From Hyphomicrobiales bacterium (GTDB taxonomy: Bacteria; Pseudomonadota; Alphaproteobacteria; Rhizobiales; Beijerinckiaceae), in NCBI GenBank assembly GCA_003963405.1, contig RXIY01000013.1, positions 1-64,000 on the forward strand: a DNA stretch of 64,000 nt, in the 5' to 3' direction. The first letter of the stretch is position 1, and every line of letters begins with the position of its first letter. The position numbers and the translations under genes were made by a program. The notes under the pieces were generated by a model. It had not been told where the DNA came from and ran no database searches. It was given only the letters and a program-made list of their open reading frames with translations. Below, piece by piece: positions 1 through 64,000 of the stretch.

Positions 1-957
1 GACTACGCCCGCAACGCCCGCTCGGAGAATACCCAAAGGGCCTATGACGCCGACTGGCGTCAGTTCGCCTCCTGGCTGCGCCGGCAGGGGCTCGATCCCC
101 TGCCCCCGGACCCGCAGACCGTCGGCCTCTATCTCGCGGCCTGCGTCGAGGGCGGGCCGGGCCGGCCGCCCTTGTCCGTTTCCTCGCTGGAGCGCCGGCT
201 CTCCGGCATCTGCTGGCGCTACCGCCAGCTCGGGCGCCCGCTCGATACGGGCGATCGGCACATCGCCACCGTGCTGGCCGGCATCCGCCGCGCCCACGGC
301 CGCCCGCCCGCTCAGAAGGAGGCAATCTTCGCCGACGAGCTGCTGGCCATGCTGGCGGTCCTGGACAACGACCTGCGCGGCCTGCGCGACAAGGCTATTC
401 TTGCCATCGGCTTCGCGGGCGGCCTGCGCCGCTCGGAGATCGTCGGCCTCGACTGCGGCCCGGAGCAGACGGACGACGGAACGGGCTGGGTCGAGATCGT
501 CGGCGCCGACCAGAACGGCGGCGGCCTGCTTTTGACCCTCAATGGCAAGACCGGCTGGCGCGAGGTCGAGATCGGCCGCGGCTCATCTCCCCTCACCTGC
601 CCGGTCGCCATGCTCGAAACTTGGCTGAAGCTCGGGAGGATCACGCGGGGTCCGGTTTTCCGATCCGTCGCCCGCAAGAATGGCGGCGTCTCCGCCGAGC
701 GGCTCTCCGACAAGCATGTCGCACGCCTCGTGCAGAAATGCGCGCTCGCGGCCGGCCTGCGCGGCGATCTCCCCGAAGGCGAACGGCGACGCGCCTTCTC
801 CGGTCACTCTCTCCGCGCCGGTCTCGCCTCTTCGGCGCAGATCGAGGAAGGCCATGTGCAAAGGCACCTCGGCCACGCCTCGCCCGAAATGACCCGCCGC
901 TATCAGCGCAAACGCGACCGGTTCAAGGTCAACCTCACCAAGGCCGCCGGGCTGTGA
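1..957 (+). CDS. Tyrosine recombinase/integrase, 5' end outside window
   Basis: Site-specific DNA recombinase of the phage-integrase (tyrosine recombinase) family. The reading frame is open from the first base of the window, so the true start lies upstream; 318 codons are visible. The N-terminal part looks like the SAM-like core-binding domain. The catalytic domain shows the expected residues, numbered from the window edge: an Arg in GGLRRSEI (about 143), HSLR (His269, Arg272), LGH (His292) and the Tyr nucleophile in RRYQRK (Tyr301). It converges on mqsA with only 9 bp between stops. It could serve plasmid dimer resolution or integration of an element; no attachment site was recognised. The family is clear, the role is inferred. 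Confidence 0.9.
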   Translation, partial: DYARNARSENTQRAYDADWRQFASWLRRQGLDPLPPDPQTVGLYLAACVEGGPGRPPLSVSSLERRLSGICWRYRQLGRPLDTGDRHIATVLAGIRRAHGRPPAQKEAIFADELLAMLAVLDNDLRGLRDKAILAIGFAGGLRRSEIVGLDCGPEQTDDGTGWVEIVGADQNGGGLLLTLNGKTGWREVEIGRGSSPLTCPVAMLETWLKLGRITRGPVFRSVARKNGGVSAERLSDKHVARLVQKCALAAGLRGDLPEGERRRAFSGHSLRAGLASSAQIEEGHVQRHLGHASPEMTRRYQRKRDRFKVNLTKAAGL

Positions 958-966
958 CGGCGAGGG

Positions 967-1386
967 CTATTTCAACTCCGCCGCCAGTTCTGGATGCCGG
1001 TCCAGCAACGCCATCAGCTGGATCGTCGGGCCGCTCGGCTCGACCAAGCCCCGCTCATATTTATCGAAGGCGTTCTCGCCGACCTTGAATAGAGCGCCCG
1101 CCTCCCGCTGCGACAGCTGAAGTTTGGCGCGCAGGCGGCGGATCGCTTCTGGCGACGGCACGCCGTCCGCCTTCTCCTTGAGACCGCGCAGCGCCTGGTC
1201 GACGATCGCCATGTCCTTGCCGATGTGGACGCCCTCGCCTTCGCCCCCGGGATAATAGCCGGGCAGATCCACGACGACGCTTTCGCCCTTATAGGCGACC
1301 GTAAACGGCCGAACGCCGCGCGTCAGCGTCTCTCCGGTTTCCGGAGAAATCATCGTCTCGGGAAGCGGCTCGTCTTTCGTGGCCAT
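967..1386 (-). CDS. mqsA: MqsA-family antitoxin, HTH type, without zinc cysteines
   Basis: Antitoxin partner of the MqsR ribonuclease encoded directly upstream, with 3 bp between the genes. The C-terminal half is a Cro/XRE-like helix-turn-helix with the MqsA signature (LRAKLQLSQREAGALF, then NAFDKYERG and LLDRHPELAAEL), closely matching the DNA-binding half of E. coli MqsA. The N-terminal half, which in E. coli MqsA binds Zn through cysteines and covers the toxin, aligns by general pattern but contains no cysteine at all. Structural zinc must therefore be absent or replaced. By family precedent it binds the toxin and represses its own operon. The order is toxin first, as in E. coli mqsRA. Confidence 0.85.
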   Translation of the reverse strand: MATKDEPLPETMISPETGETLTRGVRPFTVAYKGESVVVDLPGYYPGGEGEGVHIGKDMAIVDQALRGLKEKADGVPSPEAIRRLRAKLQLSQREAGALFKVGENAFDKYERGLVEPSGPTIQLMALLDRHPELAAELK

Positions 1387-1389
1387 TGC

Positions 1390-1695
1390 TCACTTTTCCT
1401 TGAACGAGACGACCGTGAACTCGGTCAGCACATCCGCCTGAAATTTCGCATAGTGCAGCAATCCCCGCATCGGCACGTGATACTCGTCTTGCCAGAGTCG
1501 GTGGTCAGCGAAGGTCGTCATCGACGTGACGAACATGCGCCGGTCGAAGCTGTGGATCGTCTCGACGACCGCGCCGCGATCGAACCCCAACGCAGAGGCG
1601 TCGCGCAGCGGCGACGTCGTGATGGCCAACCGATCAACCGACCCGATCGCCTGCTTGATGGCGTCGAGATCATAGGTCGGCCGCCGCTTTTCCAT
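1390..1695 (-). CDS. mqsR: MqsR-family mRNA interferase toxin
   Basis: Ribosome-independent mRNA-cleaving toxin of the RelE-fold MqsR family (101 aa; E. coli MqsR is 98 aa). The match is easy to see along the chain: MEKRRPTYDL at the start, SMTTFADHRLWQDEYHVP in the middle, and a C-terminal VVSFKEK identical to the E. coli tail. The E. coli enzyme cuts mainly at GCU; specificity here is unknown. I chose the ATG at 1695 by homology (Met-Glu-Lys start); a GTG at 1713 in the same frame would add six residues. No strong ribosome-binding site is visible for either start. It forms an operon with mqsA and lies next to repC, which fits plasmid stabilisation. Confidence 0.88.
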   Translation of the reverse strand: MEKRRPTYDLDAIKQAIGSVDRLAITTSPLRDASALGFDRGAVVETIHSFDRRMFVTSMTTFADHRLWQDEYHVPMRGLLHYAKFQADVLTEFTVVSFKEK

Positions 1696-1761
1696 AAGCT
1701 GAGACGCCACCACTAAGGGGGTAGTTCAAGTCCCGGGCTTGTGGGCGCAACGCTCCCGCGA

Positions 1762-3096
1762 TCACCCTGCCCTCTTCCGCTCTCGCGCCCCTTTTGCGGC
1801 CTTGCCGCGCAACAGCGCCATCAGCACGGGTCCGAGCGAAAACTCCCCTGCCCGCGCCTTGCCGGTCAAAACCCGCAGATAGCCGCCAGCGGATTTGATT
1901 TCCTCCCCGCGCTGCAGGATCGCGGCGATGACGATGGCGGCGTCATGCTCGCCCATGGCGTCCAAGGCCTGAGCCCAAGCGTCAGGCGAGACGCCCAGCG
2001 CCGAACGCACGGTCGCAGCCGCCGTCGCGAGATCGCGCCAGGATGAAATCTCCCCGCCCCTGGCGTAATCGACGATATCCGGACAAGCTTGCAGCACCAT
2101 CCCCAGCGGATAGGTTCTGGGGGTTGGCGTGGGACGGGGCGGAGCTACAGTTTCCCGCTTCTCAGGTTCCGAAGTCCGTGCCCCATCCGCCTCCGCATCG
2201 TCGACGACTGGCCCGGGTGGTTCGGCCCTGCCTTCTTGAAGGCTAGGTTCAAGATCAGATATGTTTGTGGTTTGATTCTGTATGTGGCGCTCAGCCTGAG
2301 ACTCACTGGCGGTCGTATTTTGGCATTTTACGTGGTTTTCCAGCAAGCTATTGATTACGGCCGCGAGGGCGGCGAGTTCGCCCGCCAAAGCCGCCAGATC
2401 GGCTCGCGTCATCTTGCGCGCCTGGCGGCTGGCTAGCGCCTGATAAGCGCTGTGGCGGGCTTGCCAGTCCCCGGGGACGCCCTCTTCCATCCCGGTCTCG
2501 ATCATCTTGACGATGTCCCGGCGCGTCAGGGTAATTTTTTCGCGGAGCAGCGCCATGGCGCGGTTCTCGGCGCGCACTTCTTCGGCGAGATTTTCGATTT
2601 CACTGGCGCGCGCAATGAGCGGGGTTAGGTCAAAGCCGAAGGCGTCCTCGATCGCGCCCCCCTGCCCTCGTCTTGCGAAACGTTTACCATTGGGTGAGTC
2701 TCGTCGAATAATCAGCCCGGCGTCAATCAGCATGGCGATATGTCGGCGTAGCGTCGCCGGCGCCATGCCGTGCGCGCGGATCGACAGCTCCTTGTTCGAT
2801 GGAAAGACAATGATCCCGGGCGTCGGATCGTTTTCCGAGGCCCCAGCGTCCTTCTCGGGCAGTGTTAGCGCCGTCTCCTGGTGGAAGCTTAGCAGCGCGT
2901 GCAGCACCGATAGCGCCCGGTCGGTAACGCCAAGCGGCGCTTTTGCCTCTGTCAACGCCCGAAACAGCCGCCATTTATGGACGACGGTTTCTGACGCGTC
3001 AGGGCGGGACGCGAATTCTTTAGTCGCCGCTTGGCTCGCCACCATGGCGAGCGACAGCGATCGCCGCCCGAAGGGCGTCGTTGTGAGTGACTGCAT
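1762..3096 (-). CDS. repC: RepC plasmid replication initiator
   Basis: Initiator protein of RepABC replicons (444 aa, within the usual 400-440 range). The N-terminal domain has the winged-helix layout of RepC/RP-C replication proteins, including LSFHQETAL and the GIIVFPSNKELSIRAHGM and LRRHIAMLIDAGLIIRRDSP segments. A low-complexity linker (about 250-335) precedes a C-terminal domain with PDIVDYARGGEI, SSWRDLATAAATVR and IVIAAILQRGEEIKSAGGYLR. By family precedent oriV lies inside repC and binding is in cis. It is third in the repABC operon, 193 bp after repB. That gap carries the candidate antisense RNA and the hairpin that probably control its translation. Confidence 0.95.
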   Translation of the reverse strand: MQSLTTTPFGRRSLSLAMVASQAATKEFASRPDASETVVHKWRLFRALTEAKAPLGVTDRALSVLHALLSFHQETALTLPEKDAGASENDPTPGIIVFPSNKELSIRAHGMAPATLRRHIAMLIDAGLIIRRDSPNGKRFARRGQGGAIEDAFGFDLTPLIARASEIENLAEEVRAENRAMALLREKITLTRRDIVKMIETGMEEGVPGDWQARHSAYQALASRQARKMTRADLAALAGELAALAAVINSLLENHVKCQNTTASESQAERHIQNQTTNISDLEPSLQEGRAEPPGPVVDDAEADGARTSEPEKRETVAPPRPTPTPRTYPLGMVLQACPDIVDYARGGEISSWRDLATAAATVRSALGVSPDAWAQALDAMGEHDAAIVIAAILQRGEEIKSAGGYLRVLTGKARAGEFSLGPVLMALLRGKAAKGARERKRAG

Positions 3097-3100
3097 GACC

Positions 3101-3121
3101 TTTTGCCTCGTTCAGGCAAAA
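3101..3121 (-). promoter_or_regulatory. Hairpin just upstream of the repC ribosome-binding site
   Basis: A perfect 8-bp inverted repeat (TTTTGCCT / AGGCAAAA, 5-nt loop) ends four bases before the repC ATG. Its 3' arm overlaps the AAAAGG that would serve as Shine-Dalgarno. In RepABC plasmids a stem of this kind (the S-element) forms when the antisense RNA pairs with the leader, and it blocks repC expression. The sequence and position are seen directly; the switching role is inferred from the family. Confidence 0.65.
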
Positions 3122-3186
3122 GAAATCCGCTCGCCGAAACGGCGCCGACTCTTGACAGCGATTCGCGGAAGTGAAATTCTCTAGGT

Positions 3187-3237
3187 GCTAACTACGAGAA
3201 GGGCTTCCGGGGCGATGTTTCGGGGGCCTTTTTCTTT
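3187..3237 (+). ncRNA. Candidate counter-transcribed RNA (incompatibility RNA) of the repABC operon
   Basis: Opposite to the repB-repC leader, the plus strand has a TTGACA -35 box (3152-3157), a 17-bp spacer and a weak -10 (AATTCT, 3175-3180). An 8-bp stem follows (GGCTTCCG 3202-3209 with CGGGGGCC 3221-3228, two G-U pairs), then a T-rich run (3229-3237), which together form an intrinsic terminator. The predicted RNA is about 50 nt. RepABC plasmids encode a small antisense RNA at exactly this place that limits RepC synthesis and causes incompatibility. The promoter and terminator are read from sequence; transcription is inferred. Confidence 0.62.
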
Positions 3238-3289
3238 TGTCGGTTTCTCCTGCGTTGATACTTTTTGACGCCACGCGAAACGCTCACCG

Positions 3290-4357
3290 TCATCGACGGG
3301 ATTTGAACTCCTCGTAAAGCGACTGCAATCGCTCGAGGATGAAATCTCCAAATTCAGGGACAACTCGACGGTCGATCGTCACCGAAATCTTTTCGGCGTT
3401 CTGCACAATTTTGGCGAATTTTGCGCCCTCAGCCGTCGTCCAGCTTTCAAACCGAGGCCGTTCAATGCTCGGTCTCGCCACAGCGTACGCCCGCCGAAAC
3501 CGCTGATCGCTTTCGAGGGCGAGGAAGTCAGGTGCCAAAATCAAGGCTGCTACTGATTCTGCGACGAACGAGTCGGAAAATCGCTCTGCGAGGTCGATCC
3601 AACCTCGTCGTCCGATCCCAAGCGCGGGTCCAATCGCGTCGACGACGTCCTCGGGAATTCGCGAAATGACCGAGAGCATATTCGAAAGATCGCTCTTGTA
3701 CACTGAAAGCGCGGTCATAATCGTATCGCGCTTGAATCCTCTCTCTTCCAAGCCACGCGCGAATCTTGCCTTTTCGATGAACGATAAATCTTGTCGCTCA
3801 TTGTTTTCCTGGCCTTGGGCGATGACAAGTTCGTCATCGGAAAGAGCCTTGACGACGGCGCGAACGGTTCGCTGAAGCTCTAATGCAGCGTGAAGGCGGC
3901 GATGGCCATATGCAACCTGGTACCGCCCGTTGTTACTCGGATGAGGGCGGACTAGAATCGGCACCTGTTGCCCATGCTCTCGAATGGCTTCAACTAGTCG
4001 GGCGTGCGCCTCCTTACTCGTTGGCATACGATCCTTGACAAAAGAAGGATCAATCAAAGTTGGATCAAGATCAACGACAGCCTGCCCCTCGGCGAGTTGG
4101 CGCTCAATTGCGGACGCGCGCTCCGATTGAGCCTTGAATTCGCTGAGCGACTGCCCTAGCGCGCCGACAGGTGCGGCGGCTGTCTTTATGAGCTCCGGAG
4201 CACCGAGAATCGGCCGAGACCTAAGTCTCGCCGCTCTAATCGAATCAGCGACCGACTTGTCGTCCGCTGGGCGATCCTCGGATTTGACCGTCGCTTCGCT
4301 CTCGGCTGTGGAAACTGAAGAAGGTTTCAAATTGGCGAAAAGAGCTTTCCGGCTCAT
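3290..4357 (-). CDS. repB: RepB, ParB-type partition protein
   Basis: Centromere-binding partition protein of the RepABC system (355 aa). It has the typical RepB start (MSRKALFANL), the ParB/Spo0J nuclease-like domain (QVPILVRPHP, YQVAYGHRRLHAALEL, VKALSDDELVIAQGQENNER) and a downstream helix-turn-helix region. Its start ATG overlaps the repA stop by 4 bp (ATGA) and follows GGGAGAG, so I chose 4357 over an upstream start at 4372. It should bind the parS palindromes at 5795 and 5853 and act with RepA to segregate the plasmid. Confidence 0.94.
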   Translation of the reverse strand: MSRKALFANLKPSSVSTAESEATVKSEDRPADDKSVADSIRAARLRSRPILGAPELIKTAAAPVGALGQSLSEFKAQSERASAIERQLAEGQAVVDLDPTLIDPSFVKDRMPTSKEAHARLVEAIREHGQQVPILVRPHPSNNGRYQVAYGHRRLHAALELQRTVRAVVKALSDDELVIAQGQENNERQDLSFIEKARFARGLEERGFKRDTIMTALSVYKSDLSNMLSVISRIPEDVVDAIGPALGIGRRGWIDLAERFSDSFVAESVAALILAPDFLALESDQRFRRAYAVARPSIERPRFESWTTAEGAKFAKIVQNAEKISVTIDRRVVPEFGDFILERLQSLYEEFKSRR

Positions 4358-5565
4358 GCTGCTCTCCCCCAAGCCCGACGGATCAAACCTTCGATCTCTC
4401 CGTTGACCTGGTTCACGGATTCGATGGCGCGATCGTAAGTCGATCGCGTAAACTGCTGTCTTTCAACCTCATACAGGGTTTGGTTCGTGATCGATGCATC
4501 TGAAATCGCTGTGCTTTTCAGCATTGGATGAATGAGTACATGCTGCCCAAATATTGACCTCAGGAACGCCACCATTTGGTTTTGAGGGCCGTCGCTTGGT
4601 TCGAACCTCGTTACGAGGTAATTCATCCAGTCGTAATTGGTTGTTCCTCCCGCGTCAGCGACGACCTCCAAGAGATCTCCCGTCATCGTTAGGAATTGCG
4701 CCATCGACAACACGTCGAGCATCTGAGGGTGTATCGTGATCAGAACTGCTGTTGCGGCGCTCAACGCTGACAGCGTCAAGTAGCCAAGCTGCGGAGGGCA
4801 ATCTATGACGACAATGTCGTACAAATTCTGAGCCTCAGCTACTGCTTGAGCGATACGTCCGAAAAACATTAAATCCCTGGGGTCACGCCGCATTAGCGCT
4901 CTCGGCGTCTCGTGCTCAAATTCCATCAACTCGAGATGAGCAGGGATCAAATGCAGGTTGGGAATGTAGGTTCCTCTGACAACTTCGCTGATTGATCGTC
5001 GATGCTCGTCGTATCGAATCGCGCCGTACAGTGTTTCGTTCGGGCCTACGTCTAGCTCGGGCTGTGAACCGAAAAGAGCGGACAGGCTGGCCTGCGGATC
5101 GAGATCGATCGCAAGGACGCGGTATCCATGCAGAGCCAAGTACTGCGCCAAATGCGCCGATGTCGTCGTCTTCCCTGATCCTCCTTTGAAGTTCATCACG
5201 GTGATGATTTGCAAATGCTCTCCATCAACCCGATGAGGTAGATAGCGGCGATCCCCTCGGGCACTCTGATCGAGAATGGCGCGGATATTCTGAATGTCCT
5301 CCACCGAGTAAGACCGCCTACCATTCGTCACCGTCGCCGCGATTCCCCGCCCCTCTGACGCAACCTGCCGCAAATACCCCTCGTGAATGCCGATCAATTT
5401 TGCCGCTTCCGCGGGCGAAAAAAGGCGGATACTTTTTTCCGCCGAAGGAGGAAAATTGTTTCGCTGATGCGCCTGCAACTGCTCAGACAGATCATGAGCG
5501 TGCCGCTGAATTAGCGTCCTCAGTTCTGTCCCTTGCGAAATGGGAGTGGCGGGTTTGTGTGGCAT
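4354..5565 (-). CDS. repA: RepA, ParA-type partition ATPase
   Basis: Walker-type partition ATPase (403 aa) that opens the repABC operon. An N-terminal helix-turn-helix (about residues 45-110, FSPAEAAKLIGIHEGYLRQV) is used in RepA proteins for autorepression. The deviant Walker A box FKGGSGKTTTSAHLAQYL lies at about 126-143, followed by LAIDLDPQASLSALFG and VVIDCPPQLGYLTLSAL. It works with RepB and parS to position plasmid copies. The upstream promoter region holds both parS sites, a common arrangement in this family. Confidence 0.95.
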   Translation of the reverse strand: MPHKPATPISQGTELRTLIQRHAHDLSEQLQAHQRNNFPPSAEKSIRLFSPAEAAKLIGIHEGYLRQVASEGRGIAATVTNGRRSYSVEDIQNIRAILDQSARGDRRYLPHRVDGEHLQIITVMNFKGGSGKTTTSAHLAQYLALHGYRVLAIDLDPQASLSALFGSQPELDVGPNETLYGAIRYDEHRRSISEVVRGTYIPNLHLIPAHLELMEFEHETPRALMRRDPRDLMFFGRIAQAVAEAQNLYDIVVIDCPPQLGYLTLSALSAATAVLITIHPQMLDVLSMAQFLTMTGDLLEVVADAGGTTNYDWMNYLVTRFEPSDGPQNQMVAFLRSIFGQHVLIHPMLKSTAISDASITNQTLYEVERQQFTRSTYDRAIESVNQVNGEIEGLIRRAWGRAA

Positions 5566-5794
5566 GCCGGGAAGGCTCTCGACAAATCAAAGCTGCGGAT
5601 TTTTTCAAAGCTTCGCACTCTAAGCGCGTCTTTGCGCATTAATGCCGATTCTGACGGGGGGCGCAACGTTTTTAGTGTCAACAAAACGTTAACGGCTTCG
5701 CGATTCGGCTTGCCGCGAGAGCGGCATCAGATTCTGGCGGCGCAATAAATTCTGCGAGTTTGGCGCTGCCCACCGATTCGTCGGGCCTGGGGTT

Positions 5795-5810
5795 GTTAGC
5801 CGCGGCTAAC
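5795..5810. promoter_or_regulatory. parS: parS centromere site 1
   Basis: Perfect 16-bp palindrome GTTAGCCGCGGCTAAC. It matches the general shape of RepABC partition sites (GTT-N4-GC-N4-AAC) and is expected to be bound by RepB. A second identical copy lies 58 bp away. Confidence 0.88.
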
Positions 5811-5852
5811 TTTTTCCGCTTTTCTCGTTCGCATTAGAAATGCATAGGCGCG

Positions 5853-5868
5853 GTTAGCCGCGGCTAAC
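5853..5868. promoter_or_regulatory. parS: parS centromere site 2
   Basis: Second identical copy of the 16-bp palindrome GTTAGCCGCGGCTAAC, with 42 bp between the two sites. Two closely spaced copies upstream of repA fit a cluster for RepB loading. Confidence 0.88.
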
Positions 5869-5942
5869 TTCGGCTCGGATAACATGCCCCATAGACGCGA
5901 CCTTCGCATAGACTTCGCTCTCTCGGCCTAGCTAGGCACCAT

Positions 5943-6884
5943 CCTACGCAAGCCCCCACACCGGAATTCCCATCTGTCGGGCCTTGTCGGCGAGGTTCTC
6001 GACGATCCCCGATACCGGGAAGACGATGACCACAATCGGCAGCGCCTCGAGCATCGCATCGTTGCGCTTGAATGGCGCCGCGTTCTTGTGGCGTGACTAC
6101 TCCGGTTTGAAGACGACCTGAGGAAGCTTACCGTTATCCACCCAGGAGGCGGCGATACGCTCCGCGCCCCTCGGCCCGACTCCGTGGATTAGAACCATGC
6201 CCGGGTGCTTCGCGCATGCCTTATCGAGCGTATCCCAGATTCGTTGATGATCGTTGCAGTCCGCGCCGCCGGTGACCGCGATGCGAGGGCCGGGTGGCAA
6301 AAGCACCTGCGTCTCGGCGAGCCTTTTGGCGTTTAGGAAATCCCCGCTGTCGATCATCGCCGCCGTCAGGGCGCGGTGATTAACATACGATCCCGAGCGT
6401 GGACGCCAGGAGGAACCGGTCTCGGTCGCATAGAGCTCTGCGAGATGGTCGCGAAAAAATTCGAAGGCGTTGCGTCGTTCGGTGAGCGTGAGCCCTTGCG
6501 CAATCAGCCGCTCAAGTTCGACCGAGCGGATTTCCGAGCCGTCCTGTTCGGTCTGCTAACGGCGCTGCGCGATTTCGTTGTCGTCGAGTTCGCGGTCGAT
6601 GCGCAGCGCCTTGCGGTGAAAGAGATTGACGAAGGACCATAGGAGATCAGGAAGATGGGCTTCGAGACGGGTGTCGAGAAAGAGGCCCCGAGAAAGCTTC
6701 GACTGCAGACTCGCGCGCAAGGGGACGCGGCGTCAGAAGAGGGCAGGGGGCGAGGATCCGGTTCGTCGTCCAGGCGGCGATAGCCGTGCGAAGCCAGTTC
6801 GTCCAGAAGACGCGAGGAAGGAGATGAAGCGTCATGGGCGGGAGCAATGGTCTCGAAGGTTTGAGAGCCGGATTCATCGTCCAT
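5943..6884 (-). pseudogene. Decayed DUF2493 (SLOG-like) protein gene
   Basis: The remains of a roughly 310-aa DUF2493/YspA-type protein common on alphaproteobacterial plasmids. The N-terminus is recognisable from ATG 6884 (MDDESGSQTFETIAP, DEPDPRPLP). The central part follows in a different frame (DTRLEAHLPDLLW), so at least one frameshift lies near 6700-6760. The second frame contains an amber codon at 6556-6558, then runs through ELERLIAQGLTLTERRNAFE and the nucleotide-binding-like IAVTGGADCNDHQRIWDTLD and LIHGVGPRGAERIAA. A second amber codon (6097-6099) falls where relatives have Trp after FKP. The homologous C-terminus (NAAPFKRNDAMLEALPIVVI) continues to 5943. Three independent lesions mean the gene is dead. 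Confidence 0.85.
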
Positions 6885-7533
6885 GACCGAAGTCTTTCGC
6901 TTGAGGCCGCGCCGATCGCCGCCTGACAGCGATCTTGAGCCGCGGGCGGATCGCGCCGCGCCGGCAGGGTCGAAGCAAAGCGAAGAACGCTGCCCAACGA
7001 TTTCTTTGGGTCGGGAGGAATGCTCGAAGCGCAAGCATAGGGCAGGGGAAAGAAGTCGGCGGGGAGCGTTTCGGCAAGCGGGCCGCTTGGGGCGTCATCG
7101 CTGCTCTTTCAGGCCGGCGCGCGGCCCTCTCGCGAAAACAGACGGCCGCTTACGATGAGACAGCTCTCGAGTGTCGTCGAGTCTTCATTGCGGCGCTCCG
7201 TAAAGCGTCTGTATCTTACGCCAGCAGCGCTAAGAGCGAGAGTGGTGCGCCTTCGAAAGGATCCGCCGAGTTCGCGATCGCGAATACGCGCATCTCAGGC
7301 AACGAGGTCCCGAGCAGACCAGACTCACGCTGGAGGCATGGGTCAAGGGAAATGTCAGCGACTAGGAGTTGCTCGAGATATCCAAGCGGTCCTGAGCGTA
7401 TCCACAGCGGCGATGGATACCGCAGCCGATAGGACGCCACCCTCCATGGCGCCCGACGGCATGGGCGCCTATCTACGGCTCAACCCAGCGCCACGTGTTT
7501 TGGCGCGCCCTTTTTCCTATTCCGGAGAATTTC
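6885..7533. other. Intergenic region without a supported gene
   Basis: About 650 bp between the dead DUF2493 gene and the 5'-nucleotidase gene. Open frames exist on both strands because of the high GC content, but none has a convincing start, ribosome-binding site or protein-like composition. No strong repeat or terminator was seen. It may hold the 5' flank and promoter of the nucleotidase gene. Confidence 0.5.
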
Positions 7534-8469
7534 ATGGATCGGGAGTTGTTGCCGGATCTTCCCATCGTCATCGGCGTCTCGACCCGTGCGCTCTTCGACC
7601 TCGAGGAGGAGCACGCGGTCTTCAGGAACGACGGCGTCGCCGCCTACACCAAGCTCCAGCGCGAACGCGAAGGAGACCTGTTGAAGGAAGGCACGGCCTT
7701 CGAGGTCATCCGCAGGCTCCTCGCCCTCAACGACCAAAGCAGACGTCTTATCGATGTCGTGGTGCTGTCCCAGAACTCGCCCGACCTCTCGCTGCGCGCC
7801 TTCAAGTCCTTCGAACATTACGGTCTGCCGATCCGGCGCGGCAGCTTCACCAGCGGGCGCCCGGTGGCGCCCTTCGTGAAGGCGTGGAACATCGACCTCT
7901 TCCTTTCGAACGACGACAAGGACGTGAGGGAGGCGCTCGCCGGCGGTGCCGCGGCGGCAAAGCTCGGCCCTCCGCCATGCGTCCAGTGCGATCCACATAC
8001 GGACGAAGTCCGCATCGTCTTCGACGGCGATTCTGTCCTGTTCAGTGAGGAGTCAGATCGGATGTATAAAAACCTCGGCCTTGAAACATTCCTCGATCAC
8101 GAGCGAGTTCACGCGGAGGTTCCCATGGACCCGGGGCCGTTCAGCAACTTCCTCCAGAAGCTCGCCAAGGTGCGGGAGATCTTCATGAAGCCGGACGGCG
8201 CAAGCAATATCCGGATCGGCCTGGTGACCGCGCGGAACGCGCCGGCTCATGCCCGCGTCATCCACACCTTGCGGGATTGGGGAACCCCGGTGGACGAAAT
8301 CCACTTGGTCGGCTCCACGCCGAAGGCCGGAATCCTCCAAGCGATCGGTGCGCACATCTTCTTCGACGACCAGAAGCAGCACGTCGACGGCGCCTCGGCG
8401 GTGGTCCCCGCCGGGCTCGTGCCGGGTCCACATGATCCCGATAAGTTGGCAATCGTCGCGGCGGACTGA
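7534..8469 (+). CDS. Cytosolic 5'-nucleotidase (NT5C1-type family)
   Basis: Nucleoside 5'-monophosphate phosphatase of the PF06189 family, related to animal cytosolic 5'-nucleotidase I (311 aa). Family blocks appear in order: VIGVSTRALFDLEEEHAVF, then LLALN, VVLSQNSPDLSLRAFKSFEH and YGLPIRRGSFTSG, DLFLSNDD, the HAD-like VRIVFDGDSVLFSEESDRMY, LVTARNAPAHARVIHTLRDW and HIFFDDQKQH. The start ATG at 7534 follows GGAGAA, so I preferred it to the in-frame start at 7495. It appears to be transcribed alone. Its physiological role on a plasmid is unknown; nucleotide salvage is the conservative reading, and a role in nucleotide-level defence would be speculation. Confidence 0.88.
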   Translation: MDRELLPDLPIVIGVSTRALFDLEEEHAVFRNDGVAAYTKLQREREGDLLKEGTAFEVIRRLLALNDQSRRLIDVVVLSQNSPDLSLRAFKSFEHYGLPIRRGSFTSGRPVAPFVKAWNIDLFLSNDDKDVREALAGGAAAAKLGPPPCVQCDPHTDEVRIVFDGDSVLFSEESDRMYKNLGLETFLDHERVHAEVPMDPGPFSNFLQKLAKVREIFMKPDGASNIRIGLVTARNAPAHARVIHTLRDWGTPVDEIHLVGSTPKAGILQAIGAHIFFDDQKQHVDGASAVVPAGLVPGPHDPDKLAIVAAD

Positions 8470-8984
8470 CAGGTGAGGCCGCATCTAGGAAGGCGCTCCT
8501 ACACGCTACCGATGATGCGCACTTCGCCGATGTCGCGCTCGCTGCCTGCAAGTGCTTCCACACGATGAGTGCAGCGAATGGCGCTCAATTCTAGGCCTTC
8601 ACGGTCCAAATCAACCTTGAGCTGCACAGATCGCGATAAGCACTTCGGTTCGAGCCGCGTTGTCGCGGACGGTGATCGGTCCCGAAGAAAGTTCTCTGAT
8701 GGCGATTTTTGTTCTTGACTGAAGCTCTGCGCCAGCGTACCTAAGCCCCAGATCGATTCGACGGAAGGAAAAGTCGTCATATCCAGGGCCGCCCATCGGC
8801 GGCCCGCGGAGGAGGCAACTCCTCTATCGCTTGCTGGTGTCGAGCCCGGGGATGGGCGAGGGCCGGACGGAGCAAGAGCCGCTACGACGCGCGGCTCTAA
8901 GGCACTTGGGTTTGGTCGCCGTATCCAACCTCTGCTGGAGACGACACCGCAGCTCTCGCTGTGGGCAGTAGAGGAGCAGACGAG
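8470..8984. other. Non-coding leader region upstream of the retron-like genes
   Basis: About 515 bp with no confident gene. The left half (8499-8796, minus strand) shows protein-like text in two different frames, which may be a small decayed gene. The right half carries the hairpin cluster proposed as a retron RNA (8773-8946) and ends in the ribosome-binding site GAGGAG of the 54-aa ORF. Confidence 0.5.
8773..8946 (+). ncRNA. Candidate retron msr-msd RNA (hairpin cluster)
   Basis: Three perfect or near-perfect stems follow one another: GGGCCGCC/GGCGGCCC (8786-8805, loop of 4), GAGGAG/CTCCTC (8809-8824, loop of 4) and AGAGCCGC/GCGGCTCT (8875-8898, loop of 8). A longer-range pairing, CTTGCT (8830-8835) with AGCAAG (8871-8876), competes with the third stem. 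A weak outer pairing GTCGTC (8773-8778) with GACGAC (8940-8945) could be the a1/a2 repeats that retron RNAs need. The cluster sits upstream of a reverse transcriptase that has retron-specific motifs. The stems are seen; identity as msr-msd and the exact ends are inference. GC-rich sequence raises the chance of incidental hairpins. Confidence 0.32.
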
Positions 8985-9149
8985 ATGTCTGAGGAAATCG
9001 ATCAACGGCGACAGCGATCGAAGAACGGAAGGGGCTGGGCCGTATGGCTCAGAAACCCCCGCCTGCTTCGATGGGCTATCAAAGGAGGCATTGCCGCTTA
9101 TCGCCTATGGCGATGGTGGGAAGGCCTCTTCGACAGCACGGACGGCTAG
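8985..9149 (+). CDS. Small Trp/Arg-rich protein of unknown function
   Basis: A 54-aa ORF with a good ribosome-binding site (GAGGAG, 8 nt before the ATG). It contains six Trp, nine Arg and two Lys. A basic N-terminus (RRQRSKNGR) leads into an amphipathic or hydrophobic stretch (WAIKGGIAAYRLWRWWEGLF) that could lie along or across a membrane. It is 76 bp upstream of the XRE gene and may share its operon with the reverse transcriptase. No family is recognised. A membrane-active effector of the neighbouring retron-like system is one possibility; it could also be an unrelated small gene. Confidence 0.55.
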   Translation: MSEEIDQRRQRSKNGRGWAVWLRNPRLLRWAIKGGIAAYRLWRWWEGLFDSTDG

Positions 9150-9225
9150 GTCGCTTCCCAATGTGTGCTCAGGAAGAACGAAACACAGATAAACCTGATC
9201 AGAAATCAGAACGAAGGGTGCCGCG

Positions 9226-9537
9226 ATGCTTTCGGAGGCGCTACGACTCATCCGCGTCTTCCACGACCTCAAGCAGAACGAGCTGGCTGACCGGCTCGGA
9301 GTGTCGAAGTCGTACATCTCAGAAGTCGAGAGCGGCAAAAAGCAGCCGACTATCGAAATCATAAACAAGTACGCGTCTGAATTCAGTATTCCCGCATCAT
9401 CTATCCTATTCTTCTCCGAGCAGTTGGAAAGTGGTGAAGGCACAAAGGCTGCAAACGCGAGAAAATACATAGCCGATAAAGTTCTGAAGATGCTCAACTT
9501 CATTGATGAGAAATCCAAGACGCAGAAAGACGACTGA
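9226..9537 (+). CDS. XRE-family helix-turn-helix regulator
   Basis: 103-aa protein with an N-terminal Cro/C1-type helix-turn-helix at about residues 5-60 (LIRVFHDLKQNELADRLGV, SKSYISEVESGKKQPTIEII). The C-terminal tail is charged and probably helical. It ends one base before the ATG of the reverse transcriptase, so the two are surely co-transcribed and probably translationally coupled. It may repress the operon; a short dyad CTGAT/ATCAG lies in its leader at 9195-9209. XRE-type partners occur in some published retron classes. It is visibly less GC-rich than the genes on either side, which suggests separate acquisition together with the reverse transcriptase. Confidence 0.85.
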   Translation: MLSEALRLIRVFHDLKQNELADRLGVSKSYISEVESGKKQPTIEIINKYASEFSIPASSILFFSEQLESGEGTKAANARKYIADKVLKMLNFIDEKSKTQKDD

Positions 9538-9538
9538 T

Positions 9539-10432
9539 ATGGCGGTCAAGGGCGGTTACCAGGAAAGAGACAGTCCGTTTTTCAGGCTCAAATCGAAGAC
9601 CAAGCTGGCGACCTTCCTGTTTATTGGGAGCCAAAAGCTCAAGGATCTGTCGGACGGGCGTGATCTCTATCGGTCGTTCCAAAAGCTCAAGGGAAATGGA
9701 AAGACGCGTGAGATCAACGCGCCTCGCGATGACCTGAAAAAGGTCCAGAGACGAATTGCGGATTTGCTCCAACGCATTCAGCCGCCGGACTATCTTTTCG
9801 CGCCGGTCAATGGACGCTCCTATGTCGACAATGCCGCCGTCCATGTAGGCGCGAATGCAGTTCACTTGCTGGACATCGAGGACTTCTTTCCCTCCTGCAC
9901 CGCCAACAAAGTGATCTGGTTTTTCAAAACGCGGATGGAATGTTCAGCGGATGTCAGCGTGATCCTAAAGAACATAGTCACGCGCAAGGGCTGCCTTCCT
10001 CAAGGGAGTCCGTGCAGCCCTATCTTGGCCTACCTTTGCTATGCGGACATGTGGAATGAAATCGAGGAAGCGGTTCGACGCCATCACTGTCAGATTTCGG
10101 TCTATGCGGACGACTTGACGATATCGGGGAAGGTCGTTCCTCAACAGCTCGTGTGGGAAATCAAGGCGACGCTGCGCAAACACGGGCATGTCATCAGTGC
10201 TCACAAGGAGCGGAGCCGATTCAAGCGACCGGTCGAGATAACTGGAGTCGTCGTTACAAACGGGCGAATGTCCGTTCCGAACCGTCAGCTCAAACGCATC
10301 GTCGAAACACGCGACAAGCTCGCGAATGAAAAGAAGCCGAAAGCGGTCGAGAAGCTTCAGAACGAGCTGAAAGGCCGCATATCCCAAGTCACTCAAATCA
10401 AAAACCATCCAAGGCAACCGGCGCACTATTGA
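9539..10432 (+). CDS. Retron-type reverse transcriptase
   Basis: 297-aa RNA-directed DNA polymerase, a typical size for a retron RT. The motifs occur in order: the retron-specific NAAVH (98-102, NAxxH), the motif-A Asp in LLDIEDFFPS (Asp112), QGSPCSP, the catalytic YADD (189-192) and ITG (234-236), the position of the retron VTG motif used in template recognition, followed by a basic C-terminus. Retron RTs copy an adjacent structured RNA into multicopy single-stranded DNA linked through a 2'-5' bond. I chose the ATG at 9539, directly after the XRE stop; an overlapping earlier start at 9503 is less likely. It is followed after 49 bp by the AddB-like gene. Confidence 0.88.
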   Translation: MAVKGGYQERDSPFFRLKSKTKLATFLFIGSQKLKDLSDGRDLYRSFQKLKGNGKTREINAPRDDLKKVQRRIADLLQRIQPPDYLFAPVNGRSYVDNAAVHVGANAVHLLDIEDFFPSCTANKVIWFFKTRMECSADVSVILKNIVTRKGCLPQGSPCSPILAYLCYADMWNEIEEAVRRHHCQISVYADDLTISGKVVPQQLVWEIKATLRKHGHVISAHKERSRFKRPVEITGVVVTNGRMSVPNRQLKRIVETRDKLANEKKPKAVEKLQNELKGRISQVTQIKNHPRQPAHY

Positions 10433-10481
10433 GGCCGCCTGGGGCGATCGATACGCTTCGTCGCTAAACGGAGTTACAGTC

Positions 10482-13112
10482 ATGCACCTGGTCTTCTCAT
10501 GGTTCGCCGATGCCGGCGCATGGCCGGAGCATCCAGGCGCGGGAAACGCGGTCATGGACCAAGCGGTCGTGGGGCCGTTGCGCCTGCTGGACCACGTTGA
10601 GACGATGCTCGGCTTGGCGCGTCCGCAGGCCGCCGCCGTGAAGCGCATCGCCATCTTCCAGCGCAAGCTCCTCGAAGCGGGCGCCGACCGGTTCTGGTCG
10701 AAGTCGTTCGAGGTCGATCCTTGGTCGGCGACGCGTGAACTGCTGTCGTGGCGGGACGAACTGATCGAGGCCGGTTGGAAGCCGCGCGTCGGGGTCACGC
10801 GTAGCCGCCTCGCGGATCTCTCCGCCGCCGAGACGTCTGGGCCGAGCCTGCCGCTTGGGCGGGCGGACCGGCTGCGCGAAGTCATCGAAGCGCTCAAAGA
10901 GAAGCCGTCGTTGCGCCTTTCGTCGATCACGCTCGTCGACGACCGCTCGTTGCTGCCGGTCGGATGGCGGGCGCTGCTCGACGCGTTGGAGCGATGCGAC
11001 GTCCGCGTCGAGCAGATGCAACAGCCCTCCGCTCCGGCGCTGGACGACGGTCGCTTGGCGCTGCTCTCAGCCGACACAGAAATCGTGGCTGCGGAAGCGT
11101 TGTCCGCATGGCTGGCAGCAGATCCCGAGAACAACGAAGGACTCGTCTTCGTCCTCGGGAAGGACACCTCGCTGCTCGATCACGCATTGGCGAGGGCGGG
11201 CCTGCCGCGTCTCGGACTGTCCGCGCAGTCCCCTCATCGGGCGCTCTTGCAGGTGTTGCCGCTCGCCTTCGCCCTCGCGTGGGACCCGCCGGACCCTCGC
11301 AGGCTCCTCGATCTCCTGCTCCTGCCGACGGGGCCGATCCCGCGGCGTCACGCGAACCGGCTCGCCGGCGTCGTCGCGGCGCAGCCCGGCGTCGGCGGCA
11401 AGGAATGGCTGGGCGCGTGGGCCGGGATCGAAGAGGCACTCGCCGGAGAGGAAGGCGCCGACGCCAAGAAGGACGCCGAGCGGATCGCCAGGTGGCGCGC
11501 CTTCGCCGAGCCCCCGAGACACGATCCGAAGCAGGGCATTCCCCGGATCGAGGCCAAGACGATCGCGGATCGCGTCGGCTCTTGGGCTCTCCTGCGCGCC
11601 GCCTCCGACGAGGATGGCAGCGGGCCGCTATTCCACCTGCTCGCGGGAGTCGCCGCCGACCTCTCCGAGGCGATCGACACGCTCGGGGAGGAGCGGCTCG
11701 ACCGCGTCCTGATCGAGCGCATGATCGAGCAGGCCATGGGCGACGGGGCGTCCGATCCGCTGGCGGTGGCCGAAGCGGCCCCATGGCGTGCGGTCTCGCA
11801 TCCCGGCGCCGTCTGGGGCGAGGCGAAGACGATCGTGTGGTGGCATTTCGCGGACCCCGAAGAGACGAGCGCGGCGGAGCGCTGGAACAAGCTGGAACAG
11901 ACCGCGCTCGAGGAGGCCGGCTGCCCCTTGGACGACCCGGAAAGCGAACTCGAACTCCTCGCCGCCGCCTGGGAGCGTCCCCTGCGCCATGTCCGCGAGA
12001 AGGTGCTGTTCGTGCGCCCGACTTTCGCCGCCGGCGCCCAGGCGTCGGCGCACCCGCTTTGGCACTCCCTCAAAGCGCGCCGCAAGCATTTGGAGGACGA
12101 GATCTCGGTTCGCGCCGAAACGGTCCTGAGCAATTCAGCCCCGTCCATCGCGGGCCGCGCTCTCGCGCGCTCTCCGCTGGAAGCGGTCACGCCGCCGGCG
12201 CCGCGGCAGGTCTGGAAGGCTCCGCCCGAGACGGTAGCGCCGCGCGAATTCGAGTCCGCGTCGTCGCTCTCGACGCTGCTCTCCTGCCCCCTGCGCTGGA
12301 CGCTGGCGCACGCATCCCATCTCCGCCGCGGCGTGAGGCAGTCGGTTCCCGACGTCGACAAGCTGGTCGGCATCGTCGCCCATCACATCGCTCAGGAGGT
12401 CCTCCTCCCCGGTGCCCCGCCGTCGCCCGAGGCCGTCAGCAACTTCGCCGAGAAGCGCTTCGAAGAGCTTCTTCCGCAGATCGCCGCCACGCTGCTCCTG
12501 CCGGGCGCCGCGAGCGAACTCGCGGCGGCTCGACGCTCACTGCCGTCCGCGCTGGCCGAACTCGCCGGGTTCCTTCAAGCGGAGAAGCTCACCGTCGTCG
12601 GGGTCGAGTCCCGCATCGAGGAGAAGGACGCCATCTCCCCCGGCGTCGGTGTGGCGGGGTGGATCGACCTGCATACTGCGACGGAGGCCGGCCGGCCCGT
12701 CGTCATCGACCTCAAATGGTATTTCACCGAGTCCTACATGCGGCGGGAACTGGAGAACGGCACGGCGTTGCAGCTCGGCGTCTACGCCCGTCACGTCCCC
12801 GACGGAAGGGGCGGAGGCTCCAAGGAGGACGTGGCCGCCGGCTACTACATGCTGCGGCAGAAGCGCTTCCTGACCACGACGCCTCTCGGCGGCGGGGCCG
12901 CGACCGTGATCGACGGCCCAACGCCGAAGGAGACGTGGGACAAGGTCCTCGTCTCCTTCAACGCCGCCATGCAGGACATCCGCTCGGGCGATATCCGGGC
13001 CGCCATGGAACACAACTGGGTGAAGCCGACCGACTTCTCCGACCCCTATCTCCTGACGCCGCCGAGGTGCGGGCACTGCGACTACAACGGCATCTGCGGA
13101 GCGTACGAATGA
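10482..13112 (+). CDS. AddB-like PD-(D/E)XK nuclease with Fe-S cluster cysteines
   Basis: 876-aa protein resembling the AddB/RexB-type subunit of helicase-nuclease complexes. The large N-terminal region has no clear Walker A motif, as expected for an inactive helicase-like domain. The C-terminal third is a RecB-family nuclease: Cys in LLSCPLRW (near 605), GWIDL, the catalytic VVIDLKW (Asp743, Lys745), LQLGVYARH, and a CxxCx5C tail (Cys863, Cys866, Cys872) for an iron-sulfur cluster. The ATG at 10482 follows GGAG. Its stop overlaps the start of the AddA-like gene (ATGA). It may be a chromosomal-type repair enzyme carried by the plasmid, or a defence nuclease linked to the upstream reverse transcriptase. 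Confidence 0.85.
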   Translation: MHLVFSWFADAGAWPEHPGAGNAVMDQAVVGPLRLLDHVETMLGLARPQAAAVKRIAIFQRKLLEAGADRFWSKSFEVDPWSATRELLSWRDELIEAGWKPRVGVTRSRLADLSAAETSGPSLPLGRADRLREVIEALKEKPSLRLSSITLVDDRSLLPVGWRALLDALERCDVRVEQMQQPSAPALDDGRLALLSADTEIVAAEALSAWLAADPENNEGLVFVLGKDTSLLDHALARAGLPRLGLSAQSPHRALLQVLPLAFALAWDPPDPRRLLDLLLLPTGPIPRRHANRLAGVVAAQPGVGGKEWLGAWAGIEEALAGEEGADAKKDAERIARWRAFAEPPRHDPKQGIPRIEAKTIADRVGSWALLRAASDEDGSGPLFHLLAGVAADLSEAIDTLGEERLDRVLIERMIEQAMGDGASDPLAVAEAAPWRAVSHPGAVWGEAKTIVWWHFADPEETSAAERWNKLEQTALEEAGCPLDDPESELELLAAAWERPLRHVREKVLFVRPTFAAGAQASAHPLWHSLKARRKHLEDEISVRAETVLSNSAPSIAGRALARSPLEAVTPPAPRQVWKAPPETVAPREFESASSLSTLLSCPLRWTLAHASHLRRGVRQSVPDVDKLVGIVAHHIAQEVLLPGAPPSPEAVSNFAEKRFEELLPQIAATLLLPGAASELAAARRSLPSALAELAGFLQAEKLTVVGVESRIEEKDAISPGVGVAGWIDLHTATEAGRPVVIDLKWYFTESYMRRELENGTALQLGVYARHVPDGRGGGSKEDVAAGYYMLRQKRFLTTTPLGGGAATVIDGPTPKETWDKVLVSFNAAMQDIRSGDIRAAMEHNWVKPTDFSDPYLLTPPRCGHCDYNGICGAYE

Positions 13113-16100
13113 GCATCTCCCGGAAAGGCTCCGTCAGCCTCGTCACCGCGTCCGCCGGCACCGGCAAGACCTACCACCTGACCGAGCGCATCCAGAAGGC
13201 CATCGCAAACGGTCAGGCACCCGAACGCATCCTCGCGAGCACCTTCACCGTCAAGGCGGCGGAGGAGCTTCTGGAGCGCGCCCGCGGCCGACTGATCGCC
13301 GACGGCGACGCCGCGAACGCGGTGCGGCTGCTCGGCGCGAGGATCGGGACGATCAACGGGGTCTGCGGCGGGCTCGTCAAGGAGTTCGCCTTCGGCCTCG
13401 GCCTGTCGCCGATCGTGGACGTGGTCGACGAGAACGTGGCCAAAGCGGCGTTCCTCGAAGCCGCCGACAAAGCGATCGGCGACCACGCGGACGAGCTTGG
13501 GAGCCTCGCGCGCCTCTTTGGATACGAGGACACCTACCCTCCGTCCGACTGGCGGAGGGACGTGAAGGAGGTCGTCGAGCTTGCGCGCGCCAACAACGTC
13601 GGCCCGGACGAACTGGCCGCCTGCGCGGAACGCTCCGTCGCCGGCTTCCGGAATCTGATGCGGTCCCGGCCCGACGGCGAGACGGAGGCCGATCTCGACA
13701 ACGCGCTGAAGGCGGCCATGGCGGCGGTCGTTGCCGCCTACGCGACGGTGACCGGCCTGAAGCAGAAGACCGAAGGCGTCCTCGAGGACGTCCGCGACCT
13801 CGCCTCGAAGGATCTCGTAGACATTCCGTGGCAACGGTGGGCGAGGCTCTCCAAGCTCGATGTCGCCGTGCCCGACAAGCTCCGCTTTGAACCAGTGAAG
13901 ACGGCGGCGTCGGCCTTCGCTCGCCACCCGCGCCTGCTCGACCAGGTCCGCCGCTACATCGCCGGCGTCTTCTCCTGCGCCGCCGAGTCGATGCGCGCCT
14001 ACGATTCCCACAAGCGGGCATGGGGCTTCGTCGACTTCGCCGATCAGGACCGGCTGGCCCTCGAACTCCTCGGCAAAACCGAACTGAGGGAACAGTTGGC
14101 CGAGCGCGTCGAGTCGGTCTTCATCGACGAGTTCCAGGACACCAGCCCCCTCCAACTGGCCGTCTTCGTCGCCTTGTCGCTCATCGCGAAGTGGACCGTC
14201 TGGGTCGGCGATCCCAAGCAGGCGATCTACGGCTTCCGGGGTACGGACCCCGACCTGATCACCCACGTCGCGCCGAAGGTGATGCGGGCGTCGATGGGCA
14301 CCGAAAGCACGCTCGAGAAGAATTGGCGGAGCAGGCCGGGACTGGTCGCTTTCTTCAACGACGCCTTCGCACCGACCTTCCAATCGGCGGGCATGCCGGA
14401 GCCGCAGACGCGCATCGAGGAGACCGATCGCGAAGACCTCCCCGGGCAGGGAACGCCGATCGCCGTCTGGCATGTCGAGGCCGGTCGAGGACTCCAGCCG
14501 AGGACCGACGGAACCGTCGCCGGTATCGTCGACGCCCTCGCCAACGCGAACGACTGGCTCGTCGCCGACGACGGGAATGCCAGGACGCTCGCCCCCGGCG
14601 ACGTCGCCGTCCTGTGCCGCGGCAACAAGGCGTGCGCGCGGGTCGCCGTCACCCTCGCGAAGGCCGGCCTGAAGGTGGCCATCGAGCGGGCGGGTCTCTT
14701 CGGCATGCTCGAAGGCCGGCTCGCGTTGGCGGCGCTGCGCTGGTGCGCCGACCGGCGGGACAACGCCGCGCTCGCCGAGATGGCCCACCTCCTCAGCAAC
14801 GGCGAAGAGCAGCCGGCCTGGTTCGCCGCCGGACTCGACGACGACAGGGCCGAGGCGATCGAGGCCCTCGTCCCGATCGCAGCCGGCCTGAAGGCCGTGG
14901 CCGAGGGCGCCGTCCACAAGACGCCTCTCGAGTTCCTCGACGCGGTCCTGATTCAAGGCGGCGTCGCGAGCGCGATCGCGCGCTGGGGCTCCTTGGAGGA
15001 CCGCCTGCTGAACCTCGAGGAGCTTCGGAAGCTCGTCGCCGCCTATCAGGACGAACGCGACCGCGAGCGCGCGCCCACCACCGCGACCGATCTTTGCGCG
15101 TGGCTCGGGGCGCAGGAGGCGAACCGGCCGGCGAGCCGCGCCACGGACGCGGTGACGGTCCTGACCTACCACAAGTCCAAGGGGCTCGAATGGAAGTTCG
15201 TGGTCCTGACCGACCTTGAGGACGAGCCGAAGGGCGACGCATTCGGCGTTCATGTGGCGAGCGACGTTGCGTCCACGAAAATCGATTGGATGGACCCGCT
15301 CGTGGGAAGATGGGTCCGCTTCTGGCCTTGGCCGCTCGGCTCGCAGAGGGACGACGTCCACTTCGACGGCGCCGCGGCCAACTCCGAACCCGGTCGGGAG
15401 GCGACGCGCGCCGATACGGCGGAGCGCGCGCGGCTGCTTTACGTCGGCGCGACGCGCGCGCGGGACTACCTCGTCCTCGTCCGCCCGAAGACCAAGAAGG
15501 GCTGGGTCTGGCTGGACGAACTGCGCTCGGCCTCGGGCGAGCCGGCCATCGCCGTCCCTGCTGCGGGCGACGCGTCGCTCTTCGTAAACGGCGTCTCCCA
15601 CGCGGTCCGCGTGGTGGAGCCGATGCCCGCCGGAACCGCACCTCCCTCGGTCGCCTCGATCGCCTCGATCGCCTACGTGACGCCGACAACCGAGCCGAAG
15701 GAATTCCCGCCCCTCGCCGTGAAGCCGAGCGAGGGAGATGCGGTCGACGACGCCAAGATCGTCGAACGGATCGACCTCGGCCACCGCCTGCCGATGGCCG
15801 GAACGCCCGACATGAGGAATGTCGGCGAGGCGATCCACCGCTTCCTCGCGGCGGACGATCCCGCTTGGGACGTGGAGCGGCGGCATGCGCTGGCCCGGCG
15901 GCTGCTCGACACGTGGGGCGTCTCCGCACTCGACCCGAAGAATGTCGTGACGATGGGGACACGGTTCCGGGGCTTCATCGACCAGCGGTGGCCGGGGGCC
16001 GTCCTGCGGCGCGAGGCGCCGATCGTCTGCCGGATGGGCGACCGCACCATGTCCGGGCGCATCGACGCGGCAGCTGAGACGCCGGATGCCGTCGTGGTGT

Positions 16101-16276
16101 TCGACCACAAAAGCTTCCCCGGGCGATCCAGCGAATTCCCCGATCAGGTCAGGAAGCACGCCGGGCAGCTTCGCCTCTATCGGGAAGCGATCGTGGCGAC
16201 GCTGCTGGTGCCGAAGCCGATCCTATTGGCGCTGCACCTGCCGATCTCGGGCGAAGTTCTATTATTCGACGCTTGA
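13109..16276 (+). CDS. AddA-like UvrD/RecB-family helicase-nuclease
   Basis: 1055-aa superfamily 1A helicase fused to a RecB-type nuclease, as in AddA. It has Walker A TASAGTGKT (13-21), Walker B FIDEFQDTSPLQL (about 337-349), WVGDPKQAIYGFRGTDP, NWRSRPGL, TYHKSKGLEW (motif V) and LLYVGATRARDYLVL (motif VI). The C-terminal nuclease carries GRIDAA, VVFDHKSF (Asp999, Lys1001) and GQLRLYREA. The ATG at 13109 overlaps the upstream stop by 4 bp; the frame is open far upstream only because of GC bias. With the preceding gene it makes an AddAB-like pair for processing double-strand DNA ends. It converges on the next gene with a 163-bp gap. Confidence 0.9.
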   Translation: MSISRKGSVSLVTASAGTGKTYHLTERIQKAIANGQAPERILASTFTVKAAEELLERARGRLIADGDAANAVRLLGARIGTINGVCGGLVKEFAFGLGLSPIVDVVDENVAKAAFLEAADKAIGDHADELGSLARLFGYEDTYPPSDWRRDVKEVVELARANNVGPDELAACAERSVAGFRNLMRSRPDGETEADLDNALKAAMAAVVAAYATVTGLKQKTEGVLEDVRDLASKDLVDIPWQRWARLSKLDVAVPDKLRFEPVKTAASAFARHPRLLDQVRRYIAGVFSCAAESMRAYDSHKRAWGFVDFADQDRLALELLGKTELREQLAERVESVFIDEFQDTSPLQLAVFVALSLIAKWTVWVGDPKQAIYGFRGTDPDLITHVAPKVMRASMGTESTLEKNWRSRPGLVAFFNDAFAPTFQSAGMPEPQTRIEETDREDLPGQGTPIAVWHVEAGRGLQPRTDGTVAGIVDALANANDWLVADDGNARTLAPGDVAVLCRGNKACARVAVTLAKAGLKVAIERAGLFGMLEGRLALAALRWCADRRDNAALAEMAHLLSNGEEQPAWFAAGLDDDRAEAIEALVPIAAGLKAVAEGAVHKTPLEFLDAVLIQGGVASAIARWGSLEDRLLNLEELRKLVAAYQDERDRERAPTTATDLCAWLGAQEANRPASRATDAVTVLTYHKSKGLEWKFVVLTDLEDEPKGDAFGVHVASDVASTKIDWMDPLVGRWVRFWPWPLGSQRDDVHFDGAAANSEPGREATRADTAERARLLYVGATRARDYLVLVRPKTKKGWVWLDELRSASGEPAIAVPAAGDASLFVNGVSHAVRVVEPMPAGTAPPSVASIASIAYVTPTTEPKEFPPLAVKPSEGDAVDDAKIVERIDLGHRLPMAGTPDMRNVGEAIHRFLAADDPAWDVERRHALARRLLDTWGVSALDPKNVVTMGTRFRGFIDQRWPGAVLRREAPIVCRMGDRTMSGRIDAAAETPDAVVVFDHKSFPGRSSEFPDQVRKHAGQLRLYREAIVATLLVPKPILLALHLPISGEVLLFDA

Positions 16277-16439
16277 CGGACGGCGCTATCCTCATTCCGC
16301 CGTTGACACTCACCTTAAGGCGCGGGCTCAAGCGCAATCCTCGCGCGCGAGCTTGGCGGGCGCTCTCGGCACCCGCCGCGGCGCGCTACCCGAGCGGCCC
16401 GCGACAGCGACGGGGTCTCTGTGGTGTGCCCATCCTATT

Positions 16440-19022
16440 TTACGCTTCGGCATGCATCGGCGTGGCGGCGAAAGTAGCTCTCCCCTCCCGCATCGCGTGC
16501 CAGAGCTCGTCGATCGCACGCTGGATGTCGGTGTCATCCGCCGCCACGGTGTCGAGCTTCACGCCCACGCAATATGTCTCCGCGGGCGTTCGCGGCGTTA
16601 CTTCCCATCCCTGCCCCGACCATAGGACCGAGCCTGCGCGCTGAAGCGTGCTCCGGTGCGTCCCCCCTGGATTGGCGCGGTTCCATGTCTCCAGGCAAGC
16701 TGTCAGCTCCTCCATCGCTACCGCAAGTCTCGCTGCCCGCTCGCCTATGGCAAAGGCCGCGTCTCGGATGATGACGTTTTGCGTGAGCGTTGCGCGCTGA
16801 TCGGGATCGGATAAGGCGACGAGGTCAGGGCAAGCCATCACGTGATGGATCGCATCCGCCTGCTGGACGAGGCTTGCGACGGAATACGCCTCCGGCTTCG
16901 CCAGCGCCGCGAGCAGCACCGTGTACAGCGCCCCGTCGCCGATCGCTTTCAAGAATTCCGCGCGCTTGCCGGCGACGGCATATCGGGTTTGCACCTGCCG
17001 GAACAGCCCCCTGGGCTTGTCGCGGCCATAACGCTTGAGGAGCATGACCTGGACGACGCGGCATGCGACCGACGCCAGCACGTCGTCCGGCAGCCATCCT
17101 TCCTCGTTTCCTTTGACGCCGAGCAAAATGGGAAAGACCAGCGCCTGTGCCAGCGTCGAAGCCGGGCACCCTTCCGCAAAACTGGGCCTAGCTAACTCGG
17201 ACAGAAAATGATCGATCTGCTCCCGCAAGCTAGCGAGCGTTTCCGCATCGCTCCGCGGTGCCGACAATTGGGGCGGGTTGCCGCGATCACTGCCGGGTTC
17301 ATCGTCCGGCGCGAATTTCTCGGGCTCATCCGCGCTCCAGCGTTCCTGCGACAGATCGATTTCCGGTTCGTCCTCAGTGGCGAATAGCATCCTCATGATG
17401 CCCTGCAAGGATACGCCGTGCGCGCCACCCTGATCCGGCGTGTGCGCCCCGCCGCCCTGTTCGTTCAAGCTGTAGGTCAAGGTCGAGGGATCGACCGGAC
17501 GTACCTGCTCGTCACCGGCTTCGTCGTCGGTCTCGGATTTGTTCTGGCCGCTACGCTCCTTCGGCAAGGATGGGAGGTCCGGCGTCTCGAAATTCAGAAG
17601 GCTCGACGAGATGGCGTAAATCGCCTGCATGATCCGTTGCTCGCTCGCGCCTCCGAACCCATGCCCCGAGAAGACCTCATGGTTCGGATCGACATGGCGG
17701 TCGCGTGCGGCGTTTTCGATTGCGCGCTCGTTATCGATCCAGCGGGGTGGCGTCACAACGAGACCCGAGCCTGACGGAATCTCCATGGTGGCGAAGACGG
17801 GCTCGACACCCAACGCGATCTCTTCCGAAAGGCGGCCGACCAGGCGCGCACCGGATAACTTCATGGGGACGCGCAACACGTGTTGTTTCGTTTCGATCAT
17901 CAGAGTGGCTTCGTGCCCGGGTTCGGGCTCGACCAGCGCTTCGATGGTGCGTCCCGAGGCTCTGAGCCGGATACTGGTGATGCGATAGGACGGACCGGCG
18001 CTCTCGCTGCCAGGCTGCTCCATCGGCTTAACGGGTGCGCCCAAAAAATCTTTCGGCAGCAGCAGGTCGCCGTCAAAGTCTCTCAGGATCGGTGCGAAGT
18101 CCGCGCGTTCTGCGGTGTCGTAGACGGTTATCAGCTCGACATTTCCGTTGTCGTGGTTAGCGAGCCACGCCGCCGCCGAGCAATTGGCCGAGCCCATGAT
18201 GGCGGCATGACCATCGGGGCCTGAAAACCAATAAAGCTTCGCATGCACCCGGCGTTTCGGATCGCGTTCGACGAACCGCACCTCAATAGGAATCTTCGCC
18301 AACTGCCTGACTTCGAACGATGCAAAAGACGGCGTGAGACACACCGTTGCATTCGTCACGCCGAAGATCTTGTGGGCCCAAAGCAGGAAGGCGCCGTCCA
18401 CGTCGGTCGATCCGGTATAAATCTTGACGGTCGTGAACCGCCTTCCGTCCCAACGGCGCGCCAGCTGCGGTGCGAGCGGACGATTGGGCATTCCGAGAAG
18501 GACCGGGCTTTGCGCGGCGTCGCCACTCGGCACCTCGAGCCACGGGATGGACGAACGAACGGTCTCGATTTGGGCGCGAAACGCCTCCGAACTCGTCACG
18601 GTCGCAACCGAGCGCAGGATCTCCGCAAGCCATCCGCCCGCGTCATCCGTACCCGGGCCGATAGACCAGGTCGTCGCCAGCTCGTGATTTCCGCCCCAGC
18701 CGGTATAGGTGAGATTGCCGGAGCCGATCCAGACCCTCCCGCCGTCGGGAGAAAGGCGGACGATCATTTTCGGATGAAAGAGATTGGAGGCTTTGGCCTC
18801 GGCTAGCGTGTACTTGCGCCCAAGATGAAAAACCTGCCCGATGCACCGCTTCATGGCTTCCGCGATTTCGCCGGCATCGGCGAGGATTAGGATGCGGCGG
18901 GTGTCGCCTACGCTCAAATCGTCGAGTGGAACGCGCTCGAAGAACAGCGGATCGAAGGAATAGGTCAGGAAGATTGCGACGGGATAGCCCGACTCCTGGC
19001 AAAATTTCCGCGCGCTGATCAT
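16440..19022 (-). CDS. Phospholipase-D-fold protein with two HKD motifs
   Basis: 860-aa protein whose N-terminal 310 residues contain two PLD-superfamily motifs: HPK (83-85) followed by WIGSGNLT, and HAK (259-261) followed by IMGSANCS with a downstream Glu. Proteins of this superfamily are nucleases or phospholipases; a nuclease of the restriction/defence type seems likelier next to a PD-(D/E)XK-like gene. The C-terminal 400 residues are unfamiliar, with an acidic linker and helical segments. Its ATG overlaps the stop of the 533-aa gene by 4 bp. It is the last gene of a three-gene minus-strand operon. I know of no named defence system with this composition. Confidence 0.75.
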   Translation of the reverse strand: MISARKFCQESGYPVAIFLTYSFDPLFFERVPLDDLSVGDTRRILILADAGEIAEAMKRCIGQVFHLGRKYTLAEAKASNLFHPKMIVRLSPDGGRVWIGSGNLTYTGWGGNHELATTWSIGPGTDDAGGWLAEILRSVATVTSSEAFRAQIETVRSSIPWLEVPSGDAAQSPVLLGMPNRPLAPQLARRWDGRRFTTVKIYTGSTDVDGAFLLWAHKIFGVTNATVCLTPSFASFEVRQLAKIPIEVRFVERDPKRRVHAKLYWFSGPDGHAAIMGSANCSAAAWLANHDNGNVELITVYDTAERADFAPILRDFDGDLLLPKDFLGAPVKPMEQPGSESAGPSYRITSIRLRASGRTIEALVEPEPGHEATLMIETKQHVLRVPMKLSGARLVGRLSEEIALGVEPVFATMEIPSGSGLVVTPPRWIDNERAIENAARDRHVDPNHEVFSGHGFGGASEQRIMQAIYAISSSLLNFETPDLPSLPKERSGQNKSETDDEAGDEQVRPVDPSTLTYSLNEQGGGAHTPDQGGAHGVSLQGIMRMLFATEDEPEIDLSQERWSADEPEKFAPDDEPGSDRGNPPQLSAPRSDAETLASLREQIDHFLSELARPSFAEGCPASTLAQALVFPILLGVKGNEEGWLPDDVLASVACRVVQVMLLKRYGRDKPRGLFRQVQTRYAVAGKRAEFLKAIGDGALYTVLLAALAKPEAYSVASLVQQADAIHHVMACPDLVALSDPDQRATLTQNVIIRDAAFAIGERAARLAVAMEELTACLETWNRANPGGTHRSTLQRAGSVLWSGQGWEVTPRTPAETYCVGVKLDTVAADDTDIQRAIDELWHAMREGRATFAATPMHAEA

Positions 19023-20620
19023 GACCGCTCCAGTACGTGGAGCGCGCGTTTCAGCGTCTGCTCGCCGGCCTTCGTCAAGCCGTTCTCCGAGGTGAGACGG
19101 AGCTGGGCGAGCCAGTCGATCGCGACCGAAAGGCGCGATGCCGTGCGGCCCGGCCTGAAGCCGTTGTTGCGGGACCATGCTTCCGTGTCGGCGATGAGCA
19201 CTGAAACATCCTTGCCGCGCGGCGCCGAAAACCGTTTCCATGCCACGCGAAGATGCTGCTGAACACTTCGCACGACGAGCTCGGCCATGACATCGCGATA
19301 GCTGCGATCCCGCTGGAGGAATTCCTCGATCTTGGGACGGATGACCGCGTCGATCCCCACCTGAAAAATTCCCCCCGCGCCCGGCAAATCGTACCCTCCG
19401 GGTTGGCTGGCGCTTTCCTGCGGTGCCCGCTCCGAGGCAACGCACCACGCGACAGGAAGCAAAGCGACGGCTGCATCGTCCGAGGAGCTTGCTTGATCGT
19501 ACAGCTCGCTCTCGGACAAGCCGCCTTCCCAGCGCGCCAGACCGGCGGTTATCGTCCGCCGCTTGCGGCAGAGTATGTTGATGCGCTCGAAGGCTACCCG
19601 AAACGAAAGATTCTCGGTGGCCTCGCCCTTCTTCAGAATCCGGAATGACCGTAAGGCTTCGTCCTTCTCAGGTGCAGCGGCGACGAGAGCCGCAACGACT
19701 TCGTTTGCAAGGGCAGGCGCGTTCCGGGCCGCCTGATCGCGATCGACCTGACGCATCACCGCACCGAACACCGCTTCATGGCAAACCGCCAAACAGTCGC
19801 GCGCGACGTAGGCCAGCCAGCCATCGACCGTCGCAGTCAAACAGCCCGGGAGTTCCTCGGGTGGATGCTGCGCCACGTTGAAGACATCGGCTTCATCGAT
19901 CAAGCGTTCGTTCGTCTGAGCCAGCCACAAGAGCAGCGTGTAGTTTCGCAAGCGCCGCCGTTCCGCCGCATCGATCGGCTTCGAGGGGATGATCGCCTCG
20001 ATCAGGATTTTGCGCTCGCCGCGTGGAATCGAAACGATCGACAAGGGCCCGGCCAACTCGTCGAGCTCTTTGCGCGAGATATTCGCCGTGGCCGGATTTT
20101 TTGCGAGGCGCGCGCCGTAGGTGCTATCGCGCACGACCTTGTCGAACTCCTTGGCGAGTGCCTCGCCGCGCTCTTCGCTCAGCTTGTTGAGGCCGCTGTC
20201 CACGGGCTTGGTGAGGTTTAATTGCCGGCTCGATGCGATATAGGCGTTGAACGCGATATTTTTGGTCAATCTTTTCAGCGGGAGCGTCTTTTTGCCGGAA
20301 TCGAGCGCGTTGTCCGCGCCCTCGACGCCGACGAGCTGGGTCACGGTCCGGCTGTTCAGGCGATTGGCCATGACGAAACCCGACTCTTGCGCCGCGGCGA
20401 ATTCAAAGAAATCGGATCGCTTTTCAGGACGCCGCGCTTGGGCGTAGCGCCAGACGATCCAGGAAATCACGGACATGTAACGCAACTTCGGCGTGATGGT
20501 GGTGACGCCGTCGAACAACTCGTTGCCCAGCGCTTGCACGGGCGCGCGAAGGCCCAGCAGGTCGAGGCCCGCCGTTTTTTCGGCCTCGAAAGAAACCCAG
20601 TCGGGTACCGATACGCTCAT
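19019..20620 (-). CDS. Unknown 533-aa protein, middle gene of the PLD operon
   Basis: No family recognised. The start ATG (MSVSVPDWVSF) follows GGGGGCAGGA. The protein looks soluble and largely helical, without a nucleotide-binding loop or an obvious nuclease motif. Features worth noting are YMSVISWIVWRYAQARRPEK near residue 50, several Arg/Lys-rich stretches, and a C-terminal winged-helix-like segment (LGLRAP is at the N-terminus; SENGLTKAGEQTLKRALHVL is at the end). It is translationally coupled to the PLD gene downstream and 34 bp after the PD-(D/E)XK-like gene. It could be a sensor or DNA-binding subunit of a three-part system; this is inference from position alone. Confidence 0.7.
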   Translation of the reverse strand: MSVSVPDWVSFEAEKTAGLDLLGLRAPVQALGNELFDGVTTITPKLRYMSVISWIVWRYAQARRPEKRSDFFEFAAAQESGFVMANRLNSRTVTQLVGVEGADNALDSGKKTLPLKRLTKNIAFNAYIASSRQLNLTKPVDSGLNKLSEERGEALAKEFDKVVRDSTYGARLAKNPATANISRKELDELAGPLSIVSIPRGERKILIEAIIPSKPIDAAERRRLRNYTLLLWLAQTNERLIDEADVFNVAQHPPEELPGCLTATVDGWLAYVARDCLAVCHEAVFGAVMRQVDRDQAARNAPALANEVVAALVAAAPEKDEALRSFRILKKGEATENLSFRVAFERINILCRKRRTITAGLARWEGGLSESELYDQASSSDDAAVALLPVAWCVASERAPQESASQPGGYDLPGAGGIFQVGIDAVIRPKIEEFLQRDRSYRDVMAELVVRSVQQHLRVAWKRFSAPRGKDVSVLIADTEAWSRNNGFRPGRTASRLSVAIDWLAQLRLTSENGLTKAGEQTLKRALHVLERS

Positions 20621-20654
20621 TCCTGCCCCCCGCAGCGCGCAAAGCCGCTCTGAC

Positions 20655-21101
20655 CTATCGCAACCTCTCCGCGCTGGATGATTCCAGGTCGTATTCCCAG
20701 AGCTCGACGTCCGAGGGGACAAGATGCCCGTGTGTCTTGAGATAATAGGCCGCGAGACTTTGCTCGCGGCGGTAATGCTTCAGCACGAAAAATATCATCC
20801 GATACGCGTCCGGAGCGATGTGAGAATAATACATGGCCTCGTTCCATACCGTCATTTTCGCGCTCGGCATGTTGCCGCCTTGCGTCCAGGTGTGCGATTT
20901 GCATTCGACGAGAACCGGCGGGTTTTCGCTGCCGAGATCGAACCGGCGCGGCTTCTTGGTCTCGCCGACGCCGACGGGAACGGAGAAATTCTTCGTCAAC
21001 GTGATGCCCTGTTTTGCAAAGAACGCGCGCGCGGCTCCCTCGAAATCGTTTCCGGCATGCGTGTTGCTGAGCGCGCCGATGCGCTGGTTATTGGCGTCCA
21101 T
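20655..21101 (-). CDS. Small PD-(D/E)XK-fold nuclease-like protein
   Basis: 148-aa protein that reads like a compact restriction-endonuclease-fold domain. An N-terminal FEGAARAFFAKQGITL helix comes first, then RRFDLGSENPPVLVECKSH with the Asp and the Glu-x-Lys of the catalytic core, then strands and helices ending LKTHGHLVPSDVELWEY. I chose the ATG at 21101 (MDANNQRIG); a GTG at 21152 would add 17 residues. It is the first intact gene of the operon with the 533-aa protein and the PLD protein. Likely a DNA-cutting or DNA-binding subunit; substrate unknown. Confidence 0.72.
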   Translation of the reverse strand: MDANNQRIGALSNTHAGNDFEGAARAFFAKQGITLTKNFSVPVGVGETKKPRRFDLGSENPPVLVECKSHTWTQGGNMPSAKMTVWNEAMYYSHIAPDAYRMIFFVLKHYRREQSLAAYYLKTHGHLVPSDVELWEYDLESSSAERLR

Positions 21102-21106
21102 ATGCG

Positions 21107-21232
21107 CTATCCAACCTCGCCCAGCTGCCGCGAATAGTGCTTGACCCAGCACAAGGTATTGACGAGTTGCATCTGCTCGATGATGTTGCAGGGAATTTCA
21201 AAGAGACGGTGTAGATTTCGAGTTTAACACGG
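21107..21232 (-). pseudogene. 3' remnant of an unknown gene
   Basis: About 40 codons of protein-like text ending in CWVKHYSRQLGEVG and a stop at 21107-21109, with a stop codon just upstream and no credible full-length start. It ends 5 bp before the start of the PD-(D/E)XK-like gene, so it may once have been coupled to it. From 21233 to 21519 I see no supported gene. Confidence 0.4.
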
Positions 21233-21519
21233 GACTGGCGCGCTTCGCGATATCACTCGCTTAGCAAACCCGAGTCTCACCCGCAATTTCGCTTTCAATT
21301 GAGACCAGACGAACAGAATGTCGGTTCCAATTGGGATTGATCGACCGCCTGTTGATCGATCAGAAGGGTTTCAGTCCCACTACCGAACATCGGGTCGTCA
21401 TCGTCGAATTGTAACCGGCTACATTGTGAGCCTGCCAAGGCGGCGGTGACGAGGTCATTCCTGGTATCTCCAGCGCGGATATCGTTCGGCGTGGGCATTC
21501 ATGATGGCTTCGCCGCCGT

Positions 21520-22012
21520 CTAACCCGAGAATGCAGGTGCTTCGCCAAAGGCGGCCTCCGCTTCCCTGAGGCAGCGATCCCAAAAGGCGACCGCGGCATG
21601 AAGGTTTTGCAGCACCGGTCTGCCGATGAGGTCGCAAACCTCGCGTGCGTCGAACCCCGCAACGTGAGACACGCCACCAGGCATCGACGGGTCGGCCACG
21701 ACGGCGGCCCGAAGGCATCGCTGCACAGTTGCAGCCCGCCTTGGAATTCCTTCAATAGGGCGTTGCGCGCTCAATGAAGTCCCCGAAAATTGGCTCTTGC
21801 TTCCAGATTGACCACCGCGCCTTGCTCCATGCGCGCCGACCGGCATCGGTGCAGTCCACCTTCTCGAACACATGGCCCACCGAGCGCAGGAGGGCGATGA
21901 TCGCGACATATTGGGAATGGTAGTCGGCGACTGGCCGCATCATGCTGTCGTCCCGCTCGAAGCGGGCGACAAGGTCACGGATGAAGTTAAGCTGGGCGCG
22001 GGCGACGAGCAT
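21520..22012 (-). pseudogene. Frameshifted hypothetical gene
   Basis: One protein of about 160 aa can be read only by changing frame twice. It starts at ATG 22012 (MLVARAQLNFIRDLVARFER) and runs to DFIER. After a shift near 21770 it continues as NALLKEFQGGLQLCSDAFG, and after a second shift near 21710 as ADPSMPGGVSHVAGFDAREV and WDRCLREAEAAFGEAPAFSG. All three segments read as coherent protein and join naturally, which makes frameshifts a better explanation than overlapping genes. Function unknown; similar genes are typical cargo of alphaproteobacterial mobile elements. Confidence 0.6.
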
Positions 22013-22015
22013 CGC

Positions 22016-22356
22016 TCACAGCGCCCGAAAGGCCGCCTCGATGTCGGCGGCTGTGTTGGTGTCGTCGAACGAATGCAGCACCGCGCCCGTTTGGGTGCGG
22101 TCGCGGATCTCGATCTTTTCGGTCTCATGATTGTAGGCGAAGACGTAAGTCTACTCGAGATGTTCACCCACAGCATGTTGGCGGGGCTGCCGGCAAAGCG
22201 GCGGATTCGGATCGAATCGGGTTCGCCGCGCCAGATGATCTCGCCGAGCAGCGCCAGGGCGACGCCCTTCACCTTGCCCGCGTGGTGATCGACGCGCCCC
22301 ATCACGCCGGTGGCGTAGGCATGAAGTTCTTCGACGTCCTTGGCCGTGACAGCCAT
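22016..22356 (-). pseudogene. Frameshifted small accessory gene (integron-cassette-like protein)
   Basis: Starts at ATG 22356 (MAVTAKDVEELHAYATGVMG) and reads well to ANMLWVNIS. A frameshift near 22155, at a CTCGAG sequence, then moves the coherent reading to YVFAYNHETEKIEIRDRTQT and TNTAADIEAAFRAL, ending at 22016. The family is a small hypothetical protein that I associate with mobile-element cargo; no function is known. It lies 3 bp before the next frameshifted gene and 30 bp after the 184-aa gene, so it belonged to one minus-strand operon. Confidence 0.62.
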
Positions 22357-22386
22357 GTATCCTCCGCTTGTGGCGCTCTGCCGCTT

Positions 22387-22941
22387 TCAGGCGCGACGGA
22401 GCATGCGTTCGATCCGCACGCGCCGATAGCCTTGTGAGTGAACCTGCTGACGAAGCTGCCGGATGTCGCGGACTCCGAAGGCTACGGCCGCTTTCAGCGG
22501 GCTGGCGAAGGTCGCGTAATAGGTCCAGCGGGTGTCCGCGGGCAGCGGCGCATTTTGCCGCCGGTCGGTAATGGCGACGTCGCGCGGGTCGCTGCTGTTG
22601 CGGAATGCGTGGAAGGTGACCCAATCCGGTCGCCGATAGCGGGCCGCCTTGGAGAAGGGCACCGACTGGACCTTTACGTCGGCCTGGTCGAGGACCCAGC
22701 CCTGTTGCTCCAAAATCTGGCGAACCATGTGGCCGACCATCTGCTTGACGCGATCTGCCAAGACTTCCTCGCGAAATTCCGCGAGGAGCTGCTCCTCGAT
22801 ACCCTCGACAGCGGGCTTGCTCAGCTCGGAAGCAGTTTCCAGGCGAGCGACATTCTCGGGCCGCGTAAGAAACTCCCAAATCCTATGACCGAGAGGCGAT
22901 TCATAGAGCGACGCAAATTTCTCAGGGGTGTAGGCGAACAT
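22387..22941 (-). CDS. Unknown 184-aa protein
   Basis: Intact ORF with an excellent ribosome-binding site (AAAGGAGG, 7 nt before the ATG at 22941). No family recognised. The first 110 residues look helical (FAYTPEKFASLYESPLGHRI, LLAEFREEVLADRVKQMVGH). The rest contains RRPDWVTFHAFRNSSDPRDV and TRWTYYATFASPLKAAVAFG and ends very basic (YRRVRIERMLRRA). It is divergent from gajA with a 134-bp shared upstream region, and it heads the minus-strand operon whose other members are frameshifted. The longer open frame upstream to 23211 is a GC artefact. Confidence 0.72.
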   Translation of the reverse strand: MFAYTPEKFASLYESPLGHRIWEFLTRPENVARLETASELSKPAVEGIEEQLLAEFREEVLADRVKQMVGHMVRQILEQQGWVLDQADVKVQSVPFSKAARYRRPDWVTFHAFRNSSDPRDVAITDRRQNAPLPADTRWTYYATFASPLKAAVAFGVRDIRQLRQQVHSQGYRRVRIERMLRRA

Positions 22942-23008
22942 GACCGGCCCTCCTTTACCGGGCATATTTGGACGGTTAAAAGGGCGTGTCAATGAGGGCA
23001 AGCGGGAC

Positions 23009-23029
23009 CGATCGAACAGGGGTCGATCG
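23009..23029. promoter_or_regulatory. Inverted repeat upstream of gajA
   Basis: CGATCGA and TCGATCG separated by 7 bp, lying between the divergent 184-aa gene and the Gabija operon. It could be an operator for either. CGATCG is itself self-complementary and common in GC-rich DNA, so chance is a fair alternative. Confidence 0.3.
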
Positions 23030-23075
23030 ATTCTGGGCCGCCCCTGGGACGGAGACCCGCAGGCTGGGGGATCGG

Positions 23076-24872
23076 GTGAAGATATATTCCGTTGCGATCG
23101 AGAATTTCCGCGGCCTCCGTGCGACCAAGCTGGTGCTGCCCGATCATGCTGTGCTGATCGGCGACAACAACACGGGTAAGTCGTCGGTCTTGGAGGCAAT
23201 CGACCTCGCACTCGGGCCCGACAGGTTGAGCCGGCGACCTCCTGTCGATGAGCATGATTTCTATCAAGGGAACTATCTGGCGACCCCGAACGCGGAAGCC
23301 GCTGAAGGCGAAGCGCCAGCCGAGGCGCCGAAGATCACCGTCGAGGTGACGATCACCAATCTTTCGGCCGAGCAGCAAGCGCGTTTCGGAGGAAGCGTCG
23401 AATGGCTGGATACGACCTCGGGTGTCTTCTACGACTCGCCGAATCCCGCCGGAGTTGACGCGGCGAACGTCAAAGCTGCGCTGCGGGTGACATTCATCGG
23501 CGCCTATGACGCCGACGAGGACGACTTCACCGGCAACACCTACTTCACGCGGAGCCTGACTGAAGAGGACACGCCGACGCCGTTCTCGAAGAAGGACAAG
23601 CAGCATTGCGGATTTCTCTTTCTGCGATCGCTGCGAACCGGATCGCGCGCGCTTAGCCTTGAACATGGCAGCCTTCTCGACATCATCCTGCGGCTGAAAG
23701 AAATCCGGCCCCAGATGTGGGAGGGGACCATTGGCACACTGGCAGCGTTTGACGTTGCAAGCGATCCTGCGATCGGCATATCCGGCGTCCTCGACAGTAT
23801 CGACAAGTCGCTGAAGAAGTATGTGCCGCGAGAGTGGGGGGTGAAGCCGCACCTCAAGGTCTCGAACCTGACGCGCGAGCACCTTCGCAAGGTAGTGACC
23901 GCCTTTATCGCTACCGGCACTGGCGATCACGCCGCGCCGTTCTTCCGGCAGGGCACCGGCACGATCAATATGCTAGTGCTGGCGATGCTGTCCCAGATCG
24001 CCGAGGACAAGCAGAACGTCATCTTTGCAATGGAAGAGGTGGAGACGGCGATCCCGCCATATGCACAGAAGCGGATCGTCCATGAGCTTCGAAAGCTGGC
24101 GGCCCAGTCGCTCTTCACCTCGCATTCGCCTTATGTGCTGGAGGAGTTCAAACTCGATGAGACCGTCATTCTGTCTCGCACGGACGATGGTGTTCTGAGC
24201 CAGGCTGAGATCGCACTTCCGGAAAGTGTCAAGCACAAGCGATATCGACAGGAGTTCCGCACGCGGTTTTGTGAGGGCCTTCTCTCGCGCCGCGTCCTCA
24301 TCGCCGAGGGTGCGACCGAGGCAACGTCTTTTCCGGTTGCAGCTCGCCGCCTGTCAGAGGTCAATCCTGCCATCTACGCTTCATTGGAGGCCTTGGGCGT
24401 GTGCGTGATCGACGCCGGCACGGAGTCCCAGATTGCCGACCTAGCGTCCCTCTACAAGAGCCTTGGCAAGCGGACGTTCGCTTTGTGCGACAAGCAGACC
24501 GATCCCGCCAAGGCGGCAATCGAGGCGCAGGTTGACCGCCTCTTCATGCATGAGGAAAAGGGCATCGAGGACCTAATCCTCAAGAACACAACCCAGGCGG
24601 CGCTCGAGCGGTTCGCCGACGCTCTTGATTGGCCTCCACACCTCCTGGCGAAATATCCCGACCCGAAGGCGAACGCGATTGCGGCGCTGAAGGAGTATTT
24701 CGGTTGGTCGAAGGGTAACTGGGGCATCGCCGAGTTCATAGCCCAGTGCTCCGAGCCGGAAATTCCGCTGTGGATGCGCGAGGCCTGCATCACATTGAAA
24801 GCCGTTTGTGATCCGCCACCACTGCCGCCGCCCGCTGAGGAAGGTGAAGCCGCTTCCGGGCCTGAAGAATAG
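23076..24872 (+). CDS. gajA: GajA: Gabija ATPase with TOPRIM nuclease domain
   Basis: OLD-family endonuclease subunit of the Gabija anti-phage system (598 aa; characterised GajA is about 580). The N-terminal ABC ATPase has Walker A GDNNTGKS (29-36) after the typical VAIENFRGLRATKL start. The second half of the ATPase includes RQGTGTINMLVLAM, a Walker-B-like IFAMEEVETAIPP and SLFTSHSPYVLEE. The C-terminal TOPRIM domain has VLIAEGATEA (Glu near 411), CVIDAG and ALCDKQTDP. In known Gabija, GajA nicks DNA when nucleotide levels drop. I chose the GTG at 23076 after GGGGG because it gives the normal N-terminus. It precedes gajB by 11 bp. Confidence 0.9.
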   Translation: MKIYSVAIENFRGLRATKLVLPDHAVLIGDNNTGKSSVLEAIDLALGPDRLSRRPPVDEHDFYQGNYLATPNAEAAEGEAPAEAPKITVEVTITNLSAEQQARFGGSVEWLDTTSGVFYDSPNPAGVDAANVKAALRVTFIGAYDADEDDFTGNTYFTRSLTEEDTPTPFSKKDKQHCGFLFLRSLRTGSRALSLEHGSLLDIILRLKEIRPQMWEGTIGTLAAFDVASDPAIGISGVLDSIDKSLKKYVPREWGVKPHLKVSNLTREHLRKVVTAFIATGTGDHAAPFFRQGTGTINMLVLAMLSQIAEDKQNVIFAMEEVETAIPPYAQKRIVHELRKLAAQSLFTSHSPYVLEEFKLDETVILSRTDDGVLSQAEIALPESVKHKRYRQEFRTRFCEGLLSRRVLIAEGATEATSFPVAARRLSEVNPAIYASLEALGVCVIDAGTESQIADLASLYKSLGKRTFALCDKQTDPAKAAIEAQVDRLFMHEEKGIEDLILKNTTQAALERFADALDWPPHLLAKYPDPKANAIAALKEYFGWSKGNWGIAEFIAQCSEPEIPLWMREACITLKAVCDPPPLPPPAEEGEAASGPEE

Positions 24873-24883
24873 GCGCCCGCATC

Positions 24884-26710
24884 ATGGTCGAACTCGCACA
24901 AGCACAGAAGGACGTTCTGAAGGCCGATGGGCATCAGCTCGTGACTGGCGGTCCTGGCTCAGGGAAGACAACCGTCTCGATCCTGAAAGCGGCCAAAATC
25001 GCGCGAGAGTTGCTGGGCCCGGGCCAGCGCATACTGTTCCTGAGCTTTGCTCGGGCGACGGTTTCGCGAGTATTCGAGGCGATTGATGAAGAGCGATCGA
25101 TCGCCCGCGAGGAAAAGCAGAGGATCGAAGTTGACACCTACCATTCCTTCTTCTGGCGCATCCTGAAGACCCATGGCTACCTCGTCGGCTTTCCGCGTCG
25201 CATGGCGATTCTGACGCCGCCGAACGAGGCAATTGCGCTGTCTGCGGTTCGTAGCGGCTACAAGGCGGTGTCCAAGCTGTCCGAGGAAGAGAAAGCCGAG
25301 AAGCGCGCGCGCGAAGATGCTGAGCGCATGCGCCTCGCGACCGAGGAGGGGAAGGTCTGCTTCGACCTGTTCGCGGAGCGAGTGGCGATCCTGCTCCACG
25401 GATCGAGCAAGGTCCGGTCACTCGTCTCCACAATGTATCCCTACATCATCCTGGACGAGTTTCAGGATACCAGCGCCGACCAATGGCGCGTAGTGCAGGC
25501 TTTAGGGATGAACAGTACGATGATCGCGCTCGCCGATCCCGAGCAGCGTATCTTCGAATTCATCGGCGCCGATCCGGAGAGGCTGAACCACTTTACGGCC
25601 GCGTTTGCCCCCTCCGTTCATGATCTCGCCGGCGAAAACCACAGGAGCAAGGGGACCGACATCGCACTTTTCGGGAACGACATCCTGAGCGGAAAATTCC
25701 GGCAGAATGACTATCAGGGGATCGGGTACGAGCCATTCGAGTCCAATCCCAATCAAGCTTATGCGTCTCTCATTGGCCAGGTCCTCCAGGCGCGTAAGCG
25801 ACTTATTGACGGTGGCCGGCCGGGCTGGTCGCTGGCGATTCTCGTGCCGACGAAACGCATGACCCGCTTTGTCTCGGACGTGTTGCGCGAGCCGTTCGGT
25901 ACGGTGCCACCAATCGCCCACTCGGCCGCCGTGGACATGGAAGGCCCGATCCTGGCGGCGGAGATCATCGCTTTCCTGCTTGAACAGCGAGGCCATGCCA
26001 CTTGCTTCGATGAGTTCGTTGAGGTGCTTTGTAGCTATTTCCACGGGCGCGGCGGTGCTGCGCCGACGAGAGGCGATCTCGACGAGGCCGCGCGATTTCG
26101 TGCCGCGCTGGCGAAGTGGAACGAATGCCTTGCAGCCGGCAAACCAACGCCCGGAAATAGTGTCCTTAAGAGCACCTTCGCTGTTCACCAAGCGGTGGCG
26201 GCGTTGGAGCTCACCGGCGATCCCGATGCCGATTGGGTGGCGGTGCGCGCGATCCTGGACGCGGGGGGATGCACTCGCCTTGGCGATGTCGCAAAGGAGG
26301 TTCGCAATGTGCGGCTGCTGGAGCGTGGGACCCAGCTTCGTCAGGGGCTGGCCCAGGATTGGCGCGACTTCGGCGGCTATCGAAATGCGCTCGCGATCAC
26401 GCGGCAGTCGTTCGTGCAGGAGCATTTCGCGACAGCTCACAAGCCTGAGTCCGGCGTCGTCGTGATGAACATGCACAAGGCGAAGGGCAAGCAGTTCGAT
26501 GAGGTGATCATTTACGAGGGGTGGCCAAAGCGGGTCAGGCGCAAGATCGTGGCGAACCCCGATCGGATCGTCAGCGGCAATGTTCTTGATGGGGCGATGA
26601 CCCAAGCCCGTCAGAATTTCCGCGTGAGCGTTACCCGAGCTAAGATGCGCACCACCATCATGACGCCGCGCGATGACGTCTGCGTATTGCTCAGGCCAGT
26701 AGAGACCTAG
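24884..26710 (+). CDS. gajB: GajB: Gabija UvrD-like helicase
   Basis: Superfamily 1 (UvrD/Rep-type) helicase of the Gabija pair (608 aa; well-studied GajB is about 500, so this copy is long). It has Walker A GGPGSGKTT (22-30), FLSFARATVSRV, DTYHSFFWRIL, Walker B YIILDEFQDTSADQW (about 188-202), LADPEQRIFEF, NHRSKGTD, and motifs V-VI in VVMNMHKAKGKQFDEVIIYE and FRVSVTRAKMRT. GajB is thought to sense or unwind DNA and to consume nucleotides, activating GajA. The two genes alone make a complete Gabija system. An AbiE pair follows on the same strand after 191 bp. Confidence 0.88.
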   Translation: MVELAQAQKDVLKADGHQLVTGGPGSGKTTVSILKAAKIARELLGPGQRILFLSFARATVSRVFEAIDEERSIAREEKQRIEVDTYHSFFWRILKTHGYLVGFPRRMAILTPPNEAIALSAVRSGYKAVSKLSEEEKAEKRAREDAERMRLATEEGKVCFDLFAERVAILLHGSSKVRSLVSTMYPYIILDEFQDTSADQWRVVQALGMNSTMIALADPEQRIFEFIGADPERLNHFTAAFAPSVHDLAGENHRSKGTDIALFGNDILSGKFRQNDYQGIGYEPFESNPNQAYASLIGQVLQARKRLIDGGRPGWSLAILVPTKRMTRFVSDVLREPFGTVPPIAHSAAVDMEGPILAAEIIAFLLEQRGHATCFDEFVEVLCSYFHGRGGAAPTRGDLDEAARFRAALAKWNECLAAGKPTPGNSVLKSTFAVHQAVAALELTGDPDADWVAVRAILDAGGCTRLGDVAKEVRNVRLLERGTQLRQGLAQDWRDFGGYRNALAITRQSFVQEHFATAHKPESGVVVMNMHKAKGKQFDEVIIYEGWPKRVRRKIVANPDRIVSGNVLDGAMTQARQNFRVSVTRAKMRTTIMTPRDDVCVLLRPVET

Positions 26711-26864
26711 TTTGACGCTCTCGCCAGTGGCACAGTTCGTTCGCGCGCCAGCGGGATGCCCGTTTGTGGCGGCGGTAGGTTGGGTGGGGGTGTGTAATAC
26801 CCACGCGCAAGATGGAAGGGCCGCAGTTTCCCCTTTCTCAAGGGCAGAAGAGATGATACAAAAC

Positions 26865-26891
26865 CTCGGAGATTAGACACCATACTCCGAG
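26865..26891. promoter_or_regulatory. Inverted repeat upstream of abiEi, candidate AbiEi operator
   Basis: Perfect 7-bp repeats CTCGGAG and CTCCGAG with a 13-bp spacer, ending 10 bp before the abiEi start. Characterised AbiEi proteins bind inverted repeats in their promoter and repress the operon; this is the only good candidate in the leader. Confidence 0.5.
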
Positions 26892-26901
26892 CCTACGTAT
26901 C

Positions 26902-27519
26902 TTGTCCGAACCCGCGTCCCAGCGCCGCATTGCCCACACTGTGCTGAAAGCGCGCGGCATCGCGCGGCTGGCGGAACTGCGCGCGGAGGGGGTGACCGCG
27001 GCCACAATGAGCCGCATGGAGCGGGATGGCGAGGTGCTCCGACTTGCGCGGGGGCTTTATCAACTCCCTGATGCGCCGCTGGACGCTCACCACAGTCTCG
27101 CCGAGGCAGCGAAACGGGTGCCCAAAGGTGTGATCTGCCTCGTCTCCGCTCTCGCGTTCCACCAACTCACCGATCAACTGCCAAGGCAGGTTTGGATCGC
27201 CATCGGCCAAAAGGATTGGGCCCCCAAGGGCGATGGGGTGCCAGTTCGGCTCGTCCGCTTCACGGACCGCCTCCTCACGGAAGGTGTTGAATCGCACACC
27301 GTCGAGGGGGTGCCCGTAAAGGTTTTTGGCGTCGCCAAGACGGTCGCCGACTGCTTCCGGTATCGCAACAAGATCGGCCTGTCGGTGGCGATTGAAGGTC
27401 TCCAAGAGGCGCTGCGTCAACGCAAGACGACCCCCGGCGAAATTGTCAGGCAAGCGGAGCGAGGAGCAATCGCGACGGTCATTCGACCCTATCTCGAGGC
27501 GCTGACCGCCAATGGCTAA
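26902..27519 (+). CDS. abiEi: AbiEi antitoxin
   Basis: Antitoxin and transcriptional autorepressor of the type IV AbiE system (205 aa). It has the N-terminal winged helix (TVLKARGIARLAELRAEGV, TAATMSRMERDGEVLRLARG, LYQLPDAP), then the C-terminal AbiEi antitoxin domain (PKGVICLVSALAFHQLTDQL, WIAIGQKDWAPKG, VFGVAKTVADCFRYRNKIGL). It starts at TTG 26902, supported by the family N-terminus but with no strong ribosome-binding site. It overlaps abiEii by 8 bp. In type IV systems the antitoxin counteracts the toxin without binding it directly. Confidence 0.9.
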   Translation: MSEPASQRRIAHTVLKARGIARLAELRAEGVTAATMSRMERDGEVLRLARGLYQLPDAPLDAHHSLAEAAKRVPKGVICLVSALAFHQLTDQLPRQVWIAIGQKDWAPKGDGVPVRLVRFTDRLLTEGVESHTVEGVPVKVFGVAKTVADCFRYRNKIGLSVAIEGLQEALRQRKTTPGEIVRQAERGAIATVIRPYLEALTANG

Positions 27520-28396
27520 GGAACTCAAGAATATCGGCGCTTCAGTGCGCGCCCGCCTCCTGCAGCTCGCCAAGGCGAGTGGCCAAAGCTTCGATCTTGT
27601 CCTAACGCGTTTTGCGCTCGAACGACTCCTCTTCCGGCTCAGCCAATCACCTCATGCGGACCGCTTCGTTCTGAAAGGCGCGATGCTGATGATGAGCTGG
27701 TTCGAGGATCCACATCGCGGCACTCGCGACCTCGATCTGTTGGGGTTTGGCGACCCCGAACCCGAGGTCATGCTGACGACATTTCGGGAAATCCTAGCGC
27801 TCGACGCTGACGATGGCGTGGAATTTGACGCCAACGCTCTTCGCATCGATCGCATTCGCGAAGAGCTCGAATACGGCGGGCTGCGACTGCGAACAACCGC
27901 CTCAATCAGCGGCGCTAGGATCAATCTGACGATCGATATCGGCTTCGGCGATGCGCTGGAACCAGGGGCGGAGATGCTCGACTACCCCTCCATGCTGGAG
28001 TTTCCGGCGCCGCGCCTTCGCGCCTACGCGCGCGAAACTGTCATCGCAGAGAAGTTTCAGGCGATGGTCGCGCTCGGACGCGCGAACAGTCGCATGAAGG
28101 ATTTCTATGACATCTGGATCCTCAGCAAATCATTCGATTTCGCCAGCGACAGGCTCGCTCGCGCAATCGCTGCAACGTTCGCCCGGCGCGAGACGGCGAT
28201 CCCTGTCGATTTGCCCGATGCACTAACGCCGGCTTTCGCCAACGATGAACAAAAGCAGCGACAGTGGAACGTGTTTGTCAGGGACGTTTCCGCAGATCCG
28301 GGAAGCTTGGAAGATGTCATAGGGAACTTGGCCGAATTTCTAATGCTGCACGCTATAGAAGCGCGCGCTTCAAATAATAATAGTTTAAAGTTGTAA
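27512..28396 (+). CDS. abiEii: AbiEii nucleotidyltransferase toxin
   Basis: Toxin of the AbiE abortive-infection system (294 aa), a DNA-polymerase-beta-like nucleotidyltransferase; relatives act on tRNA or other targets and stop growth. The signature motifs are present: FVLKGAMLMMSWFEDPHRGT then RDLDLLGFG (the D-x-D pair), and ETVIAEKFQAMVALGRANSR followed by MKDFYDIW. The C-terminus is slightly AT-rich. Only 39 bp separate it from the next operon, which starts after its own GAGGAGG, so read-through into the DUF1998 helicase gene is possible. Confidence 0.9.
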   Translation: MAKELKNIGASVRARLLQLAKASGQSFDLVLTRFALERLLFRLSQSPHADRFVLKGAMLMMSWFEDPHRGTRDLDLLGFGDPEPEVMLTTFREILALDADDGVEFDANALRIDRIREELEYGGLRLRTTASISGARINLTIDIGFGDALEPGAEMLDYPSMLEFPAPRLRAYARETVIAEKFQAMVALGRANSRMKDFYDIWILSKSFDFASDRLARAIAATFARRETAIPVDLPDALTPAFANDEQKQRQWNVFVRDVSADPGSLEDVIGNLAEFLMLHAIEARASNNNSLKL

Positions 28397-28435
28397 GCCA
28401 GGTATCTCTTTGGAGATAACTGAAGAGGAGGCGTC

Positions 28436-31400
28436 GTGGATATATTCGATCTCAATCAAGCGTTGATAGAGCGATACGAATCGTTCGCGCGCTCCTTCTC
28501 GGAGATCCGCGCCCCGGAAATCCGTGCTCAGGTCGATGCTGCATATAACGAGCAGCGCTTTTGGCCCGAGCCTCTCATTACAATCAATCCCCATTTTGAG
28601 GCTGGTCATTCTATTGATCAGCTTGTCGCTCAAGGCGTGCTGGATCCGGCTCTCAGCAAGATATTTGCGAGCGGTCCTGACCGGGCGCCGATCAAGCTTC
28701 ACCGCCACCAGGAGCGTGCTGTCGCGAAAGCCCGCAATGGTGAAAGCTTCATCGTAACTACCGGTACAGGGTCGGGAAAATCGCTCTGCTTCTTCTTGCC
28801 GATCGTCGATGCTGTGGTGCGCGCACGGCGCGCGGGGGAGGCGCAGCGGACGCGCGCGATCATCATTTATCCCATGAACGCGTTGGCCAACAGCCAACTT
28901 GAGGAGCTCGAAAGGTTCATCGGCGGCTCAGGGGTCGAAGAGGAGCTACGCCCGACTTTTGGTCGCTACACAGGCCAGGAGAGCGATGCAGAGCGACAAG
29001 CCATCGCCAAGGCCAAGCCCGATATCTTGCTCACGAACTTCATGATGCTCGAACTGCTCATGACGCGTCAGGACGGGCTTGATCGTGCCGTCATCGCCAA
29101 TGCATGTGGCTTGGATTTCCTGGTGCTGGATGAATTGCACACTTATCGCGGCCGTCAGGGCGCGGACGTCGCGATGCTGGTGCGACGCGTCAAGGACCGC
29201 CTTGTCAAGGAGCGCAAGCTACTCTTCATCGGCACCTCGGCGACGATGTCGAGCGCGCAGGACGAGATCGAGCGAGCAAGTGCCGTTGCTCGGGTCGGCA
29301 AGCTCATTTTCGGGGAAGAACTGAGTTCGGCCTCGATCATCGACGAAAATCTTGCCCGGGCAACGGATCCCCGCACCAACAGCACAAGCCTCGGAGCATC
29401 ACTCGTAGATGCGGTCCGGGCGCCAATTCCGCGGGGGCTTAGGGACAAGGAGCTGTACGGCAATCCGCTCGCCTGCTGGATCGAGACTGAGGTTGGGCTC
29501 GCTGAAGGCGAAAAACTGCGCCGTCGCCCGCCCATGACTTTGAGCGATGCGGCTGCCAAACTAGCGGCTCAGACAAAGATTCCCTCCGGGGAATGCAGGA
29601 GCAAACTTGCCGGGATGCTGTCTTTGATGGGACGCCGCGAGGATCTTCGCGGCGGCGTCAGCGACCGTGCATTTCTGGCGTTTAAGCTTCATCGTTTTAT
29701 TTCCGGCGCTGGGCATGCCTACGCAACGGTCGAGCCTGCAACCGGACGGCGTGTCGTGCTGGAGGGGCAGGTCTTTCACCCCTCCGATCCGAATGCGCGC
29801 TTATATCCTGTCTTCTTTTGCCGAGAATGTGGCCAGGAACACCATAGCGTGCGCATTGAAAATGCGCTCGATGGCATCCGCGTTCTCGCGCGGGCAATCG
29901 ATGAGCCCGCAAGTGAAGACCCAGAACCAGACGGCTCGCGAACCGGCTTCCTAATTCCGGCGGTCAATGCCGATTTCCAGTTCGGGGGCGCTGTCGCTGA
30001 CTATCCAGACGATTGGCAGGAAACCACGCCGGCCGGACAGGAGCGCCTTAAAGGAGGGCATCGCGGCAAGCATGAGGGGCAGCTCCTCTTTGTGAAGCCT
30101 GATGGGTCGCTCGGCGACGATGGGGTGCCAGCATGGTTCTTCAGCGGCAAATATCGCTTCTGCCCCCATTGCCGCCATCAGCCACCTCAACAGGCACGTG
30201 ACATCAACAAGCTGGCGGGCCTGTCGGCTGAAGGCCGCAGTTCGGCGACGACGCTCATCGTCTCGACCATCTTGGCATGGATGGAGGCTGACGGCACGCT
30301 TGAGGAAAGCACACGGAAGCTTCTTGGATTCACAGACAATCGGCAGGATGCGGCCCTGCAGGCGGGGCATTTCAATGACTTCATTTTCGTCAGCTTGCTC
30401 CGTGGCGGTATCTTACGTGCCGTGCGTGACGCAGGTGAGAAGGGCCTCGCGGACGTTCGGTTCGGGGAGGCTGTTCGCAAGGCGCTTGGTTTCGATCTGG
30501 AGGAATCTGACCGGCTCTCCGATTGGATGGCCGATCCGCGCGTAAAGGGATTCCACAACCGGCAAGCGGCCGAGGAAGTGTTGACGTCGATCCTCGCACA
30601 TCGCGTATGGGCGGATCTCCGGAAGGGCTGGCGTTTCACAAATCCCAATCTCGAAGAAGCAGGCCTCGTAGAGGTGCGGTTTCCCGGACTGGGTGAACTT
30701 GCGGGCGACGACGAAGAGTTCTCTGGCAATCCGCGGCTGGCGGCCAGCACGCCCCAATTGCGGGCCAGGCTCTTCACGCTGCTATTCGATTATATGCGTC
30801 GCGGCCTTGCGATTGCCACCGAAGCGTTGGATCGCCAGCGGATATTGCAGGTCGCCGAGACGTCCAGAAATCACCTGCGCGATCCCTGGCTGATCGATCA
30901 AAACGAAGAACAGGAACTGCGCCAGGCCGGATTCCTGATGATTGATCCGCCGAGAAAGGCGGAGATTAGCGCTGCGGAAGATGTACTGATTGTACGGGCC
31001 GGTTGGCGGACAGCGCTGGGTAAGGCGCTGCGCAGCAAGGATCTGTGGGGCGAGCCGCTTCCGGTCAAGGAATACGAGGATGTTATCGCTACGCTCCTGC
31101 GTGCGGCCGAAAATCATCAAGTCGTCCGGCGGGTGGTTACCGGCGGAGAAGCTCATGCGTGGCGCCTGTCATCGACCGCCTTGCGCCTCTTTCCAGCGAC
31201 CAAGAGGGCCGACGGGAAACGCGAAAATCCGTTTTTCCGCACGCTCTACGAGGATGTCGCCGAGATGCTTGGGCAGGAAGGTAACTTGCCCTTCGCCTTC
31301 GAGGCTCGGGAGCACACTGCCCAGGTCGACCAGAAAGTTCGTGCTTGGCGTGAAGATCGGTTCCGGTTCGGGAAGTCAGATATCGAAAGGATCGACCAGA

Positions 31401-33583
31401 ACCGGGACGAAATGCGCCAGGAAGGCGAACCCACCAGTTTCCTTCCGGCGCTGTTCTGTTCTCCGACGATGGAGCTCGGTGTCGATATTAGCGCGCTGAA
31501 TGCTGTTTTTCTCAGGAACGCACCGCCGACACCGGCAAATTACGTGCAGCGAGCGGGCCGTGCCGGCCGCAGTGGTCAAGCAGCGCTTGTCGTCACCTAT
31601 TGTGCTGCCCAGTCCCCCCACGACCAATATTACTTCAACAATCGGCACGGACTTGTCGCGGGAGTCGTGAAGCCGCCAGCCCTCGATCTTGCCAACCGTG
31701 ATCTGCTTCGAAGCCACCTCCACGCGGAATGGCTGGCCGCGGCTGTCTTGCCGCTGAAGCCATCAATCCCTGAAAATTTGAACATGGCGACGCCGGAGAT
31801 GCCCATCTCTGATGAGATCCAGGGCGCGTTTGCAAAGCTTGCCGCGAGCGGGGCCGCAAAGCCCACGATGCGGCGCCTTCTTGAGCGCACTGCCAGCGTG
31901 GTCGAGTTGGCCGATGCCCCTTGGCTGGCTGATATCGATGCCTTTGTCGATGAGACCAACCGGGAAGCAGCGCAGAATTTCGCAGGGAGCTTCAGCCGCT
32001 GGCGAGAGCTCTACAGAAGCGCTCGCCGCGAGCAGGACGAGGCGCATCAAATTCAGCAAAAGACGTCCTTCAAGCCGGGCGAACGCAAAGAGGCCGCGCG
32101 CCGTCATTTCCGCGCGACAGAAGAGCTTGATATGCTTGAGCGAGGCCAAGCCTCGAACGGTTCCGATTTTTACACATATCGCTATTTGGCGACGGAGGGA
32201 TTTCTACCGGGCTATAATTTCCCACGCCTTCCGCTCTATGCCTTCATTCCTGCGACCAAGCGGGCGGCCGTCCTGCAAAGGCCGCGCTTCCTCGCGATTT
32301 CCGAGTTTGGTCCCAACAGCCTGATCTATCATGAGGGTCGGGCCTATCGGGTTGTCCGTGCGAAGCTGCCGGCGCACGGACGCCTCGACGATGGAAAGCT
32401 GGCAACCACCAGCCTCATCCTGTGCGCCGAGTGTGGAGCGGCTCATGCCGATGACAAGCTCGAGCGATGCCATGCGTGTGGTGCCTCGCTGGCCGGTGTG
32501 GATCGGCTCGACAATGTCTATCGGATCGACAATGTCGAGACCGCACCGTCGTCTCGGATCACGGCGAATGATGAAGACCGGCAAAGGCGCGGCTTTGAGA
32601 TTCAGACCGTTTTCCAGTGGCAATTCGAAAAAGGCGTTCCCGATATCCGCACGCTCACCTTGCGTTCGGGAGGAGAGCCGCTTCTGCTTCTCGATTATGG
32701 CGCGCGTGCAAAGCTGTCACGTGTCAATAAGGGACTCCGCCGACGGAAGTCGAAGTCAATAAACGGCTTCTGCATCGATCCAACCTCCGGGCGATGGGTC
32801 AAGGACACGCTCAACGGCGGGGACGACGATGACATGGATGTCACGATCCCGAAGTCACAGCGGATTGTGCCGATCGTAGAGGATCACAAGAATGCGCTCC
32901 TGGTGCGACCGCTGGCCCGTTTTGACGAGCGGCAGATGGCGACCCTCCAGCACGCCCTTCTGCGGGGCATCCAGATTGTTGCTGAGCTAGAAGAAGGCGA
33001 ACTCTTGGGTGAGCCGTTGCCTGCGCGCGAGGACCGCAAGGCGATCCTGCTTTACGAGGCAACCGAGGGGGGAGCTGGGGTCCTAAATCGTCTCGTCTCC
33101 GATCCGAGACGAATGGCGGAGATCGCGCGTCAGGCGGTTGATCTCATGCACTATGATTTCGCGTCGGATGGGGGCGGTCTCAAGGAGCGATCGGATGCTT
33201 GCGTCGCAGGCTGTTACCGCTGCCTGCTCTCGTACTTCAACCAGCCCGACCATAATCTAATCGATCGTCGCGATGCGCAAGTCACAGCCTTTCTCTGCCA
33301 GCTTGCAGAGCCTGAGGTCGTGCAGGCAGAGCCGGTGGCGGCCTCGAGCGGCTGGCTTGGTGCGATAGGCCGATGGGGATTGCCAGCACCGTCCCCGCGC
33401 AAGGTCGACGGCACTTTATACGAGCTTTATTGGCCAAGCTTTCAGGTGCTCGCGGTGTCAGGTCGTGTGCCGGACGGGCTTGCCGCGGCATGTGCTGACT
33501 TGGGGGTGGATGTCGTCGAGCTTCCCGTTGTGCCTGGCGAAGAACCACCAAGGGAGCTGGTTGAGTTGTTGGGGGCGGCATAG
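28436..33583 (+). CDS. Giant DEAD-box helicase with C-terminal DUF1998 (DrmA/DrmB-fusion-like or DruE-like)
   Basis: 1715-aa superfamily 2 helicase that opens the seven-gene operon. Walker A is TGTGSGKS (109-116) and the Walker B region is VLDELHTYRGRQGADVAML (near 230), typical of DUF1998-associated helicases. Motif VI is PANYVQRAGRAGRSGQAAL (near 1035). Several Cys pairs suggest zinc sites (CRECGQEHH, CPHCRH, CAECGAAH with CHACGASL). The C-terminal DUF1998 part has LLYEATEGGAGVLNRLVSDP and CVAGCYRCLLSYFNQP (near 1585). In DISARM these functions are split between DrmA and DrmB; in Druantia DruE carries both. It starts at GTG 28436 after GAGGAGG and ends sharing a base with the next GTG. Confidence 0.85.
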   Translation: MDIFDLNQALIERYESFARSFSEIRAPEIRAQVDAAYNEQRFWPEPLITINPHFEAGHSIDQLVAQGVLDPALSKIFASGPDRAPIKLHRHQERAVAKARNGESFIVTTGTGSGKSLCFFLPIVDAVVRARRAGEAQRTRAIIIYPMNALANSQLEELERFIGGSGVEEELRPTFGRYTGQESDAERQAIAKAKPDILLTNFMMLELLMTRQDGLDRAVIANACGLDFLVLDELHTYRGRQGADVAMLVRRVKDRLVKERKLLFIGTSATMSSAQDEIERASAVARVGKLIFGEELSSASIIDENLARATDPRTNSTSLGASLVDAVRAPIPRGLRDKELYGNPLACWIETEVGLAEGEKLRRRPPMTLSDAAAKLAAQTKIPSGECRSKLAGMLSLMGRREDLRGGVSDRAFLAFKLHRFISGAGHAYATVEPATGRRVVLEGQVFHPSDPNARLYPVFFCRECGQEHHSVRIENALDGIRVLARAIDEPASEDPEPDGSRTGFLIPAVNADFQFGGAVADYPDDWQETTPAGQERLKGGHRGKHEGQLLFVKPDGSLGDDGVPAWFFSGKYRFCPHCRHQPPQQARDINKLAGLSAEGRSSATTLIVSTILAWMEADGTLEESTRKLLGFTDNRQDAALQAGHFNDFIFVSLLRGGILRAVRDAGEKGLADVRFGEAVRKALGFDLEESDRLSDWMADPRVKGFHNRQAAEEVLTSILAHRVWADLRKGWRFTNPNLEEAGLVEVRFPGLGELAGDDEEFSGNPRLAASTPQLRARLFTLLFDYMRRGLAIATEALDRQRILQVAETSRNHLRDPWLIDQNEEQELRQAGFLMIDPPRKAEISAAEDVLIVRAGWRTALGKALRSKDLWGEPLPVKEYEDVIATLLRAAENHQVVRRVVTGGEAHAWRLSSTALRLFPATKRADGKRENPFFRTLYEDVAEMLGQEGNLPFAFEAREHTAQVDQKVRAWREDRFRFGKSDIERIDQNRDEMRQEGEPTSFLPALFCSPTMELGVDISALNAVFLRNAPPTPANYVQRAGRAGRSGQAALVVTYCAAQSPHDQYYFNNRHGLVAGVVKPPALDLANRDLLRSHLHAEWLAAAVLPLKPSIPENLNMATPEMPISDEIQGAFAKLAASGAAKPTMRRLLERTASVVELADAPWLADIDAFVDETNREAAQNFAGSFSRWRELYRSARREQDEAHQIQQKTSFKPGERKEAARRHFRATEELDMLERGQASNGSDFYTYRYLATEGFLPGYNFPRLPLYAFIPATKRAAVLQRPRFLAISEFGPNSLIYHEGRAYRVVRAKLPAHGRLDDGKLATTSLILCAECGAAHADDKLERCHACGASLAGVDRLDNVYRIDNVETAPSSRITANDEDRQRRGFEIQTVFQWQFEKGVPDIRTLTLRSGGEPLLLLDYGARAKLSRVNKGLRRRKSKSINGFCIDPTSGRWVKDTLNGGDDDDMDVTIPKSQRIVPIVEDHKNALLVRPLARFDERQMATLQHALLRGIQIVAELEEGELLGEPLPAREDRKAILLYEATEGGAGVLNRLVSDPRRMAEIARQAVDLMHYDFASDGGGLKERSDACVAGCYRCLLSYFNQPDHNLIDRRDAQVTAFLCQLAEPEVVQAEPVAASSGWLGAIGRWGLPAPSPRKVDGTLYELYWPSFQVLAVSGRVPDGLAAACADLGVDVVELPVVPGEEPPRELVELLGAA

Positions 33584-36369
33584 TGGAAGCGGTCAGATTT
33601 TCGCCGGGAGATCTTGTCGAAGCGCGGGGACGCGAGTGGGTCGTCCTTCCGTCTCCGGACGACGCGATCCTCAATGTGCGGCCCTTGTCGGGTTCGGAAG
33701 CCGACGCGCAGTGGATTGTGCTTGCACTTGAAGTCAATCCCGTCAGGCCTGCGCGATTTACTCCACCAACACCCGAGTGGCGAGACACCCAGGACGGTGC
33801 GCGGTTGCTAGCGGATGCGCTGCGTCTGTCGCTTCGCCGAGGCGCCGGCCCGTTCCGAAGCGCTGCGCATCTCGGCGTGGAGCCGCGCGCCTATCAGCTA
33901 GTGCCGCTGATGATGGCGTTAAAGCTATCTGTGGTGCGGTTGCTGATTGCCGACGATGTGGGGATCGGCAAAACGATCGAGGCGGGATTGATCGTCCGCG
34001 AAATGCTCGACCGCGGTCTGATCGACCGCTTCTCAGTGCTGTGTCCACCCCATCTCGTTGAGCAATGGGTGAGTGAGCTTGCAGAGAAGTTCGACATTGA
34101 CGCTGTGGCCGTGACGTCGGCCAGGGCGCGCAGCCTAGAGCGTGGTCTTCCCGCGGCTCAAAGCCTGTTTGAGGCCTATCCGCACACCGTCGTGAGCCTC
34201 GACTATATCAAGGCCGACAGCCGCCGCGATGAATTTGCTCGGGCCTGCCCATCCCTTGTGATCGTTGATGAAGCGCACGCCTGCATCGGCGGAGACCGCG
34301 GCAGACATCAGCGTTTCGAGCTTCTGGAACGCCTGGCCTCCGATGAGGAGCGTCACATGCTGCTGCTGACGGCAACGCCGCACAGTGGTGATGAAGCGGC
34401 GTTCGATCGTCTGCTAGGCCTCATTAGCCCGGACTTCGCGGGAGGTCCCCAAGGCGATGAGAATACGCGCACGCGATATGCACGCCGTCTGGCTCAACAT
34501 TATGTCCAGCGGCGTCGACCCGACATTACGGATTCCGGTTGGCACGAGAAACGAACTTTCCCTGTTCATCAGGTGAAGGATGAGCCCTTCAGTCTCAGCG
34601 GCGAATTCGGCGCTTTCCATGATCGCGTCCTGGACTATTGCCTTGCTGTTACGCAACGCGCCGGTGCCGACCAGCGCAGCCGGCGCCTTGCTTTTTGGGG
34701 GACGCTCGCACTCATGCGATGCGTCGGCTCCTCGCCGGCGGCCGCTACAAACGCCCTACGCAATCGCTTGTCTGGGGTGGCGGACGAAGAGGCGATGCAG
34801 CCCGTTGTCTTCGACGAAGACGAAGGCCTGCTCGACCAAGGCGACGTGGAGCCCGGCACCGCTAGCGCCAGCGCCGAAGAGCGCGGTGAACTCGCCCAGC
34901 TGATCGCGATTGCGGAGTCCCTTGATCGCCGTCGTGGCGAGGATCCCAAGGTGGCGCGGCTGCTAAAGGTTCTAAAAGGGCTGCTTCAGGAAGGAGCCAA
35001 GCCGGTCATCTTCTGCCGGTTCATCGCAACGGCGGAGGCGCTGGGCGAAGAGATCAAGCGTGCTTGGCCAAAGGCTGACGTGGCAGTCGTGACAGGACGC
35101 CTGCCGCCTGAAGAGCGGCGAGCTCGCATCGATCAGCTTGAAGACTCCGAGAGCCGAATCCTCGTCGCGACGGACTGCCTGTCCGAGGGCATCAATTTGC
35201 AAGCGCTGTTCGATGCCGTCGTTCATTATGATCTAAGCTGGAATCCGACCCGTCATCAGCAGCGCGAAGGGCGCGTCGACCGATTTGGTCAGCGTTCGCC
35301 GGTCGTCCGCTCGGTCACGATCTTTGGCGACAACAGCGCGATCGATGGCGCAGTCTTGCAGGTCATCCTGCGAAAAGCGGACGCCATTCGTAAGGCGACG
35401 GGCATTTCGGTGCCGATGCCCGAAGATAGCCAGGGTGTAACCTTGGCGCTGATGCAAGCGCTCATGCTTCGCGCCGGCGGACATCGGGAGCAGTTGGCCT
35501 TCGATTTCGGCCTTTCAAGCGAACGGCTCGACGGCAAATGGCGCGACGCCGAGGAAAATGCGAAAGCAAGCCGCGCGCGTTATGCGCAAGGTGCGCTGAA
35601 ACCCGATGAGGTGCTGCCGGAGTGGCGGCAGATGCGCGCGCTAAATGGTGGCCCGACCGAAGTCGCGCGCTTCACGGAACGCGCTTTGAAACGCGTGGGA
35701 GCGCCATTGGAGAGAGCTGGACAGCATTACCTTGTTCATCTCGAAGCCATGCCCGACGCTATCAAGGAGCGACTGGAAGCGCGTGGTCTGCGTGGGACGC
35801 GAAGGGTTGGTTTCGAGGATGAACCTGCTCCGGGCGTGACGCATCTCGGGCGCGTCCACCCCTTAGTTGCAAGCTTGGCAGAAAGTTTGGCGGAGGGGGC
35901 GCTAGATCCGGAAGGGGCATCATTCCGTCCCCTTGGCCGGTGCGGTGCCTGGCGCACGCGAGCCGTCACTCAGATGACAACGCTGATGCTGTTACGCCTT
36001 CGCTTCAAGCTCATCACGAGCGGCCGCACAAACCGCCTGCTGCTGGCCGAGGAAGCGACGGGGATCGCGTTCGGCGGAATAGCTCCGGCGCCGATTCTCG
36101 AAGGACATTCTGCCCTTGAGCTTCTCGAGGCCGAGGCAGCAGGAAATCTCGATGAACTCGCTGCTGCGCGTCAGCTCCAGAGAGCTCATGAACGACTGGT
36201 GAGCTATCAACCTGCGATAGAAGGCTTCGCAGCGGAACGCGGAGTGGCGCTTTCGGCCGACCATCTTCGGCTAACGGAAGCCGCTCGCGGCGGGGCGACG
36301 GTCCAGGTCGTTCCTGTTTTGCCAGCGGATGTCATAGGTCTCTATGTCCTACTTCCGGAGGGCGAGTGA
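33583..36369 (+). CDS. SNF2-family helicase (DrmD-like)
   Basis: 928-aa Swi2/Snf2 (HepA/RapA-like) DNA translocase. It has Walker A IADDVGIGKTIEAGLIVREM (near 122), VLCPPHLVEQW, the DEAH box LVIVDEAHACIGG (near 229), LLTATPHSGDEAAFDRL, VIFCRFIATAEALGEEI and the helicase C-terminal motifs LVATDCLSEGINLQALFDAV and LSWNPTRHQQREGRVDRFGQ. It matches the DrmD component of class 1 DISARM by family and by its place before an adenine methylase. It starts at GTG 33583, overlapping the previous stop. Likely role: DNA translocation in a restriction-like complex; this is inferred from the family. Confidence 0.85.
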   Translation: MEAVRFSPGDLVEARGREWVVLPSPDDAILNVRPLSGSEADAQWIVLALEVNPVRPARFTPPTPEWRDTQDGARLLADALRLSLRRGAGPFRSAAHLGVEPRAYQLVPLMMALKLSVVRLLIADDVGIGKTIEAGLIVREMLDRGLIDRFSVLCPPHLVEQWVSELAEKFDIDAVAVTSARARSLERGLPAAQSLFEAYPHTVVSLDYIKADSRRDEFARACPSLVIVDEAHACIGGDRGRHQRFELLERLASDEERHMLLLTATPHSGDEAAFDRLLGLISPDFAGGPQGDENTRTRYARRLAQHYVQRRRPDITDSGWHEKRTFPVHQVKDEPFSLSGEFGAFHDRVLDYCLAVTQRAGADQRSRRLAFWGTLALMRCVGSSPAAATNALRNRLSGVADEEAMQPVVFDEDEGLLDQGDVEPGTASASAEERGELAQLIAIAESLDRRRGEDPKVARLLKVLKGLLQEGAKPVIFCRFIATAEALGEEIKRAWPKADVAVVTGRLPPEERRARIDQLEDSESRILVATDCLSEGINLQALFDAVVHYDLSWNPTRHQQREGRVDRFGQRSPVVRSVTIFGDNSAIDGAVLQVILRKADAIRKATGISVPMPEDSQGVTLALMQALMLRAGGHREQLAFDFGLSSERLDGKWRDAEENAKASRARYAQGALKPDEVLPEWRQMRALNGGPTEVARFTERALKRVGAPLERAGQHYLVHLEAMPDAIKERLEARGLRGTRRVGFEDEPAPGVTHLGRVHPLVASLAESLAEGALDPEGASFRPLGRCGAWRTRAVTQMTTLMLLRLRFKLITSGRTNRLLLAEEATGIAFGGIAPAPILEGHSALELLEAEAAGNLDELAAARQLQRAHERLVSYQPAIEGFAAERGVALSADHLRLTEAARGGATVQVVPVLPADVIGLYVLLPEGE

Positions 36370-39300
36370 TGGCCCGGCATCTGAAGCGTGCGGCCAATAT
36401 TGGGCTCACCGCCGTCTCGATCGAGGGCGGATTGATTTCTCCCGATCAGGTTGCAGTGATCGCCGCCACCGCTCCAGACCAGAAAGCAGCCGCGGAATAT
36501 GGCTGCCCCAAAGGGACGAATCTGCGAGACGAGATCACACGTTATTTTAGGATCGGCCAAGCTCATTGGCAGGCTTATGCCAAATTGGCAGCTCCCACTG
36601 AGATTCAGACCACCGCCTTTGTTAAGAGCTTGCTTGAGGAGGCGTTCGGGTTTGAAGGCCTGCGCGGTCCAGATTTTCACCAGCAGAACGGTCATACCTA
36701 CCGTATTACCCTTGAGGCAAAGGGCGGTAGGGTGCCCGTCGTCGTGGCCGCGCCTCTAACTGAAGCGGATGCGTTCACCAAAGCGCTTCCGCAACTTGGC
36801 GACGATCATGGCGGCACCATCCCGAGACGTTCCCCGAGCGTGTTGCTCCAGGACTGGCTAAACGCGAACGCCGAGTTCTTATGGGGGCTGGTCTTTGCCG
36901 GCGACCGCCTCCGCCTCATGCGCGACAACGCCAGCTTTACCCGCCCAGCCTATATCGAAGCGGATTTGGGGGCGATCTTCCGCGACGAGATGTTCGCGGA
37001 CTTCACTGCCACGTGGCTGCTGATCCATGCGACGCGCTTCGGCGGGGAAAATGCTGCGGCGGCCGATTGCGCGCTGGAGCGCTGGCGCGAGGCTGGATTG
37101 CGAGCCGGAACCGCGGCGCGGGATCGGCTTGGAAAGAGCGTCAAGGAAGCACTACTGGCGCTTGGCCAGGGGTTCCTGGATGCGAACCCCGACCTGCGGG
37201 TGAAGCTCGATGAAAATCATACCAGCATGCAAGCCTGGTTTGAGCAGCTCCTGCGCGTTGTCTATCGGTTGATCTTCTTGGCGGTCGCGGAGGATCGCGA
37301 GCTTTTACATGGGCCGGATGCATCGGAATCGGCTCGTGATCTCTATGTTTCCGCTTACGGCTTCAGCCATATGCGAGATCGGTCGGCTCGACGTTCCTCA
37401 CACGATCACCATCACGACGCTTGGGAGGCTGCGAAGATCGTCTTCCGAGGGCTGGAGCACGGCGAGAAGCTACTCGGATTGCCAGCGTTAGGCGGGCTTT
37501 TCACGCGCGGCGCGACGCTAGACCTCGATGATGCGAGACTGCCGAATCGGGCGTTCTTGCGCGCCATCTTTCATCTGAGCTGGCTCCTTGAGGATGGACG
37601 CCGTGTCCGGGTAAACTGGCGCGATATGGCGACGGAGGAGCTCGGTTCGGTGTACGAGCGGTTGCTTGAGCTCGTCCCCGTCCGCGATGAGCATGGGCGC
37701 CGCTTCGGCTTTGCCGATGCAGACGAAGCGAGAGGCAATGCGCGAAAGACCTCAGGCAGTTATTATACGCCGGACAGTCTCGTCCAGACGCTCCTCGATT
37801 CAACGCTCGATCCGATTCTTATGCGCGCCGAAGCCGAGGGAGGTGCTGAGGCGATCCTCAAGCTGTCGGTCATTGATCCAGCCTGTGGTTCGGGGCATTT
37901 CCTACTCGGCGCAGCACGCCGGATGGCTACACGCGTGGCGCAGTTGCGCGAAAGCGAGGCTCCCGACTATCCGGCAGCAATGCGCGATGTCGTGAGTCAC
38001 TCGATTCACGGGGTTGATCGCAATCCGATGGCCGTCGAGTTGGCCAAAGTGGCTCTATGGATCGAAGCAGTCGAACCGGGAAAACCGCTTAGTTTCCTCG
38101 ACAGTAACATCCGATGTGGCGACAGTCTGATCGGCGTGTTTGATATCGAGATGTTGAAGAAGGGAATTCCCGACGAAGCTTATAAACCGCTTACTGGGGA
38201 CGATAAAGAAGTCGCCAGAGCCTATGGCCGCTATAATAAGCAACAACGTGATGGCAAAGGCGCCACTGGGCTTTTGTCCGAATTAAGGCCTCCTGAAACT
38301 CTTTCTCTGGCGGACCGCCGTCTTCACGAGCTTCCTGAAGAAGATTTGGAGCAGGTAGAGGCCAAAGGGCGGGATTTTAGCGCGCTGCGCGCCTCCAATG
38401 ATTGGCAGCGCCTCAAATCGGCGAGTGATCTCTATGTGTCTGCCTATCTTTATACGGCAGCTTACTTCGCAGCTAGACCATCAGTGGTCGGCACCTTTGA
38501 CGACCTGCCGCTCACCGAACATGTCTGGTGGGCAGCCGGGGGGCGCGAAGTTGCGCCGCATTTGATCGCTAGCGCTAGAAAGACATCGGAAGCCGTTCGC
38601 GCTTTCCATTGGCATATCGAGTTTCCACGGATCTTCGGCTTGCCGTCTCCAGATGAGCGCGGATTTGATGTCGTGATCGGCAATCCGCCTTGGGAACGCA
38701 TCAAGCTACAGGAACAGGAGTTCTTCGCGGCGCGTTCGCCCGAGATTGCAACTGCTAGGAATAAGGCTGAACGCCAGCAGCTGATCCAGGAGTTGGAGAA
38801 GGCAGATCCGGCGAGTGCCGATGGTCAACTTTGGGCCGATTTCCAATTTGCCAAACGCACGGCGGAAGCCACCAGCGAGTTTGTTCGGTCGTCGGGAAGA
38901 TATTTCCTAACCGGCAAAGGCGATATCAACACATATGCCTTGTTTGCTGAACTGTTCTTGAAACTAGTTCGACCTAATGGACGTGCAGGTATGTTGGTTC
39001 CAACTGGAATCGCAACTGATAGCACTAATTCAGAGTTTTTCGGCGAACTCGTAAACAAACAACGACTTTCGTCGTTGTACAGCTTTTACGAGATCCGCGG
39101 TTGGTTCAAAGGTACCGACGATAGAAAGTCGTTCTGTATTTTGACTATCGGAGCCACCAGCGGAGAGGCGGAGTTTTGTTTCGATATTCGGCAGCTCGAG
39201 GAGCTTGAGCATAAGGAGCGGCGCTTCACGCTGAGCGCCGAGCAAATCGCTCATATCAATCCGAATACACGGACGTCGCCGGTCTTTCGATCGCGAGCAG

Positions 39301-41186
39301 ACGCCCGATTGACGGCTCAGCTCTACGCCCGAACTCCGGTGTTGATAGAGGATCAGCCATCGGATGAGGCGGGGGAGCGGAATCCTTGGAGTTTCACATA
39401 TCAAACGAAAATGTTCGATATGGCGGACGCCAGCCATTTGTTTCTGACGAAGAGGAAGGCGGAACTAGAGAACTTGTCCTTTGATGATGGGTCATGGGTA
39501 CGCCGAGACGAAGGCGGACTCAGCCGCTATTTGCCTCTTTATGAAGCAAAGATGATTCATCATTTCGATCATCGCTGGGCGACTTTTGCTGCGGCGAATG
39601 TTGAAGATGAGGACGGCGCGCGCGACTGTCAAACCGTCGAGAAGGAGGATCCTAGCTTCGAGGTGGAGCCCCGCTATTGGGTGCCGGAGTCCGAGGTAAG
39701 TTTACGCGCTGCACGCGTTCCGAACAGCTTGAAGCGTGGTGTTCGGGAAGGTGATCCTAACCGAATCCTGAAGAGCCTTGTGGAATGGCTTAGTGGCTAT
39801 CGCGCCCTGGACGGAGGGCGTCTCCGTGAATCCGATCTCGTGCGCACTCTGGGCAATAGCCATGCCTGGCGCGCAATACTTGGTGAGTCTCCGGATCGGT
39901 TCGTGCTCAATCCGAAGGTGCTGGCTACCGGCCGCAGCATGCAGCGCGAAACGCCGCTGAACGCGAGCGACATCGAATTCTTAACGGATGGGCCGCACGA
40001 CGCAATTGCGCTCGGCTCTGCATTAATCGACCGCAAGCAACCTCGTTGGCTCATGGGTTGGCGTGATATCGCCCTTCGGAGCGTCGAACGAACGGTGATC
40101 GCGAGTGTTTTTCCAAGAGTAGGCGTTGGTCACACGATCCGTGTCATGTATCTCGACGTGGCGCCCGGTTTGGCTGCAACATTTATCGCTTGTTTGACAT
40201 CTCTAGTGATGGACTACGTCGGTAGGCAGGTGGTTGGTGGGACGCATTTGACAGTCGAGGCGCTAAAACAGTTTCCGGTAGTGCCCCCGTCTGCTTTCCA
40301 GGAAGACATAGATTTCGTTGCGCCCCGCGTCCTTGAACTGACTTACACAAGCAGATCGATGCGAACGTGGGCCGACGATCTCGGTTACACCGGCCCTCCG
40401 TTCCCTTGGGATGAAGGTCGCCGTGCTCTCCTGCGCGCAGAATTGGATGCCTTTTTCGCGCTGAAATACGGTCTCTCGCGCGACGAACTGCGGTACGTAC
40501 TCGATCCGGCGGATGCAGGTGGCTCTAATTATCCGTCTGAAACGTTCCGAGTGCTCAAAGCCAACGAGGAACGGCGATTCGGGGAGTACCAGACACGTCG
40601 CCTTGTGCTCGAAGCTTACGATCGGCTCCTTGGATCGCGGGTTGCAGCGCGCCCGATCGAGCTTCGTTCCGTTCAGGCACGACCGGGTCCGGCTGCTCTG
40701 CCTGACGATGTATGGGCGCGGGCTGTCCAATCGCACCCCGGTGATACTGGCGCCATTCTGGCTGCGATACTCAAAGCGATGGATGGGCCGAGGCCGATCC
40801 GCGATGTTCGTCTTGCCGCCGCCTTCATCCTAGAACCACGTCTGCTTGCTCCGCTCCTGCCAAGCGCCAAGGCTGCAGAGTGGCGTCGCTTGGTGGGGGC
40901 GGAGGCAGATTCCCTTGGCGGCAATATCGCGACATTCGCCGGAAAGATTAACACAGCGTGGGGCGCCGCACTGCGAAACCACCGCGGCAACGGACTACTG
41001 GATGAGGATCTCCAGCGTGGGACATGGGCATCTGGCCCCGGTTTGGACGCGATCGACACTTCCGGATGGCCTGACGGTCGCGCAGGCTTCGTGTTCGGTG
41101 CGCTGGAGAACATTAACCTAGACGCGGCGGTGGATTCGCTGCCAGCTGACATTCGGCAGTGGGTGATCAATGCCGCAGCAGTCTGA
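36369..41186 (+). CDS. Large N6-adenine DNA methyltransferase (DrmMI-like / Eco57I-type)
   Basis: 1605-aa protein with a class gamma N6-adenine methylase core: [14 protein letters not shown], the SAM-binding [19 protein letters not shown] (near 505) and the catalytic [12 protein letters not shown] (Asn-Pro-Pro-Trp near 772). Long N- and C-terminal regions probably recognise DNA or other subunits; an N-terminal [14 protein letters not shown] could be the relic of a nuclease fold. It corresponds to DrmMI of class 1 DISARM. The ATG at 36369 follows GGAGGG and overlaps the SNF2 stop; its end overlaps the ATPase gene by 17 bp. It probably marks self DNA so that the operon's nucleases attack only unmodified DNA; this is inferred. 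Confidence 0.85.
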
Positions 41187-43152
41187 CCTTCTCGGCCCGC
41201 AGCTTCTGACGGTAACGCCCGCTGAAGGGTTGGAAGGACCCCGGCTTTGGGTTCGGCGACTTGTCATATGGAAAGAGCCGGGTGGCGAGAAGGTGCGGGA
41301 CATCGAGCTTCGCCCCGGCCTGAACATCGTCTGGTCACCTGATGGAGCGGATGATGTCACTTTGGCAGGTCAAACAAATGCGGTTGGGCATGGTAGCGGC
41401 AAGACGCTTTTTTACCGGCTCATCCGCTACTGTCTTGGCGAACACCGTTTCTCGACGGAGCCTCAGCGTGATCGGATCGGCACAGAATTTCTGAATGGCA
41501 TTGTGGGTGCCGAGGTCGTGCTAGATGGAATCTGCTGGGCGATTGTTCGCCCACTCGGCGCGCGTCGGAGACACATGGCTGTACCGGGCGGAAATCTCGA
41601 CGAGATCGCCGCTGGTGAGGGCGCTTCAACGGGAATGGAGCCGTTCGTCGAGGCGGTCGATCAGCAAATCATCACCACGGCGCTTGCCCAATTGGTTCGC
41701 CCGCAAGCTAACGGACCAATTTGGCCGGTCACGCTCGCTTGGCTCACGCGGGACCAAGAGTGTCGATTTGACGATGTCCTCGACTGGCGGTCGCCGACCT
41801 CAGACTCCGATTCACCGATGCCCGCAAGCGGACAGGAGAAGGGACCAAGGCTCGAGGCGCTCCGTTCGTTTCTGATGGCGATCACCCCTGAGGAACAAGC
41901 CACGCGTGGTGAAGTGAACAGCCTCAGCGAGGAGCGCCGAGTCCTGGATCAAGAGATTGGCCATCGCCGGTGGGAAATCGAACGCACGCAAACACGGCTC
42001 GTTACGGATCTCGACCTTGACGGTCAGTCGCTTCCAGAGATGCCGTTGCTGATTGACACCACGCGCAGATCCGCTGGCGCGCGTTTGGCATCGGCAAGCA
42101 AGGTTCCAACTGGCGGCGACGCTGAACTCGTCGCAGCGCGCGAGCAACGAGAGGCCGCGAGAAATGAATGGGCGCGCCTCGACGGCGAACGTATCCGGAT
42201 CGCGGCGCTAATTCCCGCAGAAGAATGCACACTGGCGATGATCCGCGGGGAGTTGCCGGGACTTTCCTATTCGAAAGTCAAGGCTGAAAGTCCGATATGC
42301 CCGATATGTGAAGTCCCCATCGACAGAGCCTTGGCAGAGGGATGCAAGCTCTCGCACAAAATTCCTGATTCCAACGCGTGCCGGCAGCGTTGGAATCAGC
42401 GACAGGCGGATCACGACGCCCAAGCGAAGCGAGTTGAGGATCTGCGGCAAGAGCAGACGCAACTCTTGCCGCAGATTGCTCTGGCCAAGCAACAGTTCGA
42501 TCGATCTGTCGATCACGTCACGAACATCGAGAAGGTCCGCGATGCCCGAGAATCCACATGGTATACCGCCCGCAGGCTCCAAGACGATGTTGAGCGCCTG
42601 GCCGAACTCTTCGAAACGCAGGAGGCCTGTATCAAGCGCCTGCGTGAGCTGGGCACGAAACTTGAGACCGAGAGAGAGCGGCTGGGTGCGTTTCGTGACA
42701 AGCAGGCCCGCGTATTCGGACGCATAAGCGAGAAATTCGACCCGATCGTCCGACGGTCGGTCGGCCACGATGCAAAAGGGCGGATCACCCTTACCGGGAA
42801 TGGGCTTGATCTGTCAGTAGACATGGGAGGCGACCGCAGGACAGCCGCGATCGACTCTCTCAAGGTTCTGGCTTTTGACCTCGCTGCGATGTGCATCAGC
42901 ATCGAAGGCGCGACCCGTGTGCCGCCATTCCTGCTTCACGACGGCCCACGTGAGGCCGACCTTGACTTGTCAATTTATGGACGGCTCTTCGACATCGTTC
43001 AGGAATTGGAGCGGGTCGGCGGAAAACCGCTGTTTCAGTACATCGTAACGACAAAAACGGCGCCTCCGACCGAGTTCAGGGAACGCCCGTACCTGCAGCT
43101 AAAACTGCATGGCGATCCGCCCGCGCAGCGCTTGCTCGGGGTGGACTTATGA
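41170..43152 (+). CDS. SMC/Rad50-like ATPase with zinc-hook motif
   Basis: 660-aa ABC-type ATPase with a coiled-coil insertion. Walker A is AVGHGSGKTLFYRLIRYCLG (near 75). Two coiled-coil arms (about 250-340 and 405-530) flank a zinc-hook-like CPICEVPID at about 376. The C-terminal lobe has KVLAFDLAAMC and a Walker-B/D-loop-like FLLHDGPREADLDL. Proteins of this type act in DNA-end or DNA-topology sensing with a nuclease partner, here probably the HNH protein whose ATG overlaps its stop. No such subunit belongs to canonical DISARM, which makes this operon unusual. Confidence 0.8.
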   Translation: MPQQSDLLGPQLLTVTPAEGLEGPRLWVRRLVIWKEPGGEKVRDIELRPGLNIVWSPDGADDVTLAGQTNAVGHGSGKTLFYRLIRYCLGEHRFSTEPQRDRIGTEFLNGIVGAEVVLDGICWAIVRPLGARRRHMAVPGGNLDEIAAGEGASTGMEPFVEAVDQQIITTALAQLVRPQANGPIWPVTLAWLTRDQECRFDDVLDWRSPTSDSDSPMPASGQEKGPRLEALRSFLMAITPEEQATRGEVNSLSEERRVLDQEIGHRRWEIERTQTRLVTDLDLDGQSLPEMPLLIDTTRRSAGARLASASKVPTGGDAELVAAREQREAARNEWARLDGERIRIAALIPAEECTLAMIRGELPGLSYSKVKAESPICPICEVPIDRALAEGCKLSHKIPDSNACRQRWNQRQADHDAQAKRVEDLRQEQTQLLPQIALAKQQFDRSVDHVTNIEKVRDARESTWYTARRLQDDVERLAELFETQEACIKRLRELGTKLETERERLGAFRDKQARVFGRISEKFDPIVRRSVGHDAKGRITLTGNGLDLSVDMGGDRRTAAIDSLKVLAFDLAAMCISIEGATRVPPFLLHDGPREADLDLSIYGRLFDIVQELERVGGKPLFQYIVTTKTAPPTEFRERPYLQLKLHGDPPAQRLLGVDL

Positions 43153-43925
43153 CCAGCACCGAAGGGCGTCTTGCAGCTTATCCGTTCGTCCTTCTCTCTG
43201 AGCTGCGCGACGCCGCGAACGAGCACGGCTACCGCATTGGTCCTGAAGAGGCCGGTGGATGGATCTTTTTCCGATCAGCCAGTGCGCCAGGGGAGATCGG
43301 ACTGGCGGCCGCGAGCGCCTCCGGTCCGTTCTTTCTGTCCTTGATGTTGCCAGGAGTGGTGCGAGCGCTGGACGCTCAAACTGCAACTCCCTGGGCCAGG
43401 GGCCATACAGGGGCCTTCATGTTTGCCACCCGTGATGACCTGCATGCCGGGGTCCAGGCGGCGTACCGCTTATCGGTCAGCCTGCCCAATTTCCCCCTTG
43501 AGAAATACGAAAAGGCCGTGGCGGGAATAGGCGAGACGGAAGGGGAGCGCGCGCAGAAGTTCAGGATTGGGCAGAATATCTTTCGTGACGCGCTGATGGA
43601 ATACTGGAATGGGAGCTGCCCCCTGAGCGGGATTTCAAGTCCCGATCTCTTGCGAGCCTCGCACATGATGCCGTGGTCAGACTGTGTAACGGACGCTCAG
43701 AGACTCGACGTGCACAACGGACTTCTGCTGTCCGCCCTGTGGGACGCTGCATTCGATGCCGGGCTGGTGACATTTGATGACGATGGAATGGTTTTGACTT
43801 CTGCTCGTTTGGAGAATGCCGCGCTTGAAGCCCTGTCCTTAGATAAAGCGCCGAGGCTGGCGTTGCGCGATGAGCATCGGCCTTACTTGGCCCATCATCG
43901 CAACCACGTTTGGATCCGGAATTAA
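43149..43925 (+). CDS. HNH endonuclease (HNH_2 type)
   Basis: 258-aa protein. The C-terminal domain matches the HNH_2 nuclease family: CPLSGISSPDLLRASHMMPW (His near 173), HNGLLLSALWDAAFDAGLVT and FDDDG. The N-terminal 130 residues contain FFRSASAPGEIGLAAAS and MFATRDDLHAGVQAAYRLSV, without a family I can name. It overlaps the ATPase gene by 4 bp (ATGA), so it is co-translated and likely the DNA-cutting partner of the SMC-like ATPase. The stop at 43925 is followed by 40 bp before the small gene. Confidence 0.85.
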   Translation: MTSTEGRLAAYPFVLLSELRDAANEHGYRIGPEEAGGWIFFRSASAPGEIGLAAASASGPFFLSLMLPGVVRALDAQTATPWARGHTGAFMFATRDDLHAGVQAAYRLSVSLPNFPLEKYEKAVAGIGETEGERAQKFRIGQNIFRDALMEYWNGSCPLSGISSPDLLRASHMMPWSDCVTDAQRLDVHNGLLLSALWDAAFDAGLVTFDDDGMVLTSARLENAALEALSLDKAPRLALRDEHRPYLAHHRNHVWIRN

Positions 43926-43965
43926 CGGCGGTAGGCGCTCCGAAGCCTGCATGGGGGAGGCTGGG

Positions 43966-44178
43966 TTGGACTTCGAAGATCTCGTGACGGCGCTGGAACC
44001 GCCGCCGAACCGTGTCGGCACCGCCGCGACAAACGTGTTCGTGGGCGTGATCAGGTCGCGCGAGTTGCTAGGCCTCGCGCTGCGCAAATCCGAAGCAATG
44101 GCCCTGATAGGCCCCGCCACGGACCAAGGATGGAAACTCATCGACTTGGTCGCCCAGGCTGCGGAGCTGAAGGAATGA
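43966..44178 (+). CDS. Unknown 70-aa protein in the seven-gene operon
   Basis: Small acidic-to-neutral ORF. I prefer the TTG at 43966, which has GGGAGG 5 nt upstream; an ATG at 43951 in the same frame would add five residues. It contains DFEDLVTALEPPPNRV, VFVGVIRSRELLGLALRKSE and LIDLVAQAAELKE and looks helical. Its stop overlaps the next start (ATGA), so it is part of the operon. No family recognised; possibly a small adaptor or antitoxin-like subunit. Confidence 0.55.
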   Translation: MDFEDLVTALEPPPNRVGTAATNVFVGVIRSRELLGLALRKSEAMALIGPATDQGWKLIDLVAQAAELKE

Positions 44179-45500
44179 GCGGGACCGTGTCGACAGTCGG
44201 ACTGGGGACATCGACCAAGCTGATTGGTTTGACCAAGCATACGAAGCACGGCCACGTGCCAAGCCCGGTCTCTCCGCATTTCGTGGCGCCGCCGGCCCAG
44301 CCAGCCCTGTCGTTCAATCCGACTGCCTTGGCGGCCGCGATCGCGAGGACGGCGACGACTTGGGATGATGCACCCGTCGTCCTGCTCGACGGATTGCAGC
44401 AAAGTGCCCTGATCGAGCTGGAGACTTTGCTCCAGGATGGATCGGCATTCGCGCTCGAACCTCATTTCAAATTTCTCGCGGATACTGCTGGATCTCAGTT
44501 TGCGGCTAAGGTCGGCGCCGGCATTGCCCACCTCTACATGGACGCTATCGGCTACGCATGGCGAGCCAACGCCGCGTGCCTCTCGTCGTCGCTGGATCCC
44601 CATGCGGATTTCATTTATGAAGGTGGCAACGCGTCAGGCCACGGTGTTGTGCTCGCAGAGGCGCACGGTTCGTTCGCCAAAGATGTGAGCGCTGCCAAGA
44701 TAGCGAATGCGGCGAAGAGAAAATACATCAAGCAGGTAAAGCCCTTTGTCGCGAAGTCGTCCCCGTTCGGAGAGATCATCCACGGCTATTCAATTGCATT
44801 CGGGTCGAAGCCGACGGTAGCCGGGAGCTTCCTGGCCGTATCGGAGACGCGGATCTCGAAGCCGAGAAAACGAACTGCACCGCCAAGCGCCCCGCAGAGA
44901 GGCGCGATAGCAGAAGGCACGCCGGCACCGATGGCTCTAGCGACCCATCGCTCGAATTTTCTCTTGATGGGCGCGCCGGAGGTAACGAATTGGATCGACT
45001 GGATCCGCTTGCCAGACTCCCCAGCTCCCGAGCGACAAGACGTTCCGTTTCTTAGATTTGGCTATGCCGGACGAACCTATTTGGCGGCGCCTCCGTGGCC
45101 TTTCCGGCCAGGCGGCGCTACGTGGTGGATCGAGGATTTCTTCCATTATCCTGAGTGGTGGCGACTTGCTCGGCGCGCACGATTGTCGCCATCACGTCAC
45201 CCTGGTTCTGACTTCGGCTGGTTCGCGATCGAAGAGAAGGCAGGAAGCGAGTTCTTGAACGCGTTGAGCAATGCGATCCACGACCGAGGGGTGGGGCTGC
45301 CGGCAACGATGAGGCTTCCAACCGTGGAACCGACAGGCTTTGCGGTCTCCGCGGGAGATCGCATTGCCTGGGCTGATGTAGACGAGCCTTACCAGTATGC
45401 GCTTTTCCGCGACGGCTTGGCCCTTCTGGAAGAGCCTTTCCGAGGGCGACCGCGCGATGTGGTTGTCTGGTCGCCAGAGGGAGGGATGGCGCTTGGATGA
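44175..45500 (+). CDS. Unknown 441-aa protein, possible degenerate PD-(D/E)XK fold
   Basis: Last gene of the operon, coupled to the 70-aa gene by ATGA. No family is recognised with confidence. The segment from residue 141 to 166, DPHADFIYEGG followed by VVLAEAHGSFAKD, resembles the D...E-x-K core of restriction-like nucleases (Asp145, Glu162) but with His164 in place of the Lys. Downstream helices with several Lys (NAAKRKYIKQVKPFV) would fit DNA contact. The C-terminal half (WIDWIRLP, LRFGYAGRTYLAAPPWPF) is unfamiliar. It could be a nuclease-fold subunit or a specificity factor; this is inference. Confidence 0.65.
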   Translation: MSGTVSTVGLGTSTKLIGLTKHTKHGHVPSPVSPHFVAPPAQPALSFNPTALAAAIARTATTWDDAPVVLLDGLQQSALIELETLLQDGSAFALEPHFKFLADTAGSQFAAKVGAGIAHLYMDAIGYAWRANAACLSSSLDPHADFIYEGGNASGHGVVLAEAHGSFAKDVSAAKIANAAKRKYIKQVKPFVAKSSPFGEIIHGYSIAFGSKPTVAGSFLAVSETRISKPRKRTAPPSAPQRGAIAEGTPAPMALATHRSNFLLMGAPEVTNWIDWIRLPDSPAPERQDVPFLRFGYAGRTYLAAPPWPFRPGGATWWIEDFFHYPEWWRLARRARLSPSRHPGSDFGWFAIEEKAGSEFLNALSNAIHDRGVGLPATMRLPTVEPTGFAVSAGDRIAWADVDEPYQYALFRDGLALLEEPFRGRPRDVVVWSPEGGMALG

Positions 45501-45711
45501 CGCTGCTGCGGCGGGCCGCGTCGCAGAGCGCACTATGCTATGATCTTGGTTCGCAGCGAGACCAATCCGCGTTTCCGGGAATGGGTTGTGGAGAGGCGAT
45601 CGATCTCGATAGATACCGAAACCGCACAAAAAGTTTCGTGAGATTTTCCCTTTAAAATCAACACCCTAAAATTTTGACGGCCCGAGGGTCGGCTTTCGGT
45701 GCCGAAGATAA
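45501..45711. other. Convergent intergenic region after the seven-gene operon
   Basis: Becomes AT-rich after about 45620. A small stem (CGGC/GCCG, about 45690-45704) is visible but lacks a T-run on the plus strand, so I do not call it a terminator. No ORF is supported. Confidence 0.4.
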
Positions 45712-45747
45712 GAAAAAAACTCAGCTAGATCAATGACCTAGCTGGGT
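45712..45747 (-). terminator. Intrinsic terminator of the 72-aa gene
   Basis: On the minus strand, CAGCTAG and CTAGCTG (45744-45738 and 45728-45722, loop of 9) form a 7-bp stem extended by outer pairs across one mismatch, directly followed by seven T residues (45718-45712). It lies 85 bp after the stop of the minus-strand 72-aa gene. Confidence 0.8.
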
Positions 45748-45831
45748 CTAAAACAATCGAACGGGATCACGCGCCCCCTCAACCGCGCCCATCGAGGACA
45801 GCCAGAAGCTCGCTTCAGCGATCAAGCAACG

Positions 45832-46050
45832 CTAATTTAGCGTCTCTCCGCGAAGACCGATCTCCGTTGGGAAGGGCGGCAACTGCCCGTAGGTCGCCGC
45901 AGCTGTGAGCGCTCCCGCAGCGATTTCGCCCATTCGATCGAGAAGATCATCCGACCAAGCGACTGGACTCGGTCGAGTTGTCGTCAAGTCTACAATCTCC
46001 GTCAGCGCCTCGGTGAGGATTGCGAGTTGAGCAGCGGCGTCGTTCGTCAT
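45832..46050 (-). CDS. Unknown 72-aa protein
   Basis: Small acidic ORF with a ribosome-binding site (AGAGG, 7 nt before the ATG) and its own downstream intrinsic terminator, which together support a real gene. It is helical in appearance (AAQLAILTEALTEIVDLTT, WSDDLLDRMGEIAAGALTAA). No family recognised. It lies alone on the minus strand between the defence operon and the T4SS genes, so it might be a plasmid-maintenance or transfer-regulation gene; that is only positional inference. Confidence 0.62.
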   Translation of the reverse strand: MTNDAAAQLAILTEALTEIVDLTTTRPSPVAWSDDLLDRMGEIAAGALTAAATYGQLPPFPTEIGLRGETLN

Positions 46051-46511
46051 AAGCGACCTCTCAGAACTCTTACTCTTTTAAGTATGGGGCAAAACCAGCG
46101 TCCCCATGCAACAATATACTACATCTATCCTCAACAAATGGGGAATGGGAGCAAACGCCATGCGAAGGCGTGACTCGTAGAGCCAAGAGCGCTCGCAGCC
46201 CATGAGAGCAGTCACTCAAAGGCACCCAAACGATATTTTAACATAGCATAGAAATCGGCTTTCAAAAGGGGACGCCGCGCCTTGGCGTCAACACGGATCA
46301 ATCTTGACCGAATACCCATATTGGCGCCTACTTGGGTACTATACGTCTGTTTTTGATAGTTTTTTGAATCATGCGTTGTTTGCGGCGCTGAGAGACAATT
46401 CGCCGTTCCATGGCCGAGATTACGCTAGAGAAATCTAAATTTCCGCTCGCGCCGCTTGCGCCATAGGCGCGAGTACGTTTACCATATATTTTAGTAGAAC
46501 AGGGAGGCAAG
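46051..46511. other. AT-rich region upstream of the virB operon
   Basis: About 460 bp without a credible gene and clearly more AT-rich than its surroundings. It should contain the virB promoter. Visible elements are a dyad TACCCA/TGGGTA (46313-46338, 14-bp spacer) overlapping a TTGACC that could be a -35 box (46304-46309), and T-runs at 46350-46366. An origin of transfer could also lie here, but I cannot recognise a nick site. Confidence 0.45.
46313..46338. promoter_or_regulatory. Inverted repeat in the virB promoter region
   Basis: TACCCA and TGGGTA separated by 14 bp, about 175 bp upstream of virB1. A regulator of the transfer operon could bind it. The six-base arms are short, so this is a weak call. 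Confidence 0.3.
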
Positions 46512-47234
46512 ATGCGCGGCGCGATTCTCGGAATTCTCCTTGCTTTCGTCACTGCGCCGCAAGCTCTCGCGGGCGAAGCGGAGATGATCGCGCGCGGGCG
46601 CGCCCTGGAAACGGTAGTCTCGCCCTCGGGCAAGGTGGTTCCAGCGCCCCTCTCGAGTTCAGAGGTCCAACGCGTGACCGAAGGCATCGGCCAAAAGGGG
46701 GCGGGGTGTCCGGAGCCAGAGCCGATGTCCGCGAGCGCTGCGCGCGACCTTGTCGAGAGGATCGCCCACGAGGAAAATTTCTTCCCTGAGTTTGTCGTGG
46801 CCGTGGCCCGCGCTGAATCCCGCTTTCAGGCCGATGCGGTTTCGCCGCGTGGGGCCGTCGGACTCATGCAGCTCGAGCCCGAAACCGCAAAACATTACGG
46901 CGTCAATATCTGCGACGCCGCCGATAACGTCAGAGGCGGGGTCCGGTTTTTGCGCGACTTGCACAGCCGCTATCGGAATCCGCTGTTCATCCTCGCTGCC
47001 TACAACGCCGGCGAGAAGGCGCTCCTCGAGCATGGCGGCGTCCCGCCTTTTCCAGAAACTGTGAGCTTCGTCGCCGCGGTCGTGAACGAATTCTACGGCT
47101 GGCCCAAGATCAACGGAAAGACTCGCGATGACCGCGGCTCTGGCGCCGCGGCGCCGCAGATAGAAAGCGCCAAGGACCACAATTGGCGGTCTGGCTTCGT
47201 TTGGAACGTCGAACAGAATGGTGAACAGGAATGA
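46512..47234 (+). CDS. virB1: VirB1-like lytic transglycosylase
   Basis: 240-aa periplasmic peptidoglycan hydrolase that opens the wall for T4SS assembly. It has a signal peptide (MRGAILGILLAFVTAPQALA) and an SLT domain with catalytic Glu in VAVARAESRFQADAVSPRGA, followed by VGLMQLEPETAKHYGV and LAAYNAGEKALLEHGGVPPF. It is the first gene of the virB operon, and its stop overlaps the virB2 start (ATGA). The ribosome-binding site is GGGAGG. Confidence 0.9.
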   Translation: MRGAILGILLAFVTAPQALAGEAEMIARGRALETVVSPSGKVVPAPLSSSEVQRVTEGIGQKGAGCPEPEPMSASAARDLVERIAHEENFFPEFVVAVARAESRFQADAVSPRGAVGLMQLEPETAKHYGVNICDAADNVRGGVRFLRDLHSRYRNPLFILAAYNAGEKALLEHGGVPPFPETVSFVAAVVNEFYGWPKINGKTRDDRGSGAAAPQIESAKDHNWRSGFVWNVEQNGEQE

Positions 47235-47545
47235 GGCATTTTAGCAAAACTGGCCGCGGCAAAATTTCCGCTCTAGCCGCGCTGGCGCTGCTCTACGCAA
47301 GCTCTCCGGCCTTTGCGACGGGCGGCACGCTCTCCCCCGTGCAGTCGACGCTGCAAACGCTCGTACAAACCCTCACGGGGCCGATTTCGACGTCTCTCGC
47401 CATTCTCGCGGTCATCGCCGCCGGTTTCCTTGCTTGGGCGGGCCGAATGACTTGGGGCATCGCCGGCTCAATCATCTTCGGCATCGTGCTGGTCTTCGGC
47501 TCGACTCAGATCGTTCAGTTCTTCCAGTCCTCGGTCGGCGGCTAA
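47231..47545 (+). CDS. virB2: VirB2/TrbC-like major pilin
   Basis: 104-aa pilin precursor: a long signal sequence (about 1-30, ending near SSPAFATG), then two hydrophobic segments (ISTSLAILAVIAAGFLAWAG and IAGSIIFGIVLVFGSTQIVQ) separated by a short polar loop, the classic VirB2 layout. It forms the pilus of the conjugation channel. Position after virB1 and before virB3 supports the call. Confidence 0.9.
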   Translation: MRHFSKTGRGKISALAALALLYASSPAFATGGTLSPVQSTLQTLVQTLTGPISTSLAILAVIAAGFLAWAGRMTWGIAGSIIFGIVLVFGSTQIVQFFQSSVGG

Positions 47546-47547
47546 CG

Positions 47548-47844
47548 ATGAGCAACGCCGATCTTGAAAAGCCGATGATCGTCCCACTCGTCAAAGCGCT
47601 GACCCGAGCCCCGACGATTGTTGGAGTTCCCTACATGTATTTCATGTTCGAGATGGTCACCACCTCAGTGATCTTCCTCGCGACCCACAACCTCTTCAAT
47701 CTGCTCTGGATGATCCCGTTGCATCTCTTCGGCTATGTCATGACCTTAAGAGACGATCGGATCTTCGAGGTCCTGTTCGTGCGGTCCTCGAAATGCCCCC
47801 CGCGCTCCCGTGAGTTCTGGGGTTGCGATTCCTATAAGGTTTGA
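47548..47844 (+). CDS. virB3: VirB3-like inner-membrane protein
   Basis: 98-aa protein with the VirB3 layout: a short cytoplasmic N-terminus with PLVKALTRAPTIVGVPYMYF, two adjacent hydrophobic segments (about 35-70), and a conserved MTLRDDRIFEVLFV stretch. It is needed with VirB4 for pilus assembly. The ATG at 47548 follows the virB2 stop by 2 bp; its own stop lies 8 bp before virB4. Confidence 0.88.
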   Translation: MSNADLEKPMIVPLVKALTRAPTIVGVPYMYFMFEMVTTSVIFLATHNLFNLLWMIPLHLFGYVMTLRDDRIFEVLFVRSSKCPPRSREFWGCDSYKV

Positions 47845-47852
47845 GGGGCTTA

Positions 47853-50264
47853 ATGCTGCGGGCGCTGCAGGACCAGATGAGCTTTGGCGCGGTGTCGCGG
47901 CGGGAACGCCCCGTCTCGTCGCATCTGCCGTACCTGCGCCACGTCGACGACTTTATCGTCAAATCCAAGTCCGGCCTGTTGATGACCTTCGTCAAGCTGG
48001 AAGGCTTCTCATTCCAGACCGCGGACTGGTCCGACATCAATGCTCGCATGCTCGGCCGTAACGATCTCGTGCGCACGCTCGGTAACAGCCGCTTCGCGCT
48101 TTATTCGCATATCATCCGGCGCGAGATTGAGCCGGCGATCCCGTCGAGTTTCGATAACGCCTTCTGCGGAGAGCTCGACGAGCGCTATCACGCGGCGCTG
48201 TCAAAGCGGCGCATGTTCGTCAACGACATCTACCTCACGATCATCCGCAGGCCCCTGCAAGGCCACGCCGGAACCTTTGAAGCGCTGATGCAGACGGTCC
48301 TGGGCAAAAAGACCGGCGACGGCGGCTCCTTCGATCAGCAAGAGGCGCAAGCGGAGTTGCGGGACGTCACGACGGCGGTCCTCTCGGCCATGGCGGCCTA
48401 TCGACCGCGTCATCTCAAGGTCGCCGAGCGGGCAGGGGCCTGGTTCTCGGAGCCGCTCGAATTCCTGGCGCAGCTCGGCAATGGCGCCATCCCTCGGCCG
48501 ATGCACCTTCCCAGAATGTCGCTCGACCAGGCGCTGGCATTGAAGCGCGTGTTCTTCGGCAAGAACGCGCTGGAATTCCGCGGCGGCTCGGCGAGCGAGA
48601 CCCGCTTTGGCGCGGTGCTGTCGGTGAGGGAATATCCGGCGCAAACCGGGCCAGGCTTTCTCGACAATCTCCTCACCATCCCGCACGAATTCATCGTCGC
48701 GCAGTCCTTCGCAATCATCGACCGGCCTGTCGCGCAATCCCATATCGACCGCGTCGCGCGGCAGGTCGACATGTCCGACGAGGCAGGGTCGATCGTCGCC
48801 GAGCATTTGAACGACGCGCGGGACGAGCTCCTCGCTTCTGAGGCCATCTACGGCGAGCATCATATGACGGTACTGGCGCTCGGGCGGAGCATGCAGGAGG
48901 TCGACGCCACCGTCACGGCAGCCGGCGCGGCGCTCACCGACCGCTCCGTGATTTGGGTGCGGGAAGACCTCAATATGGAGCCGGCCTTCTGGGCGCAGTG
49001 GCCCGGAAACTTTCCCTATATCGCCCGCAACTCGATCATCAGCTCGAAGAATCTCGCGGGCTTCGTCTCGTTGCATAATTTCCCGAGCGGATCGCCCGCC
49101 GGGAACCACTGGGGCCCGGCGATCTCGGTGTTCCAGACGGCGTCGCAGACGGCCTACTTCTACAATTTTCACGTTGCTGATCTCGGGAATTTCACGGTCG
49201 TCGGCCCCTCGGGCTCGGGGAAGACCGTGTGGCTTTCCTTTATCGCGGCGCAAGCCCAGCGGATAACGCCACGGCCCAAGCTCGTCTTCGTCGACAAAGA
49301 CCGTGGCGCGGAAATTTTCATTCGGGCGCTCGGCGGCCAATATGAGGCGCTCGAGCCTGGAACCGCTACGGGCTTCAACCCGATGATGTTGCCCGACGGC
49401 GGCGAGACGCGGGATTTTCTCTACCGGCTCTTCTCCTTCCTGCTGCGGCCCAAGGGCGGATTGGACACGGACCTCTCGGTCACGGAAGAGCAAGTCATCC
49501 GCAATGCGATCAAGACCGTCGTCTCCGGCCCGCGGGAGGGGCGGAACATTCCTGCCTTCCAATCGCTGCTGCGCGGCCGAATTCAGGCGAGCGAGAGCGA
49601 TCTCGCCTCGCGGTTGGAGCCGTGGATCCGCAAGGACCAGAGCGGCTGGCTCTTCAACAACGCTGAGGACCGTTTCTCGCTTAACGCGATTTTCGGCTTC
49701 GACATGACGCGGGTGCTCGACAATCCGGCGATCCGCACGGCGGCGCTGCTCTATATCTTCCACCGGATCGAGGAGCTGATCGATGGGACGCCCATCATGA
49801 TCTTCCTCGACGAGGGCTGGCGGCTGCTCGACGACGAAGTTTTCTCTTACTTTATCAAGGACAAGCTCAAGACCCTCCGCAAGCAGAATGGTATTATCGG
49901 CTTTGGCACCCAAAGCGCCGCCGACATCGTGCGCTCCAAGGCCGCGAACACCTTGATCGAGCAAACCGCGACCAATGTGTTCTTCGCCAACGCCAAGGCG
50001 GACGACGAAAGCTACCGCAGGGCGTTCCAGCTTTCCGACCGGGAAATGCGCTGGATCAGAGAGACGGTCCCCGAGGCGCGGTCCTTTCTGATCAAGCACG
50101 GGCAGGATTCGGTCATCGCCAAATTGGACCTCGGCGGCATGCCCGAATTCATCAAGGTGCTCTCCGGGCGCACCGAGACGGTTGCGGAGCTCTATTCGCT
50201 GATGGGGGAGGTCGGGAGCGCGCCGGAAGCCTGGCTGCCGACTTTCATGGGGAGGACGGCCTGA
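47853..50264 (+). CDS. virB4: VirB4-like T4SS ATPase
   Basis: 803-aa ATPase that powers pilus biogenesis and substrate transfer. N-terminal CagE/TrbE/VirB4 domain, then a RecA-like domain with Walker A VVGPSGSGKTVWLSFIAAQ (near 449) and Walker B PIMIFLDEGWRLLDDEVF, plus GFGTQSAADIVRSKAANTLI. I chose the ATG at 47853 after GAGGGG; a TTG at 47841 is possible. It overlaps the next start by 1 bp (TGATG). Confidence 0.94.
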   Translation: MLRALQDQMSFGAVSRRERPVSSHLPYLRHVDDFIVKSKSGLLMTFVKLEGFSFQTADWSDINARMLGRNDLVRTLGNSRFALYSHIIRREIEPAIPSSFDNAFCGELDERYHAALSKRRMFVNDIYLTIIRRPLQGHAGTFEALMQTVLGKKTGDGGSFDQQEAQAELRDVTTAVLSAMAAYRPRHLKVAERAGAWFSEPLEFLAQLGNGAIPRPMHLPRMSLDQALALKRVFFGKNALEFRGGSASETRFGAVLSVREYPAQTGPGFLDNLLTIPHEFIVAQSFAIIDRPVAQSHIDRVARQVDMSDEAGSIVAEHLNDARDELLASEAIYGEHHMTVLALGRSMQEVDATVTAAGAALTDRSVIWVREDLNMEPAFWAQWPGNFPYIARNSIISSKNLAGFVSLHNFPSGSPAGNHWGPAISVFQTASQTAYFYNFHVADLGNFTVVGPSGSGKTVWLSFIAAQAQRITPRPKLVFVDKDRGAEIFIRALGGQYEALEPGTATGFNPMMLPDGGETRDFLYRLFSFLLRPKGGLDTDLSVTEEQVIRNAIKTVVSGPREGRNIPAFQSLLRGRIQASESDLASRLEPWIRKDQSGWLFNNAEDRFSLNAIFGFDMTRVLDNPAIRTAALLYIFHRIEELIDGTPIMIFLDEGWRLLDDEVFSYFIKDKLKTLRKQNGIIGFGTQSAADIVRSKAANTLIEQTATNVFFANAKADDESYRRAFQLSDREMRWIRETVPEARSFLIKHGQDSVIAKLDLGGMPEFIKVLSGRTETVAELYSLMGEVGSAPEAWLPTFMGRTA

Positions 50265-51067
50265 TGCGCGTTCTTCTTACGTCGGCTTTTCTTGTCGCCT
50301 CAGCGGTCGCGGCCCTCGCCGATATTCCGGTCGAGGACGCCCAGCAGCTCACGCAAAAGATTCAGACCTCGGCGCTGACGACCACCCTGGTCCCGGTGCA
50401 GCAAAAGCAGCGCGACGGGCAGAAGGGGATCGATTGCGCGACCCACACCGGCCAGAAGGGCGCCGTACAGAACAACACCGCGACGCCCAACGCATCCGCG
50501 GGCGCCGCCGCGGTCCAGAGCTACGATTCGGAAATGCAGGCGGCGCCAGCTGCTAATGCGCCTGGCCCGACGCTGGCGACGAAAAATTTCGGTTCAGCCG
50601 CAGGGGACGTCGTCGCCGGCAATATGGCGACGCAGGCGACAATCGTCAGCAACGGGCCGACCTATCAAAACGCCTCCGGCCTGATCGGCGGGTCGTCGAC
50701 CATCATGGCCGGCTACGATCAAAATTCCTCCGGAGGGACGCAGAACGGCGTCAGCTGGAACCAAGTGCTCGCAACCGCCAATCTGCTGGTCAACGCCTAT
50801 AACGCCATCAATATGATGCGCGTCTCGCAGGTAAGCCAAGCCGCGCGCGGCATGAACTTCACTTCCTTCCCCTCAGGAAGCGGGCTTCTCCCCGGCAATG
50901 CGACCTGCGGCGCTGGCTACCGCGGCGGCGGCACGGCGAATAGCCCCTGCATCCTTGCCTCGAGCCAATTTTGCCAATCGCTGCTCGATGGCGGCTGCGT
51001 CGAGCGTCGCGCCACCGACGCTCTCGGAAATGTGACCGTTTATCTCGTACGCGCACAATCGCGATAG
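50264..51067 (+). CDS. Secreted T4SS-associated protein of unknown role
   Basis: 267-aa protein with a clear signal peptide (MRVLLTSAFLVASAVAALAD) followed by a polar, Ala/Gln/Asn/Gly-rich body and several Cys near the C-terminus. It is encoded between virB4 and the virB5-like gene and overlaps virB4, so it belongs to the transfer operon. No specific family is recognised. It could be a periplasmic or pilus-surface accessory protein, possibly a diverged VirB5 relative. Confidence 0.75.
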   Translation: MRVLLTSAFLVASAVAALADIPVEDAQQLTQKIQTSALTTTLVPVQQKQRDGQKGIDCATHTGQKGAVQNNTATPNASAGAAAVQSYDSEMQAAPAANAPGPTLATKNFGSAAGDVVAGNMATQATIVSNGPTYQNASGLIGGSSTIMAGYDQNSSGGTQNGVSWNQVLATANLLVNAYNAINMMRVSQVSQAARGMNFTSFPSGSGLLPGNATCGAGYRGGGTANSPCILASSQFCQSLLDGGCVERRATDALGNVTVYLVRAQSR

Positions 51068-51081
51068 GAAAGGGGTTTTCC

Positions 51082-51795
51082 ATGAAACGGGCGATACTGG
51101 CTTTTTGCGTGGCGAACCTTTTCTTCGTTCTCGACGCTCATGCCCAGGTGCCGGTGATCGACGCCGCCAATCTCTCCCAATCGCAGCAGACGGCGACGAA
51201 CACCAAGCAAATTCTCTCGACCGACCAGGATATCCTTTCCAATGTGCAAAAGACCCTGCAAGCCGTAACCGGCGACCGCTCGTCGCTGGCGCAAGGACCG
51301 CTCGCGCAAATGGCGCTTGGCGGCGGCTTTTCGATGGGGAGCGCGCCGTCGCTCGGCTCGGTGATTTCAGGCGGCCCGCTGTCTTTCGCGGGACTCGGCG
51401 GGGATTCGCAGCAGATCATCAGCTCGCTCGTCAATGGACTCAATCTGGTCAAAACGCTTTCCGGGCTGCAGGGCGCGCTCCCCAGCGACAAGGCCTATCT
51501 CAACTCCTCGAACACGGCCCAACTCATTCTCGGCCTCATCAACTCGACGCAAGGGACGGTCAAGAACGCCAGCAACGCCTACACGTCCGGCGGGCAGCAG
51601 ATCGGAAGCTCCCCCGATGTTAAGGGCTCGATCGATCAGAATACGCAAATCCAGGCGCAGAACGGCCAGTCGATCGTCCAGCTCAATGGCGCCGTCAACA
51701 CCGCCGCGGCGGCGGCCAACCAGGCCAATCTCGACCGCATCGCCGGGCTTTCCGCCGCGGCGCGCGCCATGCAGTTCCGACCCTACGGACAATGA
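51082..51795 (+). CDS. virB5: VirB5/TrbJ-like minor pilus protein
   Basis: 237-aa secreted protein with a signal peptide (MKRAILAFCVANLFFVLDAHA) and a Gln/Ser/Asn-rich, mostly helical body (ANLSQSQQTATNTKQILSTD; AAAAANQANLDRIAGLSAAA), the pattern of VirB5/TrbJ proteins at the pilus tip. The ATG at 51082 follows GGAAAGGGG. The gene symbol is by position and general pattern. Confidence 0.72.
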   Translation: MKRAILAFCVANLFFVLDAHAQVPVIDAANLSQSQQTATNTKQILSTDQDILSNVQKTLQAVTGDRSSLAQGPLAQMALGGGFSMGSAPSLGSVISGGPLSFAGLGGDSQQIISSLVNGLNLVKTLSGLQGALPSDKAYLNSSNTAQLILGLINSTQGTVKNASNAYTSGGQQIGSSPDVKGSIDQNTQIQAQNGQSIVQLNGAVNTAAAAANQANLDRIAGLSAAARAMQFRPYGQ

Positions 51796-52073
51796 AATTG
51801 ATGCGGCTTTTCTTTATGGCGAGCGCCGCACTGATCGCGGCCGCTCTTTCTAGCTGCGGCTACAAGCCGTTGGAAGCGCCTTGCGCAATGTCCGAAGGCG
51901 GCATGCCGGCTGCGGCGGAACAACCCACGCCCGAGCCGGCGGGACCGCAACAGAACGCCGTGCAAGCCTTGTTCTATGCCGAGCCGGAAGCCAAGCGCGC
52001 GCCTGCGCCCTTCAGCTCCGCCGCCGGCGACTGCGGTCCCTTGCGCCCGATCAACGCGGAGCGGCTTAAGTGA
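51792..52073 (+). CDS. virB7: VirB7-like lipoprotein
   Basis: 93-aa protein with a lipoprotein signal peptide and lipobox (ALSSC, Cys near residue 22), then a Pro/Ala-rich tail. VirB7 is a small outer-membrane lipoprotein that stabilises VirB9. It overlaps virB5 (ATGA) and the following virB6 start. It is longer than the 55-aa Agrobacterium VirB7, so an entry-exclusion lipoprotein is an alternative. Confidence 0.72.
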   Translation: MKLMRLFFMASAALIAAALSSCGYKPLEAPCAMSEGGMPAAAEQPTPEPAGPQQNAVQALFYAEPEAKRAPAPFSSAAGDCGPLRPINAERLK

Positions 52074-53161
52074 CCGTATTGCAAAACTGCTCGGCGCAGA
52101 GTTACGGATCCGGAATCATTCCCCAGATTCTTTCCGGCGTCGACCAGACCGGCTGCACCTATGTCCAAGGGGCCTTTCAGGAGCTCGCCCGCGACGTGAC
52201 AGCGGGTGGGGCAGGGGCTTCGATCGCCTCGCTCCTTCTCATCGCCTATGTGATCTTTTGGGGATTTGGCGTCTGGTCTGGCGCCGCCACGGGAACCGCG
52301 ACCGACGCCGCCTTCCGGCTGTTTCGGGCCTTTGTGATCTACGCGCTCGCAACCTCCTGGAGCGACTTCACGAGCTTCGCCTACACGCTCTTCAATGAAG
52401 GGCCGGCGGCGATCGGCAATCGGCTGCTCAGCGTCGGCAACAATAACACTTACACGTCCCCAAACGCCGTCGTCTCGGCGCTGGAAGCGATCTGGAACCA
52501 AGTCGCGCAAGGCTTTCAGCTCCATTTCGCGTTCAGCCTGCAATCCTTCGCCTCGGCCCTCGTCGGGCTCGCCTGCGTGATCATCATCGCGCTGTTTCTG
52601 GCGGTCGCCACCTTCACGATCATCCTCTCGAAGGTTTTTCTGTGGCTGGTCCTCGGCATTGCGCCCTTGATGATCCTGCTGCTGCTTTTCGACGCCTCCT
52701 CGCGCTTCTTTTCCGGCTGGCTCGCCGCCGCCGTCATGTACGCGATGCTGCAGGTGCTGGTTTACGCCTTTCTCGCCTTCTACCTCACCGTCACGCAGCC
52801 GATCTTCGCGAGCCTCGGCGCCGCCATCAACAGCGGCCAGGTCGACTGGGGCGCGCTCGCGCCTTTCTTCCTCGTCGGCCTGACCGGGCTCTTCCTGCTA
52901 AGCCAACTGCCCGGCATGGCCGCGGCGATCGCCGGCGGCATTCCTCTCTACGCGACGACGATCGGCGGGCTTTGGCGCTCGGTCACGGCGAATAGCGCGC
53001 GCGTCGCCTCAGGCGCTTATCGCGCCCGCGTGCCCTTTGGCTACGGCGCGCGCCTCGGCCTCGATCGGTCGCTGCAAGATCGTCTCACGCGCGCCCGCTA
53101 TGAGCGCATCTACGGCCAGCGCGCCGCCGATGTGCTGGCCAAGAAAATGGACCGGATTTGA
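52070..53161 (+). CDS. virB6: VirB6-like polytopic membrane protein
   Basis: 363-aa TrbL/VirB6 family channel component with at least five hydrophobic segments (for example IASLLLIAYVIFWGFGVWSG, VGLACVIIIALFLAVATFTI, VFLWLVLGIAPLMILLLLFD and LAPFFLVGLTGLFLLSQLPG). The C-terminal tail is cytoplasmic and basic (RTRYERIYGQRAADV-like). It starts at GTG 52070, overlapping virB7, and ends overlapping virB8 (TGATG). Confidence 0.9.
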   Translation: MTVLQNCSAQSYGSGIIPQILSGVDQTGCTYVQGAFQELARDVTAGGAGASIASLLLIAYVIFWGFGVWSGAATGTATDAAFRLFRAFVIYALATSWSDFTSFAYTLFNEGPAAIGNRLLSVGNNNTYTSPNAVVSALEAIWNQVAQGFQLHFAFSLQSFASALVGLACVIIIALFLAVATFTIILSKVFLWLVLGIAPLMILLLLFDASSRFFSGWLAAAVMYAMLQVLVYAFLAFYLTVTQPIFASLGAAINSGQVDWGALAPFFLVGLTGLFLLSQLPGMAAAIAGGIPLYATTIGGLWRSVTANSARVASGAYRARVPFGYGARLGLDRSLQDRLTRARYERIYGQRAADVLAKKMDRI

Positions 53162-53934
53162 TGATGTGGGAATTACCGCTTCGCCGCCTCTCGCGCAGGG
53201 CCTTGCGAGATGAGTTCGCCCCCAATGCGCCGGGCCCTGGGGCTTCCGCGGCAGGGGAGGGCGCGCGCTACTACCAGGAGGGTGGGACTTGGGAAGAGGA
53301 CCGGACGCTCTGGAAAAACTCGTCGCTCTCGATCGCCTGGATCATCGCCGCCGTGATGACCGTCATCGCGCTCGGCGCGATCGTCTCGCTTGTAAGCCTC
53401 GCGCCGCTCAAGACCTTTGAGCCCTATATGATCGTCGTCGACAAATCCTCAGGCTTCGTCGAGGTCAAGCGCCCGATGGCCGAGGGGGCGCTCAGCCAGG
53501 ATGAAGCCGTCACCATGTTCAATGTCGTGCGCTATGTGAAGGCGCGCGAGACCTACGATCCCAAGGCGCTAAAGGACAATTTCGATCTCGCGCAGCTGCT
53601 CTCGACCGGCGACGCCGCCCGCGATCTCACGGATATTTTCAGCCCGGCCAATCCGAAGAACCCGATCAAACTCCTCGGCGCGACCATGGAGGTCGCCGTC
53701 TCCGTCAAATCGGTGACCTTCCCGAACCAGCGCACGGCGCTGGTGCGCTTTGGCACGGACGAGAAATCCGCGTCCAACATCATCCATCGCGACTGGGTGG
53801 CGCTGGTGCGTTTCCGCTATTCCGGCTCGCCCATGTCGAACCAGATGCGCTTCGACAATCCGCTCGGATTCCAGACGACGGAATACCGCCGCGACCAGGA
53901 AACAGTCCCGACCGCGGCGGGAGCTGACAAATGA
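53161..53934 (+). CDS. virB8: VirB8-like inner-membrane protein
   Basis: 257-aa bitopic protein: a cytoplasmic N-terminus with WEEDRTLWKNSSLSIAWIIA leading into a single membrane segment (about 60-82), then a periplasmic NTF2-like domain with LAPLKTFEPYMIVVDKSSGF and RDWVALVRFRYSG. It nucleates T4SS assembly. The ATG at 53161 overlaps the virB6 stop. It overlaps virB9 by 4 bp. Confidence 0.9.
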   Translation: MMWELPLRRLSRRALRDEFAPNAPGPGASAAGEGARYYQEGGTWEEDRTLWKNSSLSIAWIIAAVMTVIALGAIVSLVSLAPLKTFEPYMIVVDKSSGFVEVKRPMAEGALSQDEAVTMFNVVRYVKARETYDPKALKDNFDLAQLLSTGDAARDLTDIFSPANPKNPIKLLGATMEVAVSVKSVTFPNQRTALVRFGTDEKSASNIIHRDWVALVRFRYSGSPMSNQMRFDNPLGFQTTEYRRDQETVPTAAGADK

Positions 53935-54749
53935 CCCCGCATCTCGGCTTCTCCCTCCTTCTCGGCCTGCTCGCGACCGGCGCTCCGAGCATCGCGCTGG
54001 CAGAGGAACTGCCGTGGGCCGGGCGCTACGACGCTCGGGTGCGGGAGGTCAGTTTCCGCCCCGACGAGGTCGTCGCCATCAACGGCTCCTACGGCGTCTC
54101 GACGATGATCGTGCTGGGCGAGGACGAGAAGATCGAGACATTGGCGCTCGGCGACTCGCTCGCCTGGAAGGTCGAGCCCAACAAACGCGGCAACATCATC
54201 TTCGTCAAGCCGGTCGAGAGGAACGCGTTTTCCAATTTGAACGTGGTCACATCAAAGCGGATCTATTCCTTCCTCCTGCGCGCGGATTTCCGGCAGGGAA
54301 GGGCGCAGGTGTTCAAGGTGCGCTTTCGCTTTCCCGACGACGAAGCCGACGCCAGGCTCATCGCCCTCGCCAAGGAGCGCGCAAGCTATCCCAATACGAA
54401 GAATTTCAACGTCGCCAACGCCAATAGCGATTACGCTTATAAGGGCTCCTCGCTCTCGAAACCGACCGCGGTCTTCGACGATGGCGTCAAGACCTGGTTT
54501 CGCTTCGCGCCTGATCAGGAGACGCCAGCGATCTTCGTCGTTGATCGCGACCGCAAGGAGAGCGTCGTCAATTTCCATAAAGAGGGGCCCTATATCATCG
54601 TCGATAAGGTCAATTTCCAGTGGACGCTGCGCAACGGCGCGGAAGCGACCTGCGTGTTCAATCGACGGCTGAACAATCTCCATGAGCCTGATGGTCTCGA
54701 ACCCTATGCGCCGGAGCGCGTGAGTTCGACCGGCTTTCAATTTTGGTAA
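53931..54749 (+). CDS. virB9: VirB9-like outer-membrane-complex protein
   Basis: 272-aa secreted protein with a signal peptide (about 1-24, ending LAEELPW) and the CagX/VirB9 fold: DARVREVSFRPDEVVAINGS, ETLALGDSLAWKVEPN, NLNVVTSKRIYSFLLRADFR and, near the C-terminus, CVFNRRLNNLHEPDGLE. It forms the outer-membrane core ring with VirB7 and VirB10. It starts inside the virB8 stop (ATGA). Confidence 0.92.
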   Translation: MTPHLGFSLLLGLLATGAPSIALAEELPWAGRYDARVREVSFRPDEVVAINGSYGVSTMIVLGEDEKIETLALGDSLAWKVEPNKRGNIIFVKPVERNAFSNLNVVTSKRIYSFLLRADFRQGRAQVFKVRFRFPDDEADARLIALAKERASYPNTKNFNVANANSDYAYKGSSLSKPTAVFDDGVKTWFRFAPDQETPAIFVVDRDRKESVVNFHKEGPYIIVDKVNFQWTLRNGAEATCVFNRRLNNLHEPDGLEPYAPERVSSTGFQFW

Positions 54750-54758
54750 GGAGCGAAC

Positions 54759-56060
54759 ATGCCGTCGCCCGAACATTATCGTTCGCTCGAACTCGAAGAC
54801 GCGGCGCGAAGCGCGGTCCAGCGCTCCTCACACGTTATGGGGAATTTCGTCAAAATCGGCGTTCCGAGCGCCGCAGCGCTCTTTGTCGGCTGGATGGTTT
54901 ACACCTCCCAGCATAAGGAGACGCGGCCGATGACCGCGCCGGAAAAAGAGGAGTTCCACACCACCGCCTTTCCGGCGCCCTCGATCGAGCAGCGCCCGAA
55001 TCTGGATCTCGGCAAGATGACGGCCCCGCCGCCGCCTCCCGCCGCCGAGGTTCCCCCGCCGCCAGTCGCCCCTCCCACGCCTCTTGTCGCGCCGCCCGCC
55101 TTTGACACCGAGAGCGGGCCGAAAATCGACGACTCAGAGGACCGACGTCTCGCCGCTGAAGAGGAGCGACGGCGCTGGGAGCGGCTGCGCGCGCCCCAGC
55201 TCGTCGCTGATGGCGCTCCCGGCGCGGCGGTAGGGAACAATGAGCAGGCAGCGGGCAGCGCCTCGGAAATCGCCGACGATGACCCCAACCGCCGCTTTCT
55301 CGCCCGCGCCGGCTCCGCCGGCGTCGAGCGATCCATCGCGACGAAAAATGAGCGGATCGACGCCCTCGTGCCGCAAGGCACAATGGTGCGCGGCGAGCTT
55401 CTGACCGCGATCCAGAGCGACCTCCCAGGCTCCGTGAAGGCCATTACTCGCGAAGACGTCTGGTCCTTCGACGGCCGCCGCGTGCTCATCCCCTCGGGTT
55501 CAACCCTAATCGGCGAATATCGCTCCGGGCTCGCTCGCGGACAGACGCGGGTTTTCGTGGTCTGGACGCGGCTCTTGCGCCCCGACGGCGTCTCCGTTCA
55601 GCTGGGCTCCCAGGGGACGGACGACCTTGGCCGCGCAGGTAACTCCGGCTTCCTCGACAATCACTATGTCGAGCGTTTCGGGGCGGCAGTGGCGCTCAGC
55701 GTCATCGGCGGCGTCTCGCAATTCGTCGCGACGCTTGGTCAGAACGTCAACAGCTACCAGCAACAAAGCCAATATGCGCTCGATCCATTCACCGGCCAGC
55801 TCACCGCGGTCACGACGCTGCCCAATCAAAATCTGATCAACGCCCGGCAGATCGGCGCGCAGCAGATTTCGCAATCCTTGACCCGTCTCTCGCAAGAGGC
55901 GCTCCGGGATTCGATCAACATCCCGCCGACCGTCTACATCGACCAGGGCGCGCGCATTGTCGTCTTCGTCAAGAGGGACCTGGACTTCTCGGAATTCTAT
56001 CCCGACCCGGTCAAAGAGGAATTGAGGGAGCTGCGCCGTGAAGCCAAGGCTCGTCGATAA
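54759..56060 (+). CDS. virB10: VirB10-like energy-sensing core protein
   Basis: 433-aa TrbI/VirB10 protein: an N-terminal cytoplasmic part, one membrane segment (FVKIGVPSAAALFVGWMVYT, about 30-50), a Pro-rich linker (about 88-115), and a C-terminal beta-barrel domain with RGELLTAIQSDLPGSVKAIT, LIPSGSTLIGEYRSGL and VYIDQGARIVVFVKRDLDF. It spans both membranes and couples ATPase energy to channel gating. It overlaps virB11 by 23 bp. Confidence 0.93.
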   Translation: MPSPEHYRSLELEDAARSAVQRSSHVMGNFVKIGVPSAAALFVGWMVYTSQHKETRPMTAPEKEEFHTTAFPAPSIEQRPNLDLGKMTAPPPPPAAEVPPPPVAPPTPLVAPPAFDTESGPKIDDSEDRRLAAEEERRRWERLRAPQLVADGAPGAAVGNNEQAAGSASEIADDDPNRRFLARAGSAGVERSIATKNERIDALVPQGTMVRGELLTAIQSDLPGSVKAITREDVWSFDGRRVLIPSGSTLIGEYRSGLARGQTRVFVVWTRLLRPDGVSVQLGSQGTDDLGRAGNSGFLDNHYVERFGAAVALSVIGGVSQFVATLGQNVNSYQQQSQYALDPFTGQLTAVTTLPNQNLINARQIGAQQISQSLTRLSQEALRDSINIPPTVYIDQGARIVVFVKRDLDFSEFYPDPVKEELRELRREAKARR

Positions 56061-57087
56061 GGACGCCGACGCCCATACAATCTTCCTCGAAGACGCGCTG
56101 GGGCCTCTGCGGGAATGGCTGAACGATGAGACCGTCGTCGAAATCGTCAGCAATGGTCCGGCCGAGCTCTTCGTCGAGGTCCTGGGCGAGTCGTCGATGC
56201 GCCGCATCGAGGCGCCTGCAGTTACGAGCGACTGGATCCGCCATCTCTGCGAACGCGTCGCGGGATTTTCCAACCAAAGCGTCAACAGCGAGCATCCGCT
56301 GCTCTCGGCCGCGCTCGCCACCGGCGAACGCTTTCAAGGCGTGCTGCCGCCGGCGACGACCAACGGCGGAGCCTTTGCGATCCGCAAGCAGGTCATCAAG
56401 GAGCTCGCGCTTGAGGACTATCGCCGCATGGGCTCCTTCGAGCGGGTTAAGGTCTCCGCCGGCGGCGAATTGTCGGAATCCGACCACGCGCTCTGCGAGC
56501 ATTTGGACGCGGGGCGGATCGAGGCCTTCATCCGGCTTGCTGTCCACAACCGTTACTCGATCCTGCTTTCCGGCGGCACCTCGTCGGGCAAAACCACCTT
56601 CCTCAACGCCATTTTGAAGGAAGTGCCGCTCGAGGAGCGGATCGTGACGATCGAAGACACCCGCGAGGTGAAGCCGCGGCAGAAAAATTTCCTGCCGCTC
56701 GTCGCCTCCAAGGGCGACCAGGGCCAGGCGCGGGTGACGATCGAGAGCCTGCTCCAAGCCGCAATGCGCCTACGCCCGGACCGGATTTTTCTCGGCGAAA
56801 TTCGGGGATCCGAGGCCTATTCCTTCCTGCGCGCGGTCAACACTGGCCATCCCGGCTCAATCACGACGATTCACGCCGACAGCCCCGCGGGCGCCTTCGA
56901 GCAGCTCGCGCTGATGGTCATGCAGAGCGGACTCGGCCTGCGTAAGGATGAGATCATCTCCTATGTGAAGACGATCCTGCCAATCGTGATCCAACAGAGC
57001 CGGCTGGGCGGCTGGCGCGGAACGTCTGAGATCTATTTCTCGCGCATGGCGGCCTGGAAGCAGGGCGCCGCAGCGCGGGCGCGCTGA
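56038..57087 (+). CDS. virB11: VirB11-like secretion ATPase
   Basis: 349-aa hexameric secretion ATPase of the PulE/VirB11 family: Walker A SGGTSSGKTTFLNAIL (near 178-193), the Asp box RIVTIEDTREVKP, Walker B PDRIFLGEIRGSEAYSFLRA and the His box GHPGSITTIHADSPAGAFEQ. It starts at GTG 56038 after GGGAG, within the end of virB10. It drives pilus and DNA transfer steps from the cytoplasmic face. Confidence 0.94.
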   Translation: MKPRLVDKDADAHTIFLEDALGPLREWLNDETVVEIVSNGPAELFVEVLGESSMRRIEAPAVTSDWIRHLCERVAGFSNQSVNSEHPLLSAALATGERFQGVLPPATTNGGAFAIRKQVIKELALEDYRRMGSFERVKVSAGGELSESDHALCEHLDAGRIEAFIRLAVHNRYSILLSGGTSSGKTTFLNAILKEVPLEERIVTIEDTREVKPRQKNFLPLVASKGDQGQARVTIESLLQAAMRLRPDRIFLGEIRGSEAYSFLRAVNTGHPGSITTIHADSPAGAFEQLALMVMQSGLGLRKDEIISYVKTILPIVIQQSRLGGWRGTSEIYFSRMAAWKQGAAARAR

Positions 57088-57101
57088 AAGATCGGCCGCC
57101 G

Positions 57102-59150
57102 ATGATGCGGGAACATCTCGAGCGGCTGGTCATTGGGCTATTTGCTCTCATTGCCGCGGCGCTGCTTTGGGTTGTGCCCTATGCGATCGTGACCAGCTTT
57201 CGCTCCGGCTCCTCCAGGCCTGCGCAGAAATGGGAACTCCTCAAGCGGGTCACGACGGAAAATCCCCGCTTCGACCTCGAGCAGTTTCCGCCGATCTCCT
57301 TCGGCCACGGCTTTCCGCTCGCCTACAAGCATTTTTATGTCTATGCGCAGGACGAGCGCGTCTCCAAACTTGCGCTGGAAAACGGCGCCATCGCCGCTGG
57401 CATTGTCCTCGCGCTTTTCGTCGCCCTTGTCGTCTTTCTCTATGTGAACCGGAAATCGACGCTGCATGGAGACGCGCGCTTTGGGACGCTATCCGAGGCC
57501 CGCCGGGCAGGGCTGGCCGCGACGAGCGGAATCATCCTCGGCCGCCTCAACGGAGAAACGCTCGTCTCAAACGACCCCGGGCACGTGCTCATCGTCGGCC
57601 CGACCCGCACCGGCAAGGGCGTGAGCTTCGTGATCCCGAACGGCCTGGCTTGGCCCGGATCCATGGTGACGCTCGACATCAAGAGCGAAAATCTCAAATC
57701 TTTCGGCGCGGCGCGCGCGGCGAAGGGCAACGAAGTCTTCGTCTTTGCACCGGGCTCAGCCTCCTCCCACCGCTACAATCCGCTCGACTATGTGCGGCCC
57801 GGCCCTGAAATGGCGACGGACTGCGCCAACATTGCGAGCTTCCTCGTCTCGACCGGTTCGGTCGAGAACGAATGGACGCTGGCCGCGCGTAAGACCGTCG
57901 CGGCATTGCTCGGCTATGTGATGACGAGCATGCATTTCGAGAAGGCACGTCATATTCGCTCGGCGGTGCGCGTGATCTCGACCGGGCACGATATCGCGGA
58001 TGTGCTCAAAACCATCGCCTCGACGGAAAATGACGGTTCAGTCCCGTCCTGGGTCCTTGACGCCTTCAATCAATTCGTCTCGATCCCCGACCGCACGCGC
58101 GGCTCGGTCATGTTCAACGTCAACAACGCCTTCGCGCCTTGGGACTCGCCGCTGATCTGCGCCGTAACCGAAACATCCGACTTCGACATTCGCGATCTGC
58201 GTCGCAAGCGCATGTCAATCTTCATCGGCTCGCCGCTTGCCGATCTCGAAAGCTATCGTCCGCTCATTCGCATATTATTCCAGCAGATCCACGATGTGCT
58301 GATGCGCGATCTCCCTGGCGCCGACGAACCGCATCAAGTTCTTCTTCTCCTCGACGAATTCTACACGCTCGGCAAGATGTCGTCTCTCGCCTCGAAGATT
58401 GCCGTCAGCGCCGGCTATGGCTTCCGCATGGCGATCGTGCTGCAGAACATTTCGCAGCTCGACGAAATTTACGGCAAGGCGATGCGCGAGACGCTCGTCG
58501 CGGGCGCCGCCCTAAAGCTCTTCGTCGCGATCAACGATAATGAGACCGCCAAATATGTCTGCGATGCACTCGGGACCTATACCGCGACGCATACGACCAA
58601 GATGATGGGAGCGGGCCTCTCCCAATCTCGTGTCTCGCTCGGGCACATGGCCGCGCCGTTGCGGCGGCCGCAAGAATTGACGCGCATGCCGAAGGACAAG
58701 TCGATCCTACTCGTTGCCAGCGCGCGGCCGTTCGAGATTGGGAAGCTCTACTTCTTTCGTGAACGGCAGATGCGGCGGTTGATTGAGCAAACCGCGGTTC
58801 CGTTGATCGATTCGCCGGGTTTGCTGCCCTGGACCGAGCCCTCAGCGTGGCTGGATGCTCATTTGAAGTCGGGGCTGGTCTCGAAGGCGGCGCAAGCTGA
58901 GTCCGCTGCAACCCCCGTCTCGCATACGAACGAGAAATCCGCCGCCGAAGCGCCGCCAGGAGACTCTAACCAAGAAGGCGCGCGAAAGCAGCGAGCGGAC
59001 GTTGATATGGAGGTTTCCGACGTCATCGCCAGGATAAACGCCGAGGCGCGGCAGGCAATTTCCTCGCACGCTGGCGACGATATTGGATCTGCTCTGAAGA
59101 GTCTGACGGCGATCACAGAGAAAATCCGAAAAGATTGGAGCGCCGCTTAG
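57102..59150 (+). CDS. virD4: VirD4/TraG-type coupling protein
   Basis: 682-aa coupling ATPase that links the relaxosome to the T4SS channel. Two N-terminal membrane segments (LVIGLFALIAAALLWVVPYA; IAAGIVLALFVALVVFLYVN), Walker A IVGPTRTGKGVSFVIPN (near 166), Walker B LLLLDEFYTLGKMSSLASKI (near 414), and a charged C-terminal tail from about 590 that likely contacts cargo. No relaxase gene is visible in the window. A weak stem (ACCC/GGGT, 59159-59170, followed by TTTT) may end the operon. Confidence 0.94.
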   Translation: MMREHLERLVIGLFALIAAALLWVVPYAIVTSFRSGSSRPAQKWELLKRVTTENPRFDLEQFPPISFGHGFPLAYKHFYVYAQDERVSKLALENGAIAAGIVLALFVALVVFLYVNRKSTLHGDARFGTLSEARRAGLAATSGIILGRLNGETLVSNDPGHVLIVGPTRTGKGVSFVIPNGLAWPGSMVTLDIKSENLKSFGAARAAKGNEVFVFAPGSASSHRYNPLDYVRPGPEMATDCANIASFLVSTGSVENEWTLAARKTVAALLGYVMTSMHFEKARHIRSAVRVISTGHDIADVLKTIASTENDGSVPSWVLDAFNQFVSIPDRTRGSVMFNVNNAFAPWDSPLICAVTETSDFDIRDLRRKRMSIFIGSPLADLESYRPLIRILFQQIHDVLMRDLPGADEPHQVLLLLDEFYTLGKMSSLASKIAVSAGYGFRMAIVLQNISQLDEIYGKAMRETLVAGAALKLFVAINDNETAKYVCDALGTYTATHTTKMMGAGLSQSRVSLGHMAAPLRRPQELTRMPKDKSILLVASARPFEIGKLYFFRERQMRRLIEQTAVPLIDSPGLLPWTEPSAWLDAHLKSGLVSKAAQAESAATPVSHTNEKSAAEAPPGDSNQEGARKQRADVDMEVSDVIARINAEARQAISSHAGDDIGSALKSLTAITEKIRKDWSAA

Positions 59151-59370
59151 CTTCCAGACCCTCAAGGGTTTTGGCTTCGTGGGTGGGGTCGAGAATGAAT
59201 TGCAGTGCTCGGATGATTCGCGCTTGCCAACCTTGCTCTCGCCGATGATGACGACGCTCTCGTCGGTTTGCAGTCCAAGCTTCGAAAAATTTGCGAATTC
59301 CCGATTTTAGGCCCGCGAGATTCACACCTTCGCCTTCCCTTTCTCTTAGCCATCGAACGCCGCTGCTCGT

Positions 59371-60120
59371 TTATGGTCTAGCCGGCGGCGCTGACGTCGC
59401 CCGGGGGGCTGGAGCGGATCGCGAAGGGACGATGTCCTTGAGCCAATTCACCGTTAGCGCGATCACAAGTGCAAGCGCGACTGCACCGATGACGCGGTAG
59501 TAGGTCTGCTCCTTCTCAACGGCATGGACGCGGTCTCCGAGTGCCTTGTCAACGTCCTTGATCTTCTTCGAAAGGCTGGCGAAAGACTGCAGCTCACCGG
59601 CAACGGACGTGACCAGCTCGGGATCGATACCCTCGTGAATGGTGCCGTCCTTCTTAAAGGCGGTCTCGCAGTCGAGGCTTGAGTACCAGATCAGGAAGAT
59701 TGGTTGCCCGCGCTTGAGGTGGATCGGCACGGGGCCTGCATTGAAGACGGCGAAAGTTAGCTGGCCGCGATAGCCCGGATCTACGTGAAATCCCGACACA
59801 TTGACGAGGCCTCGGAACTTGATCTTAGCGCGAATAGAGATGAAAGCCAGAGCATCGGCTGGAACTGAGACGATCTCCTCGGTAAGCAGGAAGGCGAACT
59901 GGCCGGGCGGAACGGTGAATGCCTCGCCGTCGCTAAGTTTACGGACGGTGACTGTGGTGGGATCGGCCGTCTGATCATTGGGCGAGACATAGACTTCGGG
60001 GCCGATGGATAACGTGTAGGCAGCACAGTCCACGCGTTCGGGCGCGAACGGGTCGATCAGCGTTTTCAGCCGCTCGCTGAGCGTTTCCCCGCTCCAGAAC
60101 ATGGCCGGTGGCTTGGTCAT
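59371..60120 (-). CDS. Membrane-anchored dCTP-deaminase/dUTPase-fold protein
   Basis: 249-aa protein. Residues 1-150 follow the dCTP deaminase (Dcd) fold: VDCAAYTLSIGPEVYV, GQFAFLLTEEIVSVPADALA, IRAKIKFRGLVNVSGFHVDP and GYRGQLTFAVFNAGPVPIHL. Relative to active Dcd, the Ser-Ser of the RSS motif is not conserved (RAK here), and the catalytic Glu in the strand after DPG-x-x-G is replaced (TFAVFN rather than TLELSN). Catalysis is therefore doubtful and nucleotide binding more likely. A coiled coil (about 175-205) leads to a C-terminal membrane segment (VIGAVALALVIALTVNWL) and a Pro/Ala-rich tail. It is divergent from the AcpS-like gene by 101 bp. Confidence 0.78.
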   Translation of the reverse strand: MTKPPAMFWSGETLSERLKTLIDPFAPERVDCAAYTLSIGPEVYVSPNDQTADPTTVTVRKLSDGEAFTVPPGQFAFLLTEEIVSVPADALAFISIRAKIKFRGLVNVSGFHVDPGYRGQLTFAVFNAGPVPIHLKRGQPIFLIWYSSLDCETAFKKDGTIHEGIDPELVTSVAGELQSFASLSKKIKDVDKALGDRVHAVEKEQTYYRVIGAVALALVIALTVNWLKDIVPSRSAPAPRATSAPPARP

Positions 60121-60221
60121 TACTTTGCTCCCCCTGGTCTCTATTATTCAGCCGTCATTCGCCGCGCTCCTTGGTTTTGGACGCGCCTCGATCTGTTGGG
60201 CTCAAGGGAAAGAAGGCTTTC

Positions 60222-60605
60222 GTGAACTTCATCGGACACGGCATCGACCTTGTGGAGGTCGCCGAGATGCGGCGTTGGATCGACGATCCGCGCAACCCGC
60301 TCGTTCCGCGTTGCTTTGGTCAGGCTGAGCTTGACGAGATCGGCAATGGGACCGATCGGGTCGAGCGCCTGGCGGGGCGGTTTGCCGCCAAGGAGGCGGT
60401 GCTCAAGGCGCTTGGGACGGGCTTCGGCGCTGGGATTGCGTTCACGGATGTCGTGATTCACCGCGCACCGGGCGCAGCGCCGGAGGTCCAACTCGCCGGC
60501 GGCGCGCTGAAGACCGCAGCGGCGTTGGGGATAACCGCCTGGCGTCTCAGCATTAGCCATGCAGGCGGTTTGGCGATGGCGAGCGTTATCGCACTGGGGC
60601 CGTAG
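60222..60605 (+). CDS. AcpS-type holo-ACP synthase / 4'-phosphopantetheinyl transferase
   Basis: 127-aa protein, the usual length of AcpS. It transfers phosphopantetheine from coenzyme A to an acceptor, normally a serine on acyl carrier protein. Motifs: GIDLVEVAEMRRWIDD with the Mg-binding Asp, CFGQAELDEI, and the core LAGRFAAKEAVLKALGTGFG, then AWRLSISHAGGLAMASV. I chose the GTG at 60222 after AAGAAGG; an upstream start at 60108 gives an implausible N-terminus. It is the only plus-strand gene here, convergent with the MazG-like gene by 2 bp and divergent from the Dcd-fold gene. No carrier-protein gene is visible nearby, so its acceptor is unknown. Confidence 0.82.
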   Translation: MNFIGHGIDLVEVAEMRRWIDDPRNPLVPRCFGQAELDEIGNGTDRVERLAGRFAAKEAVLKALGTGFGAGIAFTDVVIHRAPGAAPEVQLAGGALKTAAALGITAWRLSISHAGGLAMASVIALGP

Positions 60606-60607
60606 GC

Positions 60608-61513
60608 TCACGGGCGCGGCTCCTGACCATGCGAGGGGCCGAGGAAGGTGAGGCGCCGCGCGTCAAGATCGACGGCGATGCGGCCACCACGCGCGGCGAA
60701 CACAGCGCGCCACACCTCGAACCCTTGCAGGATCGCCTGCTCCCACTCACCGGTGGTGCATTGGCGCACTTCCAGATGGGACGTCATGTCCTTGATCGTG
60801 CGCAAGAGCTGGAAATCGAGGGCGGCAACACCGTCGAGGAAGCGATGGCGACGCGCATAATCGAAGGCGAGCGCCGCTACGCCCTCTTCGATGACCGCGG
60901 CGCGGCCGCCGTCCTCCACCTCGTCGAGTAATGGCCGACTTTTGCGCTTTTTCCGGAGCAAGGCGCGCGCGATGGGCGACCAGCCCAGCACCGCGGCGTA
61001 AGCGAAGTGGAAAACATCGTGAAAGCGATATCCATCCGGATCGTAGGCATTGTCAGTGAGTTCTGCGCCGAAGGGCTTGCCGTCGATTAGAACACGTACC
61101 CGCTGGCGCGCTTCGCCCTCGACATCGATGAGCTCGACCTCAAACCGCCTCGGCAGGCGCTCGCCCTCGGGTAGCTCAGCGTCGAAGGTGAGCGGCTCGT
61201 TGCGTTCGCTCGCCCAGCGCTGCTTGACCTTGGCCAAGTTGGCGGTGGCAATGTCAGAAAGTGAGAGTTCGAACTTGCTGGCGACATTGGCCATGTACCA
61301 GAGTAGGTCGCCCAATTCCTCAGACACGCGCTCTTTGAACAGGCGATGCGCTTCGCCGTCGCGCAAATGCTTCTTGTATTCGCTAAGTAGCTGACCGGTC
61401 TCGCCAGCTAGACCTAGCATCGGCACGATCAACGATGTGGCATCGTCGGCGCCATCGCGAGCGGGCACACGATCGGTGCGCAATGCCTCCTTCTGATAGC
61501 TATTGAAATCCAC
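60608..61513 (-). CDS. MazG-like nucleotide pyrophosphohydrolase with C-terminal extension
   Basis: 301-aa protein. The first 105 residues are an all-alpha NTP pyrophosphatase of the MazG/RS21-C6 type: FNSYQKEALRTDR, LGLAGETGQLLSEYKKHLRD and VSEELGDLLWYMANVASKFE with the metal-binding E-x-x-E and E-x-x-D pairs. The remaining 195 residues are a separate domain (AYDPDGYRFHDVFHFAYAAV, LGWSPIARALLRKK), common in this MazG subgroup. It likely hydrolyses a non-canonical or hypermodified dNTP. The GTG at 61513 has an ideal AAGGAGG 5 nt upstream. It follows the kinase-like gene by 34 bp. Confidence 0.83.
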   Translation of the reverse strand: MDFNSYQKEALRTDRVPARDGADDATSLIVPMLGLAGETGQLLSEYKKHLRDGEAHRLFKERVSEELGDLLWYMANVASKFELSLSDIATANLAKVKQRWASERNEPLTFDAELPEGERLPRRFEVELIDVEGEARQRVRVLIDGKPFGAELTDNAYDPDGYRFHDVFHFAYAAVLGWSPIARALLRKKRKSRPLLDEVEDGGRAAVIEEGVAALAFDYARRHRFLDGVAALDFQLLRTIKDMTSHLEVRQCTTGEWEQAILQGFEVWRAVFAARGGRIAVDLDARRLTFLGPSHGQEPRP

Positions 61514-61547
61514 GCTCGCCTCCTTCGGCCTCACCCACTGAAGCGCA

Positions 61548-62684
61548 CTACGGCGCGTCTATGCTGATCTTGTCGTTGAGGTTCCATTTGGGGGGATAGA
61601 AGAGTTCGATCGGCTCGGGGGTCGGCTCGAACTTCTGCTTGATCCGGACACGGCCGGTCATTCCTGCGATCTGCGGGTGCGCCACGCGCGCATATTTATC
61701 GACTTCGCAGAACAGGTTCTGGCAGTCGATCAGCTGGAGCCGCCGGCCCCAGAGCGATTGGAAATCGAGACCCAGCCGCTCGAACTCCTGCTCCTGCAAG
61801 TCGGCCATCAACCGGATGAGCTCGGGCTCGTTCAGGCCGCCCGGATCGAGGAAGCATTTACGCAGGCCGTCGCGTGCCCCGGGGCCGGGCACGACAAAGT
61901 CCATTTCGCTGAAATCGGTGAGTTCGCTGTAATTGATGTCGGTGATGAACTGATAAGCGAGGAAGTCGCCGATCGTCGGATAGGTGCGCAGCTTCTCGAA
62001 ACCCTCCTGCATCGTTCGGGTTTGGGCCAGCCGCTCGGCAAGCCGGTCCGCCATCATCCGTTCGAGCAGCAACAGATGATTCTGGTGCTTGGCCGGCCGT
62101 CCGAAGGAGCGGCTGCCCGGCGGCATTATGTATGCAGCCGAGTAGATGCGATGGCCGGCCTGCATCGCGCGCGAGAGCACCGCGTCATAGGCAGCGAAGC
62201 GATAGTCCTCGAAGGTGATCGGGCCAAGCGCGCGTTCGAGGAGCTCCCAGGTCTCGATCTTGTTGAACAGCTTGAACAGCAGGATGCGAAAGAACACTTC
62301 GCGCGGCGACTTGGGCAGGTCTTCGTGATAGATGACATGCCGGATGAGATATTGGCTGACCCGGTCGGACGCCCGGTAGGCGTTAGTGAATTTGAAGATC
62401 GCCAGCACCGGATTGCTGGTCCAGGGGCGCTTCTCACCGCGCGCGCGGCGAAAGAACACCGCCTGCCGTTCGGCGGCAAAGCGCCAATAGCTCTCATAGA
62501 CCTCCGACACCTTGGCCGGCGCGAGGTGTCGCAACACGATCGGCACGGGCGCCGGCGAAGCCGCCGCGGGCCGAACGGCGACAGGCAGCTCCATCGGCAG
62601 TAATGCGCTGGCTGCGCTCGGACGGGGTTTCGAGGGGCGGCCGCGCGGACGTTTCGACGGGATTCTGGGAGACCTCGAACTCAA
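61548..62684 (-). CDS. 5-hmdU DNA kinase / thymine-pyrophosphorylase-like protein with AT-hook
   Basis: 378-aa protein resembling the family annotated as 5-hmdU DNA kinase helical domain or alpha-glutamyl/putrescinyl thymine pyrophosphorylase, known from phage thymidine hypermodification. Recognisable stretches are KRPWTSNPVLAIFKFTNAYR, ASDRVSQYLIRHVIY, LFKLFNKIETWELLERALGP, IYSAAYIMPPG and ITDINYSELTDFSEMDFVVP. The basic N-terminus (about 4-22) contains an AT-hook-like KRPRGRPSKPRP, which suggests action on DNA. It starts at TTG 62684, overlapping the upstream stop by 4 bp. Family membership is moderately sure; the reaction in this protein is inferred. Confidence 0.72.
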   Translation of the reverse strand: MSSRSPRIPSKRPRGRPSKPRPSAASALLPMELPVAVRPAAASPAPVPIVLRHLAPAKVSEVYESYWRFAAERQAVFFRRARGEKRPWTSNPVLAIFKFTNAYRASDRVSQYLIRHVIYHEDLPKSPREVFFRILLFKLFNKIETWELLERALGPITFEDYRFAAYDAVLSRAMQAGHRIYSAAYIMPPGSRSFGRPAKHQNHLLLLERMMADRLAERLAQTRTMQEGFEKLRTYPTIGDFLAYQFITDINYSELTDFSEMDFVVPGPGARDGLRKCFLDPGGLNEPELIRLMADLQEQEFERLGLDFQSLWGRRLQLIDCQNLFCEVDKYARVAHPQIAGMTGRVRIKQKFEPTPEPIELFYPPKWNLNDKISIDAP

Positions 62685-63532
62685 CGCGCTGCTCCGATGG
62701 CCATAGCGACTGTGGCGCGCCGCGCTGACGGCGCAGCGGGCGGCGTCACGAGCGCCTGAGCGGCGGCGATCAGCGGCGCGAAATCAGCGTCGTTTTTGGT
62801 GATCCGCTCAAGCTTGGCGATCCCGACCATAACGTTGAGGCGCGCAAGCGGCATACCCATCTCATGGGCCATGAACGCGCCAAGCTGGGCCAGGCCGAGA
62901 TAGTTGCCATAGGCCTTGTCGAAGATCTGCTGGGTGGCATAGAAGGCGTTGGTGACAAGGCCGGCCGCGGTCGGCTCGAAGCTCACCTGCTGTAGGCAGG
63001 GAAAGCCGAGCTGCGCGCTGGCCACATGGTCTCGGCCCGGATCGAAGGTGGTTGCCTGCAGCATCGAGCGGCGCACGCCTGTTCGCGAATTGAATTGAGA
63101 CAAGATCCACTCCAGTTGATTGCCATCGCAGGGGCCACGACCGTACATGGCTAGGCGCTCGAAATAGAGGCCGCGACCATTGGCCTTACGGTTCATTGCC
63201 TGCCAACGCGGAAATGTGGCGCAATAGAGGGTAAAAAGGCGTTTCCGGTCGCCGCGCGACATTTCCCAGAGGCGCTGCGGGAAAATGGTGAACGCGACGT
63301 CGTCTATCACGAGTCTCCCTTTGCGCGTGAGTAGCCGATCGAGGGCTTGGCGCACCGCCGGGTCTTCGAGAGGTGCGCCGTGGGTGAAGCCGCTCAGGCT
63401 CAGGATCAATGGCGCGACCTCGGTGCCAGCGCCGTCAAGAACCTGCAACAGCAGCCGCGCCCAAGCGCGCGAGAGATTGGTGTCGTCGATCACCAGGGGC
63501 GGCGCCGCCGCGAGCATCTTCGCCTTACTCAT
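62681..63532 (-). CDS. Thymidylate-synthase-family protein (pyrimidine methylase/hydroxymethylase-like)
   Basis: 283-aa protein with the thymidylate synthase core: MYGRGPCDGNQLEWIL, RTGVRRSMLQATTFDP, the nucleophile region AQLGFPCLQQVSFEP (Cys179), and NAFYATQQIFDKAYGNYLGL, corresponding to the TS Asn/Asp region. The N-terminal 90 residues are divergent. TS relatives in phages make 5-hydroxymethyl-dUMP or dCMP, the entry step to base hypermodification, so either normal TS or hydroxymethylase activity is possible. The ATG at 63532 overlaps the upstream stop by 8 bp; the gene is co-translated with its neighbours. Confidence 0.8.
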   Translation of the reverse strand: MSKAKMLAAAPPLVIDDTNLSRAWARLLLQVLDGAGTEVAPLILSLSGFTHGAPLEDPAVRQALDRLLTRKGRLVIDDVAFTIFPQRLWEMSRGDRKRLFTLYCATFPRWQAMNRKANGRGLYFERLAMYGRGPCDGNQLEWILSQFNSRTGVRRSMLQATTFDPGRDHVASAQLGFPCLQQVSFEPTAAGLVTNAFYATQQIFDKAYGNYLGLAQLGAFMAHEMGMPLARLNVMVGIAKLERITKNDADFAPLIAAAQALVTPPAAPSARRATVAMAIGAAR

Positions 63533-64000
63533 CCGGGTCCTCCTCCAGATGGCGGAATTGCGCGAGACCGACATAGCCGTATGGCTCGCTTTTCTGGATC
63601 GGGGCGATGCGCACGAAGACGGCCCAGTCGGGAGCGATCGCCTGGAATATTCCCGGCTTCACCGCCCGGAACAGGCGTCCGGCTGCAAAGTCGCGTTCGA
63701 ACGCGAGCCCACCGCCCGTCACCTCGGTGCCGGGCGGCAGAAGGAGCAGCGTTTTGACCTCTGCATCCAAGGTGGGCGCGGTGCGAAGGCGGTCGACGAC
63801 GATCAGCGGTTCGGGCGTCAGCGCGCCCAGGATGTCCATGCGCAAGGCCTTGGGGGTGACGCGCTGCAACGCGGCGGCGCGACCGCGCGACAACATGTTC
63901 ACGCCTGCTGAAAGGTGGGTCAGAAGCGTCGCGTAACCAACGCCGAACTCGCAGGCGATGGTGAAGATCTGCGCCGACGTCGCCGTTTCGGGGGTCCAGC
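63525..64000 (-). CDS. ImmA/IrrE-family-like protein, 5' end outside window
   Basis: The last 158 codons of a gene that continues past the right edge. The visible part contains SAQIFTIACEFGVGYATLLT, HLSAGVNMLSRGRAAALQRV and TPKALRMDILG, which I recognise as the segment after the HExxH domain in ImmA/IrrE-type metallopeptidases. A C-terminal beta-rich domain follows (LLLLPPGTEVTGGG, GRLFRAVKPGIFQAI, YVGLAQFRHLEEDPDE). The HExxH motif itself would lie outside the window, so the call is tentative. It heads the minus-strand modification-like operon visible here and may regulate it by cleaving a repressor. Confidence 0.6.
   Translation of the reverse strand, partial: WTPETATSAQIFTIACEFGVGYATLLTHLSAGVNMLSRGRAAALQRVTPKALRMDILGALTPEPLIVVDRLRTAPTLDAEVKTLLLLPPGTEVTGGGLAFERDFAAGRLFRAVKPGIFQAIAPDWAVFVRIAPIQKSEPYGYVGLAQFRHLEEDPDE

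Follow-up and report, generated by a model that had tools for sequence, protein, structure and literature searches.

The window, that is, the whole stretch of 64,000 nucleotides analysed here, ends on its right-hand side inside a gene cluster that runs on along contig C118 (72368 bases) into genes for an XRE-type regulator and then an acyl carrier protein (ACP). The stretch is plasmid-like. The features are given below, from the last gene in line to the first.

59371-60120, minus strand: Dcd-fold protein with a C-terminal hydrophobic (transmembrane) segment; PF22769, 3e-17; TIGR02274, 2.3e-21, below its cut-off.
60222-60605, plus strand: AcpS-type phosphopantetheinyl transferase; open reading frame 60108-60605 with a likely GTG start at 60222; PF01648, 5.5e-14; TIGR00516, 70.3 bits against a cut-off of 59.8.
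60608-61534, minus strand: MazG pyrophosphohydrolase with MazG_C; PF18722, 7.9e-78; PF03819, 1e-4.
61548-62684, minus strand: HMUDK_hel protein (HMUDK) with an AT-hook-like N-terminus and no P-loop; PF18723, 5.3e-112.
62681-63574, minus strand, likely start 63532 (MSK, which relatives share): thymidylate-synthase-superfamily (TS-like) protein; TIGR03283, 5.6e-9.
63525-64427, minus strand, the window ending at 64000 inside the gene: ImmA/IrrE (peptidase M78) metallopeptidase, 300 aa; PF06114, 4.2e-14.
64427-64792 in window numbering, outside the window, minus strand: XRE/Cro-type HTH repressor, 121 aa; PF01381, 2.8e-14.
64789-65094 in window numbering, outside the window (L005:4789-5094), minus strand: ACP, 101 aa, first gene in line.

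The HMUDK and TS-like genes overlap by 4 bases, the TS-like (start 63532) and ImmA genes by 8 bases, and the convergent AcpS and MazG genes are 2 bases apart. An earlier note had described six genes at this edge; all six lie where it placed them, and Pfam and TIGR profiles bear out the families it named. It was right that the genes belong together, and set their number too low: with XRE and ACP past the edge there are at least eight. The peptidase and the phosphopantetheinyl transferase, which it could not place in any known pathway, have partners just past the edge, namely the XRE repressor and the ACP. The ACP would be a natural substrate of the AcpS-type transferase.

Recurrence was followed in 80 bacterial loci picked solely for encoding an HMUDK-type relative (the best 80 of at least 238 relatives). 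The trio XRE-ImmA/IrrE-TS-like occurs in this order in 61 of them. An upstream ACP is present in 60 of these 61 (58 by HMM, two by eye; the 61st locus ends at a contig end) and in 0 of the 19 loci without the trio (Fisher 1.7e-17, the groups being defined by the trio), at least five of which (L058, L071, L074, L088, L099) are short or start inside the cluster, so that absences there mean little. The order ACP-XRE-ImmA-TS-HMUDK on one strand is kept in 56 of the 80, and the pairwise distances of these five proteins correlate (Mantel r 0.80-0.91, p 0.0005 each; 58 loci, 2000 permutations). Gene order kept across loci chosen for HMUDK, together with co-varying distances, rules out chance clustering.

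The core of the cluster is the quartet ACP-XRE-ImmA-TS, since loci found from the peptidase keep it even without HMUDK; the HMUDK, MazG, AcpS and membrane-anchored Dcd-fold proteins are common partners. The peptidase-anchored search gave three loci, L158-L160, that read ACP-XRE-ImmA-C1 peptidase-TS with no HMUDK seen. L159 ends shortly past the TS-like frame, and an HMUDK gene might lie further on; the genomes of L158 and L160 (G186 and G261) are not among the seven genomes with HMUDK. AcpS lies near 37/61 core and 3/19 non-core loci (p 0.0012), and is missing near 24/61 core loci. Neither MazG (45/61 and 13/19) nor the Dcd-fold gene (22/61 and 7/19) is commoner near the core. The exact eight genes of the window are therefore not a fixed unit: the expectation that the genes travel together holds for the core, while AcpS, MazG, Dcd and even HMUDK vary. 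Three loci have TS without the full trio: L059 reads TS-HMUDK-MazG with the ACP trio absent, L072 has a partial ImmA frame lacking HExxH and neither XRE nor ACP, and L090 has a TS fragment only. L117 (G097), which starts at a contig end, reads XRE-ImmA-C1-MazG-HMUDK with a TS fragment and no ACP found, and in L125 the TS-like gene is split over two frames.

The ACP escapes ordinary detection: the window's own protein has no Pfam match, and only 6 of 57 single sequences match Pfam PP-binding. As a family profile it matches solved ACPs (from E 3.2e-6). Ser43 in the D-S phosphopantetheine site is invariant in 57/57 sequences of alignment A6, and the serine is found in 66/67 in an HMM alignment, where L075 is aligned differently. 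For a Rhodoplanes orthologue (AF2 model, pLDDT 94.6) the Foldseek rows are carrier proteins, the best at E 0.028 and none at E<=0.001. The family thus has the serine of a type II acyl carrier protein and similarity to one in fold and profile. The AcpS sequence contains GIDLVEV and FAAKEA, which we take to be AcpS motifs by role. The host has AcpS-type genes of its own (contigs C1 and C26), a full TS (contig C42) and seven PP-binding matches on other contigs, so that housekeeping copies are unlikely here. What the sequences show is the anatomy of the cluster, its recurrence, an ACP whose phosphopantetheine-site serine is invariant, and an AcpS-type gene alongside, though the host has its own. 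No ACP-charging enzyme was recognised in the cluster. Sequences used in the alignments were 57/60 available (A6), 44/68 (A7), the window protein and 41/82 (A8), the window protein and 20/30 (A9), and 29/65 (A10).

The TS-like protein is a remote member of its superfamily. It has no Pfam TS match, and its TIGR03283 score of 35.8 bits is far below the cut-off of 174.55; all 44 of 44 relatives match this model at E<=0.01. With sites mapped by hhalign (E 9e-5, probability 59%) and by solved-structure alignment, the catalytic Cys and the pyrimidine-contact Asn are each found in 44/44. In the same weak alignments an Arg, which we take to be the phosphate-contact position of thymidylate synthase, is kept in 3/44, and the Asp, presumably the folate-contact position, is absent from all the residues listed, which cover 43 of the 44 sequences. 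Of the features of a thymidylate synthase that methylates dUMP, the family on these weak alignments thus has Cys and Asn and lacks Arg and Asp. A search of solved structures gave nothing at E<=0.01; the best match, a weak one, is the CMP 5-hydroxymethylase MilA (5b6d; E 0.011), whose RxxD stretch has for the most part lost both Arg and Asp in the present family.

Among the partners, the MazG profile matches solved MazG-type enzymes (E 8.8e-5). The membrane anchor claimed for the Dcd-fold protein is borne out by a hydrophobic segment toward the C-terminus in 30/30 relatives (19-residue mean hydropathy 1.74-3.22 in 29, and 1.36 in L083). Its family has the Dcd fold (PF22769) and matches solved dCTP deaminases from E 4.1e-26. 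The position aligned with Glu in 4xjc, which we take to be the catalytic Glu of dCTP deaminase, is Ala in 10, Ser in 10 and Arg in 1 of 21 sequences, and an active deaminase is not supported. The best solved relative, 9ln0, is named a dCTP deaminase and likewise has no Glu there. The HMUDK protein does carry the AT-hook-like motif that had been noted (KRPRGRPSK), as do 11 of its 80 relatives. A P-loop pattern occurs in the frames of 11/80 relatives and a thymidylate-kinase-like domain somewhere in 24/80 loci, in some of them fused to HMUDK_hel; the window protein has no P-loop, and a kinase is not supported there. Its AF2 model (pLDDT 89) gives best Foldseek rows that are mostly HhH-GPD DNA glycosylases, at E 0.38 or worse and not significant.

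The arrangement of an XRE gene adjoining an M78 peptidase with HExxH (in 61/62 ImmA relatives) is that of ImmR-ImmA/IrrE pairs. XRE-metallopeptidase switches are among the systems described in PMC10233336 and PMC7907104. The ImmR-ImmA switch of ICEs and DdrO-IrrE share with the present pair an XRE-type regulator and an M78 metallopeptidase; unlike them, the pair here has an ACP before it and a TS-like enzyme after it, and cleavage of the repressor is predicted.

The distribution of the cluster is patchy. The TS-like family is found in 4 of 398 genomes of the phylum, its own included, and is absent from the single listed genome of the same genus and from the 11 listed for the same family. An ACP-anchored search of 190 genomes gave strong matches in the own genome and G185 and weak ones in G010 and G140. 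The window HMUDK shares 82% identity with one from an Acidobacteriales MAG, and relatives are spread over many phyla, judging by record titles. Copies occur on plasmids typed conjugative (of 22 HMUDK plasmid records 14 were examined, with the quartet in seven: L013, L014, L016, L017, L018, L122 and L125) and also on long, apparently chromosomal contigs, such as the 8.26 Mb record of L036. The cassette looks like a mobile, horizontally spread one.

Several observations link it to defence. Of the 19 HMUDK loci that lack the trio, 10 have a ThsB-type TIR and Nmad2 in its place; the pair occurs in 13 HMUDK loci, three of which have the trio as well (p 1.1e-5). HMUDK loci carry either the quartet or ThsB-TIR and Nmad2, with both in 3 of the 13 pair loci. 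The TIR/Nmad2 loci have HMUDK in common with the quartet loci, and in part MazG (9/13) and Dcd-TM (5/13); in contrast to them, 10/13 have no XRE-ImmA-TS trio. Nucleotide-centric conflict systems are reportedly a subject of Burroughs 2015. As cited by PMC13092281, such systems mix nucleotide-handling domains with immune genes, and the present cluster is similar in this. In that paper (2026, DefensePredictor), the domains newly validated in E. coli defence include a thymidylate synthase and a 5-hydroxymethyluracil kinase, and the predicted ones include MazG, MazG-C and dUTPase; its main text has no occurrence of 'acyl carrier' or 'ImmA'. Its E. coli system or systems with TS, dNMP kinase, 5-hmdU kinase and NMAD, likened to the cluster by domain names alone, share the TS superfamily and an HMUDK-type domain with it; relatives of this locus also have thymidylate-kinase-like and Nmad2 domains. 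The domains named there suggest the TIR-Nmad2 kind of locus. E. coli genomes searched with one distant gammaproteobacterial HMUDK DNA query gave no match, and PADLOC gave none for the six window proteins. In the flanks, PADLOC was run on 89 of 115 frames from core loci, and GajB (2 members), AbiEii (2) and mad3 (3) are among the first 25 of 208 families; housekeeping genes are seen as well. The scan covered frames shorter than 850 aa from core loci other than L028 and L036, up to a residue limit; it was an uncontrolled one, and no defence-island enrichment is claimed.

We favour, with as much doubt as confidence, a horizontally spread, inducible and most probably anti-phage system that would make or handle a modified pyrimidine nucleotide with its own carrier protein. 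The inducible anti-phage reading is preferred because of the TIR and Nmad2 in trio-less HMUDK loci and the domains named in PMC13092281. XRE would keep the operon repressed until cleaved by ImmA/IrrE, which infection would trigger. AcpS would load phosphopantetheine onto the ACP; the cysteine of the TS-like enzyme would bind a pyrimidine nucleotide, whose position 5 would be altered with the help of the ACP. HMUDK_hel may process the product, as a nucleotide or in DNA, and MazG may remove or salvage unwanted triphosphates. Lacking the deaminase Glu, the membrane-anchored Dcd-fold protein may sense the nucleotide or act at the membrane. Phage DNA synthesis might be poisoned or marked as a result, or a nucleotide signal might arise. 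A specific form of this chemistry is strongly to be doubted: the TS-like enzyme would take a group held by the ACP (a carrier thioester or phosphopantetheine thiol replacing folate) at the uracil C5 nucleophile made by its cysteine, and the product would be a 5-acyl or 5-alkyl pyrimidine nucleotide whose formation depends on the ACP and which has a role in immunity. It is proposed because ACP and TS are strictly linked and Cys and Asn are kept, while the folate-contact Asp and phosphate Arg are lost in nearly all members.

Other explanations would fit parts of the evidence. Phage HMUDK relatives are thought to act on 5-substituted uracil in DNA, and plasmid or host DNA might be hypermodified in this way, with the ACP bringing the group and the mark shielding the plasmid. 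HMUDK_hel, the TS superfamily and MazG, which all recur here, have roles in phage thymidine hypermodification (HMUDK/aGPT-PPlase), pathways to which PMC6449724 and, reportedly, Iyer 2013 are devoted. The AT-hook-like N-terminus and the weak glycosylase-like fold rows agree with such a role, as do HMUDK relatives in 476 of 50,697 phage records (all <60% identical, the best-ranked 34.2%), one of them annotated alpha-glutamyl/putrescinyl thymine pyrophosphorylase. Hypermodification is nevertheless unlikely: no restriction partner recurs within the unit in the loci examined, the quartet exists without HMUDK, the AT-hook is confined to a minority, and one TS-like query matched 0 of the same phage records at E<=1e-5. 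In the phage 5-hmdU DNA kinase pathway, moreover, a P-loop kinase is joined to HMUDK_hel; the window protein has the domain and not the kinase, and the cluster is bacterial and plasmid-borne, with ACP, AcpS and XRE-ImmA. A plain phage-type pathway is disfavoured because that one TS-like query is unmatched in the phage records, the P-loop is missing and the best-ranked phage HMUDK relative is so distant; on the same query, a phage modification operon is rejected for the TS/ACP part. It is very unlikely that the genes form a small cluster that synthesises a nucleoside antibiotic or metabolite, with a pyrimidine 5-hydroxymethylase and its acyl carrier, rather than an immune system. The CMP 5-hydroxymethylase belongs to a nucleoside-antibiotic pathway, and a dedicated ACP with AcpS is typical of such clusters. 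Export, ligase or resistance genes do not recur within the unit in the loci examined, and the XRE-ImmA switch, the spread over many phyla and the alternation with TIR-Nmad2 also speak against it.

A signalling system is distinctly unlikely; in it, a nucleotide messenger from the enzymes would be sensed by the membrane-anchored Dcd-fold protein, or by TIR in other loci, with cell death or arrest as the outcome. Dcd-fold relatives do retain the hydrophobic segment and have lost the deaminase Glu, and ThsB-type TIR lies near HMUDK elsewhere; but the Dcd-fold gene is near a minority of core loci, and a search for another effector uniform across all quartet loci found none. Plasmid stabilisation of the toxin-antitoxin kind, with XRE and the zinc peptidase as the pair and the enzymes as toxic output, is extremely improbable. 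The plasmid-like location would suit it, and an XRE/zinc-metallopeptidase pair is described as toxin-antitoxin in PMC10538038, but some copies are apparently chromosomal and several additional enzymes are present.

Immune systems that modify nucleotides form an expanding class; in the literature searched, mostly titles and opening parts of abstracts, no description of a carrier protein in such a system was found. With few genes and clear key residues (ACP Ser, TS Cys, ImmA HExxH), the proposal is directly testable. ACP-dependent TS-like chemistry, if true, would add a new class of reaction to the TS fold and amount to a nucleotide defence built on a carrier protein. A cassette that crosses phyla and couples carrier chemistry of the fatty-acid/polyketide type with a TS-fold enzyme would be a lead to unknown nucleotides, to new anti-phage means and to new enzymes for nucleotide synthesis.

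The six genes at the right edge of the window (59371–64000), interpreted in the earlier note as a possible plasmid-borne DNA hypermodification or nucleotide-sensing defence system, are present and their families were named correctly, as confirmed in the sequence and by profile matches. The ImmA/IrrE gene is cut by the window end; contig C118 (72368 bases), which holds the window, runs on and adds two genes (window numbering, beyond the window):

64427–64792, minus strand: XRE repressor
64789–65094, minus strand: acyl carrier protein (ACP), 101 aa, motif KFDSK

On the minus strand the genes thus run ACP, XRE, ImmA/IrrE, thymidylate-synthase-superfamily protein (TS-like), HMUDK_hel protein (HMUDK; PF18723) and MazG. 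Past MazG come a convergent phosphopantetheinyl transferase gene (AcpS) and the gene for a Dcd-fold protein whose C-terminus carries a hydrophobic segment. Beside the cluster, at 65245–66290, a DUF433 gene and then a PIN-domain gene form a VapBC-like pair.

The cluster is flanked on one side by a VirD4-type coupling-protein-like gene (57102–59150, by eye) and on the other by a relaxase gene (66347–68689, PF03432), past which lie ParA-like and SSB-like frames (by eye). Elsewhere in the genome, contigs C92, C116 and C122 match the coupling-protein region at 77–85% identity. These matches stop at about 58852, 59155 and 59178, short of the cluster, as would be expected for cargo; several related conjugative elements may coexist in this genome. 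The same operon occurs on plasmids typed conjugative. The cluster carries an AcpS-type gene although host copies exist elsewhere in the genome. At about 29362–32983 of contig C26, an AcpS-family domain (643-aa frame) lies near a PP-binding domain (2455-aa frame), perhaps a host PKS/NRPS-type cluster.

Three plasmid relatives of the 101-aa protein, namely one from Allocoleopsis and two from Streptomyces, are annotated ‘acyl carrier protein’. In an alignment of 57 of the 60 available relatives, the only fully invariant column is the serine of the DS motif. A profile of these 57 matches solved ACPs from E 3.2e-6, and the serines line up. The family is divergent: as single sequences, 6 of the 57 match PP-binding in Pfam, and the protein encoded here has no Pfam match. 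For the Rhodoplanes orthologue, AlphaFold2 gives a model with a mean pLDDT of 94.6. By title, all 50 Foldseek rows shown for it are carrier proteins, assemblies that contain a carrier protein, or respiratory complex I, one of whose subunits is an ACP; the first comes from an AcpS–ACP complex. The best E is 0.028, and none of the 50 reaches 0.001.

Recurrence was examined by scanning genome contigs with an HMUDK alignment. The best 80 of at least 238 relatives were taken as loci, a sample that leans to close relatives; the HMMs for the other parts started from the window and plasmid copies, and members found in the loci were then added. They call TS-like in 66 loci, ImmA/IrrE in 62, XRE in 62, ACP in 58, MazG in 58, AcpS in 40 and Dcd in 29. 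XRE, ImmA/IrrE and TS-like stand in this order on one strand (the trio) in 61 of 80; 57 have an HMM-called ACP no more than 1 kb upstream, and 56 have HMUDK downstream on the same strand. L026 also has a called ACP, but an XRE frame starting far upstream broke the position rule; in L061 and L082 the ACP was identified by eye, and L063 is cut by a contig end. ACP is thus found in 60 of 61 loci with the trio versus 0 of 19 without, in groups defined by the trio and with several of the 19 cut short. AcpS is also commoner with the trio (37/61 versus 3/19, p 0.0012). MazG (45/61 versus 13/19) and Dcd (22/61 versus 7/19) show no such enrichment, and therefore follow HMUDK, not the quartet of ACP and trio. 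Protein distances co-vary across 58 loci (Mantel r 0.80–0.91).

Inspection by eye added ACP-like frames with a DS motif, missed by the HMM, ahead of the repressor in L061, L082, L102, L114, L116, L125, L158, L159 and L160. The same loci form a subgroup with a papain-like C1 peptidase gene between ImmA/IrrE and TS-like. In the Rhizobium ruizarguesonis plasmid locus L125, AcpS–ACP–XRE–ImmA–C1 comes after a gene annotated as encoding a pYEATS-domain protein, possibly a sensor or effector, and the TS-like gene is split over two frames.

Other anchors were searched as well. The TS-like family occurs in 4 of 398 phylum genomes, this one included, and is absent from the one same-genus genome and 11 same-family genomes listed. 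The peptidase matches 22 of 289 class genomes at E ≤ 1e-10. Three of the five loci extracted (L158–L160) read ACP–XRE–ImmA–papain-like peptidase–TS, with no HMUDK within the stretch; the distant L161 and L162 carry XRE–ImmA as a single frame and lack all the other parts. HMUDK matches 7 of 289 class genomes. After extension, four have the XRE–ImmA front end (this genome, G185, G001 and G097, the last at a contig end and without a visible ACP), G095 and G091 have Nmad2-type neighbours, accompanied by TIR in G095 only, and G124 has neither. The ACP profile matches 4 of 190 genomes at E ≤ 1e-6, strongly in this genome and G185. Among eight viral-contig loci, three have the trio, with the ACP HMM-called in two and seen by eye in one.

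HMUDK also has other partners. A thymidylate-kinase-like domain (PF02223) occurs in 24 of 80 loci, HMUDK-fused in 12, and a second TS (PF00303) in 16, all with a kinase match (weak in L034); each profile was matched on two representatives. MazG is rarer alongside the kinase (8/24 versus 50/56 without, p 9e-7). Four of the 80 loci, and also viral L100, have a radical-SAM gene close to HMUDK; L077 matches more weakly. A ThsB-type TIR (PF08937) pairs with Nmad2 (PF18753) in 13 of 80, only 3 of which have the trio (p 1.1e-5). HMUDK thus has two main settings, one with the ACP quartet and one with TIR–Nmad2 as its partner module. Contig C118 carries no second TS, kinase, Nmad2, radical SAM or TIR.

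A ThsB-type TIR gene and an Nmad2 gene lie near HMUDK in L010, L015, L049, L069, L078, L079, L091, L093, L095–L098, L118, L121 and L126, frequently alongside MazG and sometimes Dcd-TM; this looks like a second immune module using the same nucleotide enzymes. In the Gloeothece plasmid locus L015, the HMUDK start overlaps a gene annotated as CBASS cGAMP-activated phospholipase, and MazG, TIR and an Nmad2-type gene come next. On the L019 (Erythrobacter) and L124 (Sphingosinicella) plasmids, the HMUDK-type gene has a DnaQ/exonuclease gene on one side and a plasmid-borne dnaE (DNA polymerase III alpha) on the other, with a SAM methyltransferase gene close by, possibly a replication set for modified DNA. 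L127 (Acinetobacter plasmid) has HMUDK as two annotated genes and Dcd-like frames upstream.

Active-site residues were mapped in the TS-like family by hhalign to the second TS (E 9e-5, probability 59%), in agreement with an alignment to CMP 5-hydroxymethylase (E 0.011). The Cys and the N177-like Asn are each present in 44 of 44 sequences, and the Cys pattern in 65 of 66 locus rows. The phosphate Arg position holds Ala (35), Pro (5) or Arg (3), and the folate-contact Asp position Gln (17), Tyr (13), Leu (6), Phe (3), His (3) or Lys (1), with one not listed. The Dcd-fold protein has Ala, Ser or Arg at the deaminase Glu position in 21 of 21 (position from the 4xjc alignment); its best solved relative, 9ln0, likewise lacks Glu there. 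The window's HMUDK protein has no P-loop, and its model is mostly helical with a weak, non-significant resemblance to HhH-GPD glycosylases. ImmA/IrrE keeps HExxH in 61 of 62. Two simple AcpS patterns each fit 29 of 40 rows, and the MazG patterns EExxD and GExxE fit 48 and 15 of 58; as these fit only part of the rows, some copies may be inactive.

The proposed mechanism would comprise repressor cleavage, loading of the ACP and C5 chemistry, with putative roles for HMUDK, MazG and the Dcd-fold protein. XRE–metallopeptidase switches are known from an ICE and from Deinococcus (PMC10233336, PMC7907104). From outside this analysis, an anti-phage purpose is suggested mainly by PMC13092281, which lists thymidylate synthase and 5-hydroxymethyluracil kinase as newly validated defence domains, and MazG, MazG-C and dUTPase as predicted ones. 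A figure legend there names TS, dNMP kinase, 5-hmdU kinase and NMAD, domains closer to the TIR–Nmad2 loci than to the quartet; ‘acyl carrier’ does not occur in its main text. No description of an ACP in such a nucleotide-modifying system was found among the open-licence papers that the literature searches listed, judged mostly by title and abstract start, and an earlier mention is possible. The more novel reading, in which the ACP takes the place of folate, is improbable. The cluster is read as a putative variant of nucleotide-modifying defence systems, distinguished by its ACP.
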